This document shows, piece after piece, positions 1-64,000 of a stretch of DNA of 64,000 nt. Within the stretch, counting starts at the first letter, position 1; each line of letters opens with the position of its first letter. Under the pieces are notes generated by a model. It was not told the origin of the DNA, ran no database searches, and saw only the letters and a program-made list of their open reading frames with translations. A program made the position numbers and the translations under genes. Origin of the DNA: Rhodanobacter fulvus Jip2 (lineage in GTDB: Bacteria > Pseudomonadota > Gammaproteobacteria > Xanthomonadales > Rhodanobacteraceae); the NCBI RefSeq assembly GCF_000264315.1, contig NZ_AJXU01000075.1, positions 1 to 64,000 of the forward strand, in the 5' to 3' direction.

Positions 1-53
1 CGTCAAACCCGGGCCATCTCACCCTGACACCTTTTTATTGTGACCTTGATCAA

Positions 54-100
54 GGTGCCAGAGACAATTCCAACCTGACGCAAAGAATTGTCCCTGACAC
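54..100. repeat. REP-like imperfect palindrome upstream of the RloC-like gene
   Basis: Two arms of about 16 bases (54-70 and 85-100) are inverted copies of each other around the core GACAATTC/GAATTGTC, with a 14-base spacer and only two or three mismatches. The flank repeats a short motif, CCTGACACCTTTT, at about 23-35 and 148-160. Related GTGTCAGGG-type palindromes occur as REP elements mobilised by RAYT transposases in xanthomonads; no transposase lies in this window. No coding potential is evident in bases 1-186. Confidence 0.55.
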
Positions 101-186
101 GAATGGCACGGAACTGTCTTTGACTGCGCTCTTCAACGAATCGGGGCCCTGACACCTTTTCCGAGCATGCAAGAAAGTTGCACGTC

Positions 187-2532
187 ATGCGTGGCCAGAG
201 CACCATGGGGACCGCACACCAAGGACTGGAAAGCGCCAGCTCCGTGCCCACAGGGGGCCAGGTGATACGTTCCATCCAGCGGCTGCGCCAGTTCGGCGTA
301 TTTGACGACTTCCGAAAGACAGCGGCGCTGTCAGACTTCGGGACCAAAAACATCATCTACGGTTGGAACTACTCCGGGAAGACCACCCTGTCCCGGCTCT
401 TCTCTGCGCTGGGTCAAGGCAAGCCATACGCCGAATGCCCCACGGCCACTTTTGAGGTCCAGACCTCGACCGGCCAATCCGTTACTGAGGCCACGCTCTC
501 CACTTCCAATCTCAAAGTGGAAGTCTTCAACAGCGATTTTGTGACGACGAACCTCAGCTGGGACGGCGAAGACTTCCAATCCATTCTTCTGCTAGGCGAT
601 GAGTCAATCGAGGCAGAGAAGGCAATCGAGCACTGGTCGAAGCGACTGACCGAATGCCGTAGCCGATGGGCCAACACCCGCGCCAAGATTAGCGACATCG
701 ATGGTCGCGTCAACGGGGCAAAGACCACTACCGCCAAAGCCATTAAAACGACCCTTCAAATCGTTGAGGCATTTAACGCCACACATCTCGCATCTGAAAT
801 CACGCGTCTGCCCGCCGAGCCTCAGCAAGCGGTGCTGTCTGATGAAGCCTATGCGGCAGATATGCGACTGGCTATGACCAGCGAACAAGAACAGTTGCCG
901 GCTGTTCCATCCATCAGTGCGCCAATGCTCTCCCTGCTCAGCCTTCTTCAGGACGCAACACCCCTTCTCGAGTACCTCCCAGCCATCTCCACCACGTTGG
1001 ACCACCTTCGTGCGCACGCAGACACAGCACGATGGGTCGAACAGGGACTGAGCTTGCACGCGGACGTAGCGGCGTGTGAGTTCTGTGGCGGCCCTCTGAC
1101 GGAGGAACGACTGACGCAGCTACGCGGGCACTTTTCAAAAGACCTCACCCAACACAAGGCGTCCTTGAATGCGCTGCTCAACCGCGTAAAAACGGCTCAA
1201 CTCATCACCGAATGGCTAACGCCAACTGCCTTTTCTCCTCAGTTTCAGGCGGAAGCGACGACCCTCAATACAAGGCTCAAACAACTCTGTGAAGCCTACA
1301 ACGACGACTTAGACCGCCTGATGACCGCGATCCAGGCGAAAGTGGATGACCCTTTCGTTGATCAACTTGCTCCGGTGGTGTTTCCGGATATGTCGCTCGT
1401 CCTTGAAAGCACCTTCACTCAAGCGAAAGATATAATCCATCGCAACAACAAAAATATTGGCAACTTCGGCCAAGAGAAGAAGTCAGCGATTGGCCGACTG
1501 AAGGCCCATTTCGCAGCCAAATTTGCCCTCGATACGACCCGAGCTAAAGAAAACAAGAACCGAGATCGTGCCCTGCGCTATCAGGGCCGCCTCAAACCGC
1601 TGGGCGAAAGGATAGGGCAACGAATCAAAGACCTTCAGGCGAAAATCGACCGGGCGCAAAAGGGTCGAGAACGACTGAATGACCGCATCAGCGGATTGTT
1701 GGGCACTGGCATCATTCAAATCGAAGTCGTGCGCCTGAATGACACCGACCGTTTTACGTTGCGTCGGCAAGGACAGCCAGCCCGCAACCTGAGTGACGGG
1801 GAACGCACAGCCATTGCCTTCGCCTTCTTCCTAACAAAACTCGAAGAGCACAAATCGATGGATGACGTCATCGTCTATATCGATGACCCTATCTCCAGTC
1901 TCGATAGCAACCACGTCTTCCAGATTTATTCGGTCATCGAAAAAACCTTCTTTAAGAAGGTCGCTCAACCGAACGGGAAAGAAAAGTGGGTGACCAGCTG
2001 TCAACAATTGTTTCTTTCCACCCACAACTTCGAGTTCCTCGAGATGCTCAAAAAACTTCCCGTTGGCGGGAAGGCAGATGAGCGATATTTCTTCGTCAAG
2101 AGGACCAGTCCAACGAGTTCAACTTTGACCGACCTTCCCGACTCACTGCGGCGCTATACATCGGAATATCACTACCTGTTTAGCGTCATCCAGGAGTTTG
2201 TTCAGAACCCGAACAAGGATGATTTGGGGCAGCTCCTAGCGCTGCCCAATGCGCTACGCCGGTTTGTGGAGCTATACACCTACATGCGCCTGCCATGGCC
2301 CGGAAGCTCTGTGGAAAAACGGCTAGCTGCCCTGGTGGGGCCTGAAAAATCGCTTCGCGTCACCAAGCTGCTGCACCATTTCAGCCATCTTGAAACGGTC
2401 GAGCGACTGGCAACTCATTCAAATGTCATTGCGGACATTGAAGCGGTTGCAAACGAGGTGATTGCGCTGCTTCAAGAAGATCCGGCGCATTTCGCCGCAT
2501 TGATGCAAACAGACCCTTCGCTGGCTTCTTAG
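187..2532 (+). CDS. RloC/PrrC-like ABC-ATPase, candidate anticodon nuclease
   Basis: Large P-loop protein of the PF13166 (AAA_13) type, a family that includes the phage-exclusion tRNA nucleases PrrC and RloC. Numbered from an upstream TTG at 178, it shows Walker A GWNYSGKTT (62-70), a coiled region interrupted by CEFC (300-303) that resembles a Rad50/RloC zinc hook, ABC signature LSDGE (538-542), Walker B with DVIVYIDDP (563-571), D-loop SSLD and H-loop STHN (614-617). The C-terminal 100 residues carry R694-x3-E698 followed by HHFSH (733-737), which matches the order of the PrrC catalytic triad Arg-Glu-His. The start is uncertain: ATG 187 is used here, while ATG 205 or GTG 262 just before the conserved N-terminus are alternatives. 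The gene is visibly more AT-rich than its neighbours, which suggests transfer. The family call is firm; nuclease activity is inferred. Confidence 0.72.
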   Translation: MRGQSTMGTAHQGLESASSVPTGGQVIRSIQRLRQFGVFDDFRKTAALSDFGTKNIIYGWNYSGKTTLSRLFSALGQGKPYAECPTATFEVQTSTGQSVTEATLSTSNLKVEVFNSDFVTTNLSWDGEDFQSILLLGDESIEAEKAIEHWSKRLTECRSRWANTRAKISDIDGRVNGAKTTTAKAIKTTLQIVEAFNATHLASEITRLPAEPQQAVLSDEAYAADMRLAMTSEQEQLPAVPSISAPMLSLLSLLQDATPLLEYLPAISTTLDHLRAHADTARWVEQGLSLHADVAACEFCGGPLTEERLTQLRGHFSKDLTQHKASLNALLNRVKTAQLITEWLTPTAFSPQFQAEATTLNTRLKQLCEAYNDDLDRLMTAIQAKVDDPFVDQLAPVVFPDMSLVLESTFTQAKDIIHRNNKNIGNFGQEKKSAIGRLKAHFAAKFALDTTRAKENKNRDRALRYQGRLKPLGERIGQRIKDLQAKIDRAQKGRERLNDRISGLLGTGIIQIEVVRLNDTDRFTLRRQGQPARNLSDGERTAIAFAFFLTKLEEHKSMDDVIVYIDDPISSLDSNHVFQIYSVIEKTFFKKVAQPNGKEKWVTSCQQLFLSTHNFEFLEMLKKLPVGGKADERYFFVKRTSPTSSTLTDLPDSLRRYTSEYHYLFSVIQEFVQNPNKDDLGQLLALPNALRRFVELYTYMRLPWPGSSVEKRLAALVGPEKSLRVTKLLHHFSHLETVERLATHSNVIADIEAVANEVIALLQEDPAHFAALMQTDPSLAS

Positions 2533-2630
2533 CCTCGCGATTAATTCGCATCAACTTCCATCGCCCTACTTCCGAATATCTCAAATAAATATTGTTGCCC
2601 CTTTACCTTGCCTCCTTTTTGATTAGAAGA

Positions 2631-2849
2631 TCATCGCGCAACTTCCAAAATATGTAGCTCTACGCGCAGCCCAGCCTTTCCGGCCATGTTTACTAGGGCA
2701 TCCAAGCCAAACTCGTCGACCTTCCCACTTGTGAAGTCGGAAATACGAGGCTGAGTTACACCAAACGCCTTGGCGGCTTGTGATTGGCTCAGGTGTACAC
2801 GATGGATGTAGTCCTTGAGCGCCAACATAATCTCAGAGCGCAGCTTCAT
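2631..2849 (-). CDS. Truncated orphan XRE-family antitoxin (HigA/NadS-like)
   Basis: 72-residue helix-turn-helix protein with the core QSQAAKAFGVTQPRISDFTSG, as in HTH_37/NadS-type antitoxins that repress their own operon and neutralise a HigB/RelE-like toxin. Family members normally have about 15-20 more N-terminal residues leading into MKLRSEIML. Reading upstream in frame gives a family-like stretch (IADNAVQTES) that ends at a TGA (2880-2882), so the gene appears to have lost its N-terminus. No toxin ORF is present: only about 90 bases separate it from fabV. It faces the RloC-like gene convergently. It may be a residual regulator or a decaying remnant. Confidence 0.6.
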   Translation of the reverse strand: MKLRSEIMLALKDYIHRVHLSQSQAAKAFGVTQPRISDFTSGKVDEFGLDALVNMAGKAGLRVELHILEVAR

Positions 2850-2895
2850 GCTTTCGGTTTGAACTGCATTGTCTGCAATTCAAATAACCGGGTCA

Positions 2896-2923
2896 GAGCC
2901 ACTTCCTGGACGATAAGTGGCTC
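2896..2923. repeat. 9-bp stem-loop between fabV and the XRE gene
   Basis: GAGCCACTT (2896-2904) and AAGTGGCTC (2915-2923) form a perfect 9-bp inverted repeat with a 10-base loop. It lies just past the fabV stop on the fabV transcript. No T-tract follows on the minus strand, so it is a weak terminator candidate; a transcript-end structure or an autoregulatory operator of the antitoxin gene are alternatives. Confidence 0.35.
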
Positions 2924-2942
2924 AGCAGCAACTCGCGCAATA

Positions 2943-4145
2943 TCACCCCTCCAAACAATCAAACCGCCTATCCGCCTCGACCTCCGCGTCATAATCCACA
3001 TCCCCCCGATCAAACCCGAACAACTTCAAGAACTCATGCTTGTACCCCGCGTAGTCGGTAACCTCGCGCAGGTTTTCGGTGGTGACGGTAGGCCAGAGCG
3101 TCTTGCAGGGTTCCTGCACGTCGGCGCGCAGTTCCCAATCGTCCAGGCGCAGGCGGCCTTCGTCGTCGGTGGGTGCAGGGACGCCGTCGGCGCGGTAGAG
3201 GCGGTCGTGGAACAGGCGGTTGGCTTGTTCGATCGGGTTTTCGTGGATGCCTTTCGCTTTCATGATCTTGAAGGCGATGGAGACGTACAGCGGGATCACG
3301 GGGATGGCGGCGCTGGCCTGGGTGACGACGGATTTCATCACGCCCACATACGCTTCCAGGCCGGGGTGGCGGCTGCGCAGTTCTTTCGCGGTGTTGTCCA
3401 GGTGCTGCTTGGCCTGCCCCAGGGTGCCGTGCCAGTACATGGGCCAGGTGATCTCGGTGCCGATGTAGCTGTAGGCGATGGTCTTGGCGTGGTCGGCCAG
3501 CACGCCGGCGGCGCTCAGCGCGTCGATCCACAGCGCCCAGTCCTCGCCGCCCATCACGGTGACGGTGTCCTTGATTTCCTGTTCGGTAGCCGGCTCGACG
3601 GTGGCGTCGATGACGGTGTCCTTGTTGGTGTCGACCGAGGTGTTGTGGAACGGTTCGCCGATGGTCTTGAGCGCCGAGCGCACCACTTCGCCGGTGTCGG
3701 GCAGCTTGCGCACGGGCGAGGCCAGCGAATAGACGACCAGATCGATCGGGCCGCCCAGGTCGTTCTTGATGATCTCGATGGCCTTGGCGCGGGTCTCGTG
3801 GGAGAACGCGTCGCCGTTGATCGACTTGGCGACGAGGCCGGCGGCCTTGGCGGCCTTGTCGAACGCGGCGGCGTTGTACCAGCCGGCGGTGCCGGTCTTG
3901 TCCGGGCTGCTGGGTTTCTCGAAGAACACGCCCAGCGTGGCGGCGCCATAGCCGAACGCGGCGGTGATGCGCGAGGCCAGGCCGTAGCCGGTGGAGGCGC
4001 CGATGACGAGCACGCGCTTGGGGCCCTTGCTCTTGTCGTGGCCAGCGGCCTGGGTGATCGCGATCTGGTCGAGCACGTTGCGCTCGCAACCGACCGGGTG
4101 GGCGGTGACGCAGATGAAACCGCGGACTTTGGGCTTGATGATCAC
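2943..4145 (-). CDS. fabV: Enoyl-ACP reductase FabV
   Basis: 400-residue NADH-dependent trans-2-enoyl-ACP reductase that catalyses the last step of each fatty-acid elongation cycle in the cytoplasm. The start [12 protein letters not shown] and the Rossmann segment [15 protein letters not shown] are typical of the FabV family. The active-site pair has the FabV-specific Tyr-x8-Lys spacing ([10 protein letters not shown]), longer than in FabI. The length equals the usual 400 residues. FabV enzymes are naturally tolerant of triclosan, which is known for the family and not shown here. It is a single gene flanked upstream by a large palindromic repeat. Confidence 0.96.
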
Positions 4146-4263
4146 GGTGGCTCCCGATGCTGTTTTGGCAATTCGCCATAGTAACCAAGCGGGGCGGCCG
4201 TGCGCTGCCGTAGGGAGGACGATGCTATCGGAGGTGATGCGCCCGACGAGGCAGGATGATCCC

Positions 4264-4346
4264 CTGTGGGAGCGACTTCAGTCGCGATGCTTTTGCATTT
4301 TTGGGTCATTGAACAAAGAGCATCGCGACTGAAGTCGCTCCCACAG
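4264..4346. repeat. REP pair: 27-bp perfect inverted repeat
   Basis: Bases 4264-4290 and 4320-4346 are perfect inverted copies (27 bp) around a 29-base loop. The core is GGGAGCGACTTCAGTCGCGA, the GGGAGCGxCTTxAGxCGCGA class of intergenic palindromes abundant in Pseudomonas and Xanthomonadales. A second degenerate pair of the same family sits at 61667-61741. It occupies the fabV-cutC intergenic region, which otherwise holds nothing recognisable. Confidence 0.85.
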
Positions 4347-4370
4347 AAGCTGTCTGCCTGCCCTGCAGGT

Positions 4371-5108
4371 CTAGGGATGCTCAGGGACAGCGGTTTGCAG
4401 GGCTGTCGCGAGCGCGCGCACCTGTTCGACGTCGCTGCGGATTTCGCCGCCTTCCATATCGCTCAGGCACGGCCGCTGGTGGCGCATGGCGGAGGGATGC
4501 TGTTGTTTGGCGGAGGCGTGGAATTCGACAGCCCCGGTCGCTGCCGCCAGGGCGGCGATATTCTGCGCGGTGATTCCAGCGCCGGGCATCACCGCGACGC
4601 GCCCCGCAGCCTGCGCAACAAGCTCGCGGATCAATGCCGCACCGTCCGGCGCGCTGACCTGCGCGCCCGAGGTCAAGATGCGTTCGCAACCCAGCGCCAC
4701 GATGTCTTCCAGCGCCTGCGCGGGATCGCGGCTGAGATCGAACGCGCGATGGAAGGTGACGCCGAGTTTTCCGGCGGCGGCGATGAGCGGGCGGCAGCGT
4801 GCGCTGTCTACCCGGCTTTCGGCGTCGAGTACGCCCAGCACCACGCCGTCGCAACCCAGCGCCACGCAGGTCTCGATATCACGCCGCATGGTTTCGCATT
4901 CCAGCTCGCTGTAGAGGAAATCGCCGGCGCGCGGACGAATCAACACGTACAAGGGAATGCGCAGATGCTCGCGGGCCAGCGCGATCTGCGCGTGCGAGGG
5001 CGTGAGGCCGCCCAGTTCCAGCGCCGTGCAAAGCTCGACGCGGTTTGCTCCGCCCTGTTGCGCGGCAAGGGCAGAGGCGACCGAGTTGGCGGCGATTTCC
5101 AGGATCAT
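4371..5108 (-). CDS. cutC: Copper homeostasis protein CutC
   Basis: 245-residue TIM-barrel protein starting MILEIAANSVASALAAQQGGA. Conserved CutC blocks are visible: ANRVELC, GGLTPS, IPLYVLIRPR, FHRAFD, ILTSGA and MPGAGI near the C-terminus. CutC was linked genetically to copper tolerance in E. coli, but its biochemical role is still unclear. The start at 5108 is chosen because its ATGA overlaps the stop of the upstream glycosylasparaginase gene (5105-5108), giving translational coupling. A longer in-frame extension upstream has no family support. Confidence 0.92.
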   Translation of the reverse strand: MILEIAANSVASALAAQQGGANRVELCTALELGGLTPSHAQIALAREHLRIPLYVLIRPRAGDFLYSELECETMRRDIETCVALGCDGVVLGVLDAESRVDSARCRPLIAAAGKLGVTFHRAFDLSRDPAQALEDIVALGCERILTSGAQVSAPDGAALIRELVAQAAGRVAVMPGAGITAQNIAALAAATGAVEFHASAKQQHPSAMRHQRPCLSDMEGGEIRSDVEQVRALATALQTAVPEHP

Positions 5109-6142
5109 GAGTAGCTCGTGCGGTAGACGCTTTGCGCGGGGATCAGGGCATCCTGTTTTTGCGCATCGCACACGGCGTAGGCGAAGCCGTGCTGGATCGC
5201 GTACGCGCCGGCCTCGCCGTCACGGTTCATGGCCAGAAAGCCGACTTGCAGCGTCTTGGAGGCCTCGCGACGCTTGCGGACGATGCGCATTACGGCCTCC
5301 TTGCATGCCTCCTGCGGCGAGCGGCCTTGGCGCATCAGCTCCACCACCAGGAAGCTGCCGGCGTTGCGGATCACTTCCTCGCCCACGCCGGTGGAGGTGG
5401 CCGCGCCGACCTCGCCATCCACGTACAGGCCGGCGCCGATGATCGGGCTGTCGCCCACGCGGCCGCGCAGTTTCCAGGCCATGCCGCTGGTGGTGCAGGC
5501 GCCGGCCAGGCGGCCGTGCGCGTCGATGGCCAGCATGCCGATGGTGTCGTGGTTGTTGGCGCCGCCGGGGAGACCCGTGCCGTAGTCACGCACTTCGCTG
5601 TTGATCGACGGTTGGTATTTCGCCGTTTTCCGCCACTCGTGCCAGGCCTGCTCGGCTTCGGGCGTGAGCAGGTTCTGCTTCTTGAAGCCCTGCTCCAGCG
5701 CGAACTGCAGCGCGCCCTCACCCACCAGCAGCACGTGCGGCGTGCGCTCCATCACGCGCCGCGCTACGGAGATCGGATGCTCGATGTGTTCGAGTGCGGC
5801 CACCGCGCCGCAGCTGCCGTCGGCGTCCATGATGCTGGCGTCCAGGGTCACGTGGCCGTCGCGGTCGGGATAGCCGCCCTTGCCCACGCTGTGGTTTTTG
5901 AGATCGGATTCGGGCACCTGCACGCCGGTTTCGACCGCGTCCAGCGCGTTACCGCCCTTGCCCAGGACGGCCCACGCCGCCTGGTTGGCCGCAATACCGA
6001 AATCCCAGGTGGAGACGACCCGCGCCGCCGTGGCTTTCGCGCCGGCGCGCGTCGGTGCCGCGGCCAGCTTGCCGCCCCACGCCAGCATCGATGCCGAGGC
6101 GCCCAGCAGGGATGCCTTGAGGAAATTTCTGCGGTTTGGCAT
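5105..6142 (-). CDS. Tat-exported glycosylasparaginase (N4-(beta-N-acetylglucosaminyl)-L-asparaginase)
   Basis: 345-residue Ntn-hydrolase of the family that cleaves the GlcNAc-Asn bond or acts as an isoaspartyl/asparaginase-like amidase. The N-terminus MPNRRNFLKASLLGASASML is a twin-arginine signal (RRNFLK) followed by a hydrophobic stretch, so the enzyme should be exported folded to the periplasm. The autoprocessing site is in NHDTIGM; the Thr should become the N-terminal nucleophile of the beta subunit after self-cleavage. The substrate-binding region GRVGDSPIIGAG is present. The start at 6142 is preferred over an upstream one because it begins exactly with the signal peptide. It is coupled to cutC by a 4-base overlap. 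The physiological substrate is unknown. Confidence 0.88.
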   Translation of the reverse strand: MPNRRNFLKASLLGASASMLAWGGKLAAAPTRAGAKATAARVVSTWDFGIAANQAAWAVLGKGGNALDAVETGVQVPESDLKNHSVGKGGYPDRDGHVTLDASIMDADGSCGAVAALEHIEHPISVARRVMERTPHVLLVGEGALQFALEQGFKKQNLLTPEAEQAWHEWRKTAKYQPSINSEVRDYGTGLPGGANNHDTIGMLAIDAHGRLAGACTTSGMAWKLRGRVGDSPIIGAGLYVDGEVGAATSTGVGEEVIRNAGSFLVVELMRQGRSPQEACKEAVMRIVRKRREASKTLQVGFLAMNRDGEAGAYAIQHGFAYAVCDAQKQDALIPAQSVYRTSYS

Positions 6143-6171
6143 GGCGTGGTCCTCTATGGACGGCTGAAGAG

Positions 6172-6209
6172 CGACCCCTCCCCGGCCCTCCCCTGCGAGC
6201 AGGGGAGGG
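6172..6209. repeat. GC-rich palindromic repeat (CCCTCCCCTGC family), copy 1
   Basis: CCCTCCCCTGC (6186-6196) faces GCAGGGGAGGG (6199-6209), preceded by ACCCCTCCCCGG. The same element occurs in opposite orientation at 7526-7564 and as a degenerate direct copy at 7596-7632. This is an intergenic palindromic family; it has no coding role. Confidence 0.75.
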
Positions 6210-6231
6210 AGAAAAGCAGGGCGCGGAAAAC

Positions 6232-6259
6232 AAAAAACCCCGCACAGGATGCGGGGTTT
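6232..6259 (-). terminator. Rho-independent terminator of the cold-shock gene
   Basis: CCCCGCA (6238-6244) pairs with TGCGGGG (6250-6256) around a 5-base loop. On the minus strand the hairpin is followed by six T residues (complement of the A-tract 6232-6237). It lies about 30 bases past the csp stop. Confidence 0.85.
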
Positions 6260-6288
6260 CAATCTTGCGATACAACCTTGGCCTGTGA

Positions 6289-6498
6289 TCAGGCGAGGGC
6301 TGGCTCTACGGCCGATGCCTGGGCGCCCTTGGGGCCCTGGGTTACTTCGAACTGTACGCGCTGGCCTTCCTGCAGGCTGCGGAAGCCCTTGGAATTGATC
6401 GCTGAAAAATGGACGAACACGTCATCCCCACCGTCCTCGGGCGCGATGAAACCGAAACCCTTGGCGTCGTTGAACCATTTGACCGTACCAAAACTCAT
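6289..6498 (-). CDS. Cold-shock (CspA-family) protein
   Basis: 69-residue single cold-shock domain protein starting [18 protein letters not shown]. The RNP1 motif KGFGFI and RNP2 motif VFVHF, which bind single-stranded RNA or DNA, are intact. CspA-type proteins act as RNA chaperones that melt mRNA structure or as antiterminators; the sequence does not show whether this copy is cold-inducible. The C-terminus is slightly longer ([16 protein letters not shown]) than E. coli CspA. The upstream 220 bases (6499-6719) contain no gene but hold a 7-bp hairpin, CCCCGCA/TGCGGGG (6630-6647), that would lie in the 5' leader if transcription starts upstream of it. The gene is followed by a strong terminator. 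Confidence 0.95.
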
Positions 6499-6719
6499 TG
6501 CGTCGACCTCTGCATGTTGGGAGTGTGGGCGGCTGGAAACTGTCAGGCGAAAACCCGGAAGATTCGACCGCCCAGTTCCTCGGGCTGGATGCACCAGATC
6601 TGTGCGCTGAACCGCCGTATCCTTCGGCTCCCCGCATTGGTGCGGGGAAAAGTATCAGCGGGTTCGAGGGCAAAGCGCAACCTGCCATTCGGCCGTCTGT
6701 ATCGACCAGGCAGGTATCG

Positions 6720-7481
6720 TCAATCTTCCAGCAGCGCGGACAACAGGCCTGGGACTTCGGCGGTTGCCGCCGCCAGGTGGGCGAAGATTTCCTCGATGCT
6801 GATCTCGGCCTCGTCGCCGCAACCGGCCGCGTGGTTGGCCACCAGCGCCAGGCAGGCGTAGTCCAGCCCCAGCTCGCGAGCCAGCACGGCCTCGGGCATG
6901 CCCGTCATGCCGACCAGGTCGCAGCCATCGCGTTTCATGCGCGCGATCTCGGCGCGGGTTTCCAGCCGCGGGCCCTGGGTAGCACCGTAGCAGCCGCCAT
7001 CGATGATCGGCACGCCGCGCTTGCGCGCCGCCTGCAGCAGCGACTGGCGCAGGGATTCGGTGTACGGCTCGCTGAAATCGATGTGCCTGACATCGGCGCC
7101 TTCGACATCGCAATAGCTGGTGTCGCGGCCATGCGTGTAATCGATGAGCTGGTCGGGCACCACGATCACCCGCGGTCCCATGTCGGCACGGATGCCGCCC
7201 ACCGCGTTGACACCGATCACCCGTCGCGCACCCAGGCTGTGCAGGGCCCACACGTTGGCGCGGTAGTTGACGCGATGCGGCGGCAGGCTGTGGCTCTCGC
7301 CATGGCGCGCCAGGAAGGCTACCCGCCGGCCCACGAAATCGCCGACGACCACATCGCCGGACGCGGGGCCGTACGGGGTTTCCACCGTGTGGCGTGTGGC
7401 GTTTTCCAACCCTGAAAAATGGTAGAGCCCGCTGCCGCCGATGACGGCCAGGTCGATGGAAGTGTGGTCCGAATGAGGCAT
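6720..7481 (-). CDS. S-methyl-5'-thioinosine phosphorylase (MTAP/PNP family)
   Basis: 253-residue phosphorylase of the MTAP/PNP family. It contains IGGSGLYHFSGL near the N-terminus (phosphate loop), FLARHG, NYRANVWAL, VNAVGGI, the LIDYTHGR segment, YGATQGPRLET and GMTGMPEA, all typical of the Pseudomonas PA3004-type enzyme that cleaves methylthioinosine to hypoxanthine and methylthioribose-1-phosphate. The next gene downstream on the chromosome encodes hypoxanthine phosphoribosyltransferase, which would recycle the hypoxanthine; this supports the thioinosine rather than thioadenosine reading. The start MPHSDHTSID at 7481 is chosen because longer readings run through a palindromic repeat. Confidence 0.87.
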   Translation of the reverse strand: MPHSDHTSIDLAVIGGSGLYHFSGLENATRHTVETPYGPASGDVVVGDFVGRRVAFLARHGESHSLPPHRVNYRANVWALHSLGARRVIGVNAVGGIRADMGPRVIVVPDQLIDYTHGRDTSYCDVEGADVRHIDFSEPYTESLRQSLLQAARKRGVPIIDGGCYGATQGPRLETRAEIARMKRDGCDLVGMTGMPEAVLARELGLDYACLALVANHAAGCGDEAEISIEEIFAHLAAATAEVPGLLSALLED

Positions 7482-7525
7482 CGTAATGATCCGTTTAAGG
7501 CTAAAGCGGTGGCTTTTGCTTTGCT

Positions 7526-7632
7526 CCCTCCCCTGCTCGCAGGGGAGGGCTGGGGAGGGGTGGCTTTTGATCTTCGAGTCAAACGCAAGAGCGTTACCCC
7601 CTCCCAACCTCCCCCTGCAGGCAGGAGGAGGA
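7526..7632. repeat. Inverted pair of GC-rich palindromes between hpt and mtiP (copies 2 and 3)
   Basis: Copy 2 (7526-7564) is an inverted copy of the element at 6172-6209, with CCCTCCCCTGC/GCAGGGGAGGG at 7526-7549. Copy 3 (7596-7632) is a degenerate direct copy ending right at the hpt stop codon. The pair is arranged like a BIME and could stabilise the hpt mRNA end. Confidence 0.7.
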
Positions 7633-7633
7633 G

Positions 7634-8188
7634 TCAATCGTCGCGCAGGGCGTAAATGTCGGGCAGGTTGCGGCCCTGCTCGTGATAGTCCATGCCGTAG
7701 CCGAAGACGTAGCGGTCGGGCAGCTCGACGCCGTTGAAATCCGACGCGATGCCGTCGACCAGGCGATCGTGCTGTTTGGTGCAGAGGCTGGCGATCAGCA
7801 CCTTCTTCGCGCCGCGCTGGTAGCAGTCGTCGCGCACGGCTTTCAGGGTATGCCCTTCGTCGAGGATGTCGTCGACCAGCAGCACGATGCGGTCGCGCAG
7901 CGACGCCTGCGGCTCGCGCAACCACATCAGCTCGCTGCCGGCGGTGTCGCCGCGGTAGCGGGTGGCGTGCACGTAGTCGAACTCGAGATCGGTGCGGATC
8001 GCCAGCGCCAGCTGCCCGGCAAAGATCAGCGCGCCGTTCATCACGGTGAGAAACACCGGCCGCTCGCCATCCAGCGCCACGTCGATCTGGCGGCCCATGT
8101 CGGCGATCACGCTTTCCAGCGTGACACGCTCATATAACAGTTCGGCGTTGGCCAACGCAGCGGCAAGGGACGGTACGGTAGGGCTCAT
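7634..8188 (-). CDS. hpt: Hypoxanthine (guanine) phosphoribosyltransferase
   Basis: 184-residue type I phosphoribosyltransferase that converts hypoxanthine (and perhaps guanine) plus PRPP to the nucleotide. The PRPP-binding motif VLLVDDILDEGHTL is exact for the family; the flexible-loop and C-terminal blocks (VGF-like YVFGYGMDYHEQGRNLPDIY) are present. The start ATG at 8188 is preceded by GGAGAC. It lies immediately upstream of mtiP in the same direction, which makes a small purine-salvage cluster. The 3' end abuts the palindromic repeats at 7596-7632. Confidence 0.94.
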   Translation of the reverse strand: MSPTVPSLAAALANAELLYERVTLESVIADMGRQIDVALDGERPVFLTVMNGALIFAGQLALAIRTDLEFDYVHATRYRGDTAGSELMWLREPQASLRDRIVLLVDDILDEGHTLKAVRDDCYQRGAKKVLIASLCTKQHDRLVDGIASDFNGVELPDRYVFGYGMDYHEQGRNLPDIYALRDD

Positions 8189-8248
8189 AAGTTGTCTCCA
8201 TGGGGGAATCAAGAGTGGTGGGTGCGGACAGGTTTCGCTTCGACGACT

Positions 8249-8273
8249 CCCTATTCCCCATTCCCTATTCCCG
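8249..8273. repeat. Tandem ATTCCC heptamer repeat overlapping the nagZ 3' end
   Basis: Tandem CTATTCC / CCATTCC / CTATTCC units form one arm of the heptamer family seen as full inverted pairs at 15603-15689 and 18854-18934. Here the array supplies the last codons and the TAG stop of nagZ. Confidence 0.6.
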
Positions 8274-9273
8274 GCCCGGCATGCAACGCAGTGATGCGCG
8301 CCACGAAGCGATCGCGCTGCGGGTTGTCGATCAGCCCTTCCCAGCCGGCAGCGATGGCGCCGCGCAGGTTGGCTAATGATGCACGACCCGTCTCCCTGCC
8401 CTGCACCGCGGCGATGGCTTCGTCGACCACGTCGGGAAAACAGGCCAGCACCAGGTCGCAACCCGCATCCAGATGAGCCTGCACGCGCCCGCCCACGGAA
8501 CCGGCTGCGCCGGCGGCGGCCATGCTGATGTCGTCGCTGACGACGACGCCGGTAAAGCCCAGTTCGCCGCGCAGGATGCGCTCGATCCAGATGCGCGAGT
8601 AGCCCGCCGGTTGCGCGTCCACGGCGGGATAGGTCACGTGCGCCATCATCACCGCTTCCACCCGCGCCTCGATGCATTCGGCGAAGGGCAGCAGGTCGTC
8701 GCCGAGAATCCGTTCGAGTGGGCGCGGGTCGATCGCCGCGGCCTTGTGCGTATCGGTGGCCACCGAACCGTGGCCGGGGAAATGCTTGATGACGGCGGCC
8801 ATGCCGGCCAGGTGCATGCCGCGCACATAGGCCTGCGCCAGTTCGGCGGTGACCGCCGGCTCGGCATGGAACGCGCGCAGCCCGATCGCGGCATTGCCGC
8901 GGGCCAGATCCACCACCGGCGCGAAACTGAAATCGACGCCGCTGGCGCGCAGCTCGCTGGCCATGACCCAGGCGTGCTCCTCGGCCAGGCGCACCGCCTC
9001 GTGCGGATCGTGGGCGTAGCGCTCGCCGATCGCCGACAGCGGCGGCAGCCGGGTGAAGCCGTCGCGGAAGCGTTGTACCGGGCCGCCCTCCTGATCCACC
9101 GCGATCAGCATGTCGTCGCCGCCGGCCTCGCGAATCGCGTCGCACAAGGCGGACAGCTGATCGCGCGACCGGTAGTTGCGCGAAAACAGCAACACGCCGG
9201 CCACGCCGGGCTCGCTCAGCCAGCGCTTTTCATGCTCGGCCAGCTCCAGCGCGGCCACACCGATCATCAGCAT
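8251..9273 (-). CDS. nagZ: Beta-N-acetylhexosaminidase NagZ
   Basis: 340-residue cytoplasmic GH3 enzyme that removes GlcNAc from anhydro-muropeptides in peptidoglycan recycling. It shows the family signature AAVIKHFPGHGSVATDTHK, the substrate loop with AVDQEGGPVQRF and the nucleophile Asp in VVVSDDISM. The ATG at 9273 overlaps the upstream CYTH gene stop by 7 bases; the ATG at 9267 is also possible. The last eight residues (GPGIGNGE) are encoded by a GGGAATA-type repeat, so the natural C-terminus was probably shorter. Confidence 0.94.
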   Translation of the reverse strand: MLMIGVAALELAEHEKRWLSEPGVAGVLLFSRNYRSRDQLSALCDAIREAGGDDMLIAVDQEGGPVQRFRDGFTRLPPLSAIGERYAHDPHEAVRLAEEHAWVMASELRASGVDFSFAPVVDLARGNAAIGLRAFHAEPAVTAELAQAYVRGMHLAGMAAVIKHFPGHGSVATDTHKAAAIDPRPLERILGDDLLPFAECIEARVEAVMMAHVTYPAVDAQPAGYSRIWIERILRGELGFTGVVVSDDISMAAAGAAGSVGGRVQAHLDAGCDLVLACFPDVVDEAIAAVQGRETGRASLANLRGAIAAGWEGLIDNPQRDRFVARITALHAGPGIGNGE

Positions 9274-9788
9274 GCGGCATCCTCGGCAGCACGCTCCGCC
9301 GGCGACCATTGCCGGTACGGATGCGCGATCAGGTTGACGTTGTAGTAGCGCACCAGCGCGCTCACCTCGCGGCCCAGCCACGGTGGCCGGGGAAATGGCG
9401 CATCGACCGCCGGCAGTTCCACCTCGGCGACGACCAGGCCGCGATTGTCGCCCTGGAATTCATCGACCTCGAACAGTACGCCATCGACCCGCACATGATG
9501 GCGGGTTTTCTCCAGTACGCCGTCGCACAAGGTGGCCAGCAAGGCCCGGGCGTCGCTCGCCGGTATCGCATATTCGAACTCGGCCCGCGCGATACCGGGC
9601 GTGGCGGCCTTGATGTTGAGCCATGCCTGCTCGCCGGCCAGCCGTGCACGTACCGAGGCGCGCGCGCTGCCATCGCGCAGCGCCTGCGCGCCCACCAGGT
9701 AACCCTGCGCCATCGGCTCGCTGTGCTCCACGGCGGCGCGCCAGTCGTCAGTGGCCAGCAGGAATTTGCGTTCGATTTCGATGGGCAT
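9267..9788 (-). CDS. CYTH-domain (triphosphate tunnel) protein
   Basis: 173-residue single-domain CYTH/TTM protein. It begins MPIEIERKFLL, carrying the diagnostic ExExK motif, followed by alternating Arg/Lys/Glu strands (RASVRARLAG, EFEYAIP, VDEFQG, VAEVELP) that form the charged tunnel. Members hydrolyse inorganic triphosphate or, less often, act as class IV adenylate cyclases; the activity cannot be chosen from sequence alone, though the size resembles bacterial tripolyphosphatases. It is transcribed into nagZ with a 7-base overlap, so the two are co-translated. Confidence 0.85.
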   Translation of the reverse strand: MPIEIERKFLLATDDWRAAVEHSEPMAQGYLVGAQALRDGSARASVRARLAGEQAWLNIKAATPGIARAEFEYAIPASDARALLATLCDGVLEKTRHHVRVDGVLFEVDEFQGDNRGLVVAEVELPAVDAPFPRPPWLGREVSALVRYYNVNLIAHPYRQWSPAERAAEDAAC

Positions 9789-9849
9789 GGGTAAGCAATA
9801 CCGGGATGAGTGAGAACCAACGGCGCCACTGGAGTGGGAACCCCACTTC

Positions 9850-9954
9850 CGTCATTCCTGCGAAAGCAGGAATCCAGTGACCTCCGTTGTTGAGGCGCTG
9901 GATGACCAGCCCTTCGGCTGTTGAAAAGCACCTCCCGCTTTCGCGGGGATGACG
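9850..9954. repeat. Inverted pair of CGTCATTCCxGC intergenic palindromes
   Basis: The left unit has ATTCCTGC-GAAA-GCAGGAAT (9854-9873) after CGTC; the right unit has CCCGC-TTTC-GCGGG (9934-9947) followed by GATGACG, the reverse complement of CGTCATC. The two units face each other about 60 bases apart. This GTCATTCCCGCGAAAGCGGGAAT class is widespread in proteobacterial intergenic DNA. Nothing else is recognisable between the CYTH gene and rlmD. Confidence 0.75.
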
Positions 9955-10027
9955 AATTTGAGCAGCTACGGTCGAGGGAGAAAACCCGCATTCTGCTGCG
10001 TTCTCCTTTTTGAAGTTGCGCCAAGCC

Positions 10028-11365
10028 TCAACGTTCGAACAAGGCGATGGATTCCACGTGGGCCGTGTGCGGGAACATGTCCATTACGCCAGCCGACGCC
10101 AGCGTGAAACCATGCTGGTTGACCAGGATGCCGGCGTCGCGCGCCAGCGATGCCGGATGGCAGGAGACATACACCACGCGCTGCGTCTTGCGATGCGGCA
10201 GGTACGCCAGCAACTGATCGGCGCCGGCGCGCGGCGGGTCGAGCAGCACCTTGTCCCACGGCGTGCGTGCCCAGTCGCTGGCGCGCTGGTCCTCGAACAG
10301 GTTGGCGACGTGGAAGGTGGCGTTGTCGATGCCGTTGCGCGCGGCGTTCTGTGCCGCCCGCTGCACCAGGCCATGCTCGCCCTCCACGCCCACCACCTCG
10401 GCCACGCGACGGGCGATCGGCAAGGTGAAGTTGCCCAGGCCGCAGAACAGGTCCAGCACGCGGTCGGTGGGTTGCGGATCGAGCAGCGCCATCGCGTGCG
10501 CCACCATGCGCTGGTTCATGTTGGCGTTGACCTGCACGAAATCCAGCGGCTCGAACTCCAGCTCCACATCGGCGAAGCGCGCGTCGTCGCTGGCGATGCG
10601 GAACGCCAGCCGCGGCTGCGCCGGCCACAGGGGATGCACGCTGGAGTTGTTGCCCGGCTGCAGATAGATGGCCAATCCGTGCTGCTGTCCGAACGCGGTC
10701 AGCGCGGCCAGATCGACCTCGCCCAGCGGTTGCAGGTGACGGAACACCAGAGCCATGGTGTCGTCGCCGCCGGCGAACTCGATCTGTGCGATGGCGTCGA
10801 CGGCGTCCAGGCCGTTGATCAGTTCGGCCAGCAGGCCCACCTTGGGGCCGATCGCCGGATGCAGCACTTCGCACTGCTGGATGTCGGCCACGAAACGCGG
10901 ATTCGCCTCCTCGCGAAAACCCACCAGCACGCGGCCCTTCTTCAGCACGTGACGCACCGACAGGCGGCCCTTGCGCCGATACGCCCACGGCTCACCCGTG
11001 AGCGGCGGCAGCCATTGCTGCGGCGCGACCTTGCCGATGCGCTCGAAGTTTTCCGCCAGCACGCGCTGCTTGGCCGCAATCTGCGCTTCGGCATCGAGGT
11101 GCTGCATCGAGCAGCCGCTGCACTCGGCGAAATGCCGGCAACGCGGCTCGACCCGATGCGGCGAAGGGGTGATCACCTCCACCACTTCCGCTTCGTCGAA
11201 GTGACGGTGGCGCTTGCGCAGCCGCACCATCACCTGCTCGCCCAGCAAGGCACCGCTGACGAACAACGCCTTGCCGTCCACGCGGGCGACGCCGCGGCCA
11301 TCGTGGCTCAGGTCGGTGATGGTGGCTTCGAAGGGAGTGGCGGGAACGGAGTTGGATCGGGACAT
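10028..11365 (-). CDS. rlmD: 23S rRNA (uracil1939-C5)-methyltransferase RlmD
   Basis: 445-residue SAM-dependent RNA methyltransferase that makes m5U1939 in 23S rRNA. An N-terminal TRAM RNA-binding domain (about 10-65) is followed by the iron-sulfur cysteines in CRHFAECSGC and a fourth Cys in QQCEVLHP. SAM-binding motif I is VLDLFCGLGNFTLP; the catalytic nucleophile is the Cys of YVSCHPASLARD, and LLDPPRAG is motif IV. Length and order match E. coli RumA/RlmD. It is transcribed alone, 66 bases from the preceding ydbL gene. Confidence 0.95.
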   Translation of the reverse strand: MSRSNSVPATPFEATITDLSHDGRGVARVDGKALFVSGALLGEQVMVRLRKRHRHFDEAEVVEVITPSPHRVEPRCRHFAECSGCSMQHLDAEAQIAAKQRVLAENFERIGKVAPQQWLPPLTGEPWAYRRKGRLSVRHVLKKGRVLVGFREEANPRFVADIQQCEVLHPAIGPKVGLLAELINGLDAVDAIAQIEFAGGDDTMALVFRHLQPLGEVDLAALTAFGQQHGLAIYLQPGNNSSVHPLWPAQPRLAFRIASDDARFADVELEFEPLDFVQVNANMNQRMVAHAMALLDPQPTDRVLDLFCGLGNFTLPIARRVAEVVGVEGEHGLVQRAAQNAARNGIDNATFHVANLFEDQRASDWARTPWDKVLLDPPRAGADQLLAYLPHRKTQRVVYVSCHPASLARDAGILVNQHGFTLASAGVMDMFPHTAHVESIALFER

Positions 11366-11431
11366 GAAAACGCATCGGGCCGCAGCGGTAGGCCGCCGAT
11401 TATCTCAGATCGGCGGCACCGACCGCGGCTG

Positions 11432-12034
11432 CTATTTCTTCTGCCAGGCGCCGGCGGCGTTCTGGTAGTACCAGCCCGCATGCGCGTGCTTGACCCAGCC
11501 CTTGGCGAAGGTGGTGCGGATCTGGTCTTGCCATTCCGGATGACCATTGGCCTGGGCGATCTCGCGGTACAACTCGTTGCGATCGCGGTTTTCATCGGCC
11601 ACCGTGGCGTTCGCCTGCGCGCGCTGGCTCAGCGGCACCTTGGCGGTGTCGCGCAAGGCGACCAGACCATCGTTGGTGAAGCCCACGGCGCCGCTGTCGA
11701 GCAGGCCGCCCAGCGCGCCTTGCACGCGTGCGCGCATGCGGCCACGGATGGCCTCGGTGGTGGCGTTCTGGATCTGCAGGTTGGGTGCATCGGCGGCGTA
11801 AGCCGCGGGAATCAGCAGGTCCAGCAGCATCGCCGATGGCTGCGGGCCGTTGCCGGGTGGCGGGGTGTCCTTCTTCGGTTCGGCCGGTGCCTTTCCGGTG
11901 CCGTCGAGCACGTTGCCGATGAACTGGTCCGCCGCTTTCTGCGCCGCCGCCTCGGGGAAATACACGTTGATGGTGACGCAACCGACCAGCGCCACGGTCA
12001 CGGTGGTCAGGATCAGATAAACGAGCTTGCGCAT
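11432..12034 (-). CDS. YdbL-family (DUF1318) protein with N-terminal lipoprotein segment
   Basis: 200-residue predicted lipoprotein: signal peptide MRKLVYLILTTVTVALVGC with lipobox LVGC. The C-terminal half (TEAIRGRMRARV ... GWVKHAHAGWYYQNAAGAWQKK) matches E. coli YdbL (DUF1318). The segment straight after the lipid Cys, VTINVYFPEAAAQKAAD, resembles the short lipoprotein YnbE of the E. coli ydbH-ynbE-ydbL operon, so this looks like YnbE and YdbL joined, with a Pro/Lys-rich linker and a second hydrophobic segment around residues 70-82. It follows the ydbH-like gene after 32 bases, hence the same operon. The predicted role is in outer-membrane phospholipid transport. Confidence 0.8.
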   Translation of the reverse strand: MRKLVYLILTTVTVALVGCVTINVYFPEAAAQKAADQFIGNVLDGTGKAPAEPKKDTPPPGNGPQPSAMLLDLLIPAAYAADAPNLQIQNATTEAIRGRMRARVQGALGGLLDSGAVGFTNDGLVALRDTAKVPLSQRAQANATVADENRDRNELYREIAQANGHPEWQDQIRTTFAKGWVKHAHAGWYYQNAAGAWQKK

Positions 12035-12066
12035 GCGGCAACTCCGGCTGGGGTGGGGGAAAAACT

Positions 12067-14091
12067 TCAGCGGATTTCCGGGGCATTGCCGGCGATGGCT
12101 TCCTTCAGGCGGCGGACCAGGGTGGGCCAGTCGACCTCGGTCTGGTGGCCGATCACCTGCAATCGCGGCAAACCACTACCTTCCACGATAGTGTATCCGC
12201 CCTGTTCGCGCTCAAGGCCACTCATCCGGCAGACCGATCCCTGCAGTGTGCAATTGAGGCCAATGCGCTTGTAGCCGAACGTCTTGAACAGCTTCAGCAC
12301 CGCGCCCTGCAAGCCGGCGGCGATGCCACCGCCACCGACGGAGGTGAGGTTGTTCACCGCGCGCTGGCTGATGCGGCCGCCGTCACCGGCCAGCAATCGC
12401 GCCTTGAATGCCACCGGCTGCCAGTTGACCAGACGCAGGTCGTCGATCGATCCGTCGAGCTTGCCGGTGATGCTGCCGAAGTCGAAGACACTGGTGATGG
12501 CGCCCAGGTCGAGCTGGCTCAGCTTGATGTCGGCGGCAAGCACCGGGCTGTTGCCGAACGGCTGCTGCAGCGAAAGATCGGTGATGTCGGCAAATCCGCC
12601 AAACAGGTTCACCGACAGGCCGCCGGCCAACTCGACGCGGTCGTCCACCCATTTCAGCGAGGGAATGGCGCCGCCCAGGGTGCCGGGAAACTTCGGCCAG
12701 CCCATGGTCTGGCTGAAGGCGGCCATGTCGACACCGGTCACGTTGAGCGCGGTCGACAACCGCTGCCCGCTGGCCGCGGCCGGGCGCCAGCTGAACTCGC
12801 CCAGATGCAACTGGCCTTGCAGCAAGGCCATGTCGATGGGCTGCTGCAGCGCCAGCGCGCCGTTGCGGCTTTGCCAGCGCGATTGCGTGCCGCCCACCGG
12901 CAACCGATAGAACTTGAAACCCTTCCATTGCAGCGTCGTGGCGGGACGGTCGCCCGAAGCGGTCCAGTCCAGTCCACCGCGAAGATCGCTCACGGCGATG
13001 CGGCCATCCGCCTCGCCAAAGTCCAGCCCGTCGGTGGTGAAGGCGAATGCACGCAAGCCGCTCGCGCGCATGTCCACGCTGGCGTTCAACTGCCCGTTCA
13101 GCTGCGCATCGCGCAAGCCCATCGTGGCCAGCCAGGCACGGCCGTAGCGTTCGTAGGCGGCCGGAAAAACCGCATGCAGCCGGTCGAGCTTGAGCTGCTT
13201 CAATTCGCCCTTCGCATCGAACGCCAGCGCGCCCTCCAATTGCAGCGCGTCGGCGTCGTTCACGCGCAAGTGGTCCAGCGCGAAGGCGCCCTGTTGGGCG
13301 GTGGCGTTCAACCCCAGTTGCACTGGATGGTCCGGCAGGCTGGCGTAGATCGGGCCCAGCAACAATTCGCCGCCGCGCAGGCTGGCGTCCAGGTCGATGC
13401 GCGAAGGCACCCTCGTCGTGTCCAGCCCGAACCGGCCCGAGCCCCCCAGGCCCTCGGCAGCCAGCGTGCCGGCGGGGGTATCGAAGCCGACGCCGGCCAG
13501 GTTGAACTGGCCGGAGGACTGCAGGCCGCTGTCGCGCACATCCAGCGCCAGCTCGGCATCCAGCCGGCCGCCGGTGGGACGCCCGGACCACACCGTGCCC
13601 AGCAAGCCCTGCAGCCAGGTGGCGGGCAACTGGGTGAGCGTGATCTGCGCGTGGGTGGGCTGATCCAGCGGCAACGCGGCGCTGGCCTTCGCCTTGCCCT
13701 GTTCGATATCGACCTGGATGGTGTTGGTGGTTTCGCTGGTTACCAGCCGCAGCGTGGCATCGCTCAGCGCACCGCCCGGAGCACCGCGCAATTGCAGTTG
13801 GCCATCCAGGATCCAGCGCATGCGCGCGTCGCGCTGCAGGTCGCCATCCAGCGCCAGGCCAACCTTGCGCCAGCCCATGGCCGCCACATCCGCCTGCTTC
13901 GCGCTCAACTGCAGGTGGATGCCGCCATCGGCGCGATCGCTGAGATGCACCGTGACTGTCGACAGCTTCACCCCCGGCACGCTGATGGAACGGGCCGCGA
14001 AAACCACATCCGCACGCGCAGGCGCGGCCCAGCCGCCGCCAAGAAACAGCAGGCAAAAACCCAGCAGAAGATGGCTTGATGAAAAACGCAT
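12067..14091 (-). CDS. ydbH: YdbH-like AsmA-family envelope protein
   Basis: 674-residue exported protein starting MRFSSSHLLLGFCLLFLGGG with a cleavable signal ending near ARA-D. The body is rich in beta-strand repeats typical of AsmA/YhdP bridge proteins, and the C-terminus (about 600-674, GLEREQGGYTIVEGSGLPRL) fits the YdbH C-terminal domain. In E. coli YdbH acts redundantly with TamB and YhdP in anterograde phospholipid transport and works with YnbE and YdbL. Gene order ydbH then ydbL on the same strand supports the assignment. E. coli YdbH is longer (about 880 residues), so this is a shorter version. Confidence 0.78.
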   Translation of the reverse strand: MRFSSSHLLLGFCLLFLGGGWAAPARADVVFAARSISVPGVKLSTVTVHLSDRADGGIHLQLSAKQADVAAMGWRKVGLALDGDLQRDARMRWILDGQLQLRGAPGGALSDATLRLVTSETTNTIQVDIEQGKAKASAALPLDQPTHAQITLTQLPATWLQGLLGTVWSGRPTGGRLDAELALDVRDSGLQSSGQFNLAGVGFDTPAGTLAAEGLGGSGRFGLDTTRVPSRIDLDASLRGGELLLGPIYASLPDHPVQLGLNATAQQGAFALDHLRVNDADALQLEGALAFDAKGELKQLKLDRLHAVFPAAYERYGRAWLATMGLRDAQLNGQLNASVDMRASGLRAFAFTTDGLDFGEADGRIAVSDLRGGLDWTASGDRPATTLQWKGFKFYRLPVGGTQSRWQSRNGALALQQPIDMALLQGQLHLGEFSWRPAAASGQRLSTALNVTGVDMAAFSQTMGWPKFPGTLGGAIPSLKWVDDRVELAGGLSVNLFGGFADITDLSLQQPFGNSPVLAADIKLSQLDLGAITSVFDFGSITGKLDGSIDDLRLVNWQPVAFKARLLAGDGGRISQRAVNNLTSVGGGGIAAGLQGAVLKLFKTFGYKRIGLNCTLQGSVCRMSGLEREQGGYTIVEGSGLPRLQVIGHQTEVDWPTLVRRLKEAIAGNAPEIR

Positions 14092-14115
14092 GTCGGGCCA
14101 TTCTGCCAAACTCAG

Positions 14116-14871
14116 ATGAACGATATGGATTTCGTCATGCCCGCCACCGTCACCGCCCCGTCGTCATTCCCGTTTCACGCCACCGGCGTGGATGTGCTGG
14201 TAGCCGACGACGACCCGGCCAGCCGCCGCTTTCTGGCGGACGGCATGCGCCGCCTGGAGGCCCGCGTGGTCACCTGCGCCGACGGTATCGAAGCGCTGAC
14301 GCTGGCTCGCGACCAGGCTTTCGACCTGCTGCTGCTGGATTGCCGCATGCCCGGCGCGGGGGCGCTGCAGATTCTGTCGACGCTGCGATCGGATGCGCAG
14401 GCCTGTTCGCGGCGCGCCATCGCGGTGGCAAGCAGCGCCGAAATGGCGCCCGGCGAACGCTCGGCATTGCTGGCGGCCGGTTTCGCCGAGGTGCTCGTCA
14501 AGCCCTGCAAACTGGTGGACCTGCAACGGTTGCTGGGCTCGCTGGCGAACCATCCGAGCCCACCGCTTGACGATCAGGCCGGCCTGCTTGCCAGCGGCGA
14601 CCCGGTCACCATGCAGGCGCTGCGCGGGTTGTTGCGGGGAGAACTGGAGCGGCTCAAGGACGAGCTCGCGCGCATGGACGTCGACCGCGCCGCGCTTGCC
14701 GAACGGCTGCATCGGTTGCGTTCGTCCTGCGGGTTCTGCGGCGCCGCCATGCTGTCGACCGAAACCGTGGCGTTGCAGGAAGCGCTTGCCCACGCACCCA
14801 CGGATATCACGCCAAGCCTGCAGCGCTTCAACCAGGCGCTGGACGCCACCTTGCTGGCGCTGGACACCTGA
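14116..14871 (+). CDS. Stand-alone REC-HPt response-regulator protein
   Basis: 251-residue two-domain signalling protein. Residues about 24-140 form a receiver domain with the acidic pocket VADDD, phospho-acceptor Asp in LLLDCRMPG, a conserved Ser in VASS and Lys in VKPC. Residues about 155-250 look like a histidine phosphotransfer helical bundle with HRLRSSCGFCGA, comparable to the HxLKGSxxxxGA motif. REC-HPt tandems usually sit at the end of hybrid kinases such as RpfC; here no kinase is encoded with it and no neighbour is a partner. It is convergent with recO and divergent from ydbH (24 bases apart). The receiver is certain, the HPt assignment probable. Confidence 0.78.
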   Translation: MNDMDFVMPATVTAPSSFPFHATGVDVLVADDDPASRRFLADGMRRLEARVVTCADGIEALTLARDQAFDLLLLDCRMPGAGALQILSTLRSDAQACSRRAIAVASSAEMAPGERSALLAAGFAEVLVKPCKLVDLQRLLGSLANHPSPPLDDQAGLLASGDPVTMQALRGLLRGELERLKDELARMDVDRAALAERLHRLRSSCGFCGAAMLSTETVALQEALAHAPTDITPSLQRFNQALDATLLALDT

Positions 14872-14880
14872 CCCCGGTCA

Positions 14881-15591
14881 TCAGCGCCACGAAGTGGTGC
14901 CACCGAGTACCCGCCAGGCGCGCAGCTCGCCGCCTCCGAGATGAAAGCGGATCACCTCGCGCATCATGCCGCGCAGCGCTTTCAGCCCTTCGTCATCCGG
15001 CATGCGGTCGTGGGCCAGCGCCAGCAGGTCGCTGCCACGCAGGACATGCCTGCGACCCGGCAGGCACGCCACCGCGCCCTGTTCAACCCGATATTCGTAA
15101 TGCGCCTGCGGCTCCAGCAGCTCGCCCGTTTCCGCATCGTGTTCCAGCTGCAGGGCGTAACCCATCGCCTGCAGCAAGTCGCGCTCGAAGCGGCGCAGAC
15201 TCCAGGCCAGCGACTCGTCCGTGCCCAGTCGCTGCAGCGCCAGGGCGTAGGCGTCGAACAGCGCGCTCGAAGGATCCTGCCGCTCGCTGAGGCGCACCAC
15301 CAACTCGTTGAGATAAAGGCCCGCCAGGCCGGCATTCCCAACCAACCGCAGCGGTGTACCGGTGGTTTCCACCGACGTCAGCGTGGCCAGCTCACCGCGC
15401 AGCAGCAGCCCCATCGCCAGCGGCTGGAACGGCTCAAGCTGTGCCCGGCGCAAACGCGTCTTCTCCCCCCGTACGCCACGCGCCACCACGCCCAAACGTC
15501 CCTGGTCACGGGTCAGGCATTCCAGCAACAACGAGGTTTCCCGGTACGGGCGCGAATGCAAGACGTAGGCGGGTTGCTGGTCGAGGCGCAT
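14881..15591 (-). CDS. recO: DNA repair protein RecO
   Basis: 236-residue recombination mediator that, with RecR, loads RecA on SSB-coated DNA. The N-terminal OB-fold (MRLDQQPAYVLHSRPYRETSLLLECLT, then GRLGVVARGVRGEKTRLR) and the helical C-terminal part (LYLNELVVRLS, LFDAYALALQRL, FERDLLQAMGYALQ) follow the family. The ATG at 15591 gives the canonical start; the longer reading runs through a palindromic repeat. It is the last gene of the lepA-lepB-DUF4845-rnc-era-recO run. Confidence 0.93.
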   Translation of the reverse strand: MRLDQQPAYVLHSRPYRETSLLLECLTRDQGRLGVVARGVRGEKTRLRRAQLEPFQPLAMGLLLRGELATLTSVETTGTPLRLVGNAGLAGLYLNELVVRLSERQDPSSALFDAYALALQRLGTDESLAWSLRRFERDLLQAMGYALQLEHDAETGELLEPQAHYEYRVEQGAVACLPGRRHVLRGSDLLALAHDRMPDDEGLKALRGMMREVIRFHLGGGELRAWRVLGGTTSWR

Positions 15592-15602
15592 GGCGTTGGG
15601 GG

Positions 15603-15689
15603 CGGGATTCGGGATTAGGGATTCGGGATTCGCAAGAGCGCGGCAACCTGAGCTTTCACGAATCCCGAATCGCGAATCACGAATCCCGG
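15603..15689. repeat. GGGATTC heptamer inverted repeat between recO and era
   Basis: The left arm (15603-15632) contains tandem GGGATTC/GGGATTA units; the right arm (15658-15689) carries their complement (GAATCCC units). About 25 bases separate the arms. It is the same family as 18854-18934 and 8249-8273, common in xanthomonad intergenic DNA. Confidence 0.75.
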
Positions 15690-15692
15690 CGG

Positions 15693-16622
15693 TTAATCCG
15701 TATACCCGAACTTGCGCAGCATGTTGTCGTCGTCGACCCAGCCTTCGCGCACTTTCACCCACAGTTTCAGGAACACCTTGCGCTCGAACATGCGCTCCAT
15801 GTGGCGGCGGGCGCTGCTGCCGATGGATTTGAGCTGGGCGCCGCCGTTGCCGATCACGATGGCCTTCTGGCCGTCGCGCTCGACCCAGATGATGGCGTGG
15901 ATTTCGGCGATGCCGTCGGGGCGATCCTCGAACCGCTCGATCTCCACCGTGGTGGCGTACGGCAGTTCCTGATCCAGCCGCAGCATCAACTGCTCGCGCA
16001 CCATTTCGGCGGCCAGGAAGCGTTCGCTGCGGTCGGTGACCTCATCCTCGCCGTACACCGGCGGCTGGATCGGCAGGCGCTTCAGAATGGCCTGCTCCAG
16101 CTCCTTCAGGCCCTGCTCCTTCAGCGCGCTGACGTAATGGATTTCGTCGTAAGTGTGCTTGGCCACCAGCTCGGCCACGAACGGCAACATCACCGTCTTG
16201 TCCTTGTTGAGGTCGACCTTGTTGATCACCAGCAGCCGCGGCGTGGTCTGTTCGACCAGCGCGGCGTACAGGGCTTCGTCCTCGTCGGTCCAGCGGCCGG
16301 CTTCGATCAGCTGCACCACCAGGTCGACATCGCTGATGGCCGAGCGCGCAGCGCGATTCAAGCTGCGGTTCATGGCGCGCTTGGCGCCGCGGTGAAGGCC
16401 GGGCGTATCCACGTACATGATCTGGCCCGCCTCGGTGGTGTTGATGCCGAGGATGCGATGGCGGGTGGTCTGCGGCCGCGGGCTGATGATGGACAGCCGA
16501 AAGCCGATCAACGCGTTGAGCAAGGTGGACTTGCCCACGTTGGGCCGGCCGGCCAGGGCCACCGTGCCGCAGCGATAATTCTCGTGCGGCAGGACAGCGG
16601 CGGGATCCAGTTCGTGGTTCAT
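15693..16622 (-). CDS. era: GTPase Era
   Basis: 309-residue GTPase needed for 30S assembly and 16S rRNA 3'-end maturation. The G1 motif GRPNVGKSTLLN, G3 DTPG, G4 NKVD and G5 VSALK motifs are all present, followed by a C-terminal KH domain (VIGNGGAQLKSIGSSARRHME, FLKLWVKVREGW). Starting at ATG 16622 gives the usual Era N-terminus; longer in-frame sequence upstream is not conserved. It lies 121 bases downstream of rnc, the standard rnc-era order. Confidence 0.96.
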   Translation of the reverse strand: MNHELDPAAVLPHENYRCGTVALAGRPNVGKSTLLNALIGFRLSIISPRPQTTRHRILGINTTEAGQIMYVDTPGLHRGAKRAMNRSLNRAARSAISDVDLVVQLIEAGRWTDEDEALYAALVEQTTPRLLVINKVDLNKDKTVMLPFVAELVAKHTYDEIHYVSALKEQGLKELEQAILKRLPIQPPVYGEDEVTDRSERFLAAEMVREQLMLRLDQELPYATTVEIERFEDRPDGIAEIHAIIWVERDGQKAIVIGNGGAQLKSIGSSARRHMERMFERKVFLKLWVKVREGWVDDDNMLRKFGYTD

Positions 16623-16743
16623 GACAAAGTGCTCGGCAAGTTGGACGGCAAGTGTAATGCCTTGTCGCCAAAGGAAATGGCAGCACCGCCCCGCGACGGC
16701 ATGGCGGCGGAGCGGATTTTCGGGGGAATGATGAAAACGCGAA

Positions 16744-17403
16744 TCAGGCTTTGCGCTGCCCGTCCAGCAGCTGCGCCAGCACGATCTCGGCTGCATCCTG
16801 CTCGGCGCCGCGACGGCTGGGGCCGGTGGTTTCGGCAACCAGTACCATCGGCTCGCTGACGCTGCAGCGGATGTCGAAGGTTTTGGCGTGGTCTTCGCCG
16901 TGGCTGGCGACGAGCTCGTAATGCGGCAGTGGCCAGCCGCCGGCCTGCAACCATTCCTGCAGGCGCGTCTTGGCGTCCTTGGATGACCGCCGCAAGGCCG
17001 CGATGCGTTCGCCGAAGAGGCCGCGCACGGTTTCACGGCAGGCGTCGAAACCACCGTCCATGTATACCGCCGCCATCATCGCCTCGAACGCATCGGCAAG
17101 GATCGACTCGCGGCGGAAGCCGCCCGTCTTCAACTCGCCGATACCCAGTTTCAACTCGTCGCCCAATGACAATTCGCGCGCCATCCCGGCCAGCGCCTGA
17201 CCACTGACCAGTTGCGCACGCAACCGCGACAGCTCGCCTTCGCTTGCCTTGGGATGCGCTTCGAACAGCATCTCGGCCACGATCGCACCCAGCAAGGCGT
17301 CGCCCAGAAACTCCAGACGCTCGTTGTTGGGCTTGCCCATGCTGCGATGGGTCAACGCCAACTCGGCCAGCGAACGATCGCGAAAACGGTAATTGAATTC
17401 CAA
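16744..17403 (-). CDS. rnc: Ribonuclease III
   Basis: 219-residue double-strand-specific endoribonuclease processing rRNA and mRNA. The signature NERLEFLGDALLG and the second catalytic region DAFEAMMAAVYMDGG are intact; the C-terminal dsRNA-binding domain spans about residues 150-219 (DAKTRLQEWLQ ... RRGAEQDAAEIVLAQLL). No ATG or GTG fits: the reading frame before PLEFNYRFRDRS has none in range, so TTG at 17403 (giving MEFNYRFRDRS) is the best start. It begins only 17 bases after the DUF4845 stop with no clear Shine-Dalgarno, so it probably depends on coupling. Confidence 0.93.
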   Translation of the reverse strand: MEFNYRFRDRSLAELALTHRSMGKPNNERLEFLGDALLGAIVAEMLFEAHPKASEGELSRLRAQLVSGQALAGMARELSLGDELKLGIGELKTGGFRRESILADAFEAMMAAVYMDGGFDACRETVRGLFGERIAALRRSSKDAKTRLQEWLQAGGWPLPHYELVASHGEDHAKTFDIRCSVSEPMVLVAETTGPSRRGAEQDAAEIVLAQLLDGQRKA

Positions 17404-17419
17404 GGGATGCGCTGACCAG

Positions 17420-17806
17420 TTACTGATTCGGATTGCCCTGCAGCGGCACGCTCTTGTCGAAGTGCAGCAGAAAATCGATGTTGTACATGAACGGTACGAC
17501 CTTGTCGTAGGCCACCCGCAACTGGGTCGGGCCACCGTCGCGGTCGCGCACCAGGGTGATGTCGGACGGCTGGATGGTGGCGTCGTCGACATACTGGAAG
17601 TTCATCTTGAACATCAGCTCGCGGCGCAGGTCGTCCAGCGATTTGCCATCCACGCCGGCGGTGGAGATCTGCGTCATCGCCTTCTCCACGCCCATGTACT
17701 CGCTGTACGACGGCGCCAGCCGCATCGCCATGTAACCCAGAAAGCCCACCACGGCCAGAATCACCAGGAACCCGATCAGGGTGATGCCCGATTGCCTCGA
17801 TTTCAT
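17420..17806 (-). CDS. DUF4845 small membrane protein
   Basis: 128-residue protein with one N-terminal transmembrane helix (MKSRQSGITLIGFLVILAVVGFLGYMAMR) resembling a type IV pilin-like leader, followed by a soluble domain (YMGVEKAMTQIS ... LLHFDKSVPLQ). DUF4845 proteins are regularly found between lepB and rnc in beta- and gammaproteobacteria, as here, but have no established function. A role linked to signal peptidase or pilin-like export is speculation from context. Confidence 0.85.
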   Translation of the reverse strand: MKSRQSGITLIGFLVILAVVGFLGYMAMRLAPSYSEYMGVEKAMTQISTAGVDGKSLDDLRRELMFKMNFQYVDDATIQPSDITLVRDRDGGPTQLRVAYDKVVPFMYNIDFLLHFDKSVPLQGNPNQ

Positions 17807-17934
17807 AGTCCCCTCGCTATGCCGCCTGCGCGGCTTGCCTGCCCGATATGCCAGTCCGAAACCCCAATGCTCGCCGGGATCGACGATGCCGGCGAATTCT
17901 CGCACCAATGGCACGTCCGAGTCCGGGGCACCGA

Positions 17935-18834
17935 TCAATGAATGACGGTGCCGATACGGGAAAAGTCCACGCCGCCGGTACCCCAGCCCTTCCAGCTCAT
18001 CCAGATCAGGAACGCCTTGCCGGCCAGGTTCTTCTCCGGCATGCAGCCCCACCAGCGGCTGTCTTCGCTGTTGTTGCGGTTGTCGCCCATCACCACGTAG
18101 CAACCTTCCGGCACCTTCGAGGGCACCTTGGCGTTGGGGATCGGGTTGGGAATGTTGTAGGCCGGCATGCGCGCGATCATGTGGTTGACCTTGCCCAGGT
18201 GCTCCTTCCAGACGGTGGCGCCCATGTCCAGCATCAGGCGGTCCTCCGCACGCTGCGGGTTGCCCGTGTACGGCCCGATCTCCTCGGCCCGCACCGGCTG
18301 GCCGTTGATCAGCAGATCGGCGCCATGCACTTCGATGGAGTCGCCGGGCAGGCCCACCACGCGCTTGATCCAGTTCTGGCTGGGCACCTTCGCGTGCGGA
18401 TCGCTGCAGCCCGGATCGCCGCTGCGGATCAGCTTGCCGGTGCCGTCGTCACACAGGAAACCGGGGAAACGGAACACCACCACGTCGCCACGCTGCGGCT
18501 CGCCCAGGTCCACGACCTTGTTGTTGAACGCGGGCAGGCGCAGGCCGTAGGCAAACTTGTTGACCAGGATGAAATCGCCCACGTCCAGCGTGGGCATCAT
18601 CGAGCCGGACGGAATCCGGAACGGTTCTGCCACGAACGTGCGCAGCAGCAACACCACCAGCACCACCGGGAACAGCGAGCGCGCCCAATCCACCGGTACC
18701 GGGTCGCTGTATTCCGTACCCGCGGCATCGAGCCGCGCCTTGCGCTGCTTGTACAGAAACAGCCGATCAAGCCCCCACACCACACCAAACAGGACAGTGA
18801 GGCCGAGCAGGATCGCCGAGAAATCAAATTCCAT
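17935..18834 (-). CDS. lepB: Signal peptidase I
   Basis: 299-residue inner-membrane leader peptidase that cleaves Sec/Tat signal peptides. There are two N-terminal transmembrane segments (about 5-22 and 62-80). The catalytic Ser is in FRIPSGSMMPTL, the catalytic Lys in WIKRVVGLPGD, and the box E motif is VMGDNRNNSEDSRWWG. The start MEFDFSAILLG at 18834 is chosen; an ATG 12 bases upstream is possible. A heptamer palindrome separates it from lepA. Confidence 0.96.
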   Translation of the reverse strand: MEFDFSAILLGLTVLFGVVWGLDRLFLYKQRKARLDAAGTEYSDPVPVDWARSLFPVVLVVLLLRTFVAEPFRIPSGSMMPTLDVGDFILVNKFAYGLRLPAFNNKVVDLGEPQRGDVVVFRFPGFLCDDGTGKLIRSGDPGCSDPHAKVPSQNWIKRVVGLPGDSIEVHGADLLINGQPVRAEEIGPYTGNPQRAEDRLMLDMGATVWKEHLGKVNHMIARMPAYNIPNPIPNAKVPSKVPEGCYVVMGDNRNNSEDSRWWGCMPEKNLAGKAFLIWMSWKGWGTGGVDFSRIGTVIH

Positions 18835-18853
18835 GTGGGGCTCCATTGGGAGC

Positions 18854-18934
18854 CGGGATTGGGGATTCGGGAGACGGGATTCGGAGCGCACAACCGCCCT
18901 TTCGAATCCCGTCTCCCGAATCCCGAATCCCGGC
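18854..18934. repeat. GGGATTC heptamer inverted repeat between lepB and lepA
   Basis: The left arm 18854-18883 and right arm 18903-18934 are complementary at 29 of 30 positions with a loop of about 20 bases. The units are GGGATTG, GGGATTC, GGGAGAC and GGGATTC. It would form a long hairpin in the lepA-lepB transcript. Confidence 0.8.
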
Positions 18935-18940
18935 CAAAAA

Positions 18941-20734
18941 CTATTTATCCACTTTCAGCACGGCGAGAAAGGCTTCCTGCGGAATGTCCACCCGCCCGAC
19001 CTGCTTCATGCGCTTTTTGCCTTCTTTCTGCTTTTCCAGCAATTTCTTCTTGCGGCTGACGTCGCCACCGTAGCACTTGGCCAGCACGTTCTTGCGCAGC
19101 GCCTTGACGGTGGAGCGGGCGATGATCTGCGCGCCGACGGCCGCCTGGATCGCCACGTCGAACTGCTGGCGCGGGATCAGGTCCTTCATCCGCTCGACCA
19201 GCTCACGACCTTTGCGGTCGGCATGGCTGCGATGCAGGATCAGGCTCAGCGCGTCGACGCGGTCACCGTTGATCAGCACGTCGGTACGCACGAACGGACC
19301 GGCCTCGAAACGCTCGAACTGGTAATCCATCGAGGCGTAGCCGCGCGAGACGGATTTCAGGCGGTCGAAGAAATCCATCACCACTTCCGCCAGCGGCAGC
19401 TCGTAGCTGATCTGAACCTGGGTGGCCAAGTATTGGATCGAACGCTGCACGCCGCGCTTTTCCTCGCACAAGGTGATCACGTTGCCGATGTAGTCCGGCG
19501 GCGTGAGGATGTTGGCCACGATGATCGGCTCGCGGATTTCCTGAATCAGGCTGGTGTTGGTGGGCAGCTTGGCCGGGTTGTCCAGCAGCATCGTGGTGCC
19601 GTCGCTCTTCAGCACCTCGTAGACCACGGTGGGCGCGGTGGTGATCAGGTCGAGATCGTATTCGCGCTCCAGCCGCTCCTGCACGATTTCCATGTGCAGC
19701 ATGCCGAGGAAGCCGCATCGGAAACCGAAGCCCATCGCCTCGGAGGACTCGGGCTCGAAGAACATCGCTGCATCGTTCAGGCGCAATTTGTCCAGCGCCT
19801 CGCGCAGCGCGGGGTAATCGTCCGACGACACCGGGAACAGGCCGGCGAACACGCGCGGCTGCATCTGCTGAAAACCGGGCAGCGGCTTGTCGGCGGGCTT
19901 GCCGGCATGGGTCAGCGTGTCGCCCACGGGGGCGCCGTGCACGTCTTTGATCGAGGCGTTGATCCAGCCCACCTCGCCCGCGCCGAGCTTGGCCAGCTTC
20001 TTGCGCTTGGGCGTGAACACGCCCACTTCGCCCACCTCATGGGAACGCCCGGTGGACATCACCAGCAATTTGTCGCCGGGCTTGATCTCGCCCTGCATCA
20101 CGCGCACCAGCGACACCACGCCCAGGTAGTTGTCGAACCAGGAATCGATGATCAGCGCCTGCAAGCGATCGGTATCGCGCGGCTTCGGTGGCGGGATGCG
20201 GGCGATGATCGCCTCCAGCACCTCGACCACGTTGAGCCCCGTCTTGGCGCTGACCGCCACCGCGTCGGTGGCGTCGATGCCGATGACGGCCTCGATCTCG
20301 CCCTTCACCTTTTCCACATCGGCCGTGGGCAGGTCGATCTTGTTCAGCACCGGAATCACTTCCAGCCCCTGCTCCACGGCGGTGTAGCAGTTGGCCACCG
20401 ACTGCGCCTCGACACCCTGCGCCGCATCGACCACCAGCAGCGCGCCTTCGCAGGCCGCCAGCGAGCGGCTGACTTCGTAGGAGAAATCGACGTGGCCCGG
20501 CGTGTCGATGAAGTTCAGCTGATAGGTTTTTCCATCCCGCGCGGTGTACGGCAGTGATACCGATTGCGCCTTGATGGTGATCCCGCGTTCGCGTTCGATC
20601 GGGTTGTTGTCCAGCACCTGGGCTTCCATCTCGCGGTCGGCGAGGCCGCCACAGAGATGGATGATGCGATCGGCCAGCGTCGACTTGCCGTGATCGATGT
20701 GGGCAATGATGGAGAAGTTGCGGATCAATTCCAT
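18941..20734 (-). CDS. lepA: Elongation factor 4 (LepA)
   Basis: 597-residue translational GTPase (EF4) acting on the ribosome, proposed in back-translocation and initiation/assembly. The G1 motif [10 protein letters not shown]3 DTPGHVDF and G4 NKIDLP are present, along with EF-G-like domains and the LepA-specific C-terminal domain ([22 protein letters not shown]). The length matches the E. coli protein (599). The ATG at 20734 gives [12 protein letters not shown]. It lies between mucD and lepB in a conserved gamma operon order. Confidence 0.97.
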
Positions 20735-20914
20735 GGAACGCTGCTGGCCTGCCGAACGGGGATTGTCGCCATGCGGGGAGCGCAGGCGCGCGCTGCCGGT
20801 ATGGCGGCGCGAACCCGGCATTATCGCATGGAACCGGCGTCTGCCAGCCCGGAAAACGCGACGGGCGCCACCGACCGGATGGCGCCCGCGCGTCAAAGCG
20901 ATGGAACGTGGCGC

Positions 20915-22372
20915 TTATTTCCCGTCGGGTACGGTCAACCCCACGAAGTTGCTCTGCTCGCCGCGACGCACCAGCAGCAAGGCCGTGCTGCCGGGCTTCA
21001 CATCCTTGGTGGCGTCATGGAATTCGGCGACCGTGCCGATCCGCTTCTGGTTGACCATCAGGATCACGTCACCCGCACGCAACCCGGCCTGCGCTGCCAC
21101 CGGCCCGGTGATCTCGCCGATCACCACGCCCTGCCCCGACTTCAGCCCCAGTTGCTTGCGCGTGTCGTTGTCCAGCGGCTGTACGGTCAAGCCAAGCGCC
21201 GCCGAACCGCTGCGCGCGGACGATGGGCCGCCGGCGCTTGCACCTACCGCGTTCTTGTCGCGTTCGGCCTCGCTGATGGTGACTTTGAGCGTCTGCTTCT
21301 TGCCGTCGCGCAGGATCTCCAGCGGCACCGTGGTGCCAGGCTTGGTCATGCCGACCAGCGGCGGCAGATCGGGAGCCTGCTGCAGTGCGTGGCCGTTGTA
21401 CGCCAGGATGATGTCGCCAGGTTGCACGCCGGCCTTCTCCGCACCGCTACCGGGCGTGACCGCCGCCACCGCCGCACCCACGGCGTTGTCCAGCTTGAAC
21501 GCCTTGACCATGTCGTCGTCGACCGGTTGCACCATCACGCCCAGCATGCCGCGCGATACATAGCCCTTGCTCTTGATCTGTTGCACCGCATTCATCGCCA
21601 CGTCGATCGGGATCGAGAACGACACACCCAGGTAGTCACCGGTGTTGGAATAGATCTGCGAGTTCACGCCCACCACGGCGCCGTCCAGATTGAACAGCGG
21701 GCCGCCCGAGTTGCCGCGGTTGATCGGTACGTCGGTCTGGATGAACGAGGTATACGGCTGGTCGCGCTGGCCCAGGTTGCGTCCCACCGCGCTGACGATG
21801 CCCTGGGTCACGGTGTAGTCGAAGCCGAACGGCGAGCCGATCGCCAGCACCCACTGGCCAGGTTTCAAGCTGCGCGAATCGCCGATGTTCACCGTCGGCA
21901 ACTTGCCGCCCGCGTCGACCTTCAGCAACGCGATGTCGTAGGTCGGGTCGGTGCCGACCACCTTGGCGGTCAACGTGCGCCGGTCCTGCAGCCGCACGCT
22001 GACCTTGTCGGCCCCGTCGACCACATGATTGTTGGTGAGGATGTAGCCATCACCGGAAATGATGAAACCCGACCCCAGCGAGGTGTGCCGCTGCTCCTGC
22101 GGCGACGGCATCATCGGCATGCCGAAGAAACGCCGGAACAATTCCGCCTGCGGATCATCGGCCTGGCCCGGGCCCGGCACCATGCCGCGGCTGCGATCGT
22201 TCGCGCCGGTGTATTTCGCTTCGACATGCACCACGGCCGGTGCATTCCTTTCAACGATCCCGGTGAAATCAGGCAGGCCGGCAGCAGCGGCCGGTTGCGC
22301 CTGCACCGCGAAGAACGCGGGAAAGCCGGTCAGCGCGAGGCACGCGACAACGCGCAAGATGGATCGATTCAT
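20915..22372 (-). CDS. mucD: Periplasmic serine protease/chaperone MucD (DegP family)
   Basis: 485-residue HtrA-type protease. A signal peptide (MNRSILRVVACLALTGFPAFFAVQA) is followed by a trypsin-like domain with the triad His in TNNHVVDGAD, Asp in YDIALLKV and Ser in RGNSGGPLFN, then two PDZ domains (about 280-370 and 395-480). In Xanthomonas and Pseudomonas mucD is in the rpoE operon and degrades misfolded envelope proteins, limiting sigma-E activation. A strong Shine-Dalgarno (AAGGAGG) precedes the ATG. It is separated from rseA by 140 bases with nothing recognisable. Confidence 0.95.
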   Translation of the reverse strand: MNRSILRVVACLALTGFPAFFAVQAQPAAAAGLPDFTGIVERNAPAVVHVEAKYTGANDRSRGMVPGPGQADDPQAELFRRFFGMPMMPSPQEQRHTSLGSGFIISGDGYILTNNHVVDGADKVSVRLQDRRTLTAKVVGTDPTYDIALLKVDAGGKLPTVNIGDSRSLKPGQWVLAIGSPFGFDYTVTQGIVSAVGRNLGQRDQPYTSFIQTDVPINRGNSGGPLFNLDGAVVGVNSQIYSNTGDYLGVSFSIPIDVAMNAVQQIKSKGYVSRGMLGVMVQPVDDDMVKAFKLDNAVGAAVAAVTPGSGAEKAGVQPGDIILAYNGHALQQAPDLPPLVGMTKPGTTVPLEILRDGKKQTLKVTISEAERDKNAVGASAGGPSSARSGSAALGLTVQPLDNDTRKQLGLKSGQGVVIGEITGPVAAQAGLRAGDVILMVNQKRIGTVAEFHDATKDVKPGSTALLLVRRGEQSNFVGLTVPDGK

Positions 22373-22512
22373 GATTCCTCCTTGGGAGTGGGCAAACGGC
22401 TGGATACGCGACCGTCAGGGCATGACCGGTCGCCAGCAACCGCGTCGGCCGGACCACGAACCGGCGGCGCGTGAAAACAGGAAGTCTGCGCAGAGCAACG
22501 CGCGGGCGCGGG

Positions 22513-23181
22513 TCAGCGCGGGAATGCGCGACTGTTCGCGGTCTCGCGCTGTTGCTGCGGATCGAGCAACAACAGATAGCTGCCGTCGTGATTGTCGAGC
22601 GTGCGGTAGCGATGCATCGGCGTCCCGTCGCGGGCATACGGCACCAGATTGCCGCCGCCGGGCACACCCAGCGTGGCCGAGGCGCGCTGGCTGTACAACT
22701 CGGCCGAGTTGCCGCTCAACCACGGTGGAACCGTGGCCGGCACCGCCGAGGACGGCAGCGCGGCGTGGTCGGACGATGTGGTCACGCCCGCCGAATCGAC
22801 CGCGGCGGTTTCGACGCGACCCGTTTCACCCGCCGGTTGCACCAGCAGCAATGCGGCCACCGCCACACTGGCGGCTATGGCGCCGCCGGCCGACCAATGC
22901 AGCCAATGGCGACGTGCGCCTGGCGCCGGTGCCGCGGAAGCTGCGGCCGATTCCCGCTCGACGGCGCGCATGACACGCGCGGCAAAACCGGCCGACGCCA
23001 GCGGCGGCATTTGCCGCCGGACGCCATCGCCGGCCAGGTGATACCGCGACCACGCCTGCGACAATGCGGTGTCGTGGTCGAGGCGACGCAGCAGAAAGCG
23101 CAGCTCCTCCGCCGACAATTCGCCATCAATGGCGGCCGATAGTTGCTCGCGGTGTTCCGGGTTCATGCCTGCCTGATTCAT
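22513..23181 (-). CDS. rseA: Sigma-E anti-sigma factor RseA
   Basis: 222-residue single-pass inner-membrane protein. The N-terminal cytoplasmic sigma-binding domain (about 8-60, LSAAIDGELSAEELRFLLRRL) matches RseA/MucA; a transmembrane helix occupies about residues 96-115 (GGAIAASVAVAALLLV), and the periplasmic part is Ala/Ser-rich and low in conservation. It holds RpoE inactive until regulated proteolysis. The start overlaps the rpoE stop by ATGA (23178-23181). No rseB follows, which is the arrangement reported for Xanthomonas. Confidence 0.9.
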   Translation of the reverse strand: MNQAGMNPEHREQLSAAIDGELSAEELRFLLRRLDHDTALSQAWSRYHLAGDGVRRQMPPLASAGFAARVMRAVERESAAASAAPAPGARRHWLHWSAGGAIAASVAVAALLLVQPAGETGRVETAAVDSAGVTTSSDHAALPSSAVPATVPPWLSGNSAELYSQRASATLGVPGGGNLVPYARDGTPMHRYRTLDNHDGSYLLLLDPQQQRETANSRAFPR

Positions 23182-23801
23182 GTCTGGTCCTCGCGGTCCG
23201 ACAACAGTGGCCGCAGTTTTTCATCGATCGCTTCACGTGCCCGAAATATGCGTGACCGCACCGTACCGATCGGACAGCCCATCGCCTCGGCGATTTCCTC
23301 GTAGCTGAGGCCATCCACTTCACGCAGTGTTATGGCGGTACGCAGCTCTTCGGGCAACGCTTGGACAGTGGAGAACACCGATTGTTCAATTTCCTGGCGC
23401 ATCATTTCGCGCTCGGGCGTGGCGTTGTCGTGCATGCGCTGGGAGCCGGCCATGAACACCGCGTCGTCGGCATCGATGTCGTCGGTGGGCGGTCGGCGGC
23501 CCGCGGCCACCAGATGGTTCTTGGCGGTATTCACCGCGATCTTGTACAGCCAGGTGTAGAACGCGCTGTCGCCGCGGAACGAGCCGATGGCGCGCCAGGC
23601 GCGGATGAAGGCCTCCTGGGCGATGTCCTCGCATTCGGCATGGCTGCGCACGTAGCGCGACACCAGCCCGATCAGTTTGTGCTGGTATTTGCGCACCAGC
23701 AGATCGAAGGCGGCCTTGTCCCCTTTCTGGACGCGCTCAACCAGCGCCTGGTCCAGTTCGTTTTCGCCCGTGCGGGCCGTATCCATCATCAATGCCGTCA
23801 T
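23178..23801 (-). CDS. rpoE: RNA polymerase sigma-E factor (RpoE/AlgU)
   Basis: 207-residue ECF sigma factor directing envelope-stress transcription. Region 2 (FDLLVRKYQHKLIGLVSRYV, DIAQEAFIRAWRAIGSFRGDSAFYTWLYKIAVNTAKNH) and region 4 (LPEELRTAITLREVDGLSYEEIAEAMGCPIGTVRSRIFRARE) are closely similar to RpoE/AlgU. ATG 23801 is used; ATGs at 23789 and 23786 are possible. It is preceded by its own sigma-E-type promoter, so it is predicted to be autoregulated. Confidence 0.96.
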   Translation of the reverse strand: MTALMMDTARTGENELDQALVERVQKGDKAAFDLLVRKYQHKLIGLVSRYVRSHAECEDIAQEAFIRAWRAIGSFRGDSAFYTWLYKIAVNTAKNHLVAAGRRPPTDDIDADDAVFMAGSQRMHDNATPEREMMRQEIEQSVFSTVQALPEELRTAITLREVDGLSYEEIAEAMGCPIGTVRSRIFRAREAIDEKLRPLLSDREDQT

Positions 23802-23834
23802 CCGCTGCGAAACTGTAGGAGCCGAACGCGCATC

Positions 23835-23861
23835 TCAGACCGACGCCCGCCGCACAAGTTC
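23835..23861 (-). promoter_or_regulatory. Sigma-E-type promoter of rpoE-rseA-mucD
   Basis: Read on the minus strand, GAACTT (complement of 23856-23861) is followed after 16 bases by TCTGA (complement of 23835-23839). This matches the RpoE consensus GAACTT-N16/17-TCTGA. It lies about 35 bases upstream of the rpoE ATG, as expected for an autoregulated ECF sigma gene. Confidence 0.85.
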
Positions 23862-23938
23862 AGCTTGCGCGCCGCACAGTGTAATGTCGCGCGCCGGATT
23901 GATTGTGGAAAAAACGTTGGCCCCTGCCACCTGTCCGT

Positions 23939-26497
23939 TCAGGCGGGCTCGGTGGCCCGCGTGCTCAACAGCCGCTGCCGCTCGGCCAGCAGGTTGCCGA
24001 AGCTGACCGGCGTGGCCGGCCGGCAGAACAGGTAGCCCTGCAACTCGTCGCAATCGTGGGCACGCAGGAATTCCAGGTGCTGCTCGATCTCCACGCCCTC
24101 GGCCACCACGGCGCGCTTCAGCCGGTGTGCCATTTCGATAGTGGCGCGAACGATCGCCTCGTCATCCGGGTCGACACCGATGTTGCGCACGAAGCTCTGG
24201 TCGATCTTGATCCGGTCGGCGGGCAGGCGCCGCAGGTAATCGAGCGAGGCGGCGCCGGTACCGAAATCGTCGATGGCGATGTGGCAGCCCAGCTCATGCA
24301 GTCCGTGCAGGTTTTCCACCAGGTTCGGTGCTTCCTTGATGCTGATGCTCTCGGTGACTTCCATTTCCAGCAAGTCGGGATCGAGCCCGGTGTCCATCAA
24401 CACCTTCGCCACCGTGTCGAGCAGGCGCGGCTCCATCAGTTGCACCGCAGAAAGGTTGACGCCAAGGCGCAGACGCAGGCCGTAGCGTTCCTCCCACTCC
24501 CGCGCCTGGCGGCAGGCGGTACGCATCACCCACTCGCCGATCGACACGATCAGGCCCGTTTCCTCGGCCAGTGGAATGAACACCGCGGGGCTGATGGTGC
24601 CCAGCTCCGGATGTTCCCAGCGCAGCAGCGCCTCCATGCCGACAATGTCCTCGGTCTCGGTGTTTACCTGCGGCTGGTAGACCACGCGCAGCTCGCCATT
24701 GCCCTCGGCATGGCGCAGGCGCGTCTTCAGCGCCATGCCGTGCTCCTGCGCGTATTCCGGGCTGACCTCATAGATCTGGAAGTTGTTGCGGCCCAGATGC
24801 TTGGCCGCGTACATCGCCTCGTCCGCGTGCTTGAGCAGGGTTTCGGCGTCGCTGGCGTCATCCGGGAAAAAGCTCACGCCCATCGATACGGTGATCTGCA
24901 ACTCGGTGCCGTCGTCGAGGTACAGCGGCGTCTCCATCACCTGCACGATCTTCTCCGCCACGCGCAGCACGTCATCGTTCTTCACGATGTGGCGCAGCAC
25001 CACGGTGAACTCGTCGCCGGCGTAGCGTGCCACCGTGTCGGACGCGCGCACGCTGCCGCACAGGCGTCGCGATACCGAGCGCAGCACGGCATCGCCGGCG
25101 GCATGGCCGTGGCTGTCGTTGACCGCCTTGAATCGGTCCAGGTCCACGAACAGCACGGCGAAACATTCGCCGTTGCGAACCGCCTCGCGGATGATGGTTT
25201 CCAGTCGGTCGTTGAACAGCAACCGGTTGGGCAGACCGGTGAGCGAATCAAGCAGACCTTCGCTGCGGCCCTGCTCGCGGGTCAGGCCGAGCTCCAGCAT
25301 TTGCGCGAACCGCGCCGCGGCACAATGCAGCACGGGTTCGACGATGCCCGCCGCGCCAAAGCCACGACGACTGCCGGCCAGCATGGCGCCCAGCACGGTA
25401 TGCCGCTCGTCGTACAGCGGCATGCCGGCGAAGTCGGTCAGGCCCAGCACCTGCAGCAGTGGATCGTCGGCCACCTGGCTGCGCCCATCGTGCCGGTAGG
25501 TCACCGTGCCACCGGCCAATACCTGGGTCAGCGAAGGCTGCGCCGCGGGCGGTGGCCAGCTTGGTTCGGGGCCGTTCCACAATTGCAGTTGCTGCACCGG
25601 TATGCCGGCGCTCCCGGAAGGCAACGACCAGACCGCGAGGTAATCGAGACCGAGTTCATCGAACAGCAAACGTGCCGCCGCCGTCTGCGCATCGACGCCA
25701 TTGGTCGAGGCAAACATGCGCGACAGCAGCGACAGCGCGGCCTCGGCGCGCAGATCCGCGCGATCGCTGCGGAAGATCAACGCCACCGCATCGCGCCCGT
25801 CGTGGCTTACCAGCCGCGCGTTTGCCTGCCCGGTATCGCTGCCTTCGGCCGAGCGTCGCTGGCAGGGATACCAGCGTCGATTGGCCTCGGTAATCACCTG
25901 CTCGATCGTCACGCCCTCGAAGGAAAGCACCTGCGACAGCGCACGGCCCTTCCAATGATCGGCCGGCAGGCGGCTGTGCCGGATCACGGCGGAACTGACT
26001 TCGAGCAGTGGGCAAGTGGCGGACAGTTCGGCGATCAGCCATTCACTGTCGTCTTCCTGGAATGCATAACGGTCGCCGGTCGGTTCCGACATCGGCATCT
26101 GCGGCAACGCCGGCAAGGGTGCGCCGGCAAGGGCGCTGGCCCGGCGCCAGCGCGGCAACAGTTCCGCGGCAACGCGCGAGGCATGCAACCAATCCACGGT
26201 GCCCGCCGGCCAATGATCGGGATGAAGCGGCGCCTCGTCGGTCGTTATCAGCATCAACGGCACGTCGAGCGTCGCCGGCAGTTGGCGCAGTTGCTCGCAA
26301 GAGGCGCGGCCCTGCACGCCATCACCCTTGATGACGACCACCATCAACTGCAAGGGCGGACGCCCTTCCAGCAGGATCGCCGCGTGGGTGATATCGCGCG
26401 CACTGTAGATCTGCGCGTAGCCCGCCTGGTCGAGCGCGTCGAACACCCGCCGACGCAGCTCGCGCTGCTCGGCCACGATCAGGACGCCCGCCATCAT
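23939..26497 (-). CDS. Multidomain GGDEF-EAL cyclic-di-GMP protein
   Basis: 852-residue cytoplasmic protein with no transmembrane segment. The N-terminal ~115 residues look like a receiver fold without an obvious phospho-Asp; a PAS-like region (about 165-275) and a GAF-like region (about 280-420) follow. The GGDEF domain has AGDEF (near 494) instead of GGDEF and an inhibitory RxxD site (RASD) five residues before it. The EAL domain has EALLRW (near 621), VNLSAVQL, EVTES and DDFGTG, so all metal-binding motifs of an active phosphodiesterase appear present. Likely bifunctional or phosphodiesterase. Start 26497 (MMAGVLIV) follows GAGGG seven bases upstream; a longer start at 26527 would overlap the preceding gene more. 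Confidence 0.9.
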   Translation of the reverse strand: MMAGVLIVAEQRELRRRVFDALDQAGYAQIYSARDITHAAILLEGRPPLQLMVVVIKGDGVQGRASCEQLRQLPATLDVPLMLITTDEAPLHPDHWPAGTVDWLHASRVAAELLPRWRRASALAGAPLPALPQMPMSEPTGDRYAFQEDDSEWLIAELSATCPLLEVSSAVIRHSRLPADHWKGRALSQVLSFEGVTIEQVITEANRRWYPCQRRSAEGSDTGQANARLVSHDGRDAVALIFRSDRADLRAEAALSLLSRMFASTNGVDAQTAAARLLFDELGLDYLAVWSLPSGSAGIPVQQLQLWNGPEPSWPPPAAQPSLTQVLAGGTVTYRHDGRSQVADDPLLQVLGLTDFAGMPLYDERHTVLGAMLAGSRRGFGAAGIVEPVLHCAAARFAQMLELGLTREQGRSEGLLDSLTGLPNRLLFNDRLETIIREAVRNGECFAVLFVDLDRFKAVNDSHGHAAGDAVLRSVSRRLCGSVRASDTVARYAGDEFTVVLRHIVKNDDVLRVAEKIVQVMETPLYLDDGTELQITVSMGVSFFPDDASDAETLLKHADEAMYAAKHLGRNNFQIYEVSPEYAQEHGMALKTRLRHAEGNGELRVVYQPQVNTETEDIVGMEALLRWEHPELGTISPAVFIPLAEETGLIVSIGEWVMRTACRQAREWEERYGLRLRLGVNLSAVQLMEPRLLDTVAKVLMDTGLDPDLLEMEVTESISIKEAPNLVENLHGLHELGCHIAIDDFGTGAASLDYLRRLPADRIKIDQSFVRNIGVDPDDEAIVRATIEMAHRLKRAVVAEGVEIEQHLEFLRAHDCDELQGYLFCRPATPVSFGNLLAERQRLLSTRATEPA

Positions 26498-26507
26498 GCG
26501 CAAGCCC

Positions 26508-27002
26508 TCATATGAGCCAGCGGCCATCGCGAAGGCGCAGGCGACGCGGCGAGCTGTCGTCGCTGCGCAGATGCACCGCCAGCGTACCCAGGTGCTCGGC
26601 CAGCGCGGGCGGTGCGTTCACCAGCACCACGCGACGCAGGTGCCCCTGCGGCATGCGGGCCAGTTGCCGCAGCAAGGTGTCGTCCATCGCCGATAGCGGC
26701 AGCTCCAGGCCAACCAGCACATACACGCCGAAATGCAGGCTTTGCTGCATGAAACGCAGCGCATTGCCCAGGCGCTGGCAATCGGGAACGCGCACGTGCG
26801 CGTCACGCATGCTGCCCAGGCCGGTATCCGGCTGCCACAGGTAGACCGCCTGCCCGGTGTGGCGGGCGATCGAGCGGAATTGTTCGAGCAAGCCCGGGCA
26901 ATCCTCGCTCTGCAGCAGCACCAGGCCGCTGGACGCACCGAGGATCTGCTCGAACACCTCGGTGCCCGCCTGCGACGATGCGGTATCCATCGGCAAGATC
27001 AT
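26508..27002 (-). CDS. Uncharacterised protein coupled to the GGDEF-EAL gene
   Basis: 164-residue soluble protein that I do not recognise. It has a predicted alpha/beta pattern (LVLLQSEDCPGLLEQFRSIARHTGQAVYLWQPDTGLGSM ... VYVLVGLELPLSAMDDTLLRQLARM ... RRVVLVNAPPALAEHL). The first half loosely resembles the nucleotide-free N-terminal domain of Ycf46-like AAA proteins, but there is no Walker A. Its stop lies 8 bases past the GGDEF-EAL start region on the same strand, so the two are probably co-translated and functionally linked. The start at ATG 27002 is a choice; GTG 27011 and ATG 26990 are alternatives. Confidence 0.6.
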   Translation of the reverse strand: MILPMDTASSQAGTEVFEQILGASSGLVLLQSEDCPGLLEQFRSIARHTGQAVYLWQPDTGLGSMRDAHVRVPDCQRLGNALRFMQQSLHFGVYVLVGLELPLSAMDDTLLRQLARMPQGHLRRVVLVNAPPALAEHLGTLAVHLRSDDSSPRRLRLRDGRWLI

Positions 27003-27125
27003 TGTGCCCACAGCATGCGTCTCGTCATTGATATCCCCGCCGGCGCGGCAATCATGTCTCGCTCAAGTCTAGCCCGGTGCACGCGCCATCGCCCAGCCAC
27101 TGCGCGCACTTTTTTGAATCCGTGC

Positions 27126-27143
27126 CGACGACAGCCGTCGTCG
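27126..27143. promoter_or_regulatory. 7-bp palindrome upstream of the FadB-like gene
   Basis: CGACGAC (27126-27132) and GTCGTCG (27137-27143) form a perfect inverted repeat with a 4-base centre in the divergent intergenic region 27003-27265. There is no T-tract on either strand, so an operator is more likely than a terminator. No confident sigma-70 promoter was found in this region. Confidence 0.3.
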
Positions 27144-27265
27144 AAAAATTAACGTTTGGCCGATCCCGCATCCGCCCTCGCCCCTCATCCGGTGATGCCT
27201 GAATCGATGGGTGACGAGTCTCGCATTCACGGCGATGGAACGGTAAGGTTCGACATTCCCAAGCC

Positions 27266-29359
27266 ATGTCTGCAGATCCCATGTTCGAAGGATTACGCTT
27301 CAATCATTGGAAAGCCAACGAGGACGACAGCGGCATCGTCACCCTCGCGCTCGACCGCGCCGGCAGCAGCGTCAACGCCATTTCGGGCGCCGTGCTGGAC
27401 GAGCTGGGGCAGATCGTCGAACGGCTGGCGATCGAGAATCCGGCCGGGGTGATCATTCATTCCGCCAAGCCCGCCGGCTTCGCCGTCGGTGCGGACATTA
27501 CCGAGTTCAAGGATTACGCCCGGCGCGGCACGGTGCTGGAGAACATCGAGAACGGCCAGCGGATCTATGAAGCACTGGCGCGCCTGCCCTGCCCCACGGT
27601 GGCGGCCGTGCACGGCGCCTGCATGGGCGGCGGCACCGAACTGATCCTGGCCTGCCGCCAGCGCATCGCCGTCGACGACGAAAAAACCCGCATCGCCCTG
27701 CCCGAAGTGCAACTGGGCATTCATCCCGGCTGGGGCGGCACCGCGCGCCTGCCACGGCTGATTGGCGCGACCGACGCCTTGCCGCTGATGCTGACAGGCA
27801 AACCCTTGTCCGCCCGCCGCGCCCTGAACCTGGGCGTGGTCGACCGCCTGGCCAGCGCCGGCGAATTGCTGGCCGAGGCGCGCCATATGGTGCGTCGCCC
27901 CTCCTCTCGCCCGCTGGCACGACGCGCCAAGGCCTGGGCCAGCAACCTCTGGCCCGTACGCCAGATCCTGGCGCCGGTGATACTGAAGCAGACGGCCGCG
28001 AAAGTGCGCAAGGAACACTACCCCGCGCCGTTCGCCCTGATCGACGTGTGGAAGCGCGGTGGGCCGGATATCCGTCAGCGGCTGAAACTGGAAGCGCGTT
28101 CCGTCGCCAAGCTGGCCGAAACGCCGACAGCGCAAAACCTCATCCGCATCTTTTTCCTCAGCGAGCGCCTCAAGAACCAGGGCGCCGGCGTCGAGCACGG
28201 CATTGAACACGTGCACGTGGTGGGCGCGGGCGTGATGGGTGGCGACATCGCCGCGTGGACGGCGTTGAAGGGGTTCGAGGTGACGCTGCAGGATCGCGAG
28301 ATGAAATACGTGCAGCCGGCGCTGGATCGCGCCCGTGCGCTGTACGAAAAAAAGCTCAAGACGCCGGAGAAAATCGCCGCGGCGGCGCACCGCCTGCGCG
28401 CCGACGTGGAAGGCAGCGGCGTGGCGGAAGCCGATCTGGCCATTGAGGCCATCTACGAAAACGCCGACGCCAAACGTGCGTTGTACGCCACGATGGAGCC
28501 GCAGTTCCAAAGCGACGAAATTCTCGCCAGCAACACGTCCAGCATTCCATTGAACGAGCTGCGCGAAGGGCTGGTCGCACCGCAACGCTTCCTGGGCCTG
28601 CATTTCTTCAACCCGGTCGCGCAGATGCCGCTGGTTGAAGTGGTGCGTCACGACCGGCTCGATCCAGCCATCGAGAAACGCGCGCTGGCGTTCTGCAAGG
28701 CGATCGGCAAATTGCCGGTGGCGGTAAAGGGCACGCCGGGCTTCCTGGTCAACCGCATCCTGATGCCGTACCTGCTCGAGTCCATGCGCATGTATGCCGA
28801 GGGCGTACCCGGCCCGGTGCTTGACCGCGAAGCGAAGAAATTCGGCATGCCGATGGGCCCGATCGAATTGGCCGATACCGTCGGGCTCGATGTCTGCGCC
28901 TCCGTCGGCAAGGAGTTGGCGCCGTTCCTGGGGCTGGAACTTCCGCCCGGGCTGGATGATCGGCTCGGCGCCGGCAAGCGTGGCAAGAAGGATGGCCAGG
29001 GCTTGTATGTCTGGCAGGACGGCAAGCCGCAAAAACCCGAAGTCGACCCGGACTACATCACCCCGCCGGATCTGCAGGAGCGCATGATCCTGCCGATGGT
29101 GAACGAGGCGATCGCCTGCCTCGACGAGGGTGTGGTCGACGACGCCGACCTGCTCGACGCGGGCGTGATCTTCGGCACCGGCTTCGCCCCGTTTCGTGGC
29201 GGTCCGATCCAGTACGCGCGCAGCGAAGGCGTGGACAAGCTCAAGCAGAAGCTGGAGCAGCTGGCGCAACGCCACGGCGAGCGTTTCATGCCGAAGAAAG
29301 GTTGGGACAACCCGGCCCTGGCAGTCAGCGCCGGCGCCGCCCTCATGACCGGCGCATAG
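27266..29359 (+). CDS. FadB/FadJ-type 3-hydroxyacyl-CoA dehydrogenase / enoyl-CoA hydratase
   Basis: 697-residue bifunctional beta-oxidation enzyme. The N-terminal crotonase domain (about 1-200) has the oxyanion loop HGACMGGGTELILACR and second catalytic Glu in LPEVQLGIHPGWGG. The NAD-binding domain begins at VHVVGAGVMGGDIAAW (about 315); the dehydrogenase active site includes LHFFNPVAQMPLVEVV and the C-terminal domains GTPGFLVNRILMPYL and FGTGFAPFRGGP. It is slightly shorter than E. coli FadB (729). No thiolase gene lies beside it, so the complex partner is elsewhere. ATG 27281 is an alternative start. Confidence 0.92.
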   Translation: MSADPMFEGLRFNHWKANEDDSGIVTLALDRAGSSVNAISGAVLDELGQIVERLAIENPAGVIIHSAKPAGFAVGADITEFKDYARRGTVLENIENGQRIYEALARLPCPTVAAVHGACMGGGTELILACRQRIAVDDEKTRIALPEVQLGIHPGWGGTARLPRLIGATDALPLMLTGKPLSARRALNLGVVDRLASAGELLAEARHMVRRPSSRPLARRAKAWASNLWPVRQILAPVILKQTAAKVRKEHYPAPFALIDVWKRGGPDIRQRLKLEARSVAKLAETPTAQNLIRIFFLSERLKNQGAGVEHGIEHVHVVGAGVMGGDIAAWTALKGFEVTLQDREMKYVQPALDRARALYEKKLKTPEKIAAAAHRLRADVEGSGVAEADLAIEAIYENADAKRALYATMEPQFQSDEILASNTSSIPLNELREGLVAPQRFLGLHFFNPVAQMPLVEVVRHDRLDPAIEKRALAFCKAIGKLPVAVKGTPGFLVNRILMPYLLESMRMYAEGVPGPVLDREAKKFGMPMGPIELADTVGLDVCASVGKELAPFLGLELPPGLDDRLGAGKRGKKDGQGLYVWQDGKPQKPEVDPDYITPPDLQERMILPMVNEAIACLDEGVVDDADLLDAGVIFGTGFAPFRGGPIQYARSEGVDKLKQKLEQLAQRHGERFMPKKGWDNPALAVSAGAALMTGA

Positions 29360-29400
29360 ACCGGATTACCGGCGCGGCGCGCCGGTTGTTCCAAGCCGCT

Positions 29401-29964
29401 TCACCACATCAGGTCGTCGGGCACGCCATCATCGCCGACACCCGCCGCGGCGGGATCGACCAGCAAGGCGAGCTGCCGTGCGTCTATCGCCTTGACCTGC
29501 TCGGCGATGTCGCGGTTCACCAGCACGTACCGACCGCCCTGCTGCACCACGCCCAGCTCGCCGGCATTGAGCGCCGCCAGCTGTGCCGCATCGACGTAGA
29601 TGCGGCGGATCTTGCCGCCATATTCAAAGTTGCGTGGCTGGTCGGCGTCCGCCTTGTTGAGCGTATTCCCCGCCAGCAACTGCTGGATCTTCTGCTTCTG
29701 CTCGCGCCGCAGACGCGCCTGTTCCGCTGCCTCCTGCTCGGCGCGTTTGCGCTCGCTGGCTTCGGTCTGCGCGCGCATCGCATACGCGCGCGCCAGGTTG
29801 ATGCCGTCGGCGTCGGTAGCGGCAGCGGGTACGCGGTGGCGTGGCGGCTTCGATGGCCGGCCTTTCTGTGCCGGCCTGGCGGATGGGGCAGCGGGGCGTT
29901 TTTCTTCGCGTACTTGTTTGACGATGCCGCTTTTCAGCAACTGGTCGCGCAGGGAATCGGCCAT
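29401..29964 (-). CDS. DUF2058 family protein (YaiL-like)
   Basis: 187-residue protein that starts MADSLRDQLLKSGIVKQ as is usual for the family, followed by a basic low-complexity linker, a charged coiled-coil helix (about 60-100, ASERKRAEQEAAEQARLRREQKQKIQQLL) and a C-terminal block with FEYGGKIRRIYVDAAQ and GGRYVLVN. DUF2058 proteins (E. coli YaiL) have been described as nucleoprotein- or polyamine-associated but have no firm function. It is followed in the same direction after 21 bases of slyX. Confidence 0.88.
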   Translation of the reverse strand: MADSLRDQLLKSGIVKQVREEKRPAAPSARPAQKGRPSKPPRHRVPAAATDADGINLARAYAMRAQTEASERKRAEQEAAEQARLRREQKQKIQQLLAGNTLNKADADQPRNFEYGGKIRRIYVDAAQLAALNAGELGVVQQGGRYVLVNRDIAEQVKAIDARQLALLVDPAAAGVGDDGVPDDLMW

Positions 29965-29985
29965 GGTCGGAAATCTCGGTGGGTA

Positions 29986-30219
29986 TCAATAATGCGGCGG
30001 TGGCGGCTCGCTATGCGGGTCGGGCGCCTGGCCCAACCGTACCGACATCAGCTCGCCGCGCAGTTCGCGCACCGCACGCTCCAGCGCGGCGATGCGCTGC
30101 GACTGATCGGCATCGGCCACCGCAAGCGCCTCGACGGTGTCGTCGATGAAGGTCAGCCGCACTTCCAGCTCGGCCAGCCGCTGCTCCAGCCCCTCGTAGC
30201 CCGCGCCATCGTTGCTCAC
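29986..30219 (-). CDS. slyX: SlyX family protein
   Basis: 77-residue small coiled-coil protein. The heptad region ([43 protein letters not shown]) and the family-typical C-terminal PPPPHY are clear. Function unknown; in enterics the gene lies next to FKBP slyD. Its ATG overlaps the ugd stop by four bases (30216-30219), so it is coupled to ugd. Confidence 0.88.
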
Positions 30220-31559
30220 TTCGCCACCTGCAGGCTGCGCCCACGCCCCATGCCGTAATACGCCAGCCCTGCCGCTTCCACCGCCGCCGGTTCATAGAGG
30301 TTGCGCCCGTCAAAAATGGCCGGGGTTTTCAGCAGGCCACGGATACGCGAAAAATCGGGGCTGCGGAACGCCTTCCATTCGGTGACGATGGCCAGTACGT
30401 CGGCGCCCTGCAGCGCATCGTAGGCGTGTTCGCACAGCACCAGGTCGTCCCTCTCGCCGTACTGGCGAGCCGTTTCGGCCCGTGCTTCCGGATCAAACGC
30501 GCGTACCTTGGCACCGACTTGCCACAAGGCTTCCATCAGTCGGCGGCTGGGCGCTTCGCGCATGTCGTCCGTATTGGGCTTGAATGCCAAACCCCACAGC
30601 GCGATCGTCTTGCCCGCCAACTGGCCATCGAAATGACGCGAGATCAACTCGAACAGCTTGGCCTTCTGATCGTGGTTGACCGCCTCGACCGCCGCCAGCA
30701 GGCGTGCGTCGTAGCCATGGCTGCGTGCGGTCCGTTCCAGCGCCTGCACGTCCTTGGGAAAACACGAGCCACCGTAACCGGCGCCCGGGTAAATGAAATG
30801 GTGACCGATACGCGGATCGGAGCCGATGCCCTGGCGCACGAGTTCCACGTCGGCGCCGACCCGCTCGGCGATATTGGCGATCTCATTCATGAAACTGATC
30901 TTGGTTGCCAGCATCGCGTTGGCGGCGTACTTGGTCAGCTCGGCCGAACGCTCGTCCATCACCACCATCCGGTCGTGACTGCGGTTGAACGGCGCGTACA
31001 AGCTGCGCAACACCGTCACCGCGCGCTCGCTTGAAGCGCCGACGATGATGCGGTCCGGTTTCAGGCAATCCTCCACCGCAGCCCCTTCCTTCAGGAACTC
31101 GGGGTTGGAAACCACGTCGAACGGCACCTCGACGCCGCGCGATTCCACTGCCTGCGAAATAGTGGCGCGCACCCGATCGGCGGTACCCACGGGAACGGTG
31201 GATTTGTTCACCACCACCGCATACCGGTCAAGATGCGCCCCGATGGTGCGCGCAACGCTCAACACATATTGAAGATCGGCACTGCCGTCCTCGTCCGGCG
31301 GCGTCCCCACGGCAATGAAAATAACCTCGCCATGGGCCACGGCGGACACTGCGTCGGTGGTAAAGCCAAGCCGCCCCTCGGCGCCATTGGACCGCACGAT
31401 GGGTTCCAGGCCCGGCTCGTAGATGGGAACTTCACCGCGCTGGAGGCGCTCGATTTTCGATGCGTCGATGTCGACGCATATCACCTGGTTGCCCATTTCC
31501 GCGAGGCAGGCGCCTGTTACGAGGCCTACATAGCCGGTGCCAAAAATCGTTACTTTCAT
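30216..31559 (-). CDS. ugd: UDP-glucose 6-dehydrogenase
   Basis: 447-residue NAD-dependent enzyme making UDP-glucuronate, precursor for exopolysaccharide and LPS sugars. The Rossmann N-terminus is [23 protein letters not shown]; the substrate loop is [21 protein letters not shown]; the catalytic Cys is in YGGSCFPKD, and the C-terminal nucleotide domain begins near [16 protein letters not shown]. Length is typical of the type II family. No polysaccharide genes neighbour it here. It is translationally coupled to slyX. Confidence 0.96.
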
Positions 31560-31640
31560 CGCAAGTTAATTCCTTGAAACCGAGCCGACTATTCTAGCCG
31601 GCCGCCGGTGGCAACGTGACGCTTGTTGCCGCTCGAGAAA

Positions 31641-31671
31641 AGCAAAGGGCGCGAATCGCTTCGCGCCCTTG
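31641..31671 (-). terminator. Hairpin terminator after the FKBP gene
   Basis: GGGCGCGAA (31647-31655) pairs with TTCGCGCCC (31660-31668) with a 4-base loop; on the minus strand it is followed by TTTGCTTTTC. It stands 35 bases past the FKBP-isomerase stop. Confidence 0.75.
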
Positions 31672-31702
31672 CCATGCTGCTATCGCGGGACGTCGGAGGT
31701 GA

Positions 31703-32455
31703 TCAGCCGCCCGAGGCACCCGAACCGGCCGGCGTCGGGCCGGTCTTGACCAGCGTCACGTCGAAGATCAACGTGGCATTCGGCGGCATCGGCGGACGCG
31801 GCTCCGAGCCATAGGCCAGGGTCGAGGGGATATACAGCTTGTAGTGGCCACCCGGCTGCATCAGCTGCAGGCCTTCGCGGAAACCGGGGATCACGCCAGC
31901 CAGCGGAATCTTGGCGGCGCCCGGCGGATTGTGCTTGGACGAGGCGTCGAACACCTGACCGTCGATGAAGCTGCCGGTGTAGTTGATCTCGACCGTGTCG
32001 TTCGGACCCGGGCGCGGGCCGCTACCCTGGCTGATCACTTCATACTGCAGGCCGGAAGCCGTGGTCTTCACACCCGGCTTGGACTTGTTCTTGGCCAGGA
32101 ACGCGGCGCCTTCGGCCTTGTTCTTGGCACCGAGCTTGTCCATCTCGACCTTGTACTTGGCCTGCACCTTGGCCATGAACGCGTCATGAACCTGCTTGGC
32201 CTCGGTATCGGTCATGGTCGGCTTCTGGCCGAGCATGGCAGCCTTGACAGCGTTGGCAACGGCGGTCGGATCCAGCTCGTCGCGCATGATCGGCGGCACT
32301 TGCTCGCCCATCTGGTAGCCAATCACGTAGCTGGCTTTGGCCTTGTCGACCGTGCCGGCGGCGCCGGCGGCAGCCTGAGCGAACACGCTCGACGTCATGC
32401 CCAACGCAACGACCAGCGCAGTGGCGGTCAGCGTGGGACGCAGAAATTGCTTCAT
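31703..32455 (-). CDS. Periplasmic FKBP-type peptidyl-prolyl isomerase (FkpA/Mip-like)
   Basis: 250-residue exported PPIase. The signal peptide MKQFLRPTLTATALVVALGMTSSVFA is followed by the FKBP N-terminal dimerisation domain (KASYVIGYQMGEQVPPI ... FMAKVQAKYKVEMDKLGAKNKAEGAAFLAKN) and the catalytic FKBP domain (about 145-238; GLQYEVISQGSG, VEINYTGSFIDGQVFDASS, VIPGFREGLQLMQPGGHYKLYIPSTLAYG). A Gly/Ser-rich tail follows. ATG 32455 begins the signal sequence. It probably assists folding of envelope proteins. Confidence 0.92.
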   Translation of the reverse strand: MKQFLRPTLTATALVVALGMTSSVFAQAAAGAAGTVDKAKASYVIGYQMGEQVPPIMRDELDPTAVANAVKAAMLGQKPTMTDTEAKQVHDAFMAKVQAKYKVEMDKLGAKNKAEGAAFLAKNKSKPGVKTTASGLQYEVISQGSGPRPGPNDTVEINYTGSFIDGQVFDASSKHNPPGAAKIPLAGVIPGFREGLQLMQPGGHYKLYIPSTLAYGSEPRPPMPPNATLIFDVTLVKTGPTPAGSGASGG

Positions 32456-32636
32456 TCGAAACTCCCTCGTCATGGAATATGCCGGCGTCACCATCCGGGC
32501 CTCCCCGATGGAGGCAGGCCACGCATTGTGCGGTGCCTGCCCGGTCTTGGCAACGATGCAGACGTCCGACCTTCGGCAACGGTAAAGGTTCATTCGACGT
32601 GACATCCATTTCACATGTCGCCGGCCGCCACCACGG

Positions 32637-34391
32637 TCAGGGCGTTTGTTCCGGTTTGTCGAGGGTGTCCTTCAGTGCGGCTTGCAGACGCGCGTGCATT
32701 TGCACCAGGTTGCGCCACATCACCACTGCCAGCACCACGCCCAGCAGGGCCAGGGACAGCGCCACTCCGCGCGGCGGCAGGATGGTCGAACCCAGTGCAC
32801 TGACCAGCACCCCCAGCGCCAGCAAGGTCACCAGTGGAATGATCCGCGCCAGCACGTTGCGCATCGGCTGGGTATAGGCGCCGGTAAAGCGCTCGCTGAT
32901 GCCGATTTCCGCCAGCAGAATGCCCAGCGCCTCGGCCTTGCGATACACCGCGATCAGCATCGGCAGCGACAGGAACAATGCGGTCGCCCAAATCAGCGTG
33001 TGGCGCAATTCGCGACCGATGCCGATCATCGAGAACCACGCCCAGTTATGCGCATTGACGTAGGCACCCAGCATGAAAAGCGTGACCACCAGCAGCACGT
33101 TGATGCCGATATGCCACAACAACCGGCGAAAGATTGCCGCCAGCGCCGCGTTCTCGTTGACCGGCTTCAGGTTGGCCAGCCAGCCGTTGTAGCTGGTGGC
33201 AAGCAACCGCGCCGAGCGTGGCGTTACCCGGGTCAATCCGTTGGCGAGCTTGTCCGCGGAGCGGCTCAGATACGGCGAGACCGCCATGCAGACCACCGAC
33301 ACCGCCACGGCGATCGGATAGATGAAATCGCTGATCACGCCCAGCGACAGACCCAGCGTGGCGATGACGAACGAGAACTCGCCGATCTGCGCCATCCCCA
33401 GGCCGGCACGCAACGAGGTGCGCGCATCGTGGCCGATGGCAAAAATGCCCACGCTGCAGGCCAGCGTCTTGCCCAGCATCACCGCGCCGGCGATCAGCAG
33501 CGCCGGCAGGACGTAATGCAGCAGCATCGCCGGGTCGATCTTCAAGCCGATGGCCACGAAGAACAGCGCGGCGAACATGTCGCGCAACGGCTCGACCAGA
33601 TGCATCACGCGGGCGACGCTGCGCGATTCGGCCACGATCGCACCCGCCAGGAACGCGCCCAGGGCCACGCTGAAACCCATCCACGCGGCCAGCAGGCTGG
33701 CACCGAAACAGATGCCAAGCACGCTGACCAGCAAGGTTTCGTCGCGACCGAAACCGGCCACGTAATCCACCAGCCGCGGCAGCAGCAGCAACCCCAGGAT
33801 CATGCCCACGATCACGAACAGGCCAAGGTGGCCAATCAGCGTAAAAGCCGCTTCCGCCTGTACCGAGCCACCGATGGCCACGGCCGTCAGCAGGGTCAGC
33901 ATGATGATCGCCAGCATGTCCTCGGCCACCAGCAAGCCCACCACCAACTGCGCAAACGGGTGGTGCCGCTGCCCGCCCTCGGAAAGCATCCGGGTGGCCA
34001 CCATCGTCGACGACAACGAGATGATCGCGCCCAGGAACAGCGAATCCATGCCCTTCCAGCCAAACAACTCACCGATGCCGAAGCCGATCCACAGCATCAA
34101 CCCGACCTCGGCCACCGCGACCACCAGCACGCCCACTCCCACCTGGCGCAACTTGCGTACGCTGAACTCCAGCCCCAGCGTGAACATCAGCAGCACGACA
34201 CCGAGGTTGGAAATGTCTTCGATCGCTCGCGGATCCGCCACCAGCACACCCGGGGTATGCGGGCCGATCAGCACGCCAGCGAGGATGTAGCCCAGCAGTA
34301 CAGGCTGCCGCAGACGCTGGAACAGGATCGTGGTGGCACCGGCCACGATCATCACCATGGCCAGGTCGCGAATGAAACCGATTTCGTGCAT
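32637..34391 (-). CDS. CPA2 family cation:proton antiporter (YbaL/KefB-like)
   Basis: 584-residue inner-membrane protein with about 12 helices in the antiporter core (residues 1-390), including LLGYILAGVLIGPHTPG, the LGLEFS helix, LSSTMVATRML and AIGLKIDPAML. The usual C-terminal RCK/TrkA-N regulatory domain is absent; instead a further membrane region (about 440-570) with several helices follows (INVLLVVTLFMLGAYV, WATALFLSLPMLIAVY, IPLVTLLALGVLVSAL). Substrate is probably K+ or Na+ but cannot be told from sequence. Confidence 0.87.
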   Translation of the reverse strand: MHEIGFIRDLAMVMIVAGATTILFQRLRQPVLLGYILAGVLIGPHTPGVLVADPRAIEDISNLGVVLLMFTLGLEFSVRKLRQVGVGVLVVAVAEVGLMLWIGFGIGELFGWKGMDSLFLGAIISLSSTMVATRMLSEGGQRHHPFAQLVVGLLVAEDMLAIIMLTLLTAVAIGGSVQAEAAFTLIGHLGLFVIVGMILGLLLLPRLVDYVAGFGRDETLLVSVLGICFGASLLAAWMGFSVALGAFLAGAIVAESRSVARVMHLVEPLRDMFAALFFVAIGLKIDPAMLLHYVLPALLIAGAVMLGKTLACSVGIFAIGHDARTSLRAGLGMAQIGEFSFVIATLGLSLGVISDFIYPIAVAVSVVCMAVSPYLSRSADKLANGLTRVTPRSARLLATSYNGWLANLKPVNENAALAAIFRRLLWHIGINVLLVVTLFMLGAYVNAHNWAWFSMIGIGRELRHTLIWATALFLSLPMLIAVYRKAEALGILLAEIGISERFTGAYTQPMRNVLARIIPLVTLLALGVLVSALGSTILPPRGVALSLALLGVVLAVVMWRNLVQMHARLQAALKDTLDKPEQTP

Positions 34392-34521
34392 GCCTTCTCT
34401 TCAGCGCCGCAGAATTCTCCAGCTTAAACGAACACCCGCTCACTGTTCGTTCGCGAAAGCACAGGCAGAAGGCCGAGTTGCCGGATGCAGTTCGCGTGCT
34501 TCACCGATGTGAAAAAAACGC

Positions 34522-34550
34522 TTGACGGATATGACACTCGGACCTATTCT
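34522..34550 (+). promoter_or_regulatory. Sigma-70 promoter of the tRNA-Ala-Glu-Asp cluster
   Basis: TTGACG (34522-34527), a 17-base spacer and TATTCT (34545-34550) lie 18 bases upstream of tRNA-Ala. An A-tract (GAAAAAAACGC) precedes the -35 box. Confidence 0.8.
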
Positions 34551-34567
34551 TCCGGGCTTCCAGCGGC

Positions 34568-34643
34568 GGGGCCATAGCTCAGCTGGGAGAGCGCCTGCAT
34601 GGCATGCAGGAGGTCGGCGGTTCGATCCCGCCTGGCTCCACCA
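34568..34643 (+). tRNA. tRNA-Ala (GGC)
   Basis: 76-nt cloverleaf with encoded CCA. Acceptor GGGGCCA/TGGCTCC, anticodon stem-loop TGCAT-GGC-ATGCA, T-arm GGTTCGATCCC. First of three tRNAs in a row. Confidence 0.97.
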
Positions 34644-34652
34644 ACTTGAATT

Positions 34653-34728
34653 GTCCCCATCGTCTAGAGGCCTAGGACACCACCCTTTCACGGTGGCGAC
34701 CGGGGTTCGAATCCCCGTGGGGACGCCA
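34653..34728 (+). tRNA. tRNA-Glu (TTC)
   Basis: 76-nt cloverleaf with encoded CCA. Acceptor GTCCCCA/TGGGGAC, anticodon loop CTTTCAC between CCACC and GGTGG, T-arm GGTTCGAATCC. Nine bases after tRNA-Ala. Confidence 0.97.
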
Positions 34729-34774
34729 AGTTGGCTCGCAACGCTGGAACGTAAATAGCTGCAAAAACGAATGT

Positions 34775-34851
34775 GGAGCGGTAGTTCAGTTGGTTAGAAT
34801 GCTGGCCTGTCACGCCGGAGGTCGCGGGTTCGAGTCCCGTCCGCTCCGCCA
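34775..34851 (+). tRNA. tRNA-Asp (GTC), copy 1
   Basis: 77-nt cloverleaf with encoded CCA. Acceptor GGAGCGG/CCGCTCC, anticodon loop CTGTCAC. A second tRNA-Asp copy at 46253-46329 differs by one base in the D-arm (CAGTTGG here, CAGCTGG there). Confidence 0.97.
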
Positions 34852-34862
34852 CTACACAACGG

Positions 34863-34887
34863 AAAACCCGCCTTGCGCGGGTTTTTT
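34863..34887 (+). terminator. Rho-independent terminator of the tRNA cluster
   Basis: AAAACCCGC (34863-34871), loop CTTGC, GCGGG (34877-34881) and a T6 tract (34882-34887), directly after tRNA-Asp. Confidence 0.9.
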
Positions 34888-34922
34888 GTTGCGCGCGATT
34901 CGTGCGCGCGACAACGTGATGC

Positions 34923-35408
34923 TCAGCCCGCGGTATCAGCCGGATCGCGTTCCAGCGTGCCCGTCGAATGGCCCTGCTCGGCCAGGTATTCCAGCCAGCG
35001 CGAGAGAAAGCCGTTCATGCGCAGACGATGCTGGAACACCGTATGCGCCGGCGCGAACGGCCCCAGCACCTGCCACAAGTGCCGGCCGGGATGGCAATGC
35101 ATCGCTTCAGCCACGTGCGCATCGGTGTACATGCGCAGTTGCGCCGAAGGCGAACGCTGGCCGGTGTGGGCGTCGACGAAATCGTAGGTGAGTTCAAGCT
35201 CCAGCGTGTACGGATGGCACTCCTGCACATGGAGATGCACGTTCAAACCGTCGTCCACGTTGGACAGGTAGCGGCCCGGCGCAAGTTGCTGCGGCGCGAA
35301 CAGGCGCGTCAGCCGATGGTAATTTTCCGCATAAAGCCCCATCAGGAAGCCAAAGCGCCCCGGCAACAAGTTGGTTCGGCTGTCCAGTACGGCACTCATC
35401 GTTGTCAC
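34923..35408 (-). CDS. DUF1249 family protein (YqiB-like)
   Basis: 161-residue cytoplasmic protein of the YqiB family: FGFLMGLYAENYHRLTRLF, YLSNVDDGLNVHLHVQECHPYTLELELTY, LRMYTDAHVAEAMHC and the C-terminal FLSRWLEYLAEQGHS are family blocks. Function unknown. GTG at 35408 has AGGAG four bases upstream; ATG at 35399 is the alternative. It lies 27 bases downstream of ppsR on the same strand. Confidence 0.85.
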   Translation of the reverse strand: MTTMSAVLDSRTNLLPGRFGFLMGLYAENYHRLTRLFAPQQLAPGRYLSNVDDGLNVHLHVQECHPYTLELELTYDFVDAHTGQRSPSAQLRMYTDAHVAEAMHCHPGRHLWQVLGPFAPAHTVFQHRLRMNGFLSRWLEYLAEQGHSTGTLERDPADTAG

Positions 35409-35435
35409 GAAACTCCTGCGTTCAAAACCCTGCGT

Positions 35436-36251
35436 TCAAAACATGGTCCGCTCGATACCGAAGCGGGAAAAGATCTTGCTGGCGATTTCCTCGATCGACA
35501 CGTGCGTGGTGTTGAGGCTGGGTATGCCGGATTGACGCATCAGCCTGGCCGCCTGGTCCAGCTCCCAGCGGCATTGTTTCAAGGTGGCATATTTGCTGCC
35601 CGGACTGCGCTGCTCGCGGATCTGCGCCAACCGCGCCGGCTCGATCGTGAGGCCGAACAACCGCGACTTGTAAGGACGCAGCAGTGCCGGCAATTCCAGC
35701 CGGTCCAGATCCTCCTCGGTCAACGGATAGTTGGCGGCACTGACACCATAGTGCAAGGCCATGTAGAGGCAGGTGGGCGTCTTGCCGGAACGCGACACGC
35801 CAATCAGGACCAGATCCGCGTCGGCATAGTCCACGTCGATGCCGTCATCGTGCGACAGCGCATAGTTGGTCGCGTTGATGCGCGCCTCGTATTTGCCGTA
35901 GTCCACCATGCCGTGCGCGCGGTTGACCGCGCCAGAGCGCTTGGCGCCCAACTCGTCCTCCAGCGGCCCGATGAACGGCGCAAACACATCCATCATCAAC
36001 GCCCCGCTGGCGGCGACGATGTCGCACAAGGCCGGCTCGGCCATCGTGTTGATCACGATCGGCCGCTGCCCGCTCTGCGCGTAGTGGGTCTTGATCCGCA
36101 CGGCGGCGGCCTCGGCCTTTTGCGCGTCATCCACGAACGACAGGCGATGCTTGTCGAACGTGACGCCCTCGAATTGCGTCAGGATGCTGTTGCCGATCGT
36201 CTCCGCGGTAATACCAGTGGAGTCGGATATGTAGAAAACCGTGCGTTGCAT
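35436..36251 (-). CDS. ppsR: PEP synthase regulatory kinase/phosphorylase (PpsR/PSRP)
   Basis: 271-residue bifunctional enzyme (DUF299) that inactivates PEP synthase by ADP-dependent threonine phosphorylation and reactivates it by Pi-dependent dephosphorylation. It starts MQRTVFYISDSTGITAETIG and carries the P-loop GVSRSGKTPTCLYMA, with the family block NYPLTEEDLD and a C-terminal RMMQSGIP-like RLMRQSGIPSLNTTHVSIEEIA. It is divergent from its target gene ppsA, the standard arrangement. Confidence 0.95.
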   Translation of the reverse strand: MQRTVFYISDSTGITAETIGNSILTQFEGVTFDKHRLSFVDDAQKAEAAAVRIKTHYAQSGQRPIVINTMAEPALCDIVAASGALMMDVFAPFIGPLEDELGAKRSGAVNRAHGMVDYGKYEARINATNYALSHDDGIDVDYADADLVLIGVSRSGKTPTCLYMALHYGVSAANYPLTEEDLDRLELPALLRPYKSRLFGLTIEPARLAQIREQRSPGSKYATLKQCRWELDQAARLMRQSGIPSLNTTHVSIEEIASKIFSRFGIERTMF

Positions 36252-36477
36252 GCCTGCTCCCGGTGGGTCATGACCGTTTTTACGACGCCATAGATCACGA
36301 TTAAATCATTGCGCTTGCTTCACAAAAGCTGACTGGTATGCAGTTGGAGTGGGGCTCAACGGCAATGGTCTTCTTGTGCTGCACACGATCGGCAGCGGAC
36401 AATACCACTCCTTTGCCGACCGTTCCGGTCAGTTTGCACCCTCCCCGTTGTCACACGAAAGCCTTCAGGAGATCCCC

Positions 36478-38850
36478 TTGAACGATCTGGTGCTTTGGCT
36501 CGATGCGCTGCGCATGACCGACCTTGGCAAGGTAGGCGGCAAGAATGCCTCACTTGGCGAAATGATCGGCAACCTGTCCCGATTGGGTGTCTCGGTGCCG
36601 GGCGGTTTTGCCACCACCGCCGATGCGTTCCAGCAATACCTGGAAAAAAGCGGCTTGGCGAAACGAATCCAGGATCGGCTGTCCTCGCTGGACGTCGATG
36701 ACGTGGATGCGCTGGTGGCTGCCGGCAAGGAGATCCGCCAGTGGATCGTGGACACCGCCCTGCCCGCCGAACTCGAGCAGGCGATCCGCGACGCGTACAT
36801 CACGCTGTGCAAGGATGCCGGCGCCGACAACATCGCCGTGGCGGTGCGTTCATCGGCCACCGCCGAGGATCTTCCCGATGCATCGTTCGCCGGCCAGCAG
36901 GAAACCTTCCTCAACGTGGCGGGCATCGACGATGTGCTGCACACGGTGAAGGAAGTTTTCGCCTCGCTCTACAACGATCGCGCCATCGCCTACCGCGTGC
37001 ACCAGGGTTTCAGGCACGAAGAGGTGTTCCTCTCCGCCGGCGTGCAGTTGATGGTGCGTTCGGACGTGGGTGCGTCCGGCGTGCTGTTCACGCTGGACAC
37101 CGAGTCGGGCTTCCGCGATGTGGTGTTTGTCACCGGCAGTTATGGTCTGGGCGAAATGGTCGTACAGGGCGCGGTCAATCCGGACGAGTTCTACGTCTTC
37201 AAACCCACATTGAACGCCGGCAAGCCGGCTATCCTGCGCCGCAACCTTGGCGCCAAGCAATTGCGCATGGTCTATTCCGATGCGGCCGACGAACGCGTAC
37301 GCACGGAAGACACGCCCGCCGAACTGCGCAACCAGTTCTGCATCAGCGACGAGGACGTGCAGGAGCTGGCACGGCAGGCGCTGATCATCGAGAAACACTA
37401 CGACCGCCCGATGGACATCGAATGGGCGAAGGACGGCCACACCGGCAAGATCTACATCGTGCAGGCGCGTCCGGAAACCGTGAAGTCGCGCTCGCACGCC
37501 ACCCAGCTCGAACGCTTCCACCTGAGCGCGAAAGGCAAGGTCCTGGCCGAGGGTCGTTCGATCGGCCAGAAGATCGGCGCCGGCAAGGCGCGCGTGGTGC
37601 GTTCGCTGTCCGACATGAACAAGGTGCAGGCCGGCGACGTGCTGATCGCCGACATGACCGACCCCGATTGGGAGCCGGTGATGAAGCGCGCCTCGGCCAT
37701 CGTCACCAACCGCGGCGGCCGCACCTGCCACGCGGCGATCATCGCCCGCGAACTGGGTGTACCGGCCGTGGTCGGCACCGGCAACGCGCTGGAGCTGATC
37801 CCCGATGGCGCCGACGTCACCGTGTCCTGCGCCGAAGGCGACACCGGCACGATCTACGAGGGCATCCTGAAGTTCGAGCGCATCACGGCGGATCTCGGCG
37901 ACATGCCCGAGGCACCGCTGAAGATCATGATGAACGTGGCCAACCCCGAACGCGCCTTCGACTTCGGCATGCTGCCCAACGCCGGCATCGGCCTGGCGCG
38001 CCTGGAAATGATCATCGCCAGCCACATCGGCGTGCATCCCAAGGCATTGCTGGAGTACGGCAAGCAGGACGCCGAAACGAAAGCGAAGATCGACGAGCGC
38101 ATTGCCGGTTACCCGGGCCCGGTGGAGTTTTACGTCAACCGCCTGGCCGAAGGCATCGCCACCATCGCCGCTTCGGTGTACCCGAAGCCGGTGATCGTGC
38201 GCCTGTCCGATTTCAAGTCCAACGAATACGCGGGCCTGATCGGCGGTGCACGCTATGAGCCGCACGAGGAAAACCCGATGATCGGCTTCCGCGGCGCCAG
38301 CCGTTACGTCGACCCCAGTTTCTCCGAAGCGTTTGCGCTGGAGTGCAAGGCAGTCAAGCACGTGCGCGAGACGATGGGGTTGGACAACGTCTGGGTGATG
38401 ATCCCGTTCGTGCGCACCCTGGGCGAAGGCCGCAAGGTGATCGAGGTATTGGCGAAGAACGGCCTGGTCCGGAGTGAGCACGGCCTCAAGGTCATCATGA
38501 TGTGCGAGGTACCTTCCAACGCCCTGCTCGCCGACGAATTCCTGGATATCTTCGATGGCTTCTCGATCGGCTCCAACGACCTCACCCAGCTCACGCTCGG
38601 CCTCGACCGCGATTCCAGCATCGTGGCCGGCCTGTTCGACGAGCGCGACCCGGCGGTGAAGAAGCTGCTGGCCATGGCGATCAAGACCGCCCGCGCCAAG
38701 GGCAAGTACATCGGCATCTGCGGCCAAGGGCCGTCCGATCACCCGGATCTGGCCGAGTGGCTGATGGAACAGGGCATCGAATCGCTTTCGCTGAACCCGG
38801 ATACGGTGGTCGATACCTGGTTGCGGCTGGCGAAGAAGAAGGCGGGCTGA
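36478..38850 (+). CDS. ppsA: Phosphoenolpyruvate synthase
   Basis: 790-residue PEP synthase (pyruvate + ATP to PEP + AMP + Pi), the gluconeogenic entry from pyruvate. An ATP-grasp domain (about 15-330; [38 protein letters not shown]) is followed by the swivelling His domain with [18 protein letters not shown] (phospho-His) and the PEP/pyruvate TIM barrel (GIGLARLEM ... [16 protein letters not shown] ... [15 protein letters not shown]). TTG at 36478 is chosen because AGGAG (36467-36471) lies six bases upstream and it yields the normal N-terminus and length (E. coli 792). A weak promoter-like pair, TTGTGC-N18-GACAAT, lies at 36374-36403. Confidence 0.95.
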
Positions 38851-38886
38851 GCGCCAGGCCTTGCCTTCCGGGCCATGCCTTCGCGC

Positions 38887-38915
38887 TTGTTTCGGCCAAA
38901 CCTACCGCGTAAACT
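38887..38915 (+). promoter_or_regulatory. Putative sigma-70 promoter of tRNA-Ser
   Basis: TTGTTT (38887-38892), a 17-base spacer and TAAACT (38910-38915) stand 31 bases upstream of tRNA-Ser, in the only non-coding DNA between ppsA and the tRNA. Confidence 0.55.
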
Positions 38916-38946
38916 TGCCGGCTCGCGCAGACCACGCGAACCTTTT

Positions 38947-39036
<90 letters not shown>

Positions 39037-39075
39037 GAAAAGCAAAACGCCCCAGACGGGGCGTTTTTGCTTTTC
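39037..39075 (+). terminator. Terminator of tRNA-Ser
   Basis: CGCCCC (39048-39053), loop AGAC, GGGGCG (39058-39063) and T5; extended by GAAAAGCAAAA/TTTTTGCTTTTC flanks that pair, so it may act in both directions. Confidence 0.9.
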
Positions 39076-39267
39076 TGTTGGTGACGGCTGGGTGAGACCC
39101 TCCCGCGCAGCGCGAAGGGGTACGACCCATGGATGGGCCGAACAACCCCGGAATACCCACGTTTCCCGTGCCCATCGCAAACGCCCCGTACTTGCTCACC
39201 CCTAATTGCTTTTGCGCCCCACCCCCGCATCCGGCATGCTGCATCCCACTCGCTTGATCAGACCCCC

Positions 39268-39969
39268 ATGATCGAATTCGGACACGCCACCCACGTCGGC
39301 CTGCGCCGCACGCGCAACGAAGACACGTATTACGCAGATGCCTCGCTGGGCCTGTTCCTGGTGGCCGACGGCATGGGCGGACACCAGCACGGTGAAGTGG
39401 CTTCGGCGCTGGTACGCGATGCCGTGGTGGATCTGGTCGCGCGCGGGCATGGGCTCATCGAAGCCGTGCAAGGCGCCGGCGAACGACTGCTTGCGCTTAC
39501 GCGCGGCAACGGCGACCGGCTCCCCATGGGCACCACCATTGCCGCGTTGCGGATCATCGGCGACAACTACGAGGTTGCCTGGGTGGGCGACAGCCGCATC
39601 TATCTATGGCAACAGGGTTTGCGCCAGATCAGCCATGACCATTCGTTGGTGCAGGCGTTGGTGGAAGCGGGCCAACTGGATCCTGCGCAGGCCTCGCAAC
39701 ATCCGCAGCGCAATGTGTTGACCCAGGCGCTGGGCGTGACGGCGGCGGATCAGCTGCATATCGGCATGAACCGCGGCACCGCCCTTCCCGGCATGGGTTT
39801 CCTGCTGTGCAGCGATGGACTCACCGAGGATGTCACCGATGCGGCCATCGGCCGACTGGTGGCGCGCACGGACCTGGCCGCGCAGGAATGCGTCGATCAA
39901 TTGCTGCTCGGCGCACTGGACGGCGGTGGCAGCGACAACATCACCGCGATCCTCGCACGCATCAGTTGA
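39268..39969 (+). CDS. PPM/PP2C-type serine/threonine phosphatase
   Basis: 233-residue soluble Mn/Mg-dependent phosphatase. The PP2C metal motifs are present: RRTRNEDTYY, FLVADGMGGHQHGEVAS, the GTTIAALRI strand, VGDSRIY, HSLVQALVEAG, LLCSDGLTEDV and the terminal GGGSDNIT. Bacterial relatives act opposite Ser/Thr kinases or in type VI secretion regulation, but no kinase or secretion gene is nearby. ATG 39268 (MIEFGHATHVG) matches the family start. Convergent with dnaQ (4 bases apart). Confidence 0.92.
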   Translation: MIEFGHATHVGLRRTRNEDTYYADASLGLFLVADGMGGHQHGEVASALVRDAVVDLVARGHGLIEAVQGAGERLLALTRGNGDRLPMGTTIAALRIIGDNYEVAWVGDSRIYLWQQGLRQISHDHSLVQALVEAGQLDPAQASQHPQRNVLTQALGVTAADQLHIGMNRGTALPGMGFLLCSDGLTEDVTDAAIGRLVARTDLAAQECVDQLLLGALDGGGSDNITAILARIS

Positions 39970-39973
39970 TGCC

Positions 39974-40705
39974 TTACTCGACGGCTTCGGCCTGTGGCGA
40001 CGCAAGCCGGCGCCACAGGCTGCCGTCGGCGGCACTCTTGTCCAGTGCGGCAAGCCGACCCTGATGCGCTTCCACTTCCTCCGCCGAGGCACGCAGCACG
40101 CGTGGCCGTTCCTGCAGCGACAATGGCACCGCCACCGTCGTGCTGCGCGTATCGGCTTCGTCCTCGAAACCCAGGTCGAACGCAACCTGGCCCGAGGTCA
40201 TGGCCAGATAGACGTCGGCCAGCAACTGCGCATCGATCAGGCCGCCGTGCAGATCGCGACGCGAATTGTCCACGCCCAGCCGTTTGCACAAGGCATCGAG
40301 GTTGTTGCGTTGACCGGGAAAAAGCTCCCGCGCCATCTTCAACGTATCGAGTACGGCGCAGCGGTCGCCTACCCGCCCGGCCTGCTCGCCCAGGCGCGCC
40401 AGCTCCGCATCGAGAAAACCGATATCGAAACTGGCGTTGTGGATGACCAGCTCGGCACCATCGATGAACGCCAGGAATTCCTCGGCCACGTCCTCGAAGT
40501 GCGGCTTGTCCAGCAGGAACGCGTCTTCGATGCCGGTGACCATGCGCGCACCTTCGTCGATGGCACGGTCGGGGTTGAGATACGTCTGGTAATAACGACC
40601 GGTAAGCCGGCGTTCGACCATCTCCACGCAGGCGATTTCCACCAGCCGGTGGCCCTGACGCACCTCCAGGCCCGTGGTTTCGGTATCGAGGACGACCTGC
40701 CTCAT
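39974..40705 (-). CDS. dnaQ: DNA polymerase III epsilon subunit (3'-5' exonuclease)
   Basis: 243-residue proofreading subunit. DEDDh motifs: [11 protein letters not shown] (Exo I), [16 protein letters not shown] (Exo II) and [17 protein letters not shown] (Exo III) with the catalytic His. The C-terminal part includes the linker that contacts the alpha subunit. Its ATG overlaps the rnhA stop by four bases (40702-40705), so it is coupled to rnhA. In E. coli rnhA and dnaQ are divergent; here they are tandem. Confidence 0.95.
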
Positions 40706-41148
40706 GCGCTTACCCGCAGCAGCTCGGCCTGCTCACGCGCCGCCTGATCCACCCGTTCATTCTCGACGTGGCCGTTATGCCCACGTACCCACTTCCAGCG
40801 CACCTGATGCGACGCCACCGCCGCCGACAGGCGCTGCCACAGATCCTGGTTCTTCACCGGCTTCTTGTCCGCGGTGCGCCAGCCGTTGGCCATCCACTTC
40901 GGCATCCACTGCTCGATGCCCTGCATCACGTAGCGCGAATCGGTGGTGAGCACGACCTGGCAGGGGCGCTTCAGCGCTTCCAGTGCACCGATGGCGGCCA
41001 TCAGTTCCATGCGGTTATTGGTGGTGGCCGGATCACCGCCGGCGATCATGCGTTCACTGCCTTTTGCCCTCAGCAAGGCCGCCCAGCCACCGGGTCCCGG
41101 ATTGCCCAGACAGGCGCCGTCCGTAAATGCTTCCACTTCGCTCATCAT
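40702..41148 (-). CDS. rnhA: Ribonuclease HI
   Basis: 148-residue enzyme that degrades RNA in RNA-DNA hybrids. Catalytic residues are visible: Asp in [15 protein letters not shown], Glu in [10 protein letters not shown], Asp in [10 protein letters not shown] and the C-terminal Asp in [10 protein letters not shown], with HNGHVEN preceding it. Length and motifs equal E. coli RNase HI. Start ATG at 41148. Confidence 0.96.
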
Positions 41149-41167
41149 TGCTCGCTATGAATTGAAA

Positions 41168-41872
41168 TCACAAAACCGCACTGCGTCGCGTGCCGGGTGA
41201 AAGGCTTCCACTGGCCACGCGCAGTCGGGTCGGGGCGGGGAGTATGCGCAATGGCGTCGCCCTGCGACACCTTTTCCGCGCCATCATCACGTAGCCGCCG
41301 CCGCAGGGGTTGAACGGTGCTGCACGCGGGGCCGCATCACTTGGCCACGGTCGACCCACCCGCCGTGTCCATTCGATTTCCAGCCCATGGCGTTCAAGCC
41401 GCCGGCCGAGTTGCCCCGGAAACCGCAGCGTCCGCGTGCCACCGGATCGCCAATAGAACCAGGGCGCCCAGCCGCTCACGGGATGCAACCCGGTCACGAC
41501 CAGCACGCCGCCCGGCGCCAGTACGCGCATGGCTTCGACCAGCAGGACCGATGGTTCGGCCACGGCCTCGAGGGCGTGGCGCAGCAACACCACATCGAAG
41601 GCTTCGTCCAGGAAGGGCAACGGTGCGTCGATCGCGGCGCACACATCGCCGCGATAACCGCCGGTCGCAATCCACATCCGGGTCCAGCCGCCGATCATCG
41701 GCAGCGAGGGAACCACGCCGTCGCCGGAAGCGCCCAGCGACAACGCACGCGCGCCGGCGCTGCGCTGGATATCGGGCAACATCGCACGCGTCTGCTCGTC
41801 GGCCAGCTGCCGCAGAGGCGCGCTGCTGTAGATCCGGTGATCGCGATGAAGCATGCGGACGTCCTGACTCAT
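41168..41872 (-). CDS. SAM-dependent methyltransferase (YafS-like)
   Basis: 234-residue class I methyltransferase-like protein. Motif I is degenerate (ALSLGASGDG), while the post-motif region LPFLDEAFDVVLLRHALEAVAEPSVLLVEAMRVLAPGGVLVVTG is typical of Methyltransf_11. Its position between rnhA and gloB copies the E. coli gloB-yafS-rnhA-dnaQ order, which supports a YafS-like call. Substrate unknown. The Arg/Pro-rich C-terminal tail (about 195-234) is not conserved in such enzymes. It is divergent from gloB. Confidence 0.8.
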   Translation of the reverse strand: MSQDVRMLHRDHRIYSSAPLRQLADEQTRAMLPDIQRSAGARALSLGASGDGVVPSLPMIGGWTRMWIATGGYRGDVCAAIDAPLPFLDEAFDVVLLRHALEAVAEPSVLLVEAMRVLAPGGVLVVTGLHPVSGWAPWFYWRSGGTRTLRFPGQLGRRLERHGLEIEWTRRVGRPWPSDAAPRAAPFNPCGGGYVMMARKRCRRATPLRILPAPTRLRVASGSLSPGTRRSAVL

Positions 41873-42058
41873 CTATCCAGGAAGTGTAGCTGCTGCCAAC
41901 CATGCCGGCGGCGGAGGTCGTGAGCGCAACTGAACGGTTAAAAGCATTTAACACCAGGCTAACGAGGCGCCGGCGCCGCCCCCTTATAGTCGGGCGTTTC
42001 CCGCCTCGGAAGGCTGCACCTGTCGGTTTCCGGATCACCCAACGCAGTGGAGTTCATC

Positions 42059-42823
42059 GTGCACCTGATCCCCCTACCGGCGCTTTCCGACAACTACATC
42101 TGGCTTCTTCATGACGACGCGGGCGATGCCATCGTGGTGGATCCGGGCGAGGCCCAGGTGGTCGAAGACGCACTGATCGCGAACGATCTGCAACTGCGCG
42201 CGATCCTGCTGACGCATCACCATCTGGACCACATCGGCGGTGCCGCGGCGTTGGCCGCGCAGCATGGCGTACCCGTCTACGCCCCCGACGACGGACGTAT
42301 CGCCGCGACCACGCATCCCGTCGCGGACGGCCAGCGTATCGAACTCGCGGCGCCCGGCATCGGATTCGACACCATCGCCATCCCTGGCCACACCCTGAGC
42401 CACGTCGCCTACCTCGGTGCGGGCATCGTGTTCTGTGGCGACACCTTGTTCAGTCTCGGATGTGGCCGCCTGTTCGAGGGTACGCCCGCGCAAATGCTGG
42501 CATCCCTGGACCACTTGTCGACGTTGCCGGAAGACACCCTGGTGTGCTGCGGCCACGAATACACCGAGGCCAACGGACGTTTTGCGCACACGGTCGAACC
42601 GGCCAATACCGCCCTCGCGGCCCGACGCCAGGAAGTGGATACGTTGCGAACCCAGGGGTTGCCCACCGTGCCGGTCTCCCTTGCCAGCGAGCTGGCCACC
42701 AATCCCTTCCTGCGGGTGGATAGCGACGACGTATCTGCCTGGTGCGAACGCCATGACGGCCGCGGCGACCGCGTTGCCCGCTTCGCCGCGTTGCGCCACG
42801 CCAAGAACACGTTCGCCGCATGA
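42059..42823 (+). CDS. gloB: Hydroxyacylglutathione hydrolase (glyoxalase II)
   Basis: 254-residue metallo-beta-lactamase-fold enzyme that hydrolyses S-lactoylglutathione to lactate and glutathione. Metal ligands: THHHLDHIGG, His in IPGHTLSHVAYL, Asp in FCGDTLFSLGCGRLFEG and His in CCGHEYTEANGRFA; the C-terminal glutathione-binding helices include NPFLRVDS. GTG at 42059 gives MHLIPLPALSDNYIW with GGAG six bases upstream; GTG at 42047 is less likely. Overlaps mltD by ATGA. Confidence 0.95.
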   Translation: MHLIPLPALSDNYIWLLHDDAGDAIVVDPGEAQVVEDALIANDLQLRAILLTHHHLDHIGGAAALAAQHGVPVYAPDDGRIAATTHPVADGQRIELAAPGIGFDTIAIPGHTLSHVAYLGAGIVFCGDTLFSLGCGRLFEGTPAQMLASLDHLSTLPEDTLVCCGHEYTEANGRFAHTVEPANTALAARRQEVDTLRTQGLPTVPVSLASELATNPFLRVDSDDVSAWCERHDGRGDRVARFAALRHAKNTFAA

Positions 42824-44010
42824 GTCGGCGGCTACTTCCGCTCACGCTGACGCTGGTGCTGACGGCCTGCGCCACCGGCCCTTCGCAAAAGACCCATCAT
42901 CCGGTGGTCACCACGCCGATTGCCACGGATGGCAGCCGCCTGCTCCCGCCATCGGAAACCGCGCCGCAAGCGCAGATCGATGTATGGCAACAACTGCGCA
43001 GCCGTTTTGAAATGGCCGATTGCGCGGCCGATCCGGCGATCACCGCCTGGGCCCGTACCTACACGCGTCATCCGAAGCAGTTCGAAAGCCAGTTGAGCGC
43101 GGTACTGCCGCGCCTGATCTATGTGCAACAGGTCGCCGACCACTACGACGTCGCCGGAGAGTTCGTGCTGCTGCCGTGGGTGGAAAGTCACTTCCAGCCC
43201 GTGCCAGGGCGACACCGGAATCGAGCTGCCGGCATGTGGCAGATCATGCCGGCCACGGCGGGCGCCATGGGGCTGCGTGTGGACGACAGCTACGACGGAC
43301 GCCTGGACGTACCCGCGGCGACGCACGCGGTCATGAAAGAATTGCAGCGATACCACCGGCGATTCAACGACTGGCGGCTCGCCGATTACGCGTTCAACGC
43401 GGGCGAATTCGCGGTGCGCAAGCTGGTGAAGAAACACGGCGCGCCCACCGAACTGCCGGCCATACCCGAGCTGCCGGTTCGCCGCGGGACTCGTGAACAT
43501 CTATCCAAACTGCTGGCCATTGCCTGCGTCGTGCGCGAACCGGCGCGATTCGGCGTGACCTTGCCGGCGCTGCCGCCCGAACGGCAACTGGTCAAGGTGC
43601 CGGTCGATCAATCCTTGTCGATCACGGATGCGGCCAGCCACGCGGGGATGTCGGTCGATCGCTTCAAACACCTCAATGCGGCCTTCCGCAGCGACACCAT
43701 CGATGCCCAGGCGGCGTCCTACCTGGTGCTGCCTGCGAAGCACGTACGGCAATTTCGCACCGCACTGGTCAACGAGGCCTCCACCGCAGACGCGGACCGT
43801 GAGCCGGCCGCATCGCTTTCGCCGGGTAGCGCAGACAACAGTCAGCCATCGGCCACATCACCGCGCCACCACACGGTCCGCTCCGGCGACAGCCTCTGGG
43901 GCATTGCCCGCCACTACTCGGTCAGCGTCGACCAACTGCGGAGCTGGAACCACCTGCGCGGACAGTCGATCAAGCCTGGTCTGGTGCTGAAAGTGGGCAG
44001 CGCCCACTGA
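42820..44010 (+). CDS. mltD: Membrane-bound lytic transglycosylase D-like lipoprotein
   Basis: 396-residue outer-membrane lipoprotein that cleaves peptidoglycan. Lipobox LTAC ends the signal peptide. The SLT domain (about 105-210) has catalytic Glu in LPWVESHF and RAAGMWQIMPATAGAMGL and YAFNAGEFAVRKL. After a degenerate LysM-like region (VKVPVDQSLSITDAASHAGMSVDRFKHLN) comes one clear C-terminal LysM (HTVRSGDSLWGIARHYSVSVDQLRSWN). Coupled to gloB by a 4-base overlap; the gloB-mltD pairing matches E. coli. Confidence 0.92.
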   Translation: MSRRLLPLTLTLVLTACATGPSQKTHHPVVTTPIATDGSRLLPPSETAPQAQIDVWQQLRSRFEMADCAADPAITAWARTYTRHPKQFESQLSAVLPRLIYVQQVADHYDVAGEFVLLPWVESHFQPVPGRHRNRAAGMWQIMPATAGAMGLRVDDSYDGRLDVPAATHAVMKELQRYHRRFNDWRLADYAFNAGEFAVRKLVKKHGAPTELPAIPELPVRRGTREHLSKLLAIACVVREPARFGVTLPALPPERQLVKVPVDQSLSITDAASHAGMSVDRFKHLNAAFRSDTIDAQAASYLVLPAKHVRQFRTALVNEASTADADREPAASLSPGSADNSQPSATSPRHHTVRSGDSLWGIARHYSVSVDQLRSWNHLRGQSIKPGLVLKVGSAH

Positions 44011-44093
44011 GTGGACGATCCACATCGCGGCTGGCCGAGCGCGCAAGCCACCATCGGCGGCGACCGGCCTGCCGCCCAACAAACGACACCACG

Positions 44094-44119
44094 AAAAAGG
44101 CGGCCAATGGCCGCCTTTT
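44094..44119. terminator. Bidirectional terminator between mltD and ppiD
   Basis: AAAAGGCGGCC (44095-44105), loop AAT, GGCCGCCTTTT (44109-44119): an 11-bp stem with A and T tracts on both sides, between the convergent mltD and ppiD genes. Confidence 0.9.
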
Positions 44120-44174
44120 CATTTTCGAACTTTTCCACTACCGGCCTGGTCTCGCGGCAAGGCTGCGAATCAGG

Positions 44175-46079
44175 TTACAGGCGTTCCTTGTTGATCTTGA
44201 TCTCGGTCCGCGACCGCAAAATCTCGATCAGTTCGCTCGTCGCTTCGGCACCGTAGGCTTGCGCCATCTGCTGACGCAGCGACTCACGCTGGTCGGCTGT
44301 CACGTCGGACAGATCACCGGGCTGCACCTTGTCCAGCGCGAGCAAAGCGTAGACGCCCTTGCCCATATCGACCGAGGCGTACTGCGGCTTGCCGTCGGCC
44401 GGATGCGGCAAGAGGAACGCGTGGTCACGGATCGATGGCGGCAGATCAGCCTGGACGCGCAGCGCATTCTTGACGGCGGTCACATCGAGCTTCGAGGAAG
44501 CGGCCACGTCCTCCATCGAATCGCCCTTCTGCAAGCGCGCCAGCAACGCCTGCGCCTGCGTCTTCGCTTCAGCGGCGACACGCTCATCGATGATGCGATC
44601 GTGTACGTCGCCACGTACGTCGGCCAAGGCCCGCGGCGTCGACGGCAGGTGTTTGTCGACGTGGATCACCACCGAGTGGTCGCCACCCAGGTCGATCAGA
44701 CCCGAATTGTTGCCCTGCGCCAGCACGTCATCCGAAAACGCGGCGGCGACAACCTTGGGATTGGCCGCGACGCCTTCACCACCCGCGCGGGAAAACAGGG
44801 GTGTTTCCTTGATCGGCAGCTTCAGCGCCTCGGAAGCGGGCTCCAGCGAGGACGGATTCTGATACGTGTTGTCGGAAAGCTTGCCGGCCACTTCGTTGTA
44901 AAGCCGATCCTTGTCCGCCGCCGTCGCCTCTTTCACCAGCGTGTCGCGCACCTCCTCGAACGGCTTGGCGTCGCCGCTGCGGACATCACGCAACCAGATG
45001 ATGTGGTAACCCTCCGGCGACAACACGGGCTTGGATATCTGGCCCTTGGTCATGGCGAGCATGGCCGACTCGAACGCCGGATTGGTCACACCCCGCTCCA
45101 GCCAGCCCAGGTCGCCGCCCTGGCGCTTGGAGCCCAGGTCCTGCGAATCCTTTCGGGCCAGCTCGGCAAAATCCTCGGGGGTCGCGTGGGCGGCAATATC
45201 GTTGGCCTTGGCCAGGGCGGCCTTTTGCTGCTCAGGCGTGGCGTTGGCGGGCACGTCGATGAGGATGTGCGAAACCAGGCGTTGCTCCGGCTGCACGAAG
45301 CGCTGCTTCTCATCGGCATAGCGCTTGCGCAGTTCCTCGTCGCTGGGTGCCGATGCCGACGCGAGATCCGCGCCATTCACTTCGATGTATTTCACCGAAA
45401 CACGCTCGGGGTCCGTGTAGTCGGCCAGATGCGCCTTATAGTAGGCGTCGATCTGCTCATCGGTCACCTTGGCGTCGGAAATCGTCGGACGCGGCAACAG
45501 GAAATAACGGACATCGCGACGCTGCATACGCAGCGCCAGGAAACGTTCGGCGTCGGCCGCGGGAATGATGGTGCTGGCATCGATGGCGCGTGGAAGCAAC
45601 TGCACGGCCAGATCGGAGCGAACCTCGGCCTCGAACATCTCGGGCGTCTTGCGCTGGCTGGCCAGCACCGCGCTGTAGGACGTCGGGTCGAAATGACCAT
45701 CGACCTGGAACGCCGGGATGGATGCGATGTAATCACGCACGGCCTGGTCGGACACCGTCAGGCCGAAATCATCGTTGGCCTTGAGCAGCAGCTGCTGGTC
45801 GATCATCGAATTCAGCACGCGCAGCTTCATTTCCGGCTTTTCGAAAATGCTGGTGTCGAACTGATCGCCCTGCTCCGCGTTGGCGCGCTGCCGCAACAGG
45901 TTCAGCCGATCCTGCATGTCGTTCTGGCTGATCTCATGCTTGCCGACCTTCGCCACCGACATGTCGCTACTGGACGTCAGGTAGCCTTCCATGCCGAAAA
46001 ACGACATGGCGAAAACGGAAATGCCCAGAAGGATGATGGCTGGCCATCCATGCATTTTGTTACGCATTGCCTGCAGCAT
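44175..46079 (-). CDS. ppiD: Peptidyl-prolyl cis-trans isomerase D (PpiD)
   Basis: 634-residue periplasmic folding factor anchored by one N-terminal transmembrane helix (about 12-33, WPAIILLGISVFAMSFFGMEGYL). A SurA/PpiD N-terminal chaperone region (LNLLRQRANAEQ ... LNSMIDQQLLLKAND) is followed by a parvulin domain (about 260-365; VSHILIDVPANA, AHATPEDFAELARKDSQD, GGDLGWLERG) and a C-terminal region. Start MLQAMRNKMHGW at 46079. It is the last gene of the tig-clpPX-lon-hupB-ppiD block; two tRNA genes and a terminator separate it from hupB, so it needs its own promoter. Confidence 0.94.
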   Translation of the reverse strand: MLQAMRNKMHGWPAIILLGISVFAMSFFGMEGYLTSSSDMSVAKVGKHEISQNDMQDRLNLLRQRANAEQGDQFDTSIFEKPEMKLRVLNSMIDQQLLLKANDDFGLTVSDQAVRDYIASIPAFQVDGHFDPTSYSAVLASQRKTPEMFEAEVRSDLAVQLLPRAIDASTIIPAADAERFLALRMQRRDVRYFLLPRPTISDAKVTDEQIDAYYKAHLADYTDPERVSVKYIEVNGADLASASAPSDEELRKRYADEKQRFVQPEQRLVSHILIDVPANATPEQQKAALAKANDIAAHATPEDFAELARKDSQDLGSKRQGGDLGWLERGVTNPAFESAMLAMTKGQISKPVLSPEGYHIIWLRDVRSGDAKPFEEVRDTLVKEATAADKDRLYNEVAGKLSDNTYQNPSSLEPASEALKLPIKETPLFSRAGGEGVAANPKVVAAAFSDDVLAQGNNSGLIDLGGDHSVVIHVDKHLPSTPRALADVRGDVHDRIIDERVAAEAKTQAQALLARLQKGDSMEDVAASSKLDVTAVKNALRVQADLPPSIRDHAFLLPHPADGKPQYASVDMGKGVYALLALDKVQPGDLSDVTADQRESLRQQMAQAYGAEATSELIEILRSRTEIKINKERL

Positions 46080-46213
46080 TGAAATCTTCCCGCAACGTGG
46101 TTGTAGGCGCATGAAGCGCGATGCGAACACCAGGCTACCCCCGCGTGCGATGCCACAAGAACATCAATCACGCACCGCCTGATGATCAGCCTCGCCTTGA
46201 CGAAGCCTTGTGC

Positions 46214-46245
46214 CAAAAAACAAGGGCGCCACACGGGCGCCCTTG
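46214..46245 (-). terminator. Terminator after tRNA-Asp (hupB-tRNA unit)
   Basis: CAAGGGCGCC (46221-46230) pairs with GGCGCCCTTG (46236-46245); on the minus strand T6GG follows (complement of 46214-46220). It lies 7 bases past the tRNA-Asp CCA end. Confidence 0.9.
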
Positions 46246-46252
46246 TGAACTG

Positions 46253-46329
46253 TGGCGGAGCGGACGGGACTCGAACCCGCGACCTCCGGCGTGACAGGCC
46301 AGCATTCTAACCAGCTGAACTACCGCTCC
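46253..46329 (-). tRNA. tRNA-Asp (GTC), copy 2
   Basis: 77-nt cloverleaf with encoded CCA; identical to the copy at 34775-34851 except one D-arm base. Seven bases after tRNA-Val on the same strand. Confidence 0.97.
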
Positions 46330-46336
46330 GCATTTC

Positions 46337-46411
<75 letters not shown>

Positions 46412-46430
46412 GGAACCAAGCGTCAGCCGC

Positions 46431-46703
46431 TTAGTTTAGGGCATCCTTCAGGGTCTTGCCAGCCTTGAACGCCGGCACTTTCGACGCCTGGATCTGGATC
46501 ATTTCGTTGGTCCGCGGGTTGCGACCCGTACGGGCAGCACGCGCACGCACGGTGAAAGTACCGAATCCGACGACAGAAACGTCTTCGCCGCTCTTGAGCG
46601 TCTTCTGCACGGTCTCGAAGAACGCTTCGAGCGCGCGGGTTGCATCGGCCTTGGTCAGTTCGGCCTTTTCGGCGATGGCGTTGATCAGATCGGTTTTATT
46701 CAT
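46431..46703 (-). CDS. hupB: DNA-binding protein HU-beta
   Basis: 90-residue nucleoid protein. [27 protein letters not shown] and the DNA-binding arm [26 protein letters not shown] are the HU signature; ends KTLKDALN. Bends and compacts DNA as a dimer. Downstream of lon in the conserved lon-hupB-ppiD order; followed at once by two tRNA genes. Confidence 0.97.
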
Positions 46704-46835
46704 TGAAAAGCTCCTAGTTTTCGACCGACGCGGTTCGTTTTCGACGAAACAACGCCAGCGTGGATGATTGGCTCGCGCCAGGTGCCGTGTCGCAACAGGA
46801 ATCGCCGCGGTGGGCATGAAATCTGCGGTTCCACC

Positions 46836-46865
46836 TTTATACCAGTGCGTTGCCGAACTTCGCAA
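46836..46865 (-). promoter_or_regulatory. Putative sigma-70 promoter of hupB
   Basis: On the minus strand TTGCGA (complement of 46860-46865) precedes TATAAA (complement of 46836-46841) by 18 bases. It lies about 130 bases upstream of the hupB ATG inside the 301-base lon-hupB gap (46704-47004). The rest of that gap shows only a short hairpin, CGATGC/GCATCG, near 46932-46951, which may belong to the lon 3' end. Confidence 0.55.
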
Positions 46866-47004
46866 CACAAGTCATGGCAAGCGTTTTCGCGGAAATACAG
46901 CGCACGAAACGACGCGTAAAGCAAACAGCGAACGATGCCGATTCAGCATCGTCCGCCGTCACGTCAGGTGAACAGGAGCCGGCCCATGGAGACCGGCCAA
47001 CAAC

Positions 47005-49488
47005 TCAATGCGTACGCGAATGGACCTCGGCACCGTCCTCCGCCGACGCCCCTTCCTTGGACGCGTGAGCCTCCTCGGAATCGACCGCCTGGCTGGGCTG
47101 CAACGGACGCTCCAACGCGATGTCGAGCACCTCGTCGATCCAGCGCACCGGATGGATCTCCAGCGACGTGGTGATGTTGGCCGGCATGTCGACGAGATCC
47201 TTCTTGTTGTCTTCGGGAATGATCACCGTGGTGATGCCGCCACGAAGCGCCGCCAGCAGTTTTTCCTTCAGCCCGCCAATCGGCAGTACGCGCCCACGCA
47301 AGGTGATTTCACCAGTCATGGCCACTTCCGAACGCACCGGTATCTTGGTGAGGGCGGACACCAGCGCGGTGCACATTGCCACGCCGGCACTGGGGCCATC
47401 CTTGGGCGTGGCGCCCTCCGGCACGTGGATGTGCACGTCGAGCTTCTGGTGGAACTCGGGATCGATGCCGAGCTGATCCACGCGCGCGCGCACCACCGAC
47501 AGCGCCGCCTGGATCGACTCCTTCATGACGTCACCGAGTTGCCCGGTATTCACCAACCGCCCCTTGCCGGGAACAATCGATGCCTCGATGCTGAGCAGCT
47601 CGCCGCCGACCTGTGTCCAGGCCAGCCCCGTGACCAGGCCGATCTCGTTCTGGATTTCCTTGCGGCCGAAATCGAAACGGCGAACGCCGAGGTAATGATC
47701 CAGATTCGCCGACGTCACTTCGACACCGGCGGCGGCTTTCTTCTGGGGCTTCGCGCTTTTTGTTTTCGCCTTCCTGGCCCTGGTTACTTCACCCAGGGTC
47801 AGCTCCTTGACTACCTTGCGGCAGATCTTCGAGATCTCGCGCTCGAGGTTGCGCACGCCGGACTCGCGCGTGTAGTAGCGCACGATGTCCCGCAACGCCT
47901 CCTCGTCCACGTGCAGTTCCTCGGGCTTGAGGCCGTTCGCCTTCAACTGCTTGGCAAGCAGATACCGCTGCGCGATCCCCAGCTTCTCATCCTCGGTATA
48001 ACCGGGAATGCGAATGACCTCCATGCGATCGAGCAAGGGGCCGGGAATGTTCAGCGAGTTGGCGGTGGCGATCCACATCACCTCGGACAGGTCGAAATCG
48101 ACTTCAAGGTAGTGGTCGTTGAAGGCGTGATTCTGTTCCGGGTCGAGCACTTCGAGCAACGCAGACGACGGGTCGCCGCGGAAGTCCATCGACATCTTGT
48201 CGATCTCGTCCAGCATGAACAGCGGATTGCGGGTGCCGACCTTGGTCAGGTTCTGAACGATGCGACCCGGCATGGAGCCGATGTAGGTACGTCGATGGCC
48301 ACGGATCTCGGCCTCGTCACGCACGCCACCCAGACTCATCCGCACGAACTTGCGGTTGGTGGCCTTCGCGATCGACTGGCCCAGGGAGGTCTTGCCCACA
48401 CCCGGCGGACCGACCAGGCACAGGATCGGACCCTTCATCGTGGCCACGCGCTGTTGCACCGCCAGGTATTCGAGGATGCGGTCCTTGACCTTTTCCAGCC
48501 CGAAGTGATCGGCGTCCAGCACTTCCTGCGCCATGCGCAGATCCTTGTGCACCTTGCTGCGTTTCTTCCACGGCACGCCGACCAGCCAGTCGAGGTAGTT
48601 GCGCACCACCGTCGCTTCCGCCGACATCGGTGACATCTGCTTCAGCTTGCCAAACTCCTGCCGCGCCTTGGTCAGCACAGCCTTGGGCATGCCGGCATTT
48701 TCGATCTTCTTCTGCAGCTCCTCGATTTCGTTGGTGCCCTCTTCGTTGTCACCCAGTTCCTTCTGGATGGCTTTCATCTGTTCGTTGAGGTAGTACTCGC
48801 GCTGGCTCTTTTCCATCTGGGTCTTGACCCGGCCGCGGATGCGCTTCTCCACCTGCTGCAGATCCATCTCGCTGTCGACCAGGCCGATGAGCAGCTCCAG
48901 CCGTTGCGCCACATCGGCGGTTTCAAGCACCTTCTGCTTGTCGGCCATGCGCACGGAAAGATGCGCGGCGATGGAGTCGGCGACGCGCGACGGCTCCTCG
49001 ATGCCGGACAGGCTGGCCAGCACTTCGGGCGGAAGCTTGCGGCTCTGCTTGACGAGCTGCTCGAACAACGAGATCAGCGTGCGCGACACCACGTCAAGCT
49101 CGCGCTCCTTGGCGTTGTACACGGGCTCAATCGTGCGTGAACGCGCCACCAGCATGCCGTCGGCCTCCCGACAGTCCTCGATGGTGACCCGCGACTGGCC
49201 TTCGACCAGCACCTTGACCGTGCCATCAGGCAGCTTGAGCAGCTGCAGCACGCCCGCCAGCGTGCCAACCGTGTGCAGGTCGGCGGCTTCCGGATCGTCG
49301 ATATCCGGACTCTTCTGCGCTACCAGCAGAATCTGACGTTCGCCTTCCATGGCGCGCTCGAGCGCGCGCATCGATTTGTCGCGGCCGACAAACAATGGAA
49401 TGACCATGTGCGGATACACCACCACGTCGCGCAACGGCAGCACGGGCAGCGCATCCAGCAATTCGGTTTTACGGACGGTCTTGGCCAT
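47005..49488 (-). CDS. lon: ATP-dependent protease Lon
   Basis: 827-residue AAA+ serine protease degrading misfolded and regulatory proteins. N-terminal LAN domain ([23 protein letters not shown]), Walker [10 protein letters not shown] (near 359), Walker [10 protein letters not shown], and protease dyad Ser in [11 protein letters not shown] (near 699) and Lys in [15 protein letters not shown] Lys/Ala-rich insert ([20 protein letters not shown], around 592-611) joins the ATPase to the protease domain and explains the extra length over E. coli (784). ATG 49488 gives [12 protein letters not shown]. Separated from clpX by a terminator. Confidence 0.97.
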
Positions 49489-49600
49489 CGAAAAATAGTT
49501 CCTGGTGAATCGACATACGGGCTCTGACACTGCGCCGGGACCCATGACACGTCAAGTGGAGGCATCCGGCGCGATGCACAAGGTTTCCATGCCGCCGTAC

Positions 49601-49633
49601 CCAAAAAAATGGCCCCGGTAACTCACCGGGGCC
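49601..49633 (-). terminator. Rho-independent terminator of clpX
   Basis: GGCCCCGGT (49611-49619), loop AACTC, ACCGGGGCC (49625-49633); on the minus strand followed by ATTTTTTTGG. It separates clpPX from lon. Confidence 0.9.
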
Positions 49634-49656
49634 GCCTTTTTCCCACAGGGCATCGA

Positions 49657-50949
49657 TCAGGCTGCGTCGTTACCGTCGCTGGCCACGCGCTGCTGCAGGT
49701 TGCCACGATAAATCAGGTAAGGCTCGGCCTGGCCGTTGATCACCGCGTCATCCACCACGACCTTGCTCACGTGTTCCAGCGAGGGTAGCTCGTACATGGT
49801 CTCCAGCAGCACCTGTTCGAGGATGGTGCGCAAGCCACGGGCGCCGGTCTTGCGCTTGAGCGCCTTCTTGGCGATCGCCTGCAACGCCTCGGGGCGGAAC
49901 TCCAGCTCCACCTCTTCCATCTCGAACAGCTTCTTGAACTGCTTGGTGACGGCGTTCTTCGGTTCGGTGAGGATTTTCACCAAAGCCGCCTCGTCCAGCT
50001 CGTCGAGCGTGGCGACCACCGGAAGGCGTCCCACGAACTCGGGAATCAGGCCGAACCGCACCAGATCCTCGGGCTCGACATCAGCGAGCACCTTGCCGAG
50101 GTTCTCGGTGCGCTCCTTGCTGCGCACCTCCGCCGAGAAGCCGATACCGGTGGTCTCCGAGCGCTGCTGGATGACTTTCTCCAGCCCGGCAAAGGCGCCG
50201 CCGCAAATGAACAGGATGTTCTTGGTGTCGACCTGCAGGAATTCCTGCTGCGGATGCTTGCGCCCGCCCTGCGGCGGTACCGAGGCGAGCGTGCCCTCGA
50301 TCAGCTTCAACAAGGCCTGCTGCACGCCCTCACCCGAGACATCGCGGGTGATCGACGGGTTTTCGCTCTTGCGCGAGATCTTGTCGATCTCATCGATATA
50401 GACGATGCCCGACTGCGCCTTCTCCACGTCGTAGTCGCACTTCTGCAACAGCTTCTGGATGATGTTCTCGACATCCTCGCCCACATAGCCCGCTTCGGTC
50501 AGCGTCGTGGCGTCGGCGATCGTGAATGGCACGTTGAGCAGGCGCGCCAGCGTTTCGGCCAGCAACGTCTTGCCCGAGCCGGTGGGGCCGATCAACAGGA
50601 TGTTGGATTTGCCCAGCTCGATGTCGTCGCTTTTCTGGCGCGACTCGATCCGCTTGTAGTGGTTGTACACCGCCACCGCCAGCGCCTTCTTGGCGCGCGA
50701 CTGGCCCACCACGTACTGGTCCAGCGACTCACGGATCTCGCGCGGCTTGGGCAACTGGGTGCGGCCCGAAGCGGCCTTTTCCTCAAGCTCCTCGCGGATG
50801 ATGTCGTTGCACAACTCGACGCATTCGTCACAGATGAATACGGATGGGCCCGCAATCAGCTTGCGCACTTCATGCTGGCTCTTGCCACAGAAGGAGCAAT
50901 AGAGAATCTTGCCGCTGTCGCTGGAACGCCCCTGCCGGTCGTCACTCAT
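49657..50949 (-). CDS. clpX: ATP-dependent Clp protease ATP-binding subunit ClpX
   Basis: 430-residue unfoldase that feeds substrates to ClpP. N-terminal zinc-binding domain with CSFCGKSQ and CDEC (two CxxC pairs), Walker A GPTGSGKT (near 120), Walker [11 protein letters not shown], the ClpP-binding loop IGF in [11 protein letters not shown] and sensor-2 TGARGLR. ATG 50949 ([12 protein letters not shown]) is used. Downstream of clpP after 109 bases that hold a strong hairpin. Confidence 0.97.
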
Positions 50950-50996
50950 ACTTTCGATCCCGCTGGTCAATCTGAATGCGTCGCGAGAATACCACA

Positions 50997-51028
50997 GGGC
51001 TCCGCGTCTGCCTGCAGACGCGGAGCCC
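50997..51028. repeat. 14-bp perfect hairpin between clpP and clpX
   Basis: GGGCTCCGCGTCTG (50997-51010) pairs exactly with CAGACGCGGAGCCC (51015-51028) around a 4-base loop. No T-tract follows on the minus strand, so it is unlikely to be a full terminator; a processing or stability element that sets the clpP:clpX ratio is more plausible. Confidence 0.75.
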
Positions 51029-51058
51029 CACTCGTGACAGTAAGGTTGGTGCTGGGAA

Positions 51059-51688
51059 TCAGGCCGATTTCACCGTTTCGCCGGCGCGCTTTTCCAGCAC
51101 CTCGTCGATCAGGCCGTAAGTCTTGGCTTCGTTCGCGTCCATGAAGCGGTCGCGTTCCATGTCCAGCTCGATTTTCGCCAGCGGCTGACCGGTGTGTTCC
51201 GCGTACAACTTGTTCAGGCGTTCGCGCACATACAGGATTTCCCGCGCCTGGATCTCGATGTCGGTCGCCTGGCCCTGCGCGCCGCCGGACGGCTGATGGA
51301 TCATGACGCGGGAGTTGGGAAGCGCATAACGCTTGCCCTTGGCGCCGGCCATCAACAGGAAGGAACCCATGCTGCAGGCCTGGCCGATGCACATCGTGCT
51401 GACGCTCGGCTTGATGAACTGCATGGTGTCGTAGATCGCCAGGCCGGCCGTGACCGCGCCGCCAGGACTGTTGATGTAGAACTGGATGTCCTTGTCGGGG
51501 TTCTCCGACTCCAGGAACAGCATCTGCGCAACCAGCAGGTTGGCCACCTGGTCATTGACCTCGCCAACCAGGAAAATCACGCGCTCTTTCAACAGGCGTG
51601 AATAGATGTCGTAGGAGCGCTCGCCACGGGCCGTCTGCTCGACGACCATCGGTACCAAATTGAGGTTCTGGATCTGATCCATGGCCAT
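51059..51688 (-). CDS. clpP: ATP-dependent Clp protease proteolytic subunit ClpP
   Basis: 209-residue tetradecameric serine peptidase. Catalytic Ser in [11 protein letters not shown], His in [14 protein letters not shown] and Asp in [18 protein letters not shown]. The propeptide-like N-terminus ([33 protein letters not shown]) is standard. GGAGAG precedes the ATG. It lies 82 bases downstream of tig. Confidence 0.97.
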
Positions 51689-51770
51689 TAGCAGCTCTCC
51701 GGGTGATGTGCCTGACAGTATGGCATCCGGCCCGATACATCAGGGCCGGACTGGAACGGTACCGGTGGAA

Positions 51771-53063
51771 TCAGGCACCCGCCGGGCGCATCACCTCGTC
51801 GAAACTCAGATCCAGGCTGGTGGTCTTGGCGTGCTCCGCCACCCACTCGGCCACCTGGTCTTCCATCACGCGATTCTGCAGCCCGGACATCAACTGGGGG
51901 TCGCCGTTGTAGAGTTCAATGACCTTTTCCGGCTCCTCGTAGGTCGAGGCAATCGCCGCCAGCTGCTCGGCGACGCGGGTACGGTCGATCTTGAGTTCCT
52001 GTTTGCGAGCGATCTCGCTCATCAGCAAGCCCGCGATCACGCGCTTGCGCGCCATCGGCATGGCCGACTCGACCAGCTGCGGCGGCGGCTGTTCGCCACG
52101 CGGCACGCTGTTGGCCGCCAGGTTCTGCGCCTCCGACCGCACCAGCATCGGCGGCACGTCGAGATTGCTGTGCGCCTCGGCGACTTTCTCCGCCACCTCG
52201 GACTTCAACCGGCCCATCAACGCGGCATTCAATTCCCGCTCGAGATTGGCACGCACTTCCTTGCGGAACGTCTCCAGGTTGCCGTCGGCAATGCCGAACA
52301 GCTTGGCAAACTCGCCGTCGACCTCGGGCAGGTTCTGCGCCTGCACCTTGATGATCTTGAAACTGACCTTGGCGGTCTTTCCAGCCAACGCCGGGTTGCG
52401 GAAATCAGCCGGAAACGCGACATCCGCCTCGAATTCGTCGTTGGCACTGCGGCCAAGCAGGGAATCATCCAGCGCCTTGAACAGGGTGCCCGAACCAAGC
52501 ACGCTGCCCGCACGCTCCAGGCCATCCGCCGGGAAGCGGTAGTCGTCTACCTTGGCGGCGTATTCGAACATCACGAAATCGCCCTCGATCGAGGCACGGG
52601 CAACGTCCTCGAAGCTGCGGCGCTGTTGACGCAGGGTTTCCAGCATCTTGTCGATATCGGCATCGGTGACGCTGGCTACGGTACGCGTGATCTCCAGCGC
52701 GGCCACATCGACCACCGGGAACTCGGGCATGATCTCGAACGTGGCGGTGTACGCAATCTCGCCGTCCACCGGCTCACCGGTGGTGTCGATCGCCGGATTC
52801 GCGATCGGCTGCAGTTTTTCCTGCGTCACCGCCTCGCGCAGCGTGCTGCCGATCAGGTCGGACAGAACCTCGCCACGAACCTGGCTGCCGAAGCGCTGCT
52901 TGATCACTGCGACCGGCACCTTGCCCGGCCGGAAGCCCTTCAAACGCACGGTGCGGCCCATTTCCGCGATACGTGCGCTCACCTGCGAATCGAAACGCTC
53001 CGCGGGAAACTTCACCGTGAGCTTGCGCTCGAGGGTGCCGATGTTCTCAACCGAAACCTGCAT
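51771..53063 (-). CDS. tig: Trigger factor
   Basis: 430-residue ribosome-bound chaperone/PPIase. The ribosome-binding loop GFRPGKVPVAVIKQRFG is present near residue 45; the middle FKBP-like domain (ASIEGDFVMFEYAAKVDDY ... FKIIKVQAQNLPEVD, about 150-240) and the C-terminal cradle follow. Start MQVSVENIGTLERKL at 53063. It leads the tig-clpP-clpX-lon block; tRNA-Leu lies 88 bases upstream on the same strand. Confidence 0.96.
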   Translation of the reverse strand: MQVSVENIGTLERKLTVKFPAERFDSQVSARIAEMGRTVRLKGFRPGKVPVAVIKQRFGSQVRGEVLSDLIGSTLREAVTQEKLQPIANPAIDTTGEPVDGEIAYTATFEIMPEFPVVDVAALEITRTVASVTDADIDKMLETLRQQRRSFEDVARASIEGDFVMFEYAAKVDDYRFPADGLERAGSVLGSGTLFKALDDSLLGRSANDEFEADVAFPADFRNPALAGKTAKVSFKIIKVQAQNLPEVDGEFAKLFGIADGNLETFRKEVRANLERELNAALMGRLKSEVAEKVAEAHSNLDVPPMLVRSEAQNLAANSVPRGEQPPPQLVESAMPMARKRVIAGLLMSEIARKQELKIDRTRVAEQLAAIASTYEEPEKVIELYNGDPQLMSGLQNRVMEDQVAEWVAEHAKTTSLDLSFDEVMRPAGA

Positions 53064-53150
53064 GACGTCTCCTGGTACTACCTGATGTATGGGCCTGCCA
53101 CAGGCACCATGGCGACTGTGCCACCGCAAATGGAAAAAACCAGCTTGGCA

Positions 53151-53235
53151 TGGTGCGAAAGGGGGGACTCGAACCCCCACGGGGTTAACCGCCAGATCCT
53201 AAATCTGGTGCGTCTACCAATTCCGCCACTCTCGC
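53151..53235 (-). tRNA. tRNA-Leu (TAG)
   Basis: 85-nt class II tRNA with encoded CCA. Acceptor GCGAGAG/CTTTCGC, anticodon loop TTTAGGA between CCAGA and TCTGG, variable arm TGGCGGTTAACCCCG. Separated from the upstream tRNA-Lys by a terminator; no convincing promoter was found for it (TTGACC present, poor -10). Confidence 0.95.
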
Positions 53236-53470
53236 CTTGCCGCAACTGGCGCAACAAAAACTTTGCCCCGGCGCACCGGTCAACGTCGACCCGGATACCG
53301 CCACCACCCCTTGTCCACCGATGGCATTCAGGCACTGGATAACGGGCCATTTTACGGTTGCCGCACCATGCAGCACAAGCACGCGAGACCGCTTGCGGGC
53401 CGCGCCTTCGCGCACGATGGCAGTCGCGCCCGCCTCCGTCGAATCCCCCGCCGCGGGCTGGACCGCATAT

Positions 53471-53508
53471 AAAAAAACAGGCACCTACGTTGCCGTGAGG
53501 TGCCTGTT
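53471..53508 (-). terminator. Terminator after tRNA-Lys
   Basis: CAGGCACCT (53478-53486) pairs with AGGTGCCTG (53498-53506), 11-base loop; T7 follows on the minus strand (complement of 53471-53477). Ends the Arg-Pro-Arg-His-Lys tRNA unit. Confidence 0.88.
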
Positions 53509-53513
53509 CTGAT

Positions 53514-53589
<76 letters not shown>

Positions 53590-53624
53590 ATGAACTGACG
53601 TGACGCCGGAACCGGGTTTGAAAC

Positions 53625-53702
53625 TGGGGTGGATGATGGGATTCGAACCCACGACAACCGGAATCACAATCCGGGACTCTAACCAGCTGAGCTACATCCA
53701 CC
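53625..53702 (-). tRNA. tRNA-His (GTG)
   Basis: 78 nt including the tRNA-His-specific extra G at the 5' end, opposite C73. Acceptor GTGGATG/CATCCAC, anticodon loop TTGTGAT, encoded CCA. Confidence 0.97.
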
Positions 53703-53716
53703 ATAAATCTTGCAAC

Positions 53717-53793
53717 TGGTGCGCCAGACAGGACTCGAACCTGCAACCGTCGGCTTAGAAGGCCGATGCTCTATCCGGTTGAGCTACAGGCGC
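53717..53793 (-). tRNA. tRNA-Arg (TCT)
   Basis: 77-nt cloverleaf with encoded CCA. Acceptor GCGCCTG/CTGGCGC (one mismatch-tolerant pair), anticodon loop CTTCTAA between TCGGC and GCCGA. Confidence 0.96.
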
Positions 53794-53817
53794 AGTCCCT
53801 ATGGCAGAACGTATCGC

Positions 53818-53894
53818 TGGTCGGGGCAGAGGGATTCGAACCCCCGACTTTTGCGTCCCAAACGCAACGCTCTACCAGACTGAGCTATACCCCG
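53818..53894 (-). tRNA. tRNA-Pro (TGG)
   Basis: 77-nt cloverleaf with encoded CCA. Acceptor CGGGGTA/TGCCCCG, anticodon loop TTTGGGA between TGCG and CGCA. Confidence 0.96.
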
Positions 53895-54072
53895 CTTTCG
53901 AATCCCCGGTTGATCAAACACCGAAGCCTTGAATTGTTACGGGTGACGCCTCGCCCAGTCAATCCGTGTCGAAGCACACCATGACATCTGGAGCCCCTTT
54001 CAACGACCGGCAAAAGCGCTTCCGTTCGTGAAAGGCACCGAGGTGCGAGCACCTCATCCAACAGTATAAAAA

Positions 54073-54149
54073 TGGTGCGCCCGGAGAGATTCGAACTCCC
54101 GACCACCTAGTTCGTAGCCAGGTACTCTATCCAACTGAGCTACGGGCGC
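54073..54149 (-). tRNA. tRNA-Arg (ACG)
   Basis: 77-nt cloverleaf with encoded CCA. Acceptor GCGCCCG/CGGGCGC, anticodon loop CTACGAA between CCTGG and CTAGG; A34 is expected to be edited to inosine. First gene of the tRNA unit; the 178 bases to tRNA-Pro hold no gene. Confidence 0.97.
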
Positions 54150-54216
54150 ACTGAAAAAAATTTTCATTTCACCGCTGCCGTGTTTGGGACACCGAGGCGG
54201 TGAAGCGAGAAGCGGA

Positions 54217-54245
54217 ATTATTCAGATTCCGTCGTCGTGCGTCAA
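54217..54245 (-). promoter_or_regulatory. Sigma-70 promoter of the tRNA-Arg-Pro-Arg-His-Lys unit
   Basis: On the minus strand TTGACG (complement of 54240-54245), exactly 17 bases, then AATAAT (complement of 54217-54222). An A/T-rich UP-element-like stretch (AATAAAAAATTTC) lies just upstream. The first tRNA begins about 68 bases downstream of the -10. The gap 54150-54396 holds no gene. Confidence 0.85.
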
Positions 54246-54396
54246 CCTTTTTCGTGAAATTTTTTATTGCGCGTCATTCGACGTCAATGAATTTGAGGTA
54301 CGTCGCAGCCGAAACGTGCCGAAGTTACGCAACCAAGACCGTGACACGACAGTACCCGGGCGCGCCAGCATGACCGCGCCCGTTTGGCCGTCCATT

Positions 54397-56347
<1,951 letters not shown>

Positions 56348-56355
<8 letters not shown>

Positions 56356-57001
56356 GCACGGTTCTCGCCGGTGACGCGGCGGAAGGCTTGCGGCCTACCG
56401 CCAGCGCGTAGACCTCGCGCGACCGGGCGCGCGAGGCTTTGGGTTTACGCATCGTTACGCGGGTGAATTCCGCGCGCAAGTTGCGCAGGTAAACGTCGAA
56501 TCCGGCTCCCTGGAACAACTTGATCAGGAACGAGCCGCCTGGCTTGAGCCACTGCTTGCTGAAATCGAGCGCCAGCTCAGCCAGAACCATGGCACGAATC
56601 TGGTCGGCCAGCGCCACACCACTCATATTGGGGGCCAGATCGCACAGTACAAGATCCAGCTTCTGCCCTTCCAGACGCGATTCCAGCTCGCGCAGGACGG
56701 ATTCCTCGCGGAAATCGCCCTGCAGGAAATCGACGCCGGCGATGCTCTGCATGGGCAGGATATCGAGCGCCAGCACCTTGCCGGTGTCGCCCAGCCGGTT
56801 GCGCACCAACTGTGACCAGCTGCCTGGCGCGGCGCCAAGATCGACCACGTTGATGCCCGGCTTGAGCAGGTGGTCGCGATCGATCAACTCCTCGAGCTTG
56901 TAGACCGCGCGCGAACGCAAGCCGGCCGCCTGGGCCTTCTTCACATATTCGTCTTTGAAATGTTCGCGCAGCCAGACGGCGCTGCTCTTGCTGCGGGCCA
57001 T
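56348..57001 (-). CDS. rlmE: 23S rRNA (uridine2552-2'-O)-methyltransferase RlmE
   Basis: 217-residue methyltransferase (FtsJ/RrmJ) forming Um2552 late in 50S assembly. The catalytic K-D-K residues lie in [25 protein letters not shown] and [13 protein letters not shown] motif I is [16 protein letters not shown] 57001 ([15 protein letters not shown]) is used; a longer reading is not family-like. Overlaps ftsH by 8 bases, divergent from yhbY with 80 bases between. Confidence 0.96.
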
Positions 57002-57081
57002 GTCGTCGATGGTCACTTGTGGGGAGCTGGAGGGCGCATGATACCCTTTGCGGTTCCCCCACCGCGAATCGGCCACCCCGC

Positions 57082-57378
57082 ATGCCCCTCTCATCTTCGC
57101 AGAGCCGCTACCTGCGCAGCCTTGCGCACGACCTCAGCCCCGTGGTCCTGCTCGGCAACAAGGGAGCCACCGAAGCGGTGGTGAAGGAGCTGAACCAGGC
57201 GCTGGATATCCACGAACTGGTCAAGGTCAAGCTGTCCGGCGGCGACAAGGACGAACGGCAGGCACAAATCGATGTGCTGACCGGCGGCACGCAGGCCGAA
57301 AAGATCCACCAGATCGGTCACGTCGTGGTGCTGTTTCGCCGCAACGCCGACGAGCCCAAAATCGCCTTGCCCCGTTAA
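57082..57378 (+). CDS. yhbY: CRM-domain RNA-binding protein YhbY
   Basis: 98-residue protein composed of one CRM domain with the GxxG-type loop in VVLLGNKGATEAVV and KVKLSGGDKDER. YhbY associates with pre-50S ribosomal particles in E. coli. Start ATG 57082 (MPLSSSQSRYLRSLAHDL). Divergent from rlmE, the usual arrangement, and followed by the Mth938-domain gene after 14 bases. Confidence 0.93.
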   Translation: MPLSSSQSRYLRSLAHDLSPVVLLGNKGATEAVVKELNQALDIHELVKVKLSGGDKDERQAQIDVLTGGTQAEKIHQIGHVVVLFRRNADEPKIALPR

Positions 57379-57392
57379 CGCAGGAGGATCCG

Positions 57393-57782
57393 ATGGATCT
57401 CTCGCTGGATCGCCCCGACGATTACCTTTACGTGCGCCACGTGGACGTCGGCGCCATCACCCTGGCCGATCGGGAACTGCAGCGCAGCTTCCTGCTCGCG
57501 CCGAACCAGGTTGTCGAAAACTGGCCGGTGGAAAACGCCAGCGCGCTTGCGGCTGATCACGTCGAGACCTTGCTCGCGTTGCAGCCGGAGCTGGTGCTGC
57601 TGGGCACCGGGGCGCGACAGGTCTTCCCTGCCGCGGCCTTCATGGCCGGCTTTCTGCGCAAGGGCGTGGGTATCGAGGTGATGGACAATGCGGCGGCCGC
57701 ACGCACATACAACCTGCTGGCCGGTGAAGGGCGCCGGGTGCTTGCCGCGTTCATTCTTGGTGGCGCCGCCACGGTTTCCTGA
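57393..57782 (+). CDS. Mth938-like (DUF498) domain protein
   Basis: 129-residue single-domain protein of the Mth938/NDUFAF3 family. Family blocks: LAPNQVVENWPVENASALAADHVETLLAL, ELVLLGTGARQVFP, GIEVMDNAAAARTYNLLAGEGRRVLAAFIL. The relatives include a mitochondrial complex I assembly factor; bacterial function is not established. A strong AGGAGG lies eight bases before the ATG. Co-transcribed with yhbY. Confidence 0.9.
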   Translation: MDLSLDRPDDYLYVRHVDVGAITLADRELQRSFLLAPNQVVENWPVENASALAADHVETLLALQPELVLLGTGARQVFPAAAFMAGFLRKGVGIEVMDNAAAARTYNLLAGEGRRVLAAFILGGAATVS

Positions 57783-57803
57783 CCGCCAGCCTGGCGCCGG
57801 CGA

Positions 57804-58769
57804 TCATTGCGCCGGCAGGTACCTCAGCGGATCCACCGGGTTTCCGTCCTTGCGGATCTGGAACTGCAGCTCGTTGCGGCTGGCGCCGGTGGAGCCCATC
57901 TCGGCAATCTGCTGGCCTGCGCTGACGTGCTGCCCTTCCTTGACCAGCCGCTTGCGGTTGTGGCCATAGGCGGAAAGATAGCTGTCGCTGTGCTTGATGA
58001 TCACCAGCTCGCCGTAGCCCACCAGTCCATTGCCGCTGTAGACCACCACGCCGCCCGCTGCCGCGCGCACGGGTTCGCCCGAATTGCCGGCGATCTCGAT
58101 GCCTGGAATGGCATCGCTGGCCTTGAACCGCTTGATTACCGAACCTGATGCCGGCCAACGCCAGGTGATGCCGCCGGCCGAATGCGAGGCACCCACGGCA
58201 GCAGGCGGAGCCGCCGGAGGCAGGCTGGGCGGCGCAGCCTCACCGGCGACAGGTACGGCGGCAACCGTGGCCGATTGAACCGTACCGGCCCCAACCGCCC
58301 CCGCGACTGGTGTCGTGGCCGGCACAGGCGTGGCGGTAGCGGGCGGAATCGTCTGGAATACCGGTGCCGATGCCACAGCCGTAGCTGGCGGTGACGACGG
58401 CGCGGCCGGCGCGGCGGCGGCTGCCGGGGGCGACAGTTTCAATGTCTGGCCAGGCCAGATGGTGAACGGCGCGGCGACACCGTTCCACTGGGCCAGATCG
58501 CGAAAGTCGACGCCGCTGCGGAATGCGATCGAATACAGCGTGTCGCCATGCGCCACGACATACGTGCCACCCGGAATGGGCGTACGGGCCGGAGGCGCAA
58601 CCGTCGATGCCACTGGAGCCCTGGTCGATACCGCGGGAGCTGTCGTGGGGGCCTGGCCGGCGGCCGGCTCGAACACCACCGAACTGCGCATGGTTCCGCA
58701 ACCGGCCAAGGCCAGCGTCGCGAGCGAGACGAAGAACAGGTGCGGCATTCGATTCATGGTCATCAGCAT
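57804..58769 (-). CDS. nlpD: NlpD-like LysM/M23 lipoprotein
   Basis: About 321-residue outer-membrane lipoprotein: signal peptide with lipobox LAGC, one LysM (TYVVAHGDTLYSIAFRSGVDFRDLAQWN), a long Ala/Pro/Thr-rich linker (about 105-210) and a C-terminal M23 (LytM) domain (about 220-320; GIEIAGNSGEPVRAAAGGVVVYSG, HSDSYLSAYGHN). The zinc-binding HxxxD residues of active M23 enzymes are replaced (GIEIAGN in place of HxGxD), as in the amidase activators NlpD/EnvC. Several ATGs (58769, 58763, 58757) could start it. Order surE-pcm-yqaA-nlpD is retained; rpoS does not follow. Confidence 0.88.
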   Translation of the reverse strand: MLMTMNRMPHLFFVSLATLALAGCGTMRSSVVFEPAAGQAPTTAPAVSTRAPVASTVAPPARTPIPGGTYVVAHGDTLYSIAFRSGVDFRDLAQWNGVAAPFTIWPGQTLKLSPPAAAAAPAAPSSPPATAVASAPVFQTIPPATATPVPATTPVAGAVGAGTVQSATVAAVPVAGEAAPPSLPPAAPPAAVGASHSAGGITWRWPASGSVIKRFKASDAIPGIEIAGNSGEPVRAAAGGVVVYSGNGLVGYGELVIIKHSDSYLSAYGHNRKRLVKEGQHVSAGQQIAEMGSTGASRNELQFQIRKDGNPVDPLRYLPAQ

Positions 58770-58804
58770 AACGAGCCGTCCACTCCTTTTCATGATGCGC
58801 CGGT

Positions 58805-59410
58805 TCAACGCAACAACCACCATCCCAACAATGCAGCAAGCACGATCAGCGCCGCCCAGCCGAACCACTCGATGTACTTGTGCAGAATGCGTTCGGCGCG
58901 ATCACCGAAGAAGCGGATCAGCAAAGCCAGCAACCAGACCCGCTTGCCGCGCCCCAGCGCCATGCACGCCAGGAACGGCAGGATCGGCACACCCACGATA
59001 CCCGACGCCCAGGTGATGAATTTCATCGGCACCACCGGCTGCAGGGCGGCCAGGATCAGCACGCCGAACATGCCCCAGTGATGGGTTGCCATCTGGGTTC
59101 GCAGCACCTCCACGCCGTGCTCGATCGGCGCCAGGAAATGCAGCGCTTCCAGCGCGGGTTTCAGGGCGTGGAAGGCCCAGTGACCCAGCAGATAACCCAC
59201 CAGCGCGCCGAGCAGCGAGAACAGCAGGCTGATGTTCGCGAAATGGAACGCCCGCTGCCGCTTGCCCAGCATCATCGGTGCCAGCATCACTTCCGGCGGA
59301 ATCGGGAAGATGAACGCCTCGACGAAACTCAGGCCGGACAGGTAATAGACCGCGCGCGGCTCGCGCGCCCACACCAGCGCACGGGCGTAAAGCCGCTCGA
59401 ACAGGCGCAT
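58805..59410 (-). CDS. yqaA: YqaA family membrane protein (DedA-like/SNARE-associated)
   Basis: 201-residue inner-membrane protein. VYYLSGLSFVEAFIFPIPPEVMLAPMML is the family signature (E...F..PPE), with further helices (ISLLFSLLGALVGYLLGHW, FGVLILAALQPVVPMKFITWASG and a C-terminal AALIVLAALLGWWLL). DedA-superfamily proteins act as lipid or undecaprenyl-phosphate flippases; YqaA itself is uncharacterised. Its ATG shares one base with the pcm stop (TGATG). Confidence 0.87.
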   Translation of the reverse strand: MRLFERLYARALVWAREPRAVYYLSGLSFVEAFIFPIPPEVMLAPMMLGKRQRAFHFANISLLFSLLGALVGYLLGHWAFHALKPALEALHFLAPIEHGVEVLRTQMATHHWGMFGVLILAALQPVVPMKFITWASGIVGVPILPFLACMALGRGKRVWLLALLIRFFGDRAERILHKYIEWFGWAALIVLAALLGWWLLR

Positions 59411-60060
59411 CAGCCGATCCCGCCAAGCAGGGGCACGAAACTCACGGCACCCAGTTCTTCCTGGATGAAATCGCCCTGCCCGTCGCCACGCAGGCGAATC
59501 AGCGTCTGGCTGCTGGGCGAACCCACCGGTGCCACCAGCACGCCCGTGGGGGTCAGTTGGTCGAGAATGCGGGTGGGCACGGTATCTCCTGCAGCGGTGA
59601 GGATGATGGCGTCGAACGGCGCCTCGTCGGCCCAACCCAATTTGCCGTCGTCGTGCTTGGAGCGCACGTTGGGCAGCCCGAGCTGCCGAAAACGTCGCCG
59701 CGCCTGGCGCAGCAATTCCTCGATCCGCTCCACCGTGAACAATTGCGGCACCAGCGCCGCCAGCACCACCGCCTGGTAGCCCGAACCGGTGCCGATCTCC
59801 AGCACCTTGCGCGGCATGCCCCCTTTGGCGTCGAACGATTCCAGCAGCGCCTCGGTCATCCGCGCCACGACCCACGGCTGCGAAATGGTCTGACCGTGGC
59901 CGATCGGCAACGCCGTGTTTTCGTAGGCGCGCGCATGCAGCGCCTGGTCGATGAAATGATGCCGTGGCGTGTTGCGGATCACTTCGATCACGCGCGGGTC
60001 ACGGATGCCGGCATCTTTCAGACTGTTGGCCAGCCTGTCGCGCGCACGCTGCGAAGTCAT
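59410..60060 (-). CDS. pcm: Protein-L-isoaspartate O-methyltransferase
   Basis: 216-residue repair enzyme that methylates isoaspartyl residues in damaged proteins. Contains [41 protein letters not shown] (family N-terminal block) and SAM motif [17 protein letters not shown]; ends [12 protein letters not shown] 60060 ([19 protein letters not shown]) fits the family; GTG 60105 would add 15 unconserved residues. Between surE and yqaA. Confidence 0.95.
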
Positions 60061-60108
60061 GCCTTCGCCCTTGAAGGCCGCGGCTGGCAGAGGATAGGGA
60101 TTCACCGT

Positions 60109-60906
60109 TCAAACAACCTCATGTTGGGTGGCGGATCCGTCCGCCAGATCATCGGTCAACGCCTGCATCCAGCTGCTGACTTTCTCCAGCGCCTGGAACC
60201 GGGTCAGGTCCACGTGGATGGGCGTGACCGAAACAAAGCCACGGCGCACCGCATCGAAATCCGTCCCCGGTCCGGCATCATCAACCTCACCCGCCGGCCC
60301 GATCCACCAGATCGGACGGCCGCGCGGGTCAGCCCGCAACACGGACGGCGCCGAACGATGGCGGCGGCCAAGCCGGGTGACCTCGAAACCGGCGATCTCC
60401 TTCCACGGCAGGTCGGGCACGTTCACGTTGAGAATCGTATCGGCCGGCAGCGGATCGACCAGCAAGCGCTGCATCAGCAACAGCACCGCGCGCGCCGCCG
60501 ATTCGTAATGCGTCCCCTGGTGGTCGCTGCTGACCAGCGAGACGGCAATGGCCGGCAACCCCAGGAAACGCCCCTCCATCGCCGCCGACACCGTGCCCGA
60601 ATAGATCACGTCGTCGCCGAGATTGGCCGAGTTGTTGATGCCCGACACCACGATATCCGGCTCATCCTGCAGCAGCCCCGACAACGCCAGATGGACACAA
60701 TCGGTGGGCGTGCCAGCCACGCGGTAATAGCCGTCGCCCATCGGCAGTACACGCACCGGCGCGTCGAGGGTCAGCGAATTGCTGGCGCCGGAGCGGTCGC
60801 GGTCCGGCGCCACCACGGTCACGGTGCCGACCGTGCCCAGGCAATCGGCCAGCACGCGGATGCCCGGTGCATCCACGCCATCATCGTTGCTTACCAGAAC
60901 TCGCAT
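60109..60906 (-). CDS. surE: 5'/3'-nucleotidase SurE
   Basis: 265-residue metal-dependent phosphatase acting on nucleoside monophosphates and polyphosphate. N-terminal [16 protein letters not shown] carries the DD metal site; [17 protein letters not shown] and [27 protein letters not shown] are diagnostic. ATG 60906. First gene of the surE-pcm-yqaA-nlpD run. Confidence 0.96.
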
Positions 60907-61100
60907 GCTGATCCGTAGGAAACCGTTGAGCTGCAGCCGCCGAACCGGTGGGAGGGACGAGCCGGGCAAGCTGCCGGGCCACAAAATTTCCACCAGACAC
61001 GTTTATCCAGCGCGATGCGCTCCAAGCGTTCAAGTCTACCGTAGCGAGGCCACGCATTCACATGGCGCCGGTCCGCGGTGCGACGCATTACCATGGCCGC

Positions 61101-61643
61101 ATGAAACGCCAGCCCGCGCCGATCAGCGATGACGACAGCCGCCTGTTTCGCGAGGCGATCGGCGGCACGCGGCCGCTCGAAGCGGTGGCCGCGCCCCCGG
61201 CGGCGGCAAAGCCGGCGCCCTACCCACGCATGTTCGAGGCCGACGAGGCGGCGGTGGCAGGCGATCTGCTAAAGCTCGACTTCGACCCTGCCGCCCTCGA
61301 AGTGGGCGAGGAACTGAGCTATCTGCGCGACGGCTATTCACCCAGGCTGCTGCGGCAACTCAAACGCGGCCAGTTCAGCGTGCAGGATCACATCGACCTG
61401 CACCAGATGAATGCCGCCGCAGCCCAGAGCAGCATCGTGGATTTTCTGGCCGAGGCGCGACGGGAAGGCTGGCGCTGCGTGCGCATCGTGCACGGAAAAG
61501 GTTTGCGTTCGCGCGCAGCGGGTCCGGTATTGAAAGCGCTCACCGATCGCCTGCTGCGTCGACGGGACGATGTGATCGCCTTCGCATCGGCGCGGCCGGC
61601 ATTGGGCGGCACGGGCGCGGTAGTCGTTTTGCTCAAGCGCTAA
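61101..61643 (+). CDS. Smr-domain protein (SmrA-like)
   Basis: 180-residue protein with a C-terminal Smr domain (about 95-178): IDLHQMNAAAAQSSIVDFLAEA, RIVHGKGLRS and the final GGTGAVVVLLKR. Bacterial SmrA/B-type proteins are RNA or DNA endonucleases (SmrB cleaves mRNA between collided ribosomes). The N-terminal 90 residues have the DDDSRLFREAIGGTRPL motif typical of SmrA/YdaL. The LDxH-type catalytic motif here is DLHQM. Divergent from surE. Confidence 0.88.
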   Translation: MKRQPAPISDDDSRLFREAIGGTRPLEAVAAPPAAAKPAPYPRMFEADEAAVAGDLLKLDFDPAALEVGEELSYLRDGYSPRLLRQLKRGQFSVQDHIDLHQMNAAAAQSSIVDFLAEARREGWRCVRIVHGKGLRSRAAGPVLKALTDRLLRRRDDVIAFASARPALGGTGAVVVLLKR

Positions 61644-61666
61644 GGGAAAGCTGCACCATGCGGATG

Positions 61667-61741
61667 GTGGGAGCGACTTCAGTCGCGATGCTCTTGCTCT
61701 GGGGCTCCAAGGCAAAAGAGCAGCGCGAATGAAACCGCCCC
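61667..61741. repeat. REP pair of the GGGAGCGACTTCAGTCGCGA family, degenerate
   Basis: The left unit (from 61667) is close to the perfect copy at 4264-4290; the right unit (about 61713-61741) is an inverted, diverged copy. It lies between the convergent Smr and truD genes and reaches the truD stop codon. Confidence 0.75.
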
Positions 61742-62751
61742 TACATCACGGCGGCGAGTTCGCGCACCACCACGGTGGCGTAGGCGCCAGCGGGCAATTC
61801 GAAGACCAGCTCGAGCGCGTCGTCAGCGAGCCAGCGCCACTTCAGATCGTGCGGCAGCAAGCGCAGCGGGCGACGCTCCTGATCCATGCGCGCCGCCGCC
61901 AGCCCGTCGGCCAAGTCCTGGTGCGCGGCGCCGATCTCGCGCTCCAGCGCACCGGCTTCATCCTGCGTGGGCGGTTCGCCCTGCCCCCACAGCGGACCCG
62001 AGGGATGGATGTCGCCGCGGGCCAGACGTTCGGCCAGCACCGCGGTGAAAGGCTCCGGCCCGAACCACGAGCGTGAGCCGGCCAGCGACCAGATCTCGCC
62101 CGCCAGCGGCGTGTCCCACGCCTGCCGCTCGACCCGCGCGGCCAGCACCTCGTTGAATATCTGCGAGCGCGCGGCGGACAGCAGGAACGAGCGCTTGCTG
62201 CGTTCCACCCTGCGCCCCGCGAACATCGCCCGCGCCTGCGCCACATTGCCGCCTTCGCGGCCGAAGCGCTGCTCGCCGTAATAGTTGGGCACGCCGCGCG
62301 CGGCGATCTGCTGCAGCACCTGTTCGGCCGCCTCGCGATCGCCCTGCACCTCGCGCAACACCAGCACGAAGCGATTGCCGCGCAACGCGCCGCGCTTGAG
62401 TTTGCGCGAATGGCGCGTGGCCGCCAGCACTTTCACTTCCGCATGCGGGAAGGTCGACCAATCCGGATCGGGCTTGCCCGCCAGTTGCAGGGAAAACGTC
62501 TGCCGGGTGACCGCGTGGCGATCCTTCAGGCCCGCGTAACCCACCGCGACCGGTGCCACCCCGGCGAACCGGGCCAGCTCGCGGGCCACCCAGTCGGTAT
62601 TGGCGCCACGTTTCTCCACCCACAACAGGACATGCTCGCCGGCGCCGTCGGCGTCATAGCCGAGGATTTCCTCCACCTGAAAATCCTCCGGGCTGGCACG
62701 CAGCCGCGCGGTCAAGGGTGGAGTGCCGCAGGCGTAAGGGAGTTCGGACAT
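61741..62751 (-). CDS. truD: tRNA pseudouridine(13) synthase TruD
   Basis: 336-residue pseudouridine synthase for tRNA-Glu position 13. Catalytic Asp in VGYAGLKDRHAVTRQTFS; family blocks EDFQVEEILGY, HVLLWVEKRGANTDWV, GVPNYYGEQRFGREGGN and RSFLLSAARSQIFNEVLAARV. Length is normal. Transcribed downstream of mgtE after 39 bases; the ispF gene that often precedes truD is not here. Confidence 0.95.
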   Translation of the reverse strand: MSELPYACGTPPLTARLRASPEDFQVEEILGYDADGAGEHVLLWVEKRGANTDWVARELARFAGVAPVAVGYAGLKDRHAVTRQTFSLQLAGKPDPDWSTFPHAEVKVLAATRHSRKLKRGALRGNRFVLVLREVQGDREAAEQVLQQIAARGVPNYYGEQRFGREGGNVAQARAMFAGRRVERSKRSFLLSAARSQIFNEVLAARVERQAWDTPLAGEIWSLAGSRSWFGPEPFTAVLAERLARGDIHPSGPLWGQGEPPTQDEAGALEREIGAAHQDLADGLAAARMDQERRPLRLLPHDLKWRWLADDALELVFELPAGAYATVVVRELAAVM

Positions 62752-62790
62752 GAATATCCAGAGTGCGTGGTGCAGGCAGCGGACGCTGCG

Positions 62791-64000
62791 TTACATCAGG
62801 AAAATCGAGGCCAGGCCGAGGAAGATGAAGAAGCCGCCGCTGTCGGTCATCGCGGTGATCAGCACGCTGGAACCCAGCGCCGGGTCGCGCCCGAACCGGG
62901 TCATCAGCACGGGAATGCCGACGCCGGCGAACGCGGCCAGCAACAGGTTCAACGTCATCGCCGCGGTCATCACCAGGCCCAGCGACAGGCTGTCGTAAAG
63001 CCACCACGCCACGACGCCGATCACGCCGCCCCAGATCAGTCCGTTCAGCAGCGACACGGTCAGTTCCTTGCGCCACAGGCGCTTGGCGCTTTCGGCGGTG
63101 ATCTGGTTCAAGGCCAGCGCGCGCACGATCATGGTGATGGTCTGGTTGCCGGAGTTGCCGCCGATGCCGGCCACGATCGGCATCAGCGCGGCCAGCGCCA
63201 CCAGCCGCTCGATCGAATTCTCGAACAGGCCGATCACCCGTGACGCGATGAACGCGGTCACCAGGTTGATCGCCAGCCACGACCAGCGGTTGCGCAAGCT
63301 GGCCCACACCGAGGCGAAGATGTCCTCCTCCTCGCGCAGACCGGCGCGGCTCAACGCCTCGCTCTCGCCTTCCTCGCGGATCACGTCGACCATCGCATCG
63401 ATGGTGATGCGGCCGATCAGGTGGCCGTTGTCATCCACCACGGGGGCGGTCACCAGGTCGTAGCGTTCGAACGCCTGCGCCACTTCGTAGGCGTCGTTCT
63501 CGGGGTGGAACGTGTTGACGTCGGGCGCCATCACGTCGCTCACCATCTTGTCCGGCGCGTTGACCAGCAGCCAGTGCAGCGGCAGCACGCCGGTGAGCAG
63601 GTTGTCCTGGTTGATCACGAACAGCTTGTCGGTCTGCGCCGGCAGTTCGTCCCAGCGGCGCAGGTAGCGCAATACCACTTCCAGGCTTACATCCTCGCGG
63701 ATGGTCACCATCTCGAAATCCATCAGCGCGCCGAGCTGGTCGTCCTCGTAGGACAGCGCCGACTGCACCTGCTCGCGTTGCTGTGCGTCCAGGCCCGCCA
63801 TCAGCTCCGGCAGCATCGCCGTGGGCAGGTCTTCGACCAGGTCGGCCAGTTCGTCGGCGTCGAGGGTCTCGGCGGCGGCAAGGATCTCGTGGCGATCCAT
63901 ATCCGCGATCAGCGATTCGCGCACGGCGTCGGAGACTTCCAGCAGGATCTCGCCGTCGCGATCGGCCTTCACCAGTTGCCAGATCGCCAGACGGTCATCC
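62791..64000 (-). CDS. mgtE: Magnesium transporter MgtE (5' end outside window)
   Basis: At least 403 residues of a Mg2+ channel; the frame is open to the right edge, so the N-terminus lies beyond. Visible parts: cytosolic MgtE N domain (DDQLGALMDFEMVTI, about half), two CBS domains (VLPLHWLLVNAPDKMVSDVM; FERYDLVTAPVVDDNGHLIGRITIDAMVDVI) and a five-helix pore domain (LVALAALMPIVAGIGGNSGNQT, then ALGSSVLITAMTDSGGFFIFLGLASIFL). The GNSGNQT motif and MTD near the end mark the Mg-binding pore. Same strand as truD. Confidence 0.94.
   Translation of the reverse strand, partial: DDRLAIWQLVKADRDGEILLEVSDAVRESLIADMDRHEILAAAETLDADELADLVEDLPTAMLPELMAGLDAQQREQVQSALSYEDDQLGALMDFEMVTIREDVSLEVVLRYLRRWDELPAQTDKLFVINQDNLLTGVLPLHWLLVNAPDKMVSDVMAPDVNTFHPENDAYEVAQAFERYDLVTAPVVDDNGHLIGRITIDAMVDVIREEGESEALSRAGLREEEDIFASVWASLRNRWSWLAINLVTAFIASRVIGLFENSIERLVALAALMPIVAGIGGNSGNQTITMIVRALALNQITAESAKRLWRKELTVSLLNGLIWGGVIGVVAWWLYDSLSLGLVMTAAMTLNLLLAAFAGVGIPVLMTRFGRDPALGSSVLITAMTDSGGFFIFLGLASIFLM

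Follow-up and report, generated by a model that had tools for sequence, protein, structure and literature searches.

What does the AT-rich gene at the edge of a Rhodanobacter fulvus Jip2 contig encode, and how might it have arrived there? We addressed this in the first 64,000 nt of contig NZ_AJXU01000075.1 (the window), whose base 1 is the contig's first base. The gene begins 261 bases in, and its left side lies beyond the contig end. The open reading frame near the window start runs to position 2532 on the forward strand; its longest reading gives 784 amino acids, and a reading from GTG 262 gives 756. The preliminary description of this DNA had numbered residues from TTG 178 and left the N-terminal start unsettled. 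A query taken from position 187, in which residue 26 corresponds to GTG 262, was compared with 80 named relatives. The match began at residues 26–28 in 36 of them and at residues 20–25 in 20; of the rest, 11 began further upstream and 13 further downstream. A start codon lies exactly at the position of residue 26 in 41 of the 63 relatives with a match onset at residues 20–33. Because of these onsets and start codons, together with AGGGGG at 252–257 (+), a putative ribosome-binding site before GTG 262, we consider GTG 262 the likely start of a gene of 756 codons plus stop (262–2532, +); the start is now probably placed, short of proof. A start at 187 was judged unlikely, though 11 of the 80 relatives match upstream of residue 20. 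A promoter scan of positions 1–3000 returned no sigma-70-like promoter. Residues are numbered below from GTG 262, which lowers the earlier numbers by 28: C300/C303, R694, E698 and H737 become C272/C275, R666, E670 and H709.

The gene had been proposed to encode an RloC-type anticodon nuclease, with a profile search against PF13166 as one check. In the Pfam search this profile (AAA_13) covers the protein end to end (6e-126), and it is the only PF13166 hit in the whole genome. Three PADLOC models of PDC-S06, a candidate single-gene defence, give nearly end-to-end matches with E-values of at most 1e-134 (best 6e-142), and the next PADLOC model follows at 2e-49; the NCBIfam profile search gave nothing near a cut-off for the protein. 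PDC-S06 is a candidate label, to which the relevant passage in PMC11514479 attaches no function. According to Davidov and Kaufmann (PMC2610378), RloC proteins are 658–897 amino acids long, have their ABC motifs in common with PrrC and carry a coiled-coil/CxxC insert. The same source gives their triad as Arg-X3-Glu-X36-52-His, often with Ser before the His, and reports that alanine at any triad residue of the Geobacillus kaustophilus protein (GkaRloC) abolished activity. The window protein falls within this size range with either 756 or 784 residues and, going by the published accounts, has the ABC-ATPase head, CxxC helical insert and triad in common with RloC of G. kaustophilus and Acinetobacter baylyi (PMC2610378, PMC3874168). 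It reads R666-X3-E670-X38-H709 with S708 before the His, compared with the X40 that the published description of GkaRloC implies (R692/E696/H737 in that protein). Two other Acinetobacter species contribute sequences, not those of the experimentally tested proteins, with 24–25% identity to the window protein. We conclude that the gene very probably belongs to the RloC family of anticodon nucleases and is apparently stand-alone. The proposal is supported, since the checks on triad conservation and on a purely SMC-like identity, both described below, did not refute it; tRNA cleavage, the trigger and phage defence itself would be as in the family, by analogy.

The components that had been read from the letters, an SMC-like ABC ATPase, a CxxC pair and an R-x3-E…SH block with a Glu-to-His distance of 35–39, are all present in the open reading frame, the last with an X38 spacing between Glu and His. 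For their conservation we aligned 123 distinct sequences including the window protein (genome hits, plasmid hits and 80 contig loci, minus two exact duplicates); each was collected because it resembles either the window protein or an alignment with that protein at its head, and the counts therefore describe conservation within a homologous group. Smaller alignments of 20 and 40 rows were chosen sets. The RloC-type ABC-ATPase motifs were located by alignment and motif scan, all on the forward strand. In the Walker A motif GWNYSGKTT (361–387, residues 34–42), G34, N36, G39 and K40 are invariant in the 40 chosen rows, and K40 is kept in 118 of the 123 with five gaps. The ABC signature LSDGE (1789–1803, residues 510–514) has S511 in 123/123 and E514 in 120/123, while D541 and D542 of Walker B, VIVYIDDP, followed by the D-loop (1867–1890, residues 536–543), and the switch or linchpin histidine H588 (2023–2025, within STH) occur in every sequence. 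The zinc-hook candidate CEFC (1075–1086, residues 272–275) is part of the long helical insert that separates the two halves of the modelled head, and its C272 is kept in 120 and its C275 in 121 sequences; of the three rows lacking a full hook, L019 and L044 are fragments and L028 is the larger part of a relative interrupted by an insertion sequence.

In the putative nuclease block, Arg666 and Glu670 (RRFVE, 2257–2271) are followed by Ser708-His709 (2383–2388), the third triad residue with its usual preceding Ser. Tested by conservation across the 123 sequences, as had been suggested, Arg and His are invariant, Glu occurs in 116 and Asp in 7, and Ser occurs in 120 and His in its place in 3. We regard the motif as more than chance, because it is conserved across homologues from several phyla. 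For the catalytic His, H733 and H737 of the older numbering had both been offered; H737, that is H709, stands, and H733 does not. The latter position was rejected as catalytic, with H in 30, N in 75, D in 13, Q in 4 and K in 1 of the 123 sequences.

This block sits in a C-terminal, predicted HEPN-like nuclease domain (2125–2529, residues 622–756, +). In the structure models the head resembles Rad50/SMC, and the C-terminal domain, folded alone, adopts the predicted helical fold of HEPN domains, with HEPN toxins as its best VIA-align matches. Foldseek on that domain alone gave nothing significant (best E 0.33), and the HEPN reading of the model rests on VIA-align. In place of the strict Rx4-6H motif of HEPN toxins (HEPN-MNT / MntA-HepT), the window protein carries K702-x6-H709. 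Such toxins are not known to carry an ABC-ATPase. The nuclease domains of RloC and PrrC have been placed in the HEPN superfamily (PMC3710099), and the RloC literature assigns the catalytic Arg to RxxxE (PMC2610378). PDB searches by sequence with the whole protein gave two hits, both above E 0.5, and with the C-terminal profile at best E 0.16; the whole-protein profile found Rad50, AriA and SMC1A, as well as apolipoprotein through the helical insert. No PrrC or RloC structure is among the structural matches listed, which speaks against neither family.

Could the protein instead be a defence RNase of ABC-HEPN architecture, from the wider AAA_13 group, with another RNA target (mRNA, rRNA or a different tRNA region) or another trigger? 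The wider group is described as holding further ABC-HEPN families (PMC3710099), and the residues near the catalytic His lend this reading something. In a tree built with FastTree from 121 of the 123 rows, two short ones being left out, the window protein, L002 and L003 form a group (support 1.0) that falls within a clade of 14 members (support 1.0), mostly proteobacterial plus one Allomuricauda sequence. Residue 705 is H in 14/14 clade members, against N in 75, H in 16, D in 13, Q in 4 and K in 1 of the other 109 sequences; residue 702 is K in 13/14, against R in 74/109 others. The triad and its spacing, however, agree with the published RloC motif, and HEPN domains are reported usually to have N, D or H after the motif Arg (PMC3710099), which makes a different target or trigger unlikely.

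It is very improbable that the protein is a pure SMC/Rad50-like DNA-repair protein without nuclease function, an outcome that the preliminary description had named as refuting its proposal: the head is of that type, but the conserved Arg/Glu/His triad lies in a C-terminal domain with a predicted HEPN-like fold, and the distribution of the protein is patchy. That the protein is an anticodon nuclease of the PrrC type, kept silent by a type I restriction enzyme, is scarcely credible, since the shared ABC-ATPase and Arg-Glu-His triad, a partial match to the PADLOC PrrC model (4e-12) and HsdR-N-like matches on two other contigs (C42 and C65) are set against a length of 756 rather than 341–416 residues, a long hook insert that is absent from PrrC, which is described as half the size and linked to type Ic hsd genes, and a search for HSDR_N that found none on the visible contig. 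The RloC reading is retained, apparently in a stand-alone form. The earlier statement that the window has no hsdRMS genes agrees, for hsdR, with 0 HSDR_N hits on the visible contig, the left of the gene being beyond the contig. RloC genes are described as usually unlinked to a type I R-M locus.

By sequence and models, the two ends of an inserted helical arm with the CxxC hook build a Rad50/SMC-like ABC-ATPase head, and the HEPN-like domain with its triad comes after it. If the window protein works as characterised RloC proteins do, zinc would link the arms and keep the enzyme inactive. When the ATPase head meets broken or linear DNA, ATP hydrolysis would follow and switch the HEPN domain on; RloC is reported to be activated by its ATPase with linear DNA and by DNA-break inducers (PMC3874168). 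The active domain would cut tRNA anticodon loops, GkaRloC excising the wobble base and the natural RloC substrates being given as tRNA-Glu and tRNA-Gln (PMC3874168). Translation would thereby stop during DNA damage or phage infection.

The gene had also been described as AT-richer than its neighbours and as lying beside REP-like palindromes, both read as signs of acquisition, and both descriptions are borne out. Its GC content is 54.1%, against a mean of 64.5% in same-size windows elsewhere in the window (sd 2.1) and below their minimum of 59.1%. Upstream lies a REP-like inverted repeat (55–100) with arms of 16 nt (55–70 and 85–100, 88% complementary). The 14-bp sequence CCCTGACACCTTTT occurs at 22–35 and 147–160, near the contig end, and the assembly holds two more identical copies. 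Matches with an E-value of at most 0.001 are found in 21 of 233 genomes of the family, a patchy distribution, and in 31 of 398 genomes drawn from the order, many of these being distant relatives; identity to the window protein exceeds 50% in only three of these genomes, its own included. Plasmid records with a match number 230, all below 60% identity, and phage records gave four matches of 20–25% identity; one scan of viral contigs found no relative of the window protein. We consider acquisition of the gene probable, its place being a variable site on the 3′ side of fabV.

Across the ORFs of 14 loci, a comparison of shared neighbours found no neighbour gene common to the clade. Sharing took the form of a plasmid backbone in L026 and L028, the pairs L065–L067 (25%) and L065–L077 (42%), and an integrase-type block common to L026, L028 and L067. 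In the latter, two Pseudomonas plasmids (L026, 2576–7687; L028, 35–4687) and P. grimontii (L067, 11196–16301), the RloC relative has this block of three large genes close by, of which genes 1 and 3 are integrase-like (gene 3 below the Pfam cut-off) and gene 2 is without a Pfam match; a further, small gene matches DUF6262 and TetR weakly. We take this block to resemble Tn554-type genes, and it is possibly a Tn554-like carrier. In L028, a P. putida plasmid, the RloC relative (5001–8328) is split by an IS30-like insertion sequence, ISPpu17.

On its other side the window gene is followed by a small, convergent HTH_37 antitoxin-type gene (2631–2849, −; PF13744, 6e-18) and then by fabV (2943–4145, −; NF043048, 1e-203), whose 3′ side bounds the variable region. 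The gap of only 93 bases between the HTH_37 gene and fabV leaves no room there for a complete partner toxin. A fabV DNA match (E 0.001) was obtained in 43 of 45 genomes of the genus, at least two of them only short (G165, G168), and the best 30 fabV loci were used, the window's own and 29 others. Flanks of 1.5 kb were compared for the window and 28 loci per side, with one short locus left out on each side. Of 406 pairs, 4 have at least 300 bp in common beyond the 3′ end of fabV and 136 have on the 5′ side; GC is below 0.60 in 23 of 29 3′ flanks, against 3 of 29 5′ flanks. The 3′ flank of fabV (2533–2942 in the window; loci L150–L177) is hypervariable and AT-rich in the genus, and the 5′ side is itself only partly conserved.

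To survey the cargo, up to 9 kb of the 3′ side were covered in 20 of the 29 loci, and 20 proteins from 18 loci were tested (L181 and L187 left out); these were long ORFs close to fabV, selected manually, and one other flank served as the sole control. Ten proteins, from 9 of the 18 loci, match PADLOC models with E-values of 1e-8 or below; such hits are model matches rather than complete systems, and generic ATPase domains match many models. The ten are OLD (L180), an OLD/Gabija-like protein (L194), a HEC-04/AriA-like ATPase (L179), a DUF626_VIII STAND-like protein (L182), HNH (L183 and L184), PDC-S73 (L195), a weak PD-Lambda-5_A (L186) and, in another species (L192), a type IIG restriction enzyme (5854–8898, −) adjoining a second, distant RloC-family protein (3522–5753, +). 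The latter has the CxxC and R-x3-E…SH motifs and is 21.7% identical to the window protein over the best segment (as L012). Other cargo comprises a GHKL ATPase (L190), a DUF4062 protein (L191), Fic (L193) and HSP70 (L198), and the protein tested in L185, L188, L189, L196 and L197 has no family match. A gene that some relatives have on the far side (sequence from L191) is located within contig C1 in the R. fulvus genome; the far side of the window's own locus is beyond the contig end.

We put at about even chances that short anti-phage cassettes are exchanged at the 3′ edge of fabV throughout the genus, with the RloC gene and the type IIG–RloC pair of L192 as two fillings of the site and undescribed defence genes among the unmatched cargo (L185, L188, L189, L196 and L197). 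The terms fabV, enoyl and reductase are absent from the main text of the paper on S. maltophilia islands (PMC11680222); we present the site as a lead only and make no claim that it is undescribed.

For the family, the window gene adds one ordinary RloC to a known and widely spread group, and the KxxHxFSH pattern of its clade, set against the commoner RxxNxxSH, could serve to test by which residues the RNA target is chosen. Should defence genes be exchanged at the 3′ side of fabV across the genus, reading the site in more species would be a cheap route to new ones.
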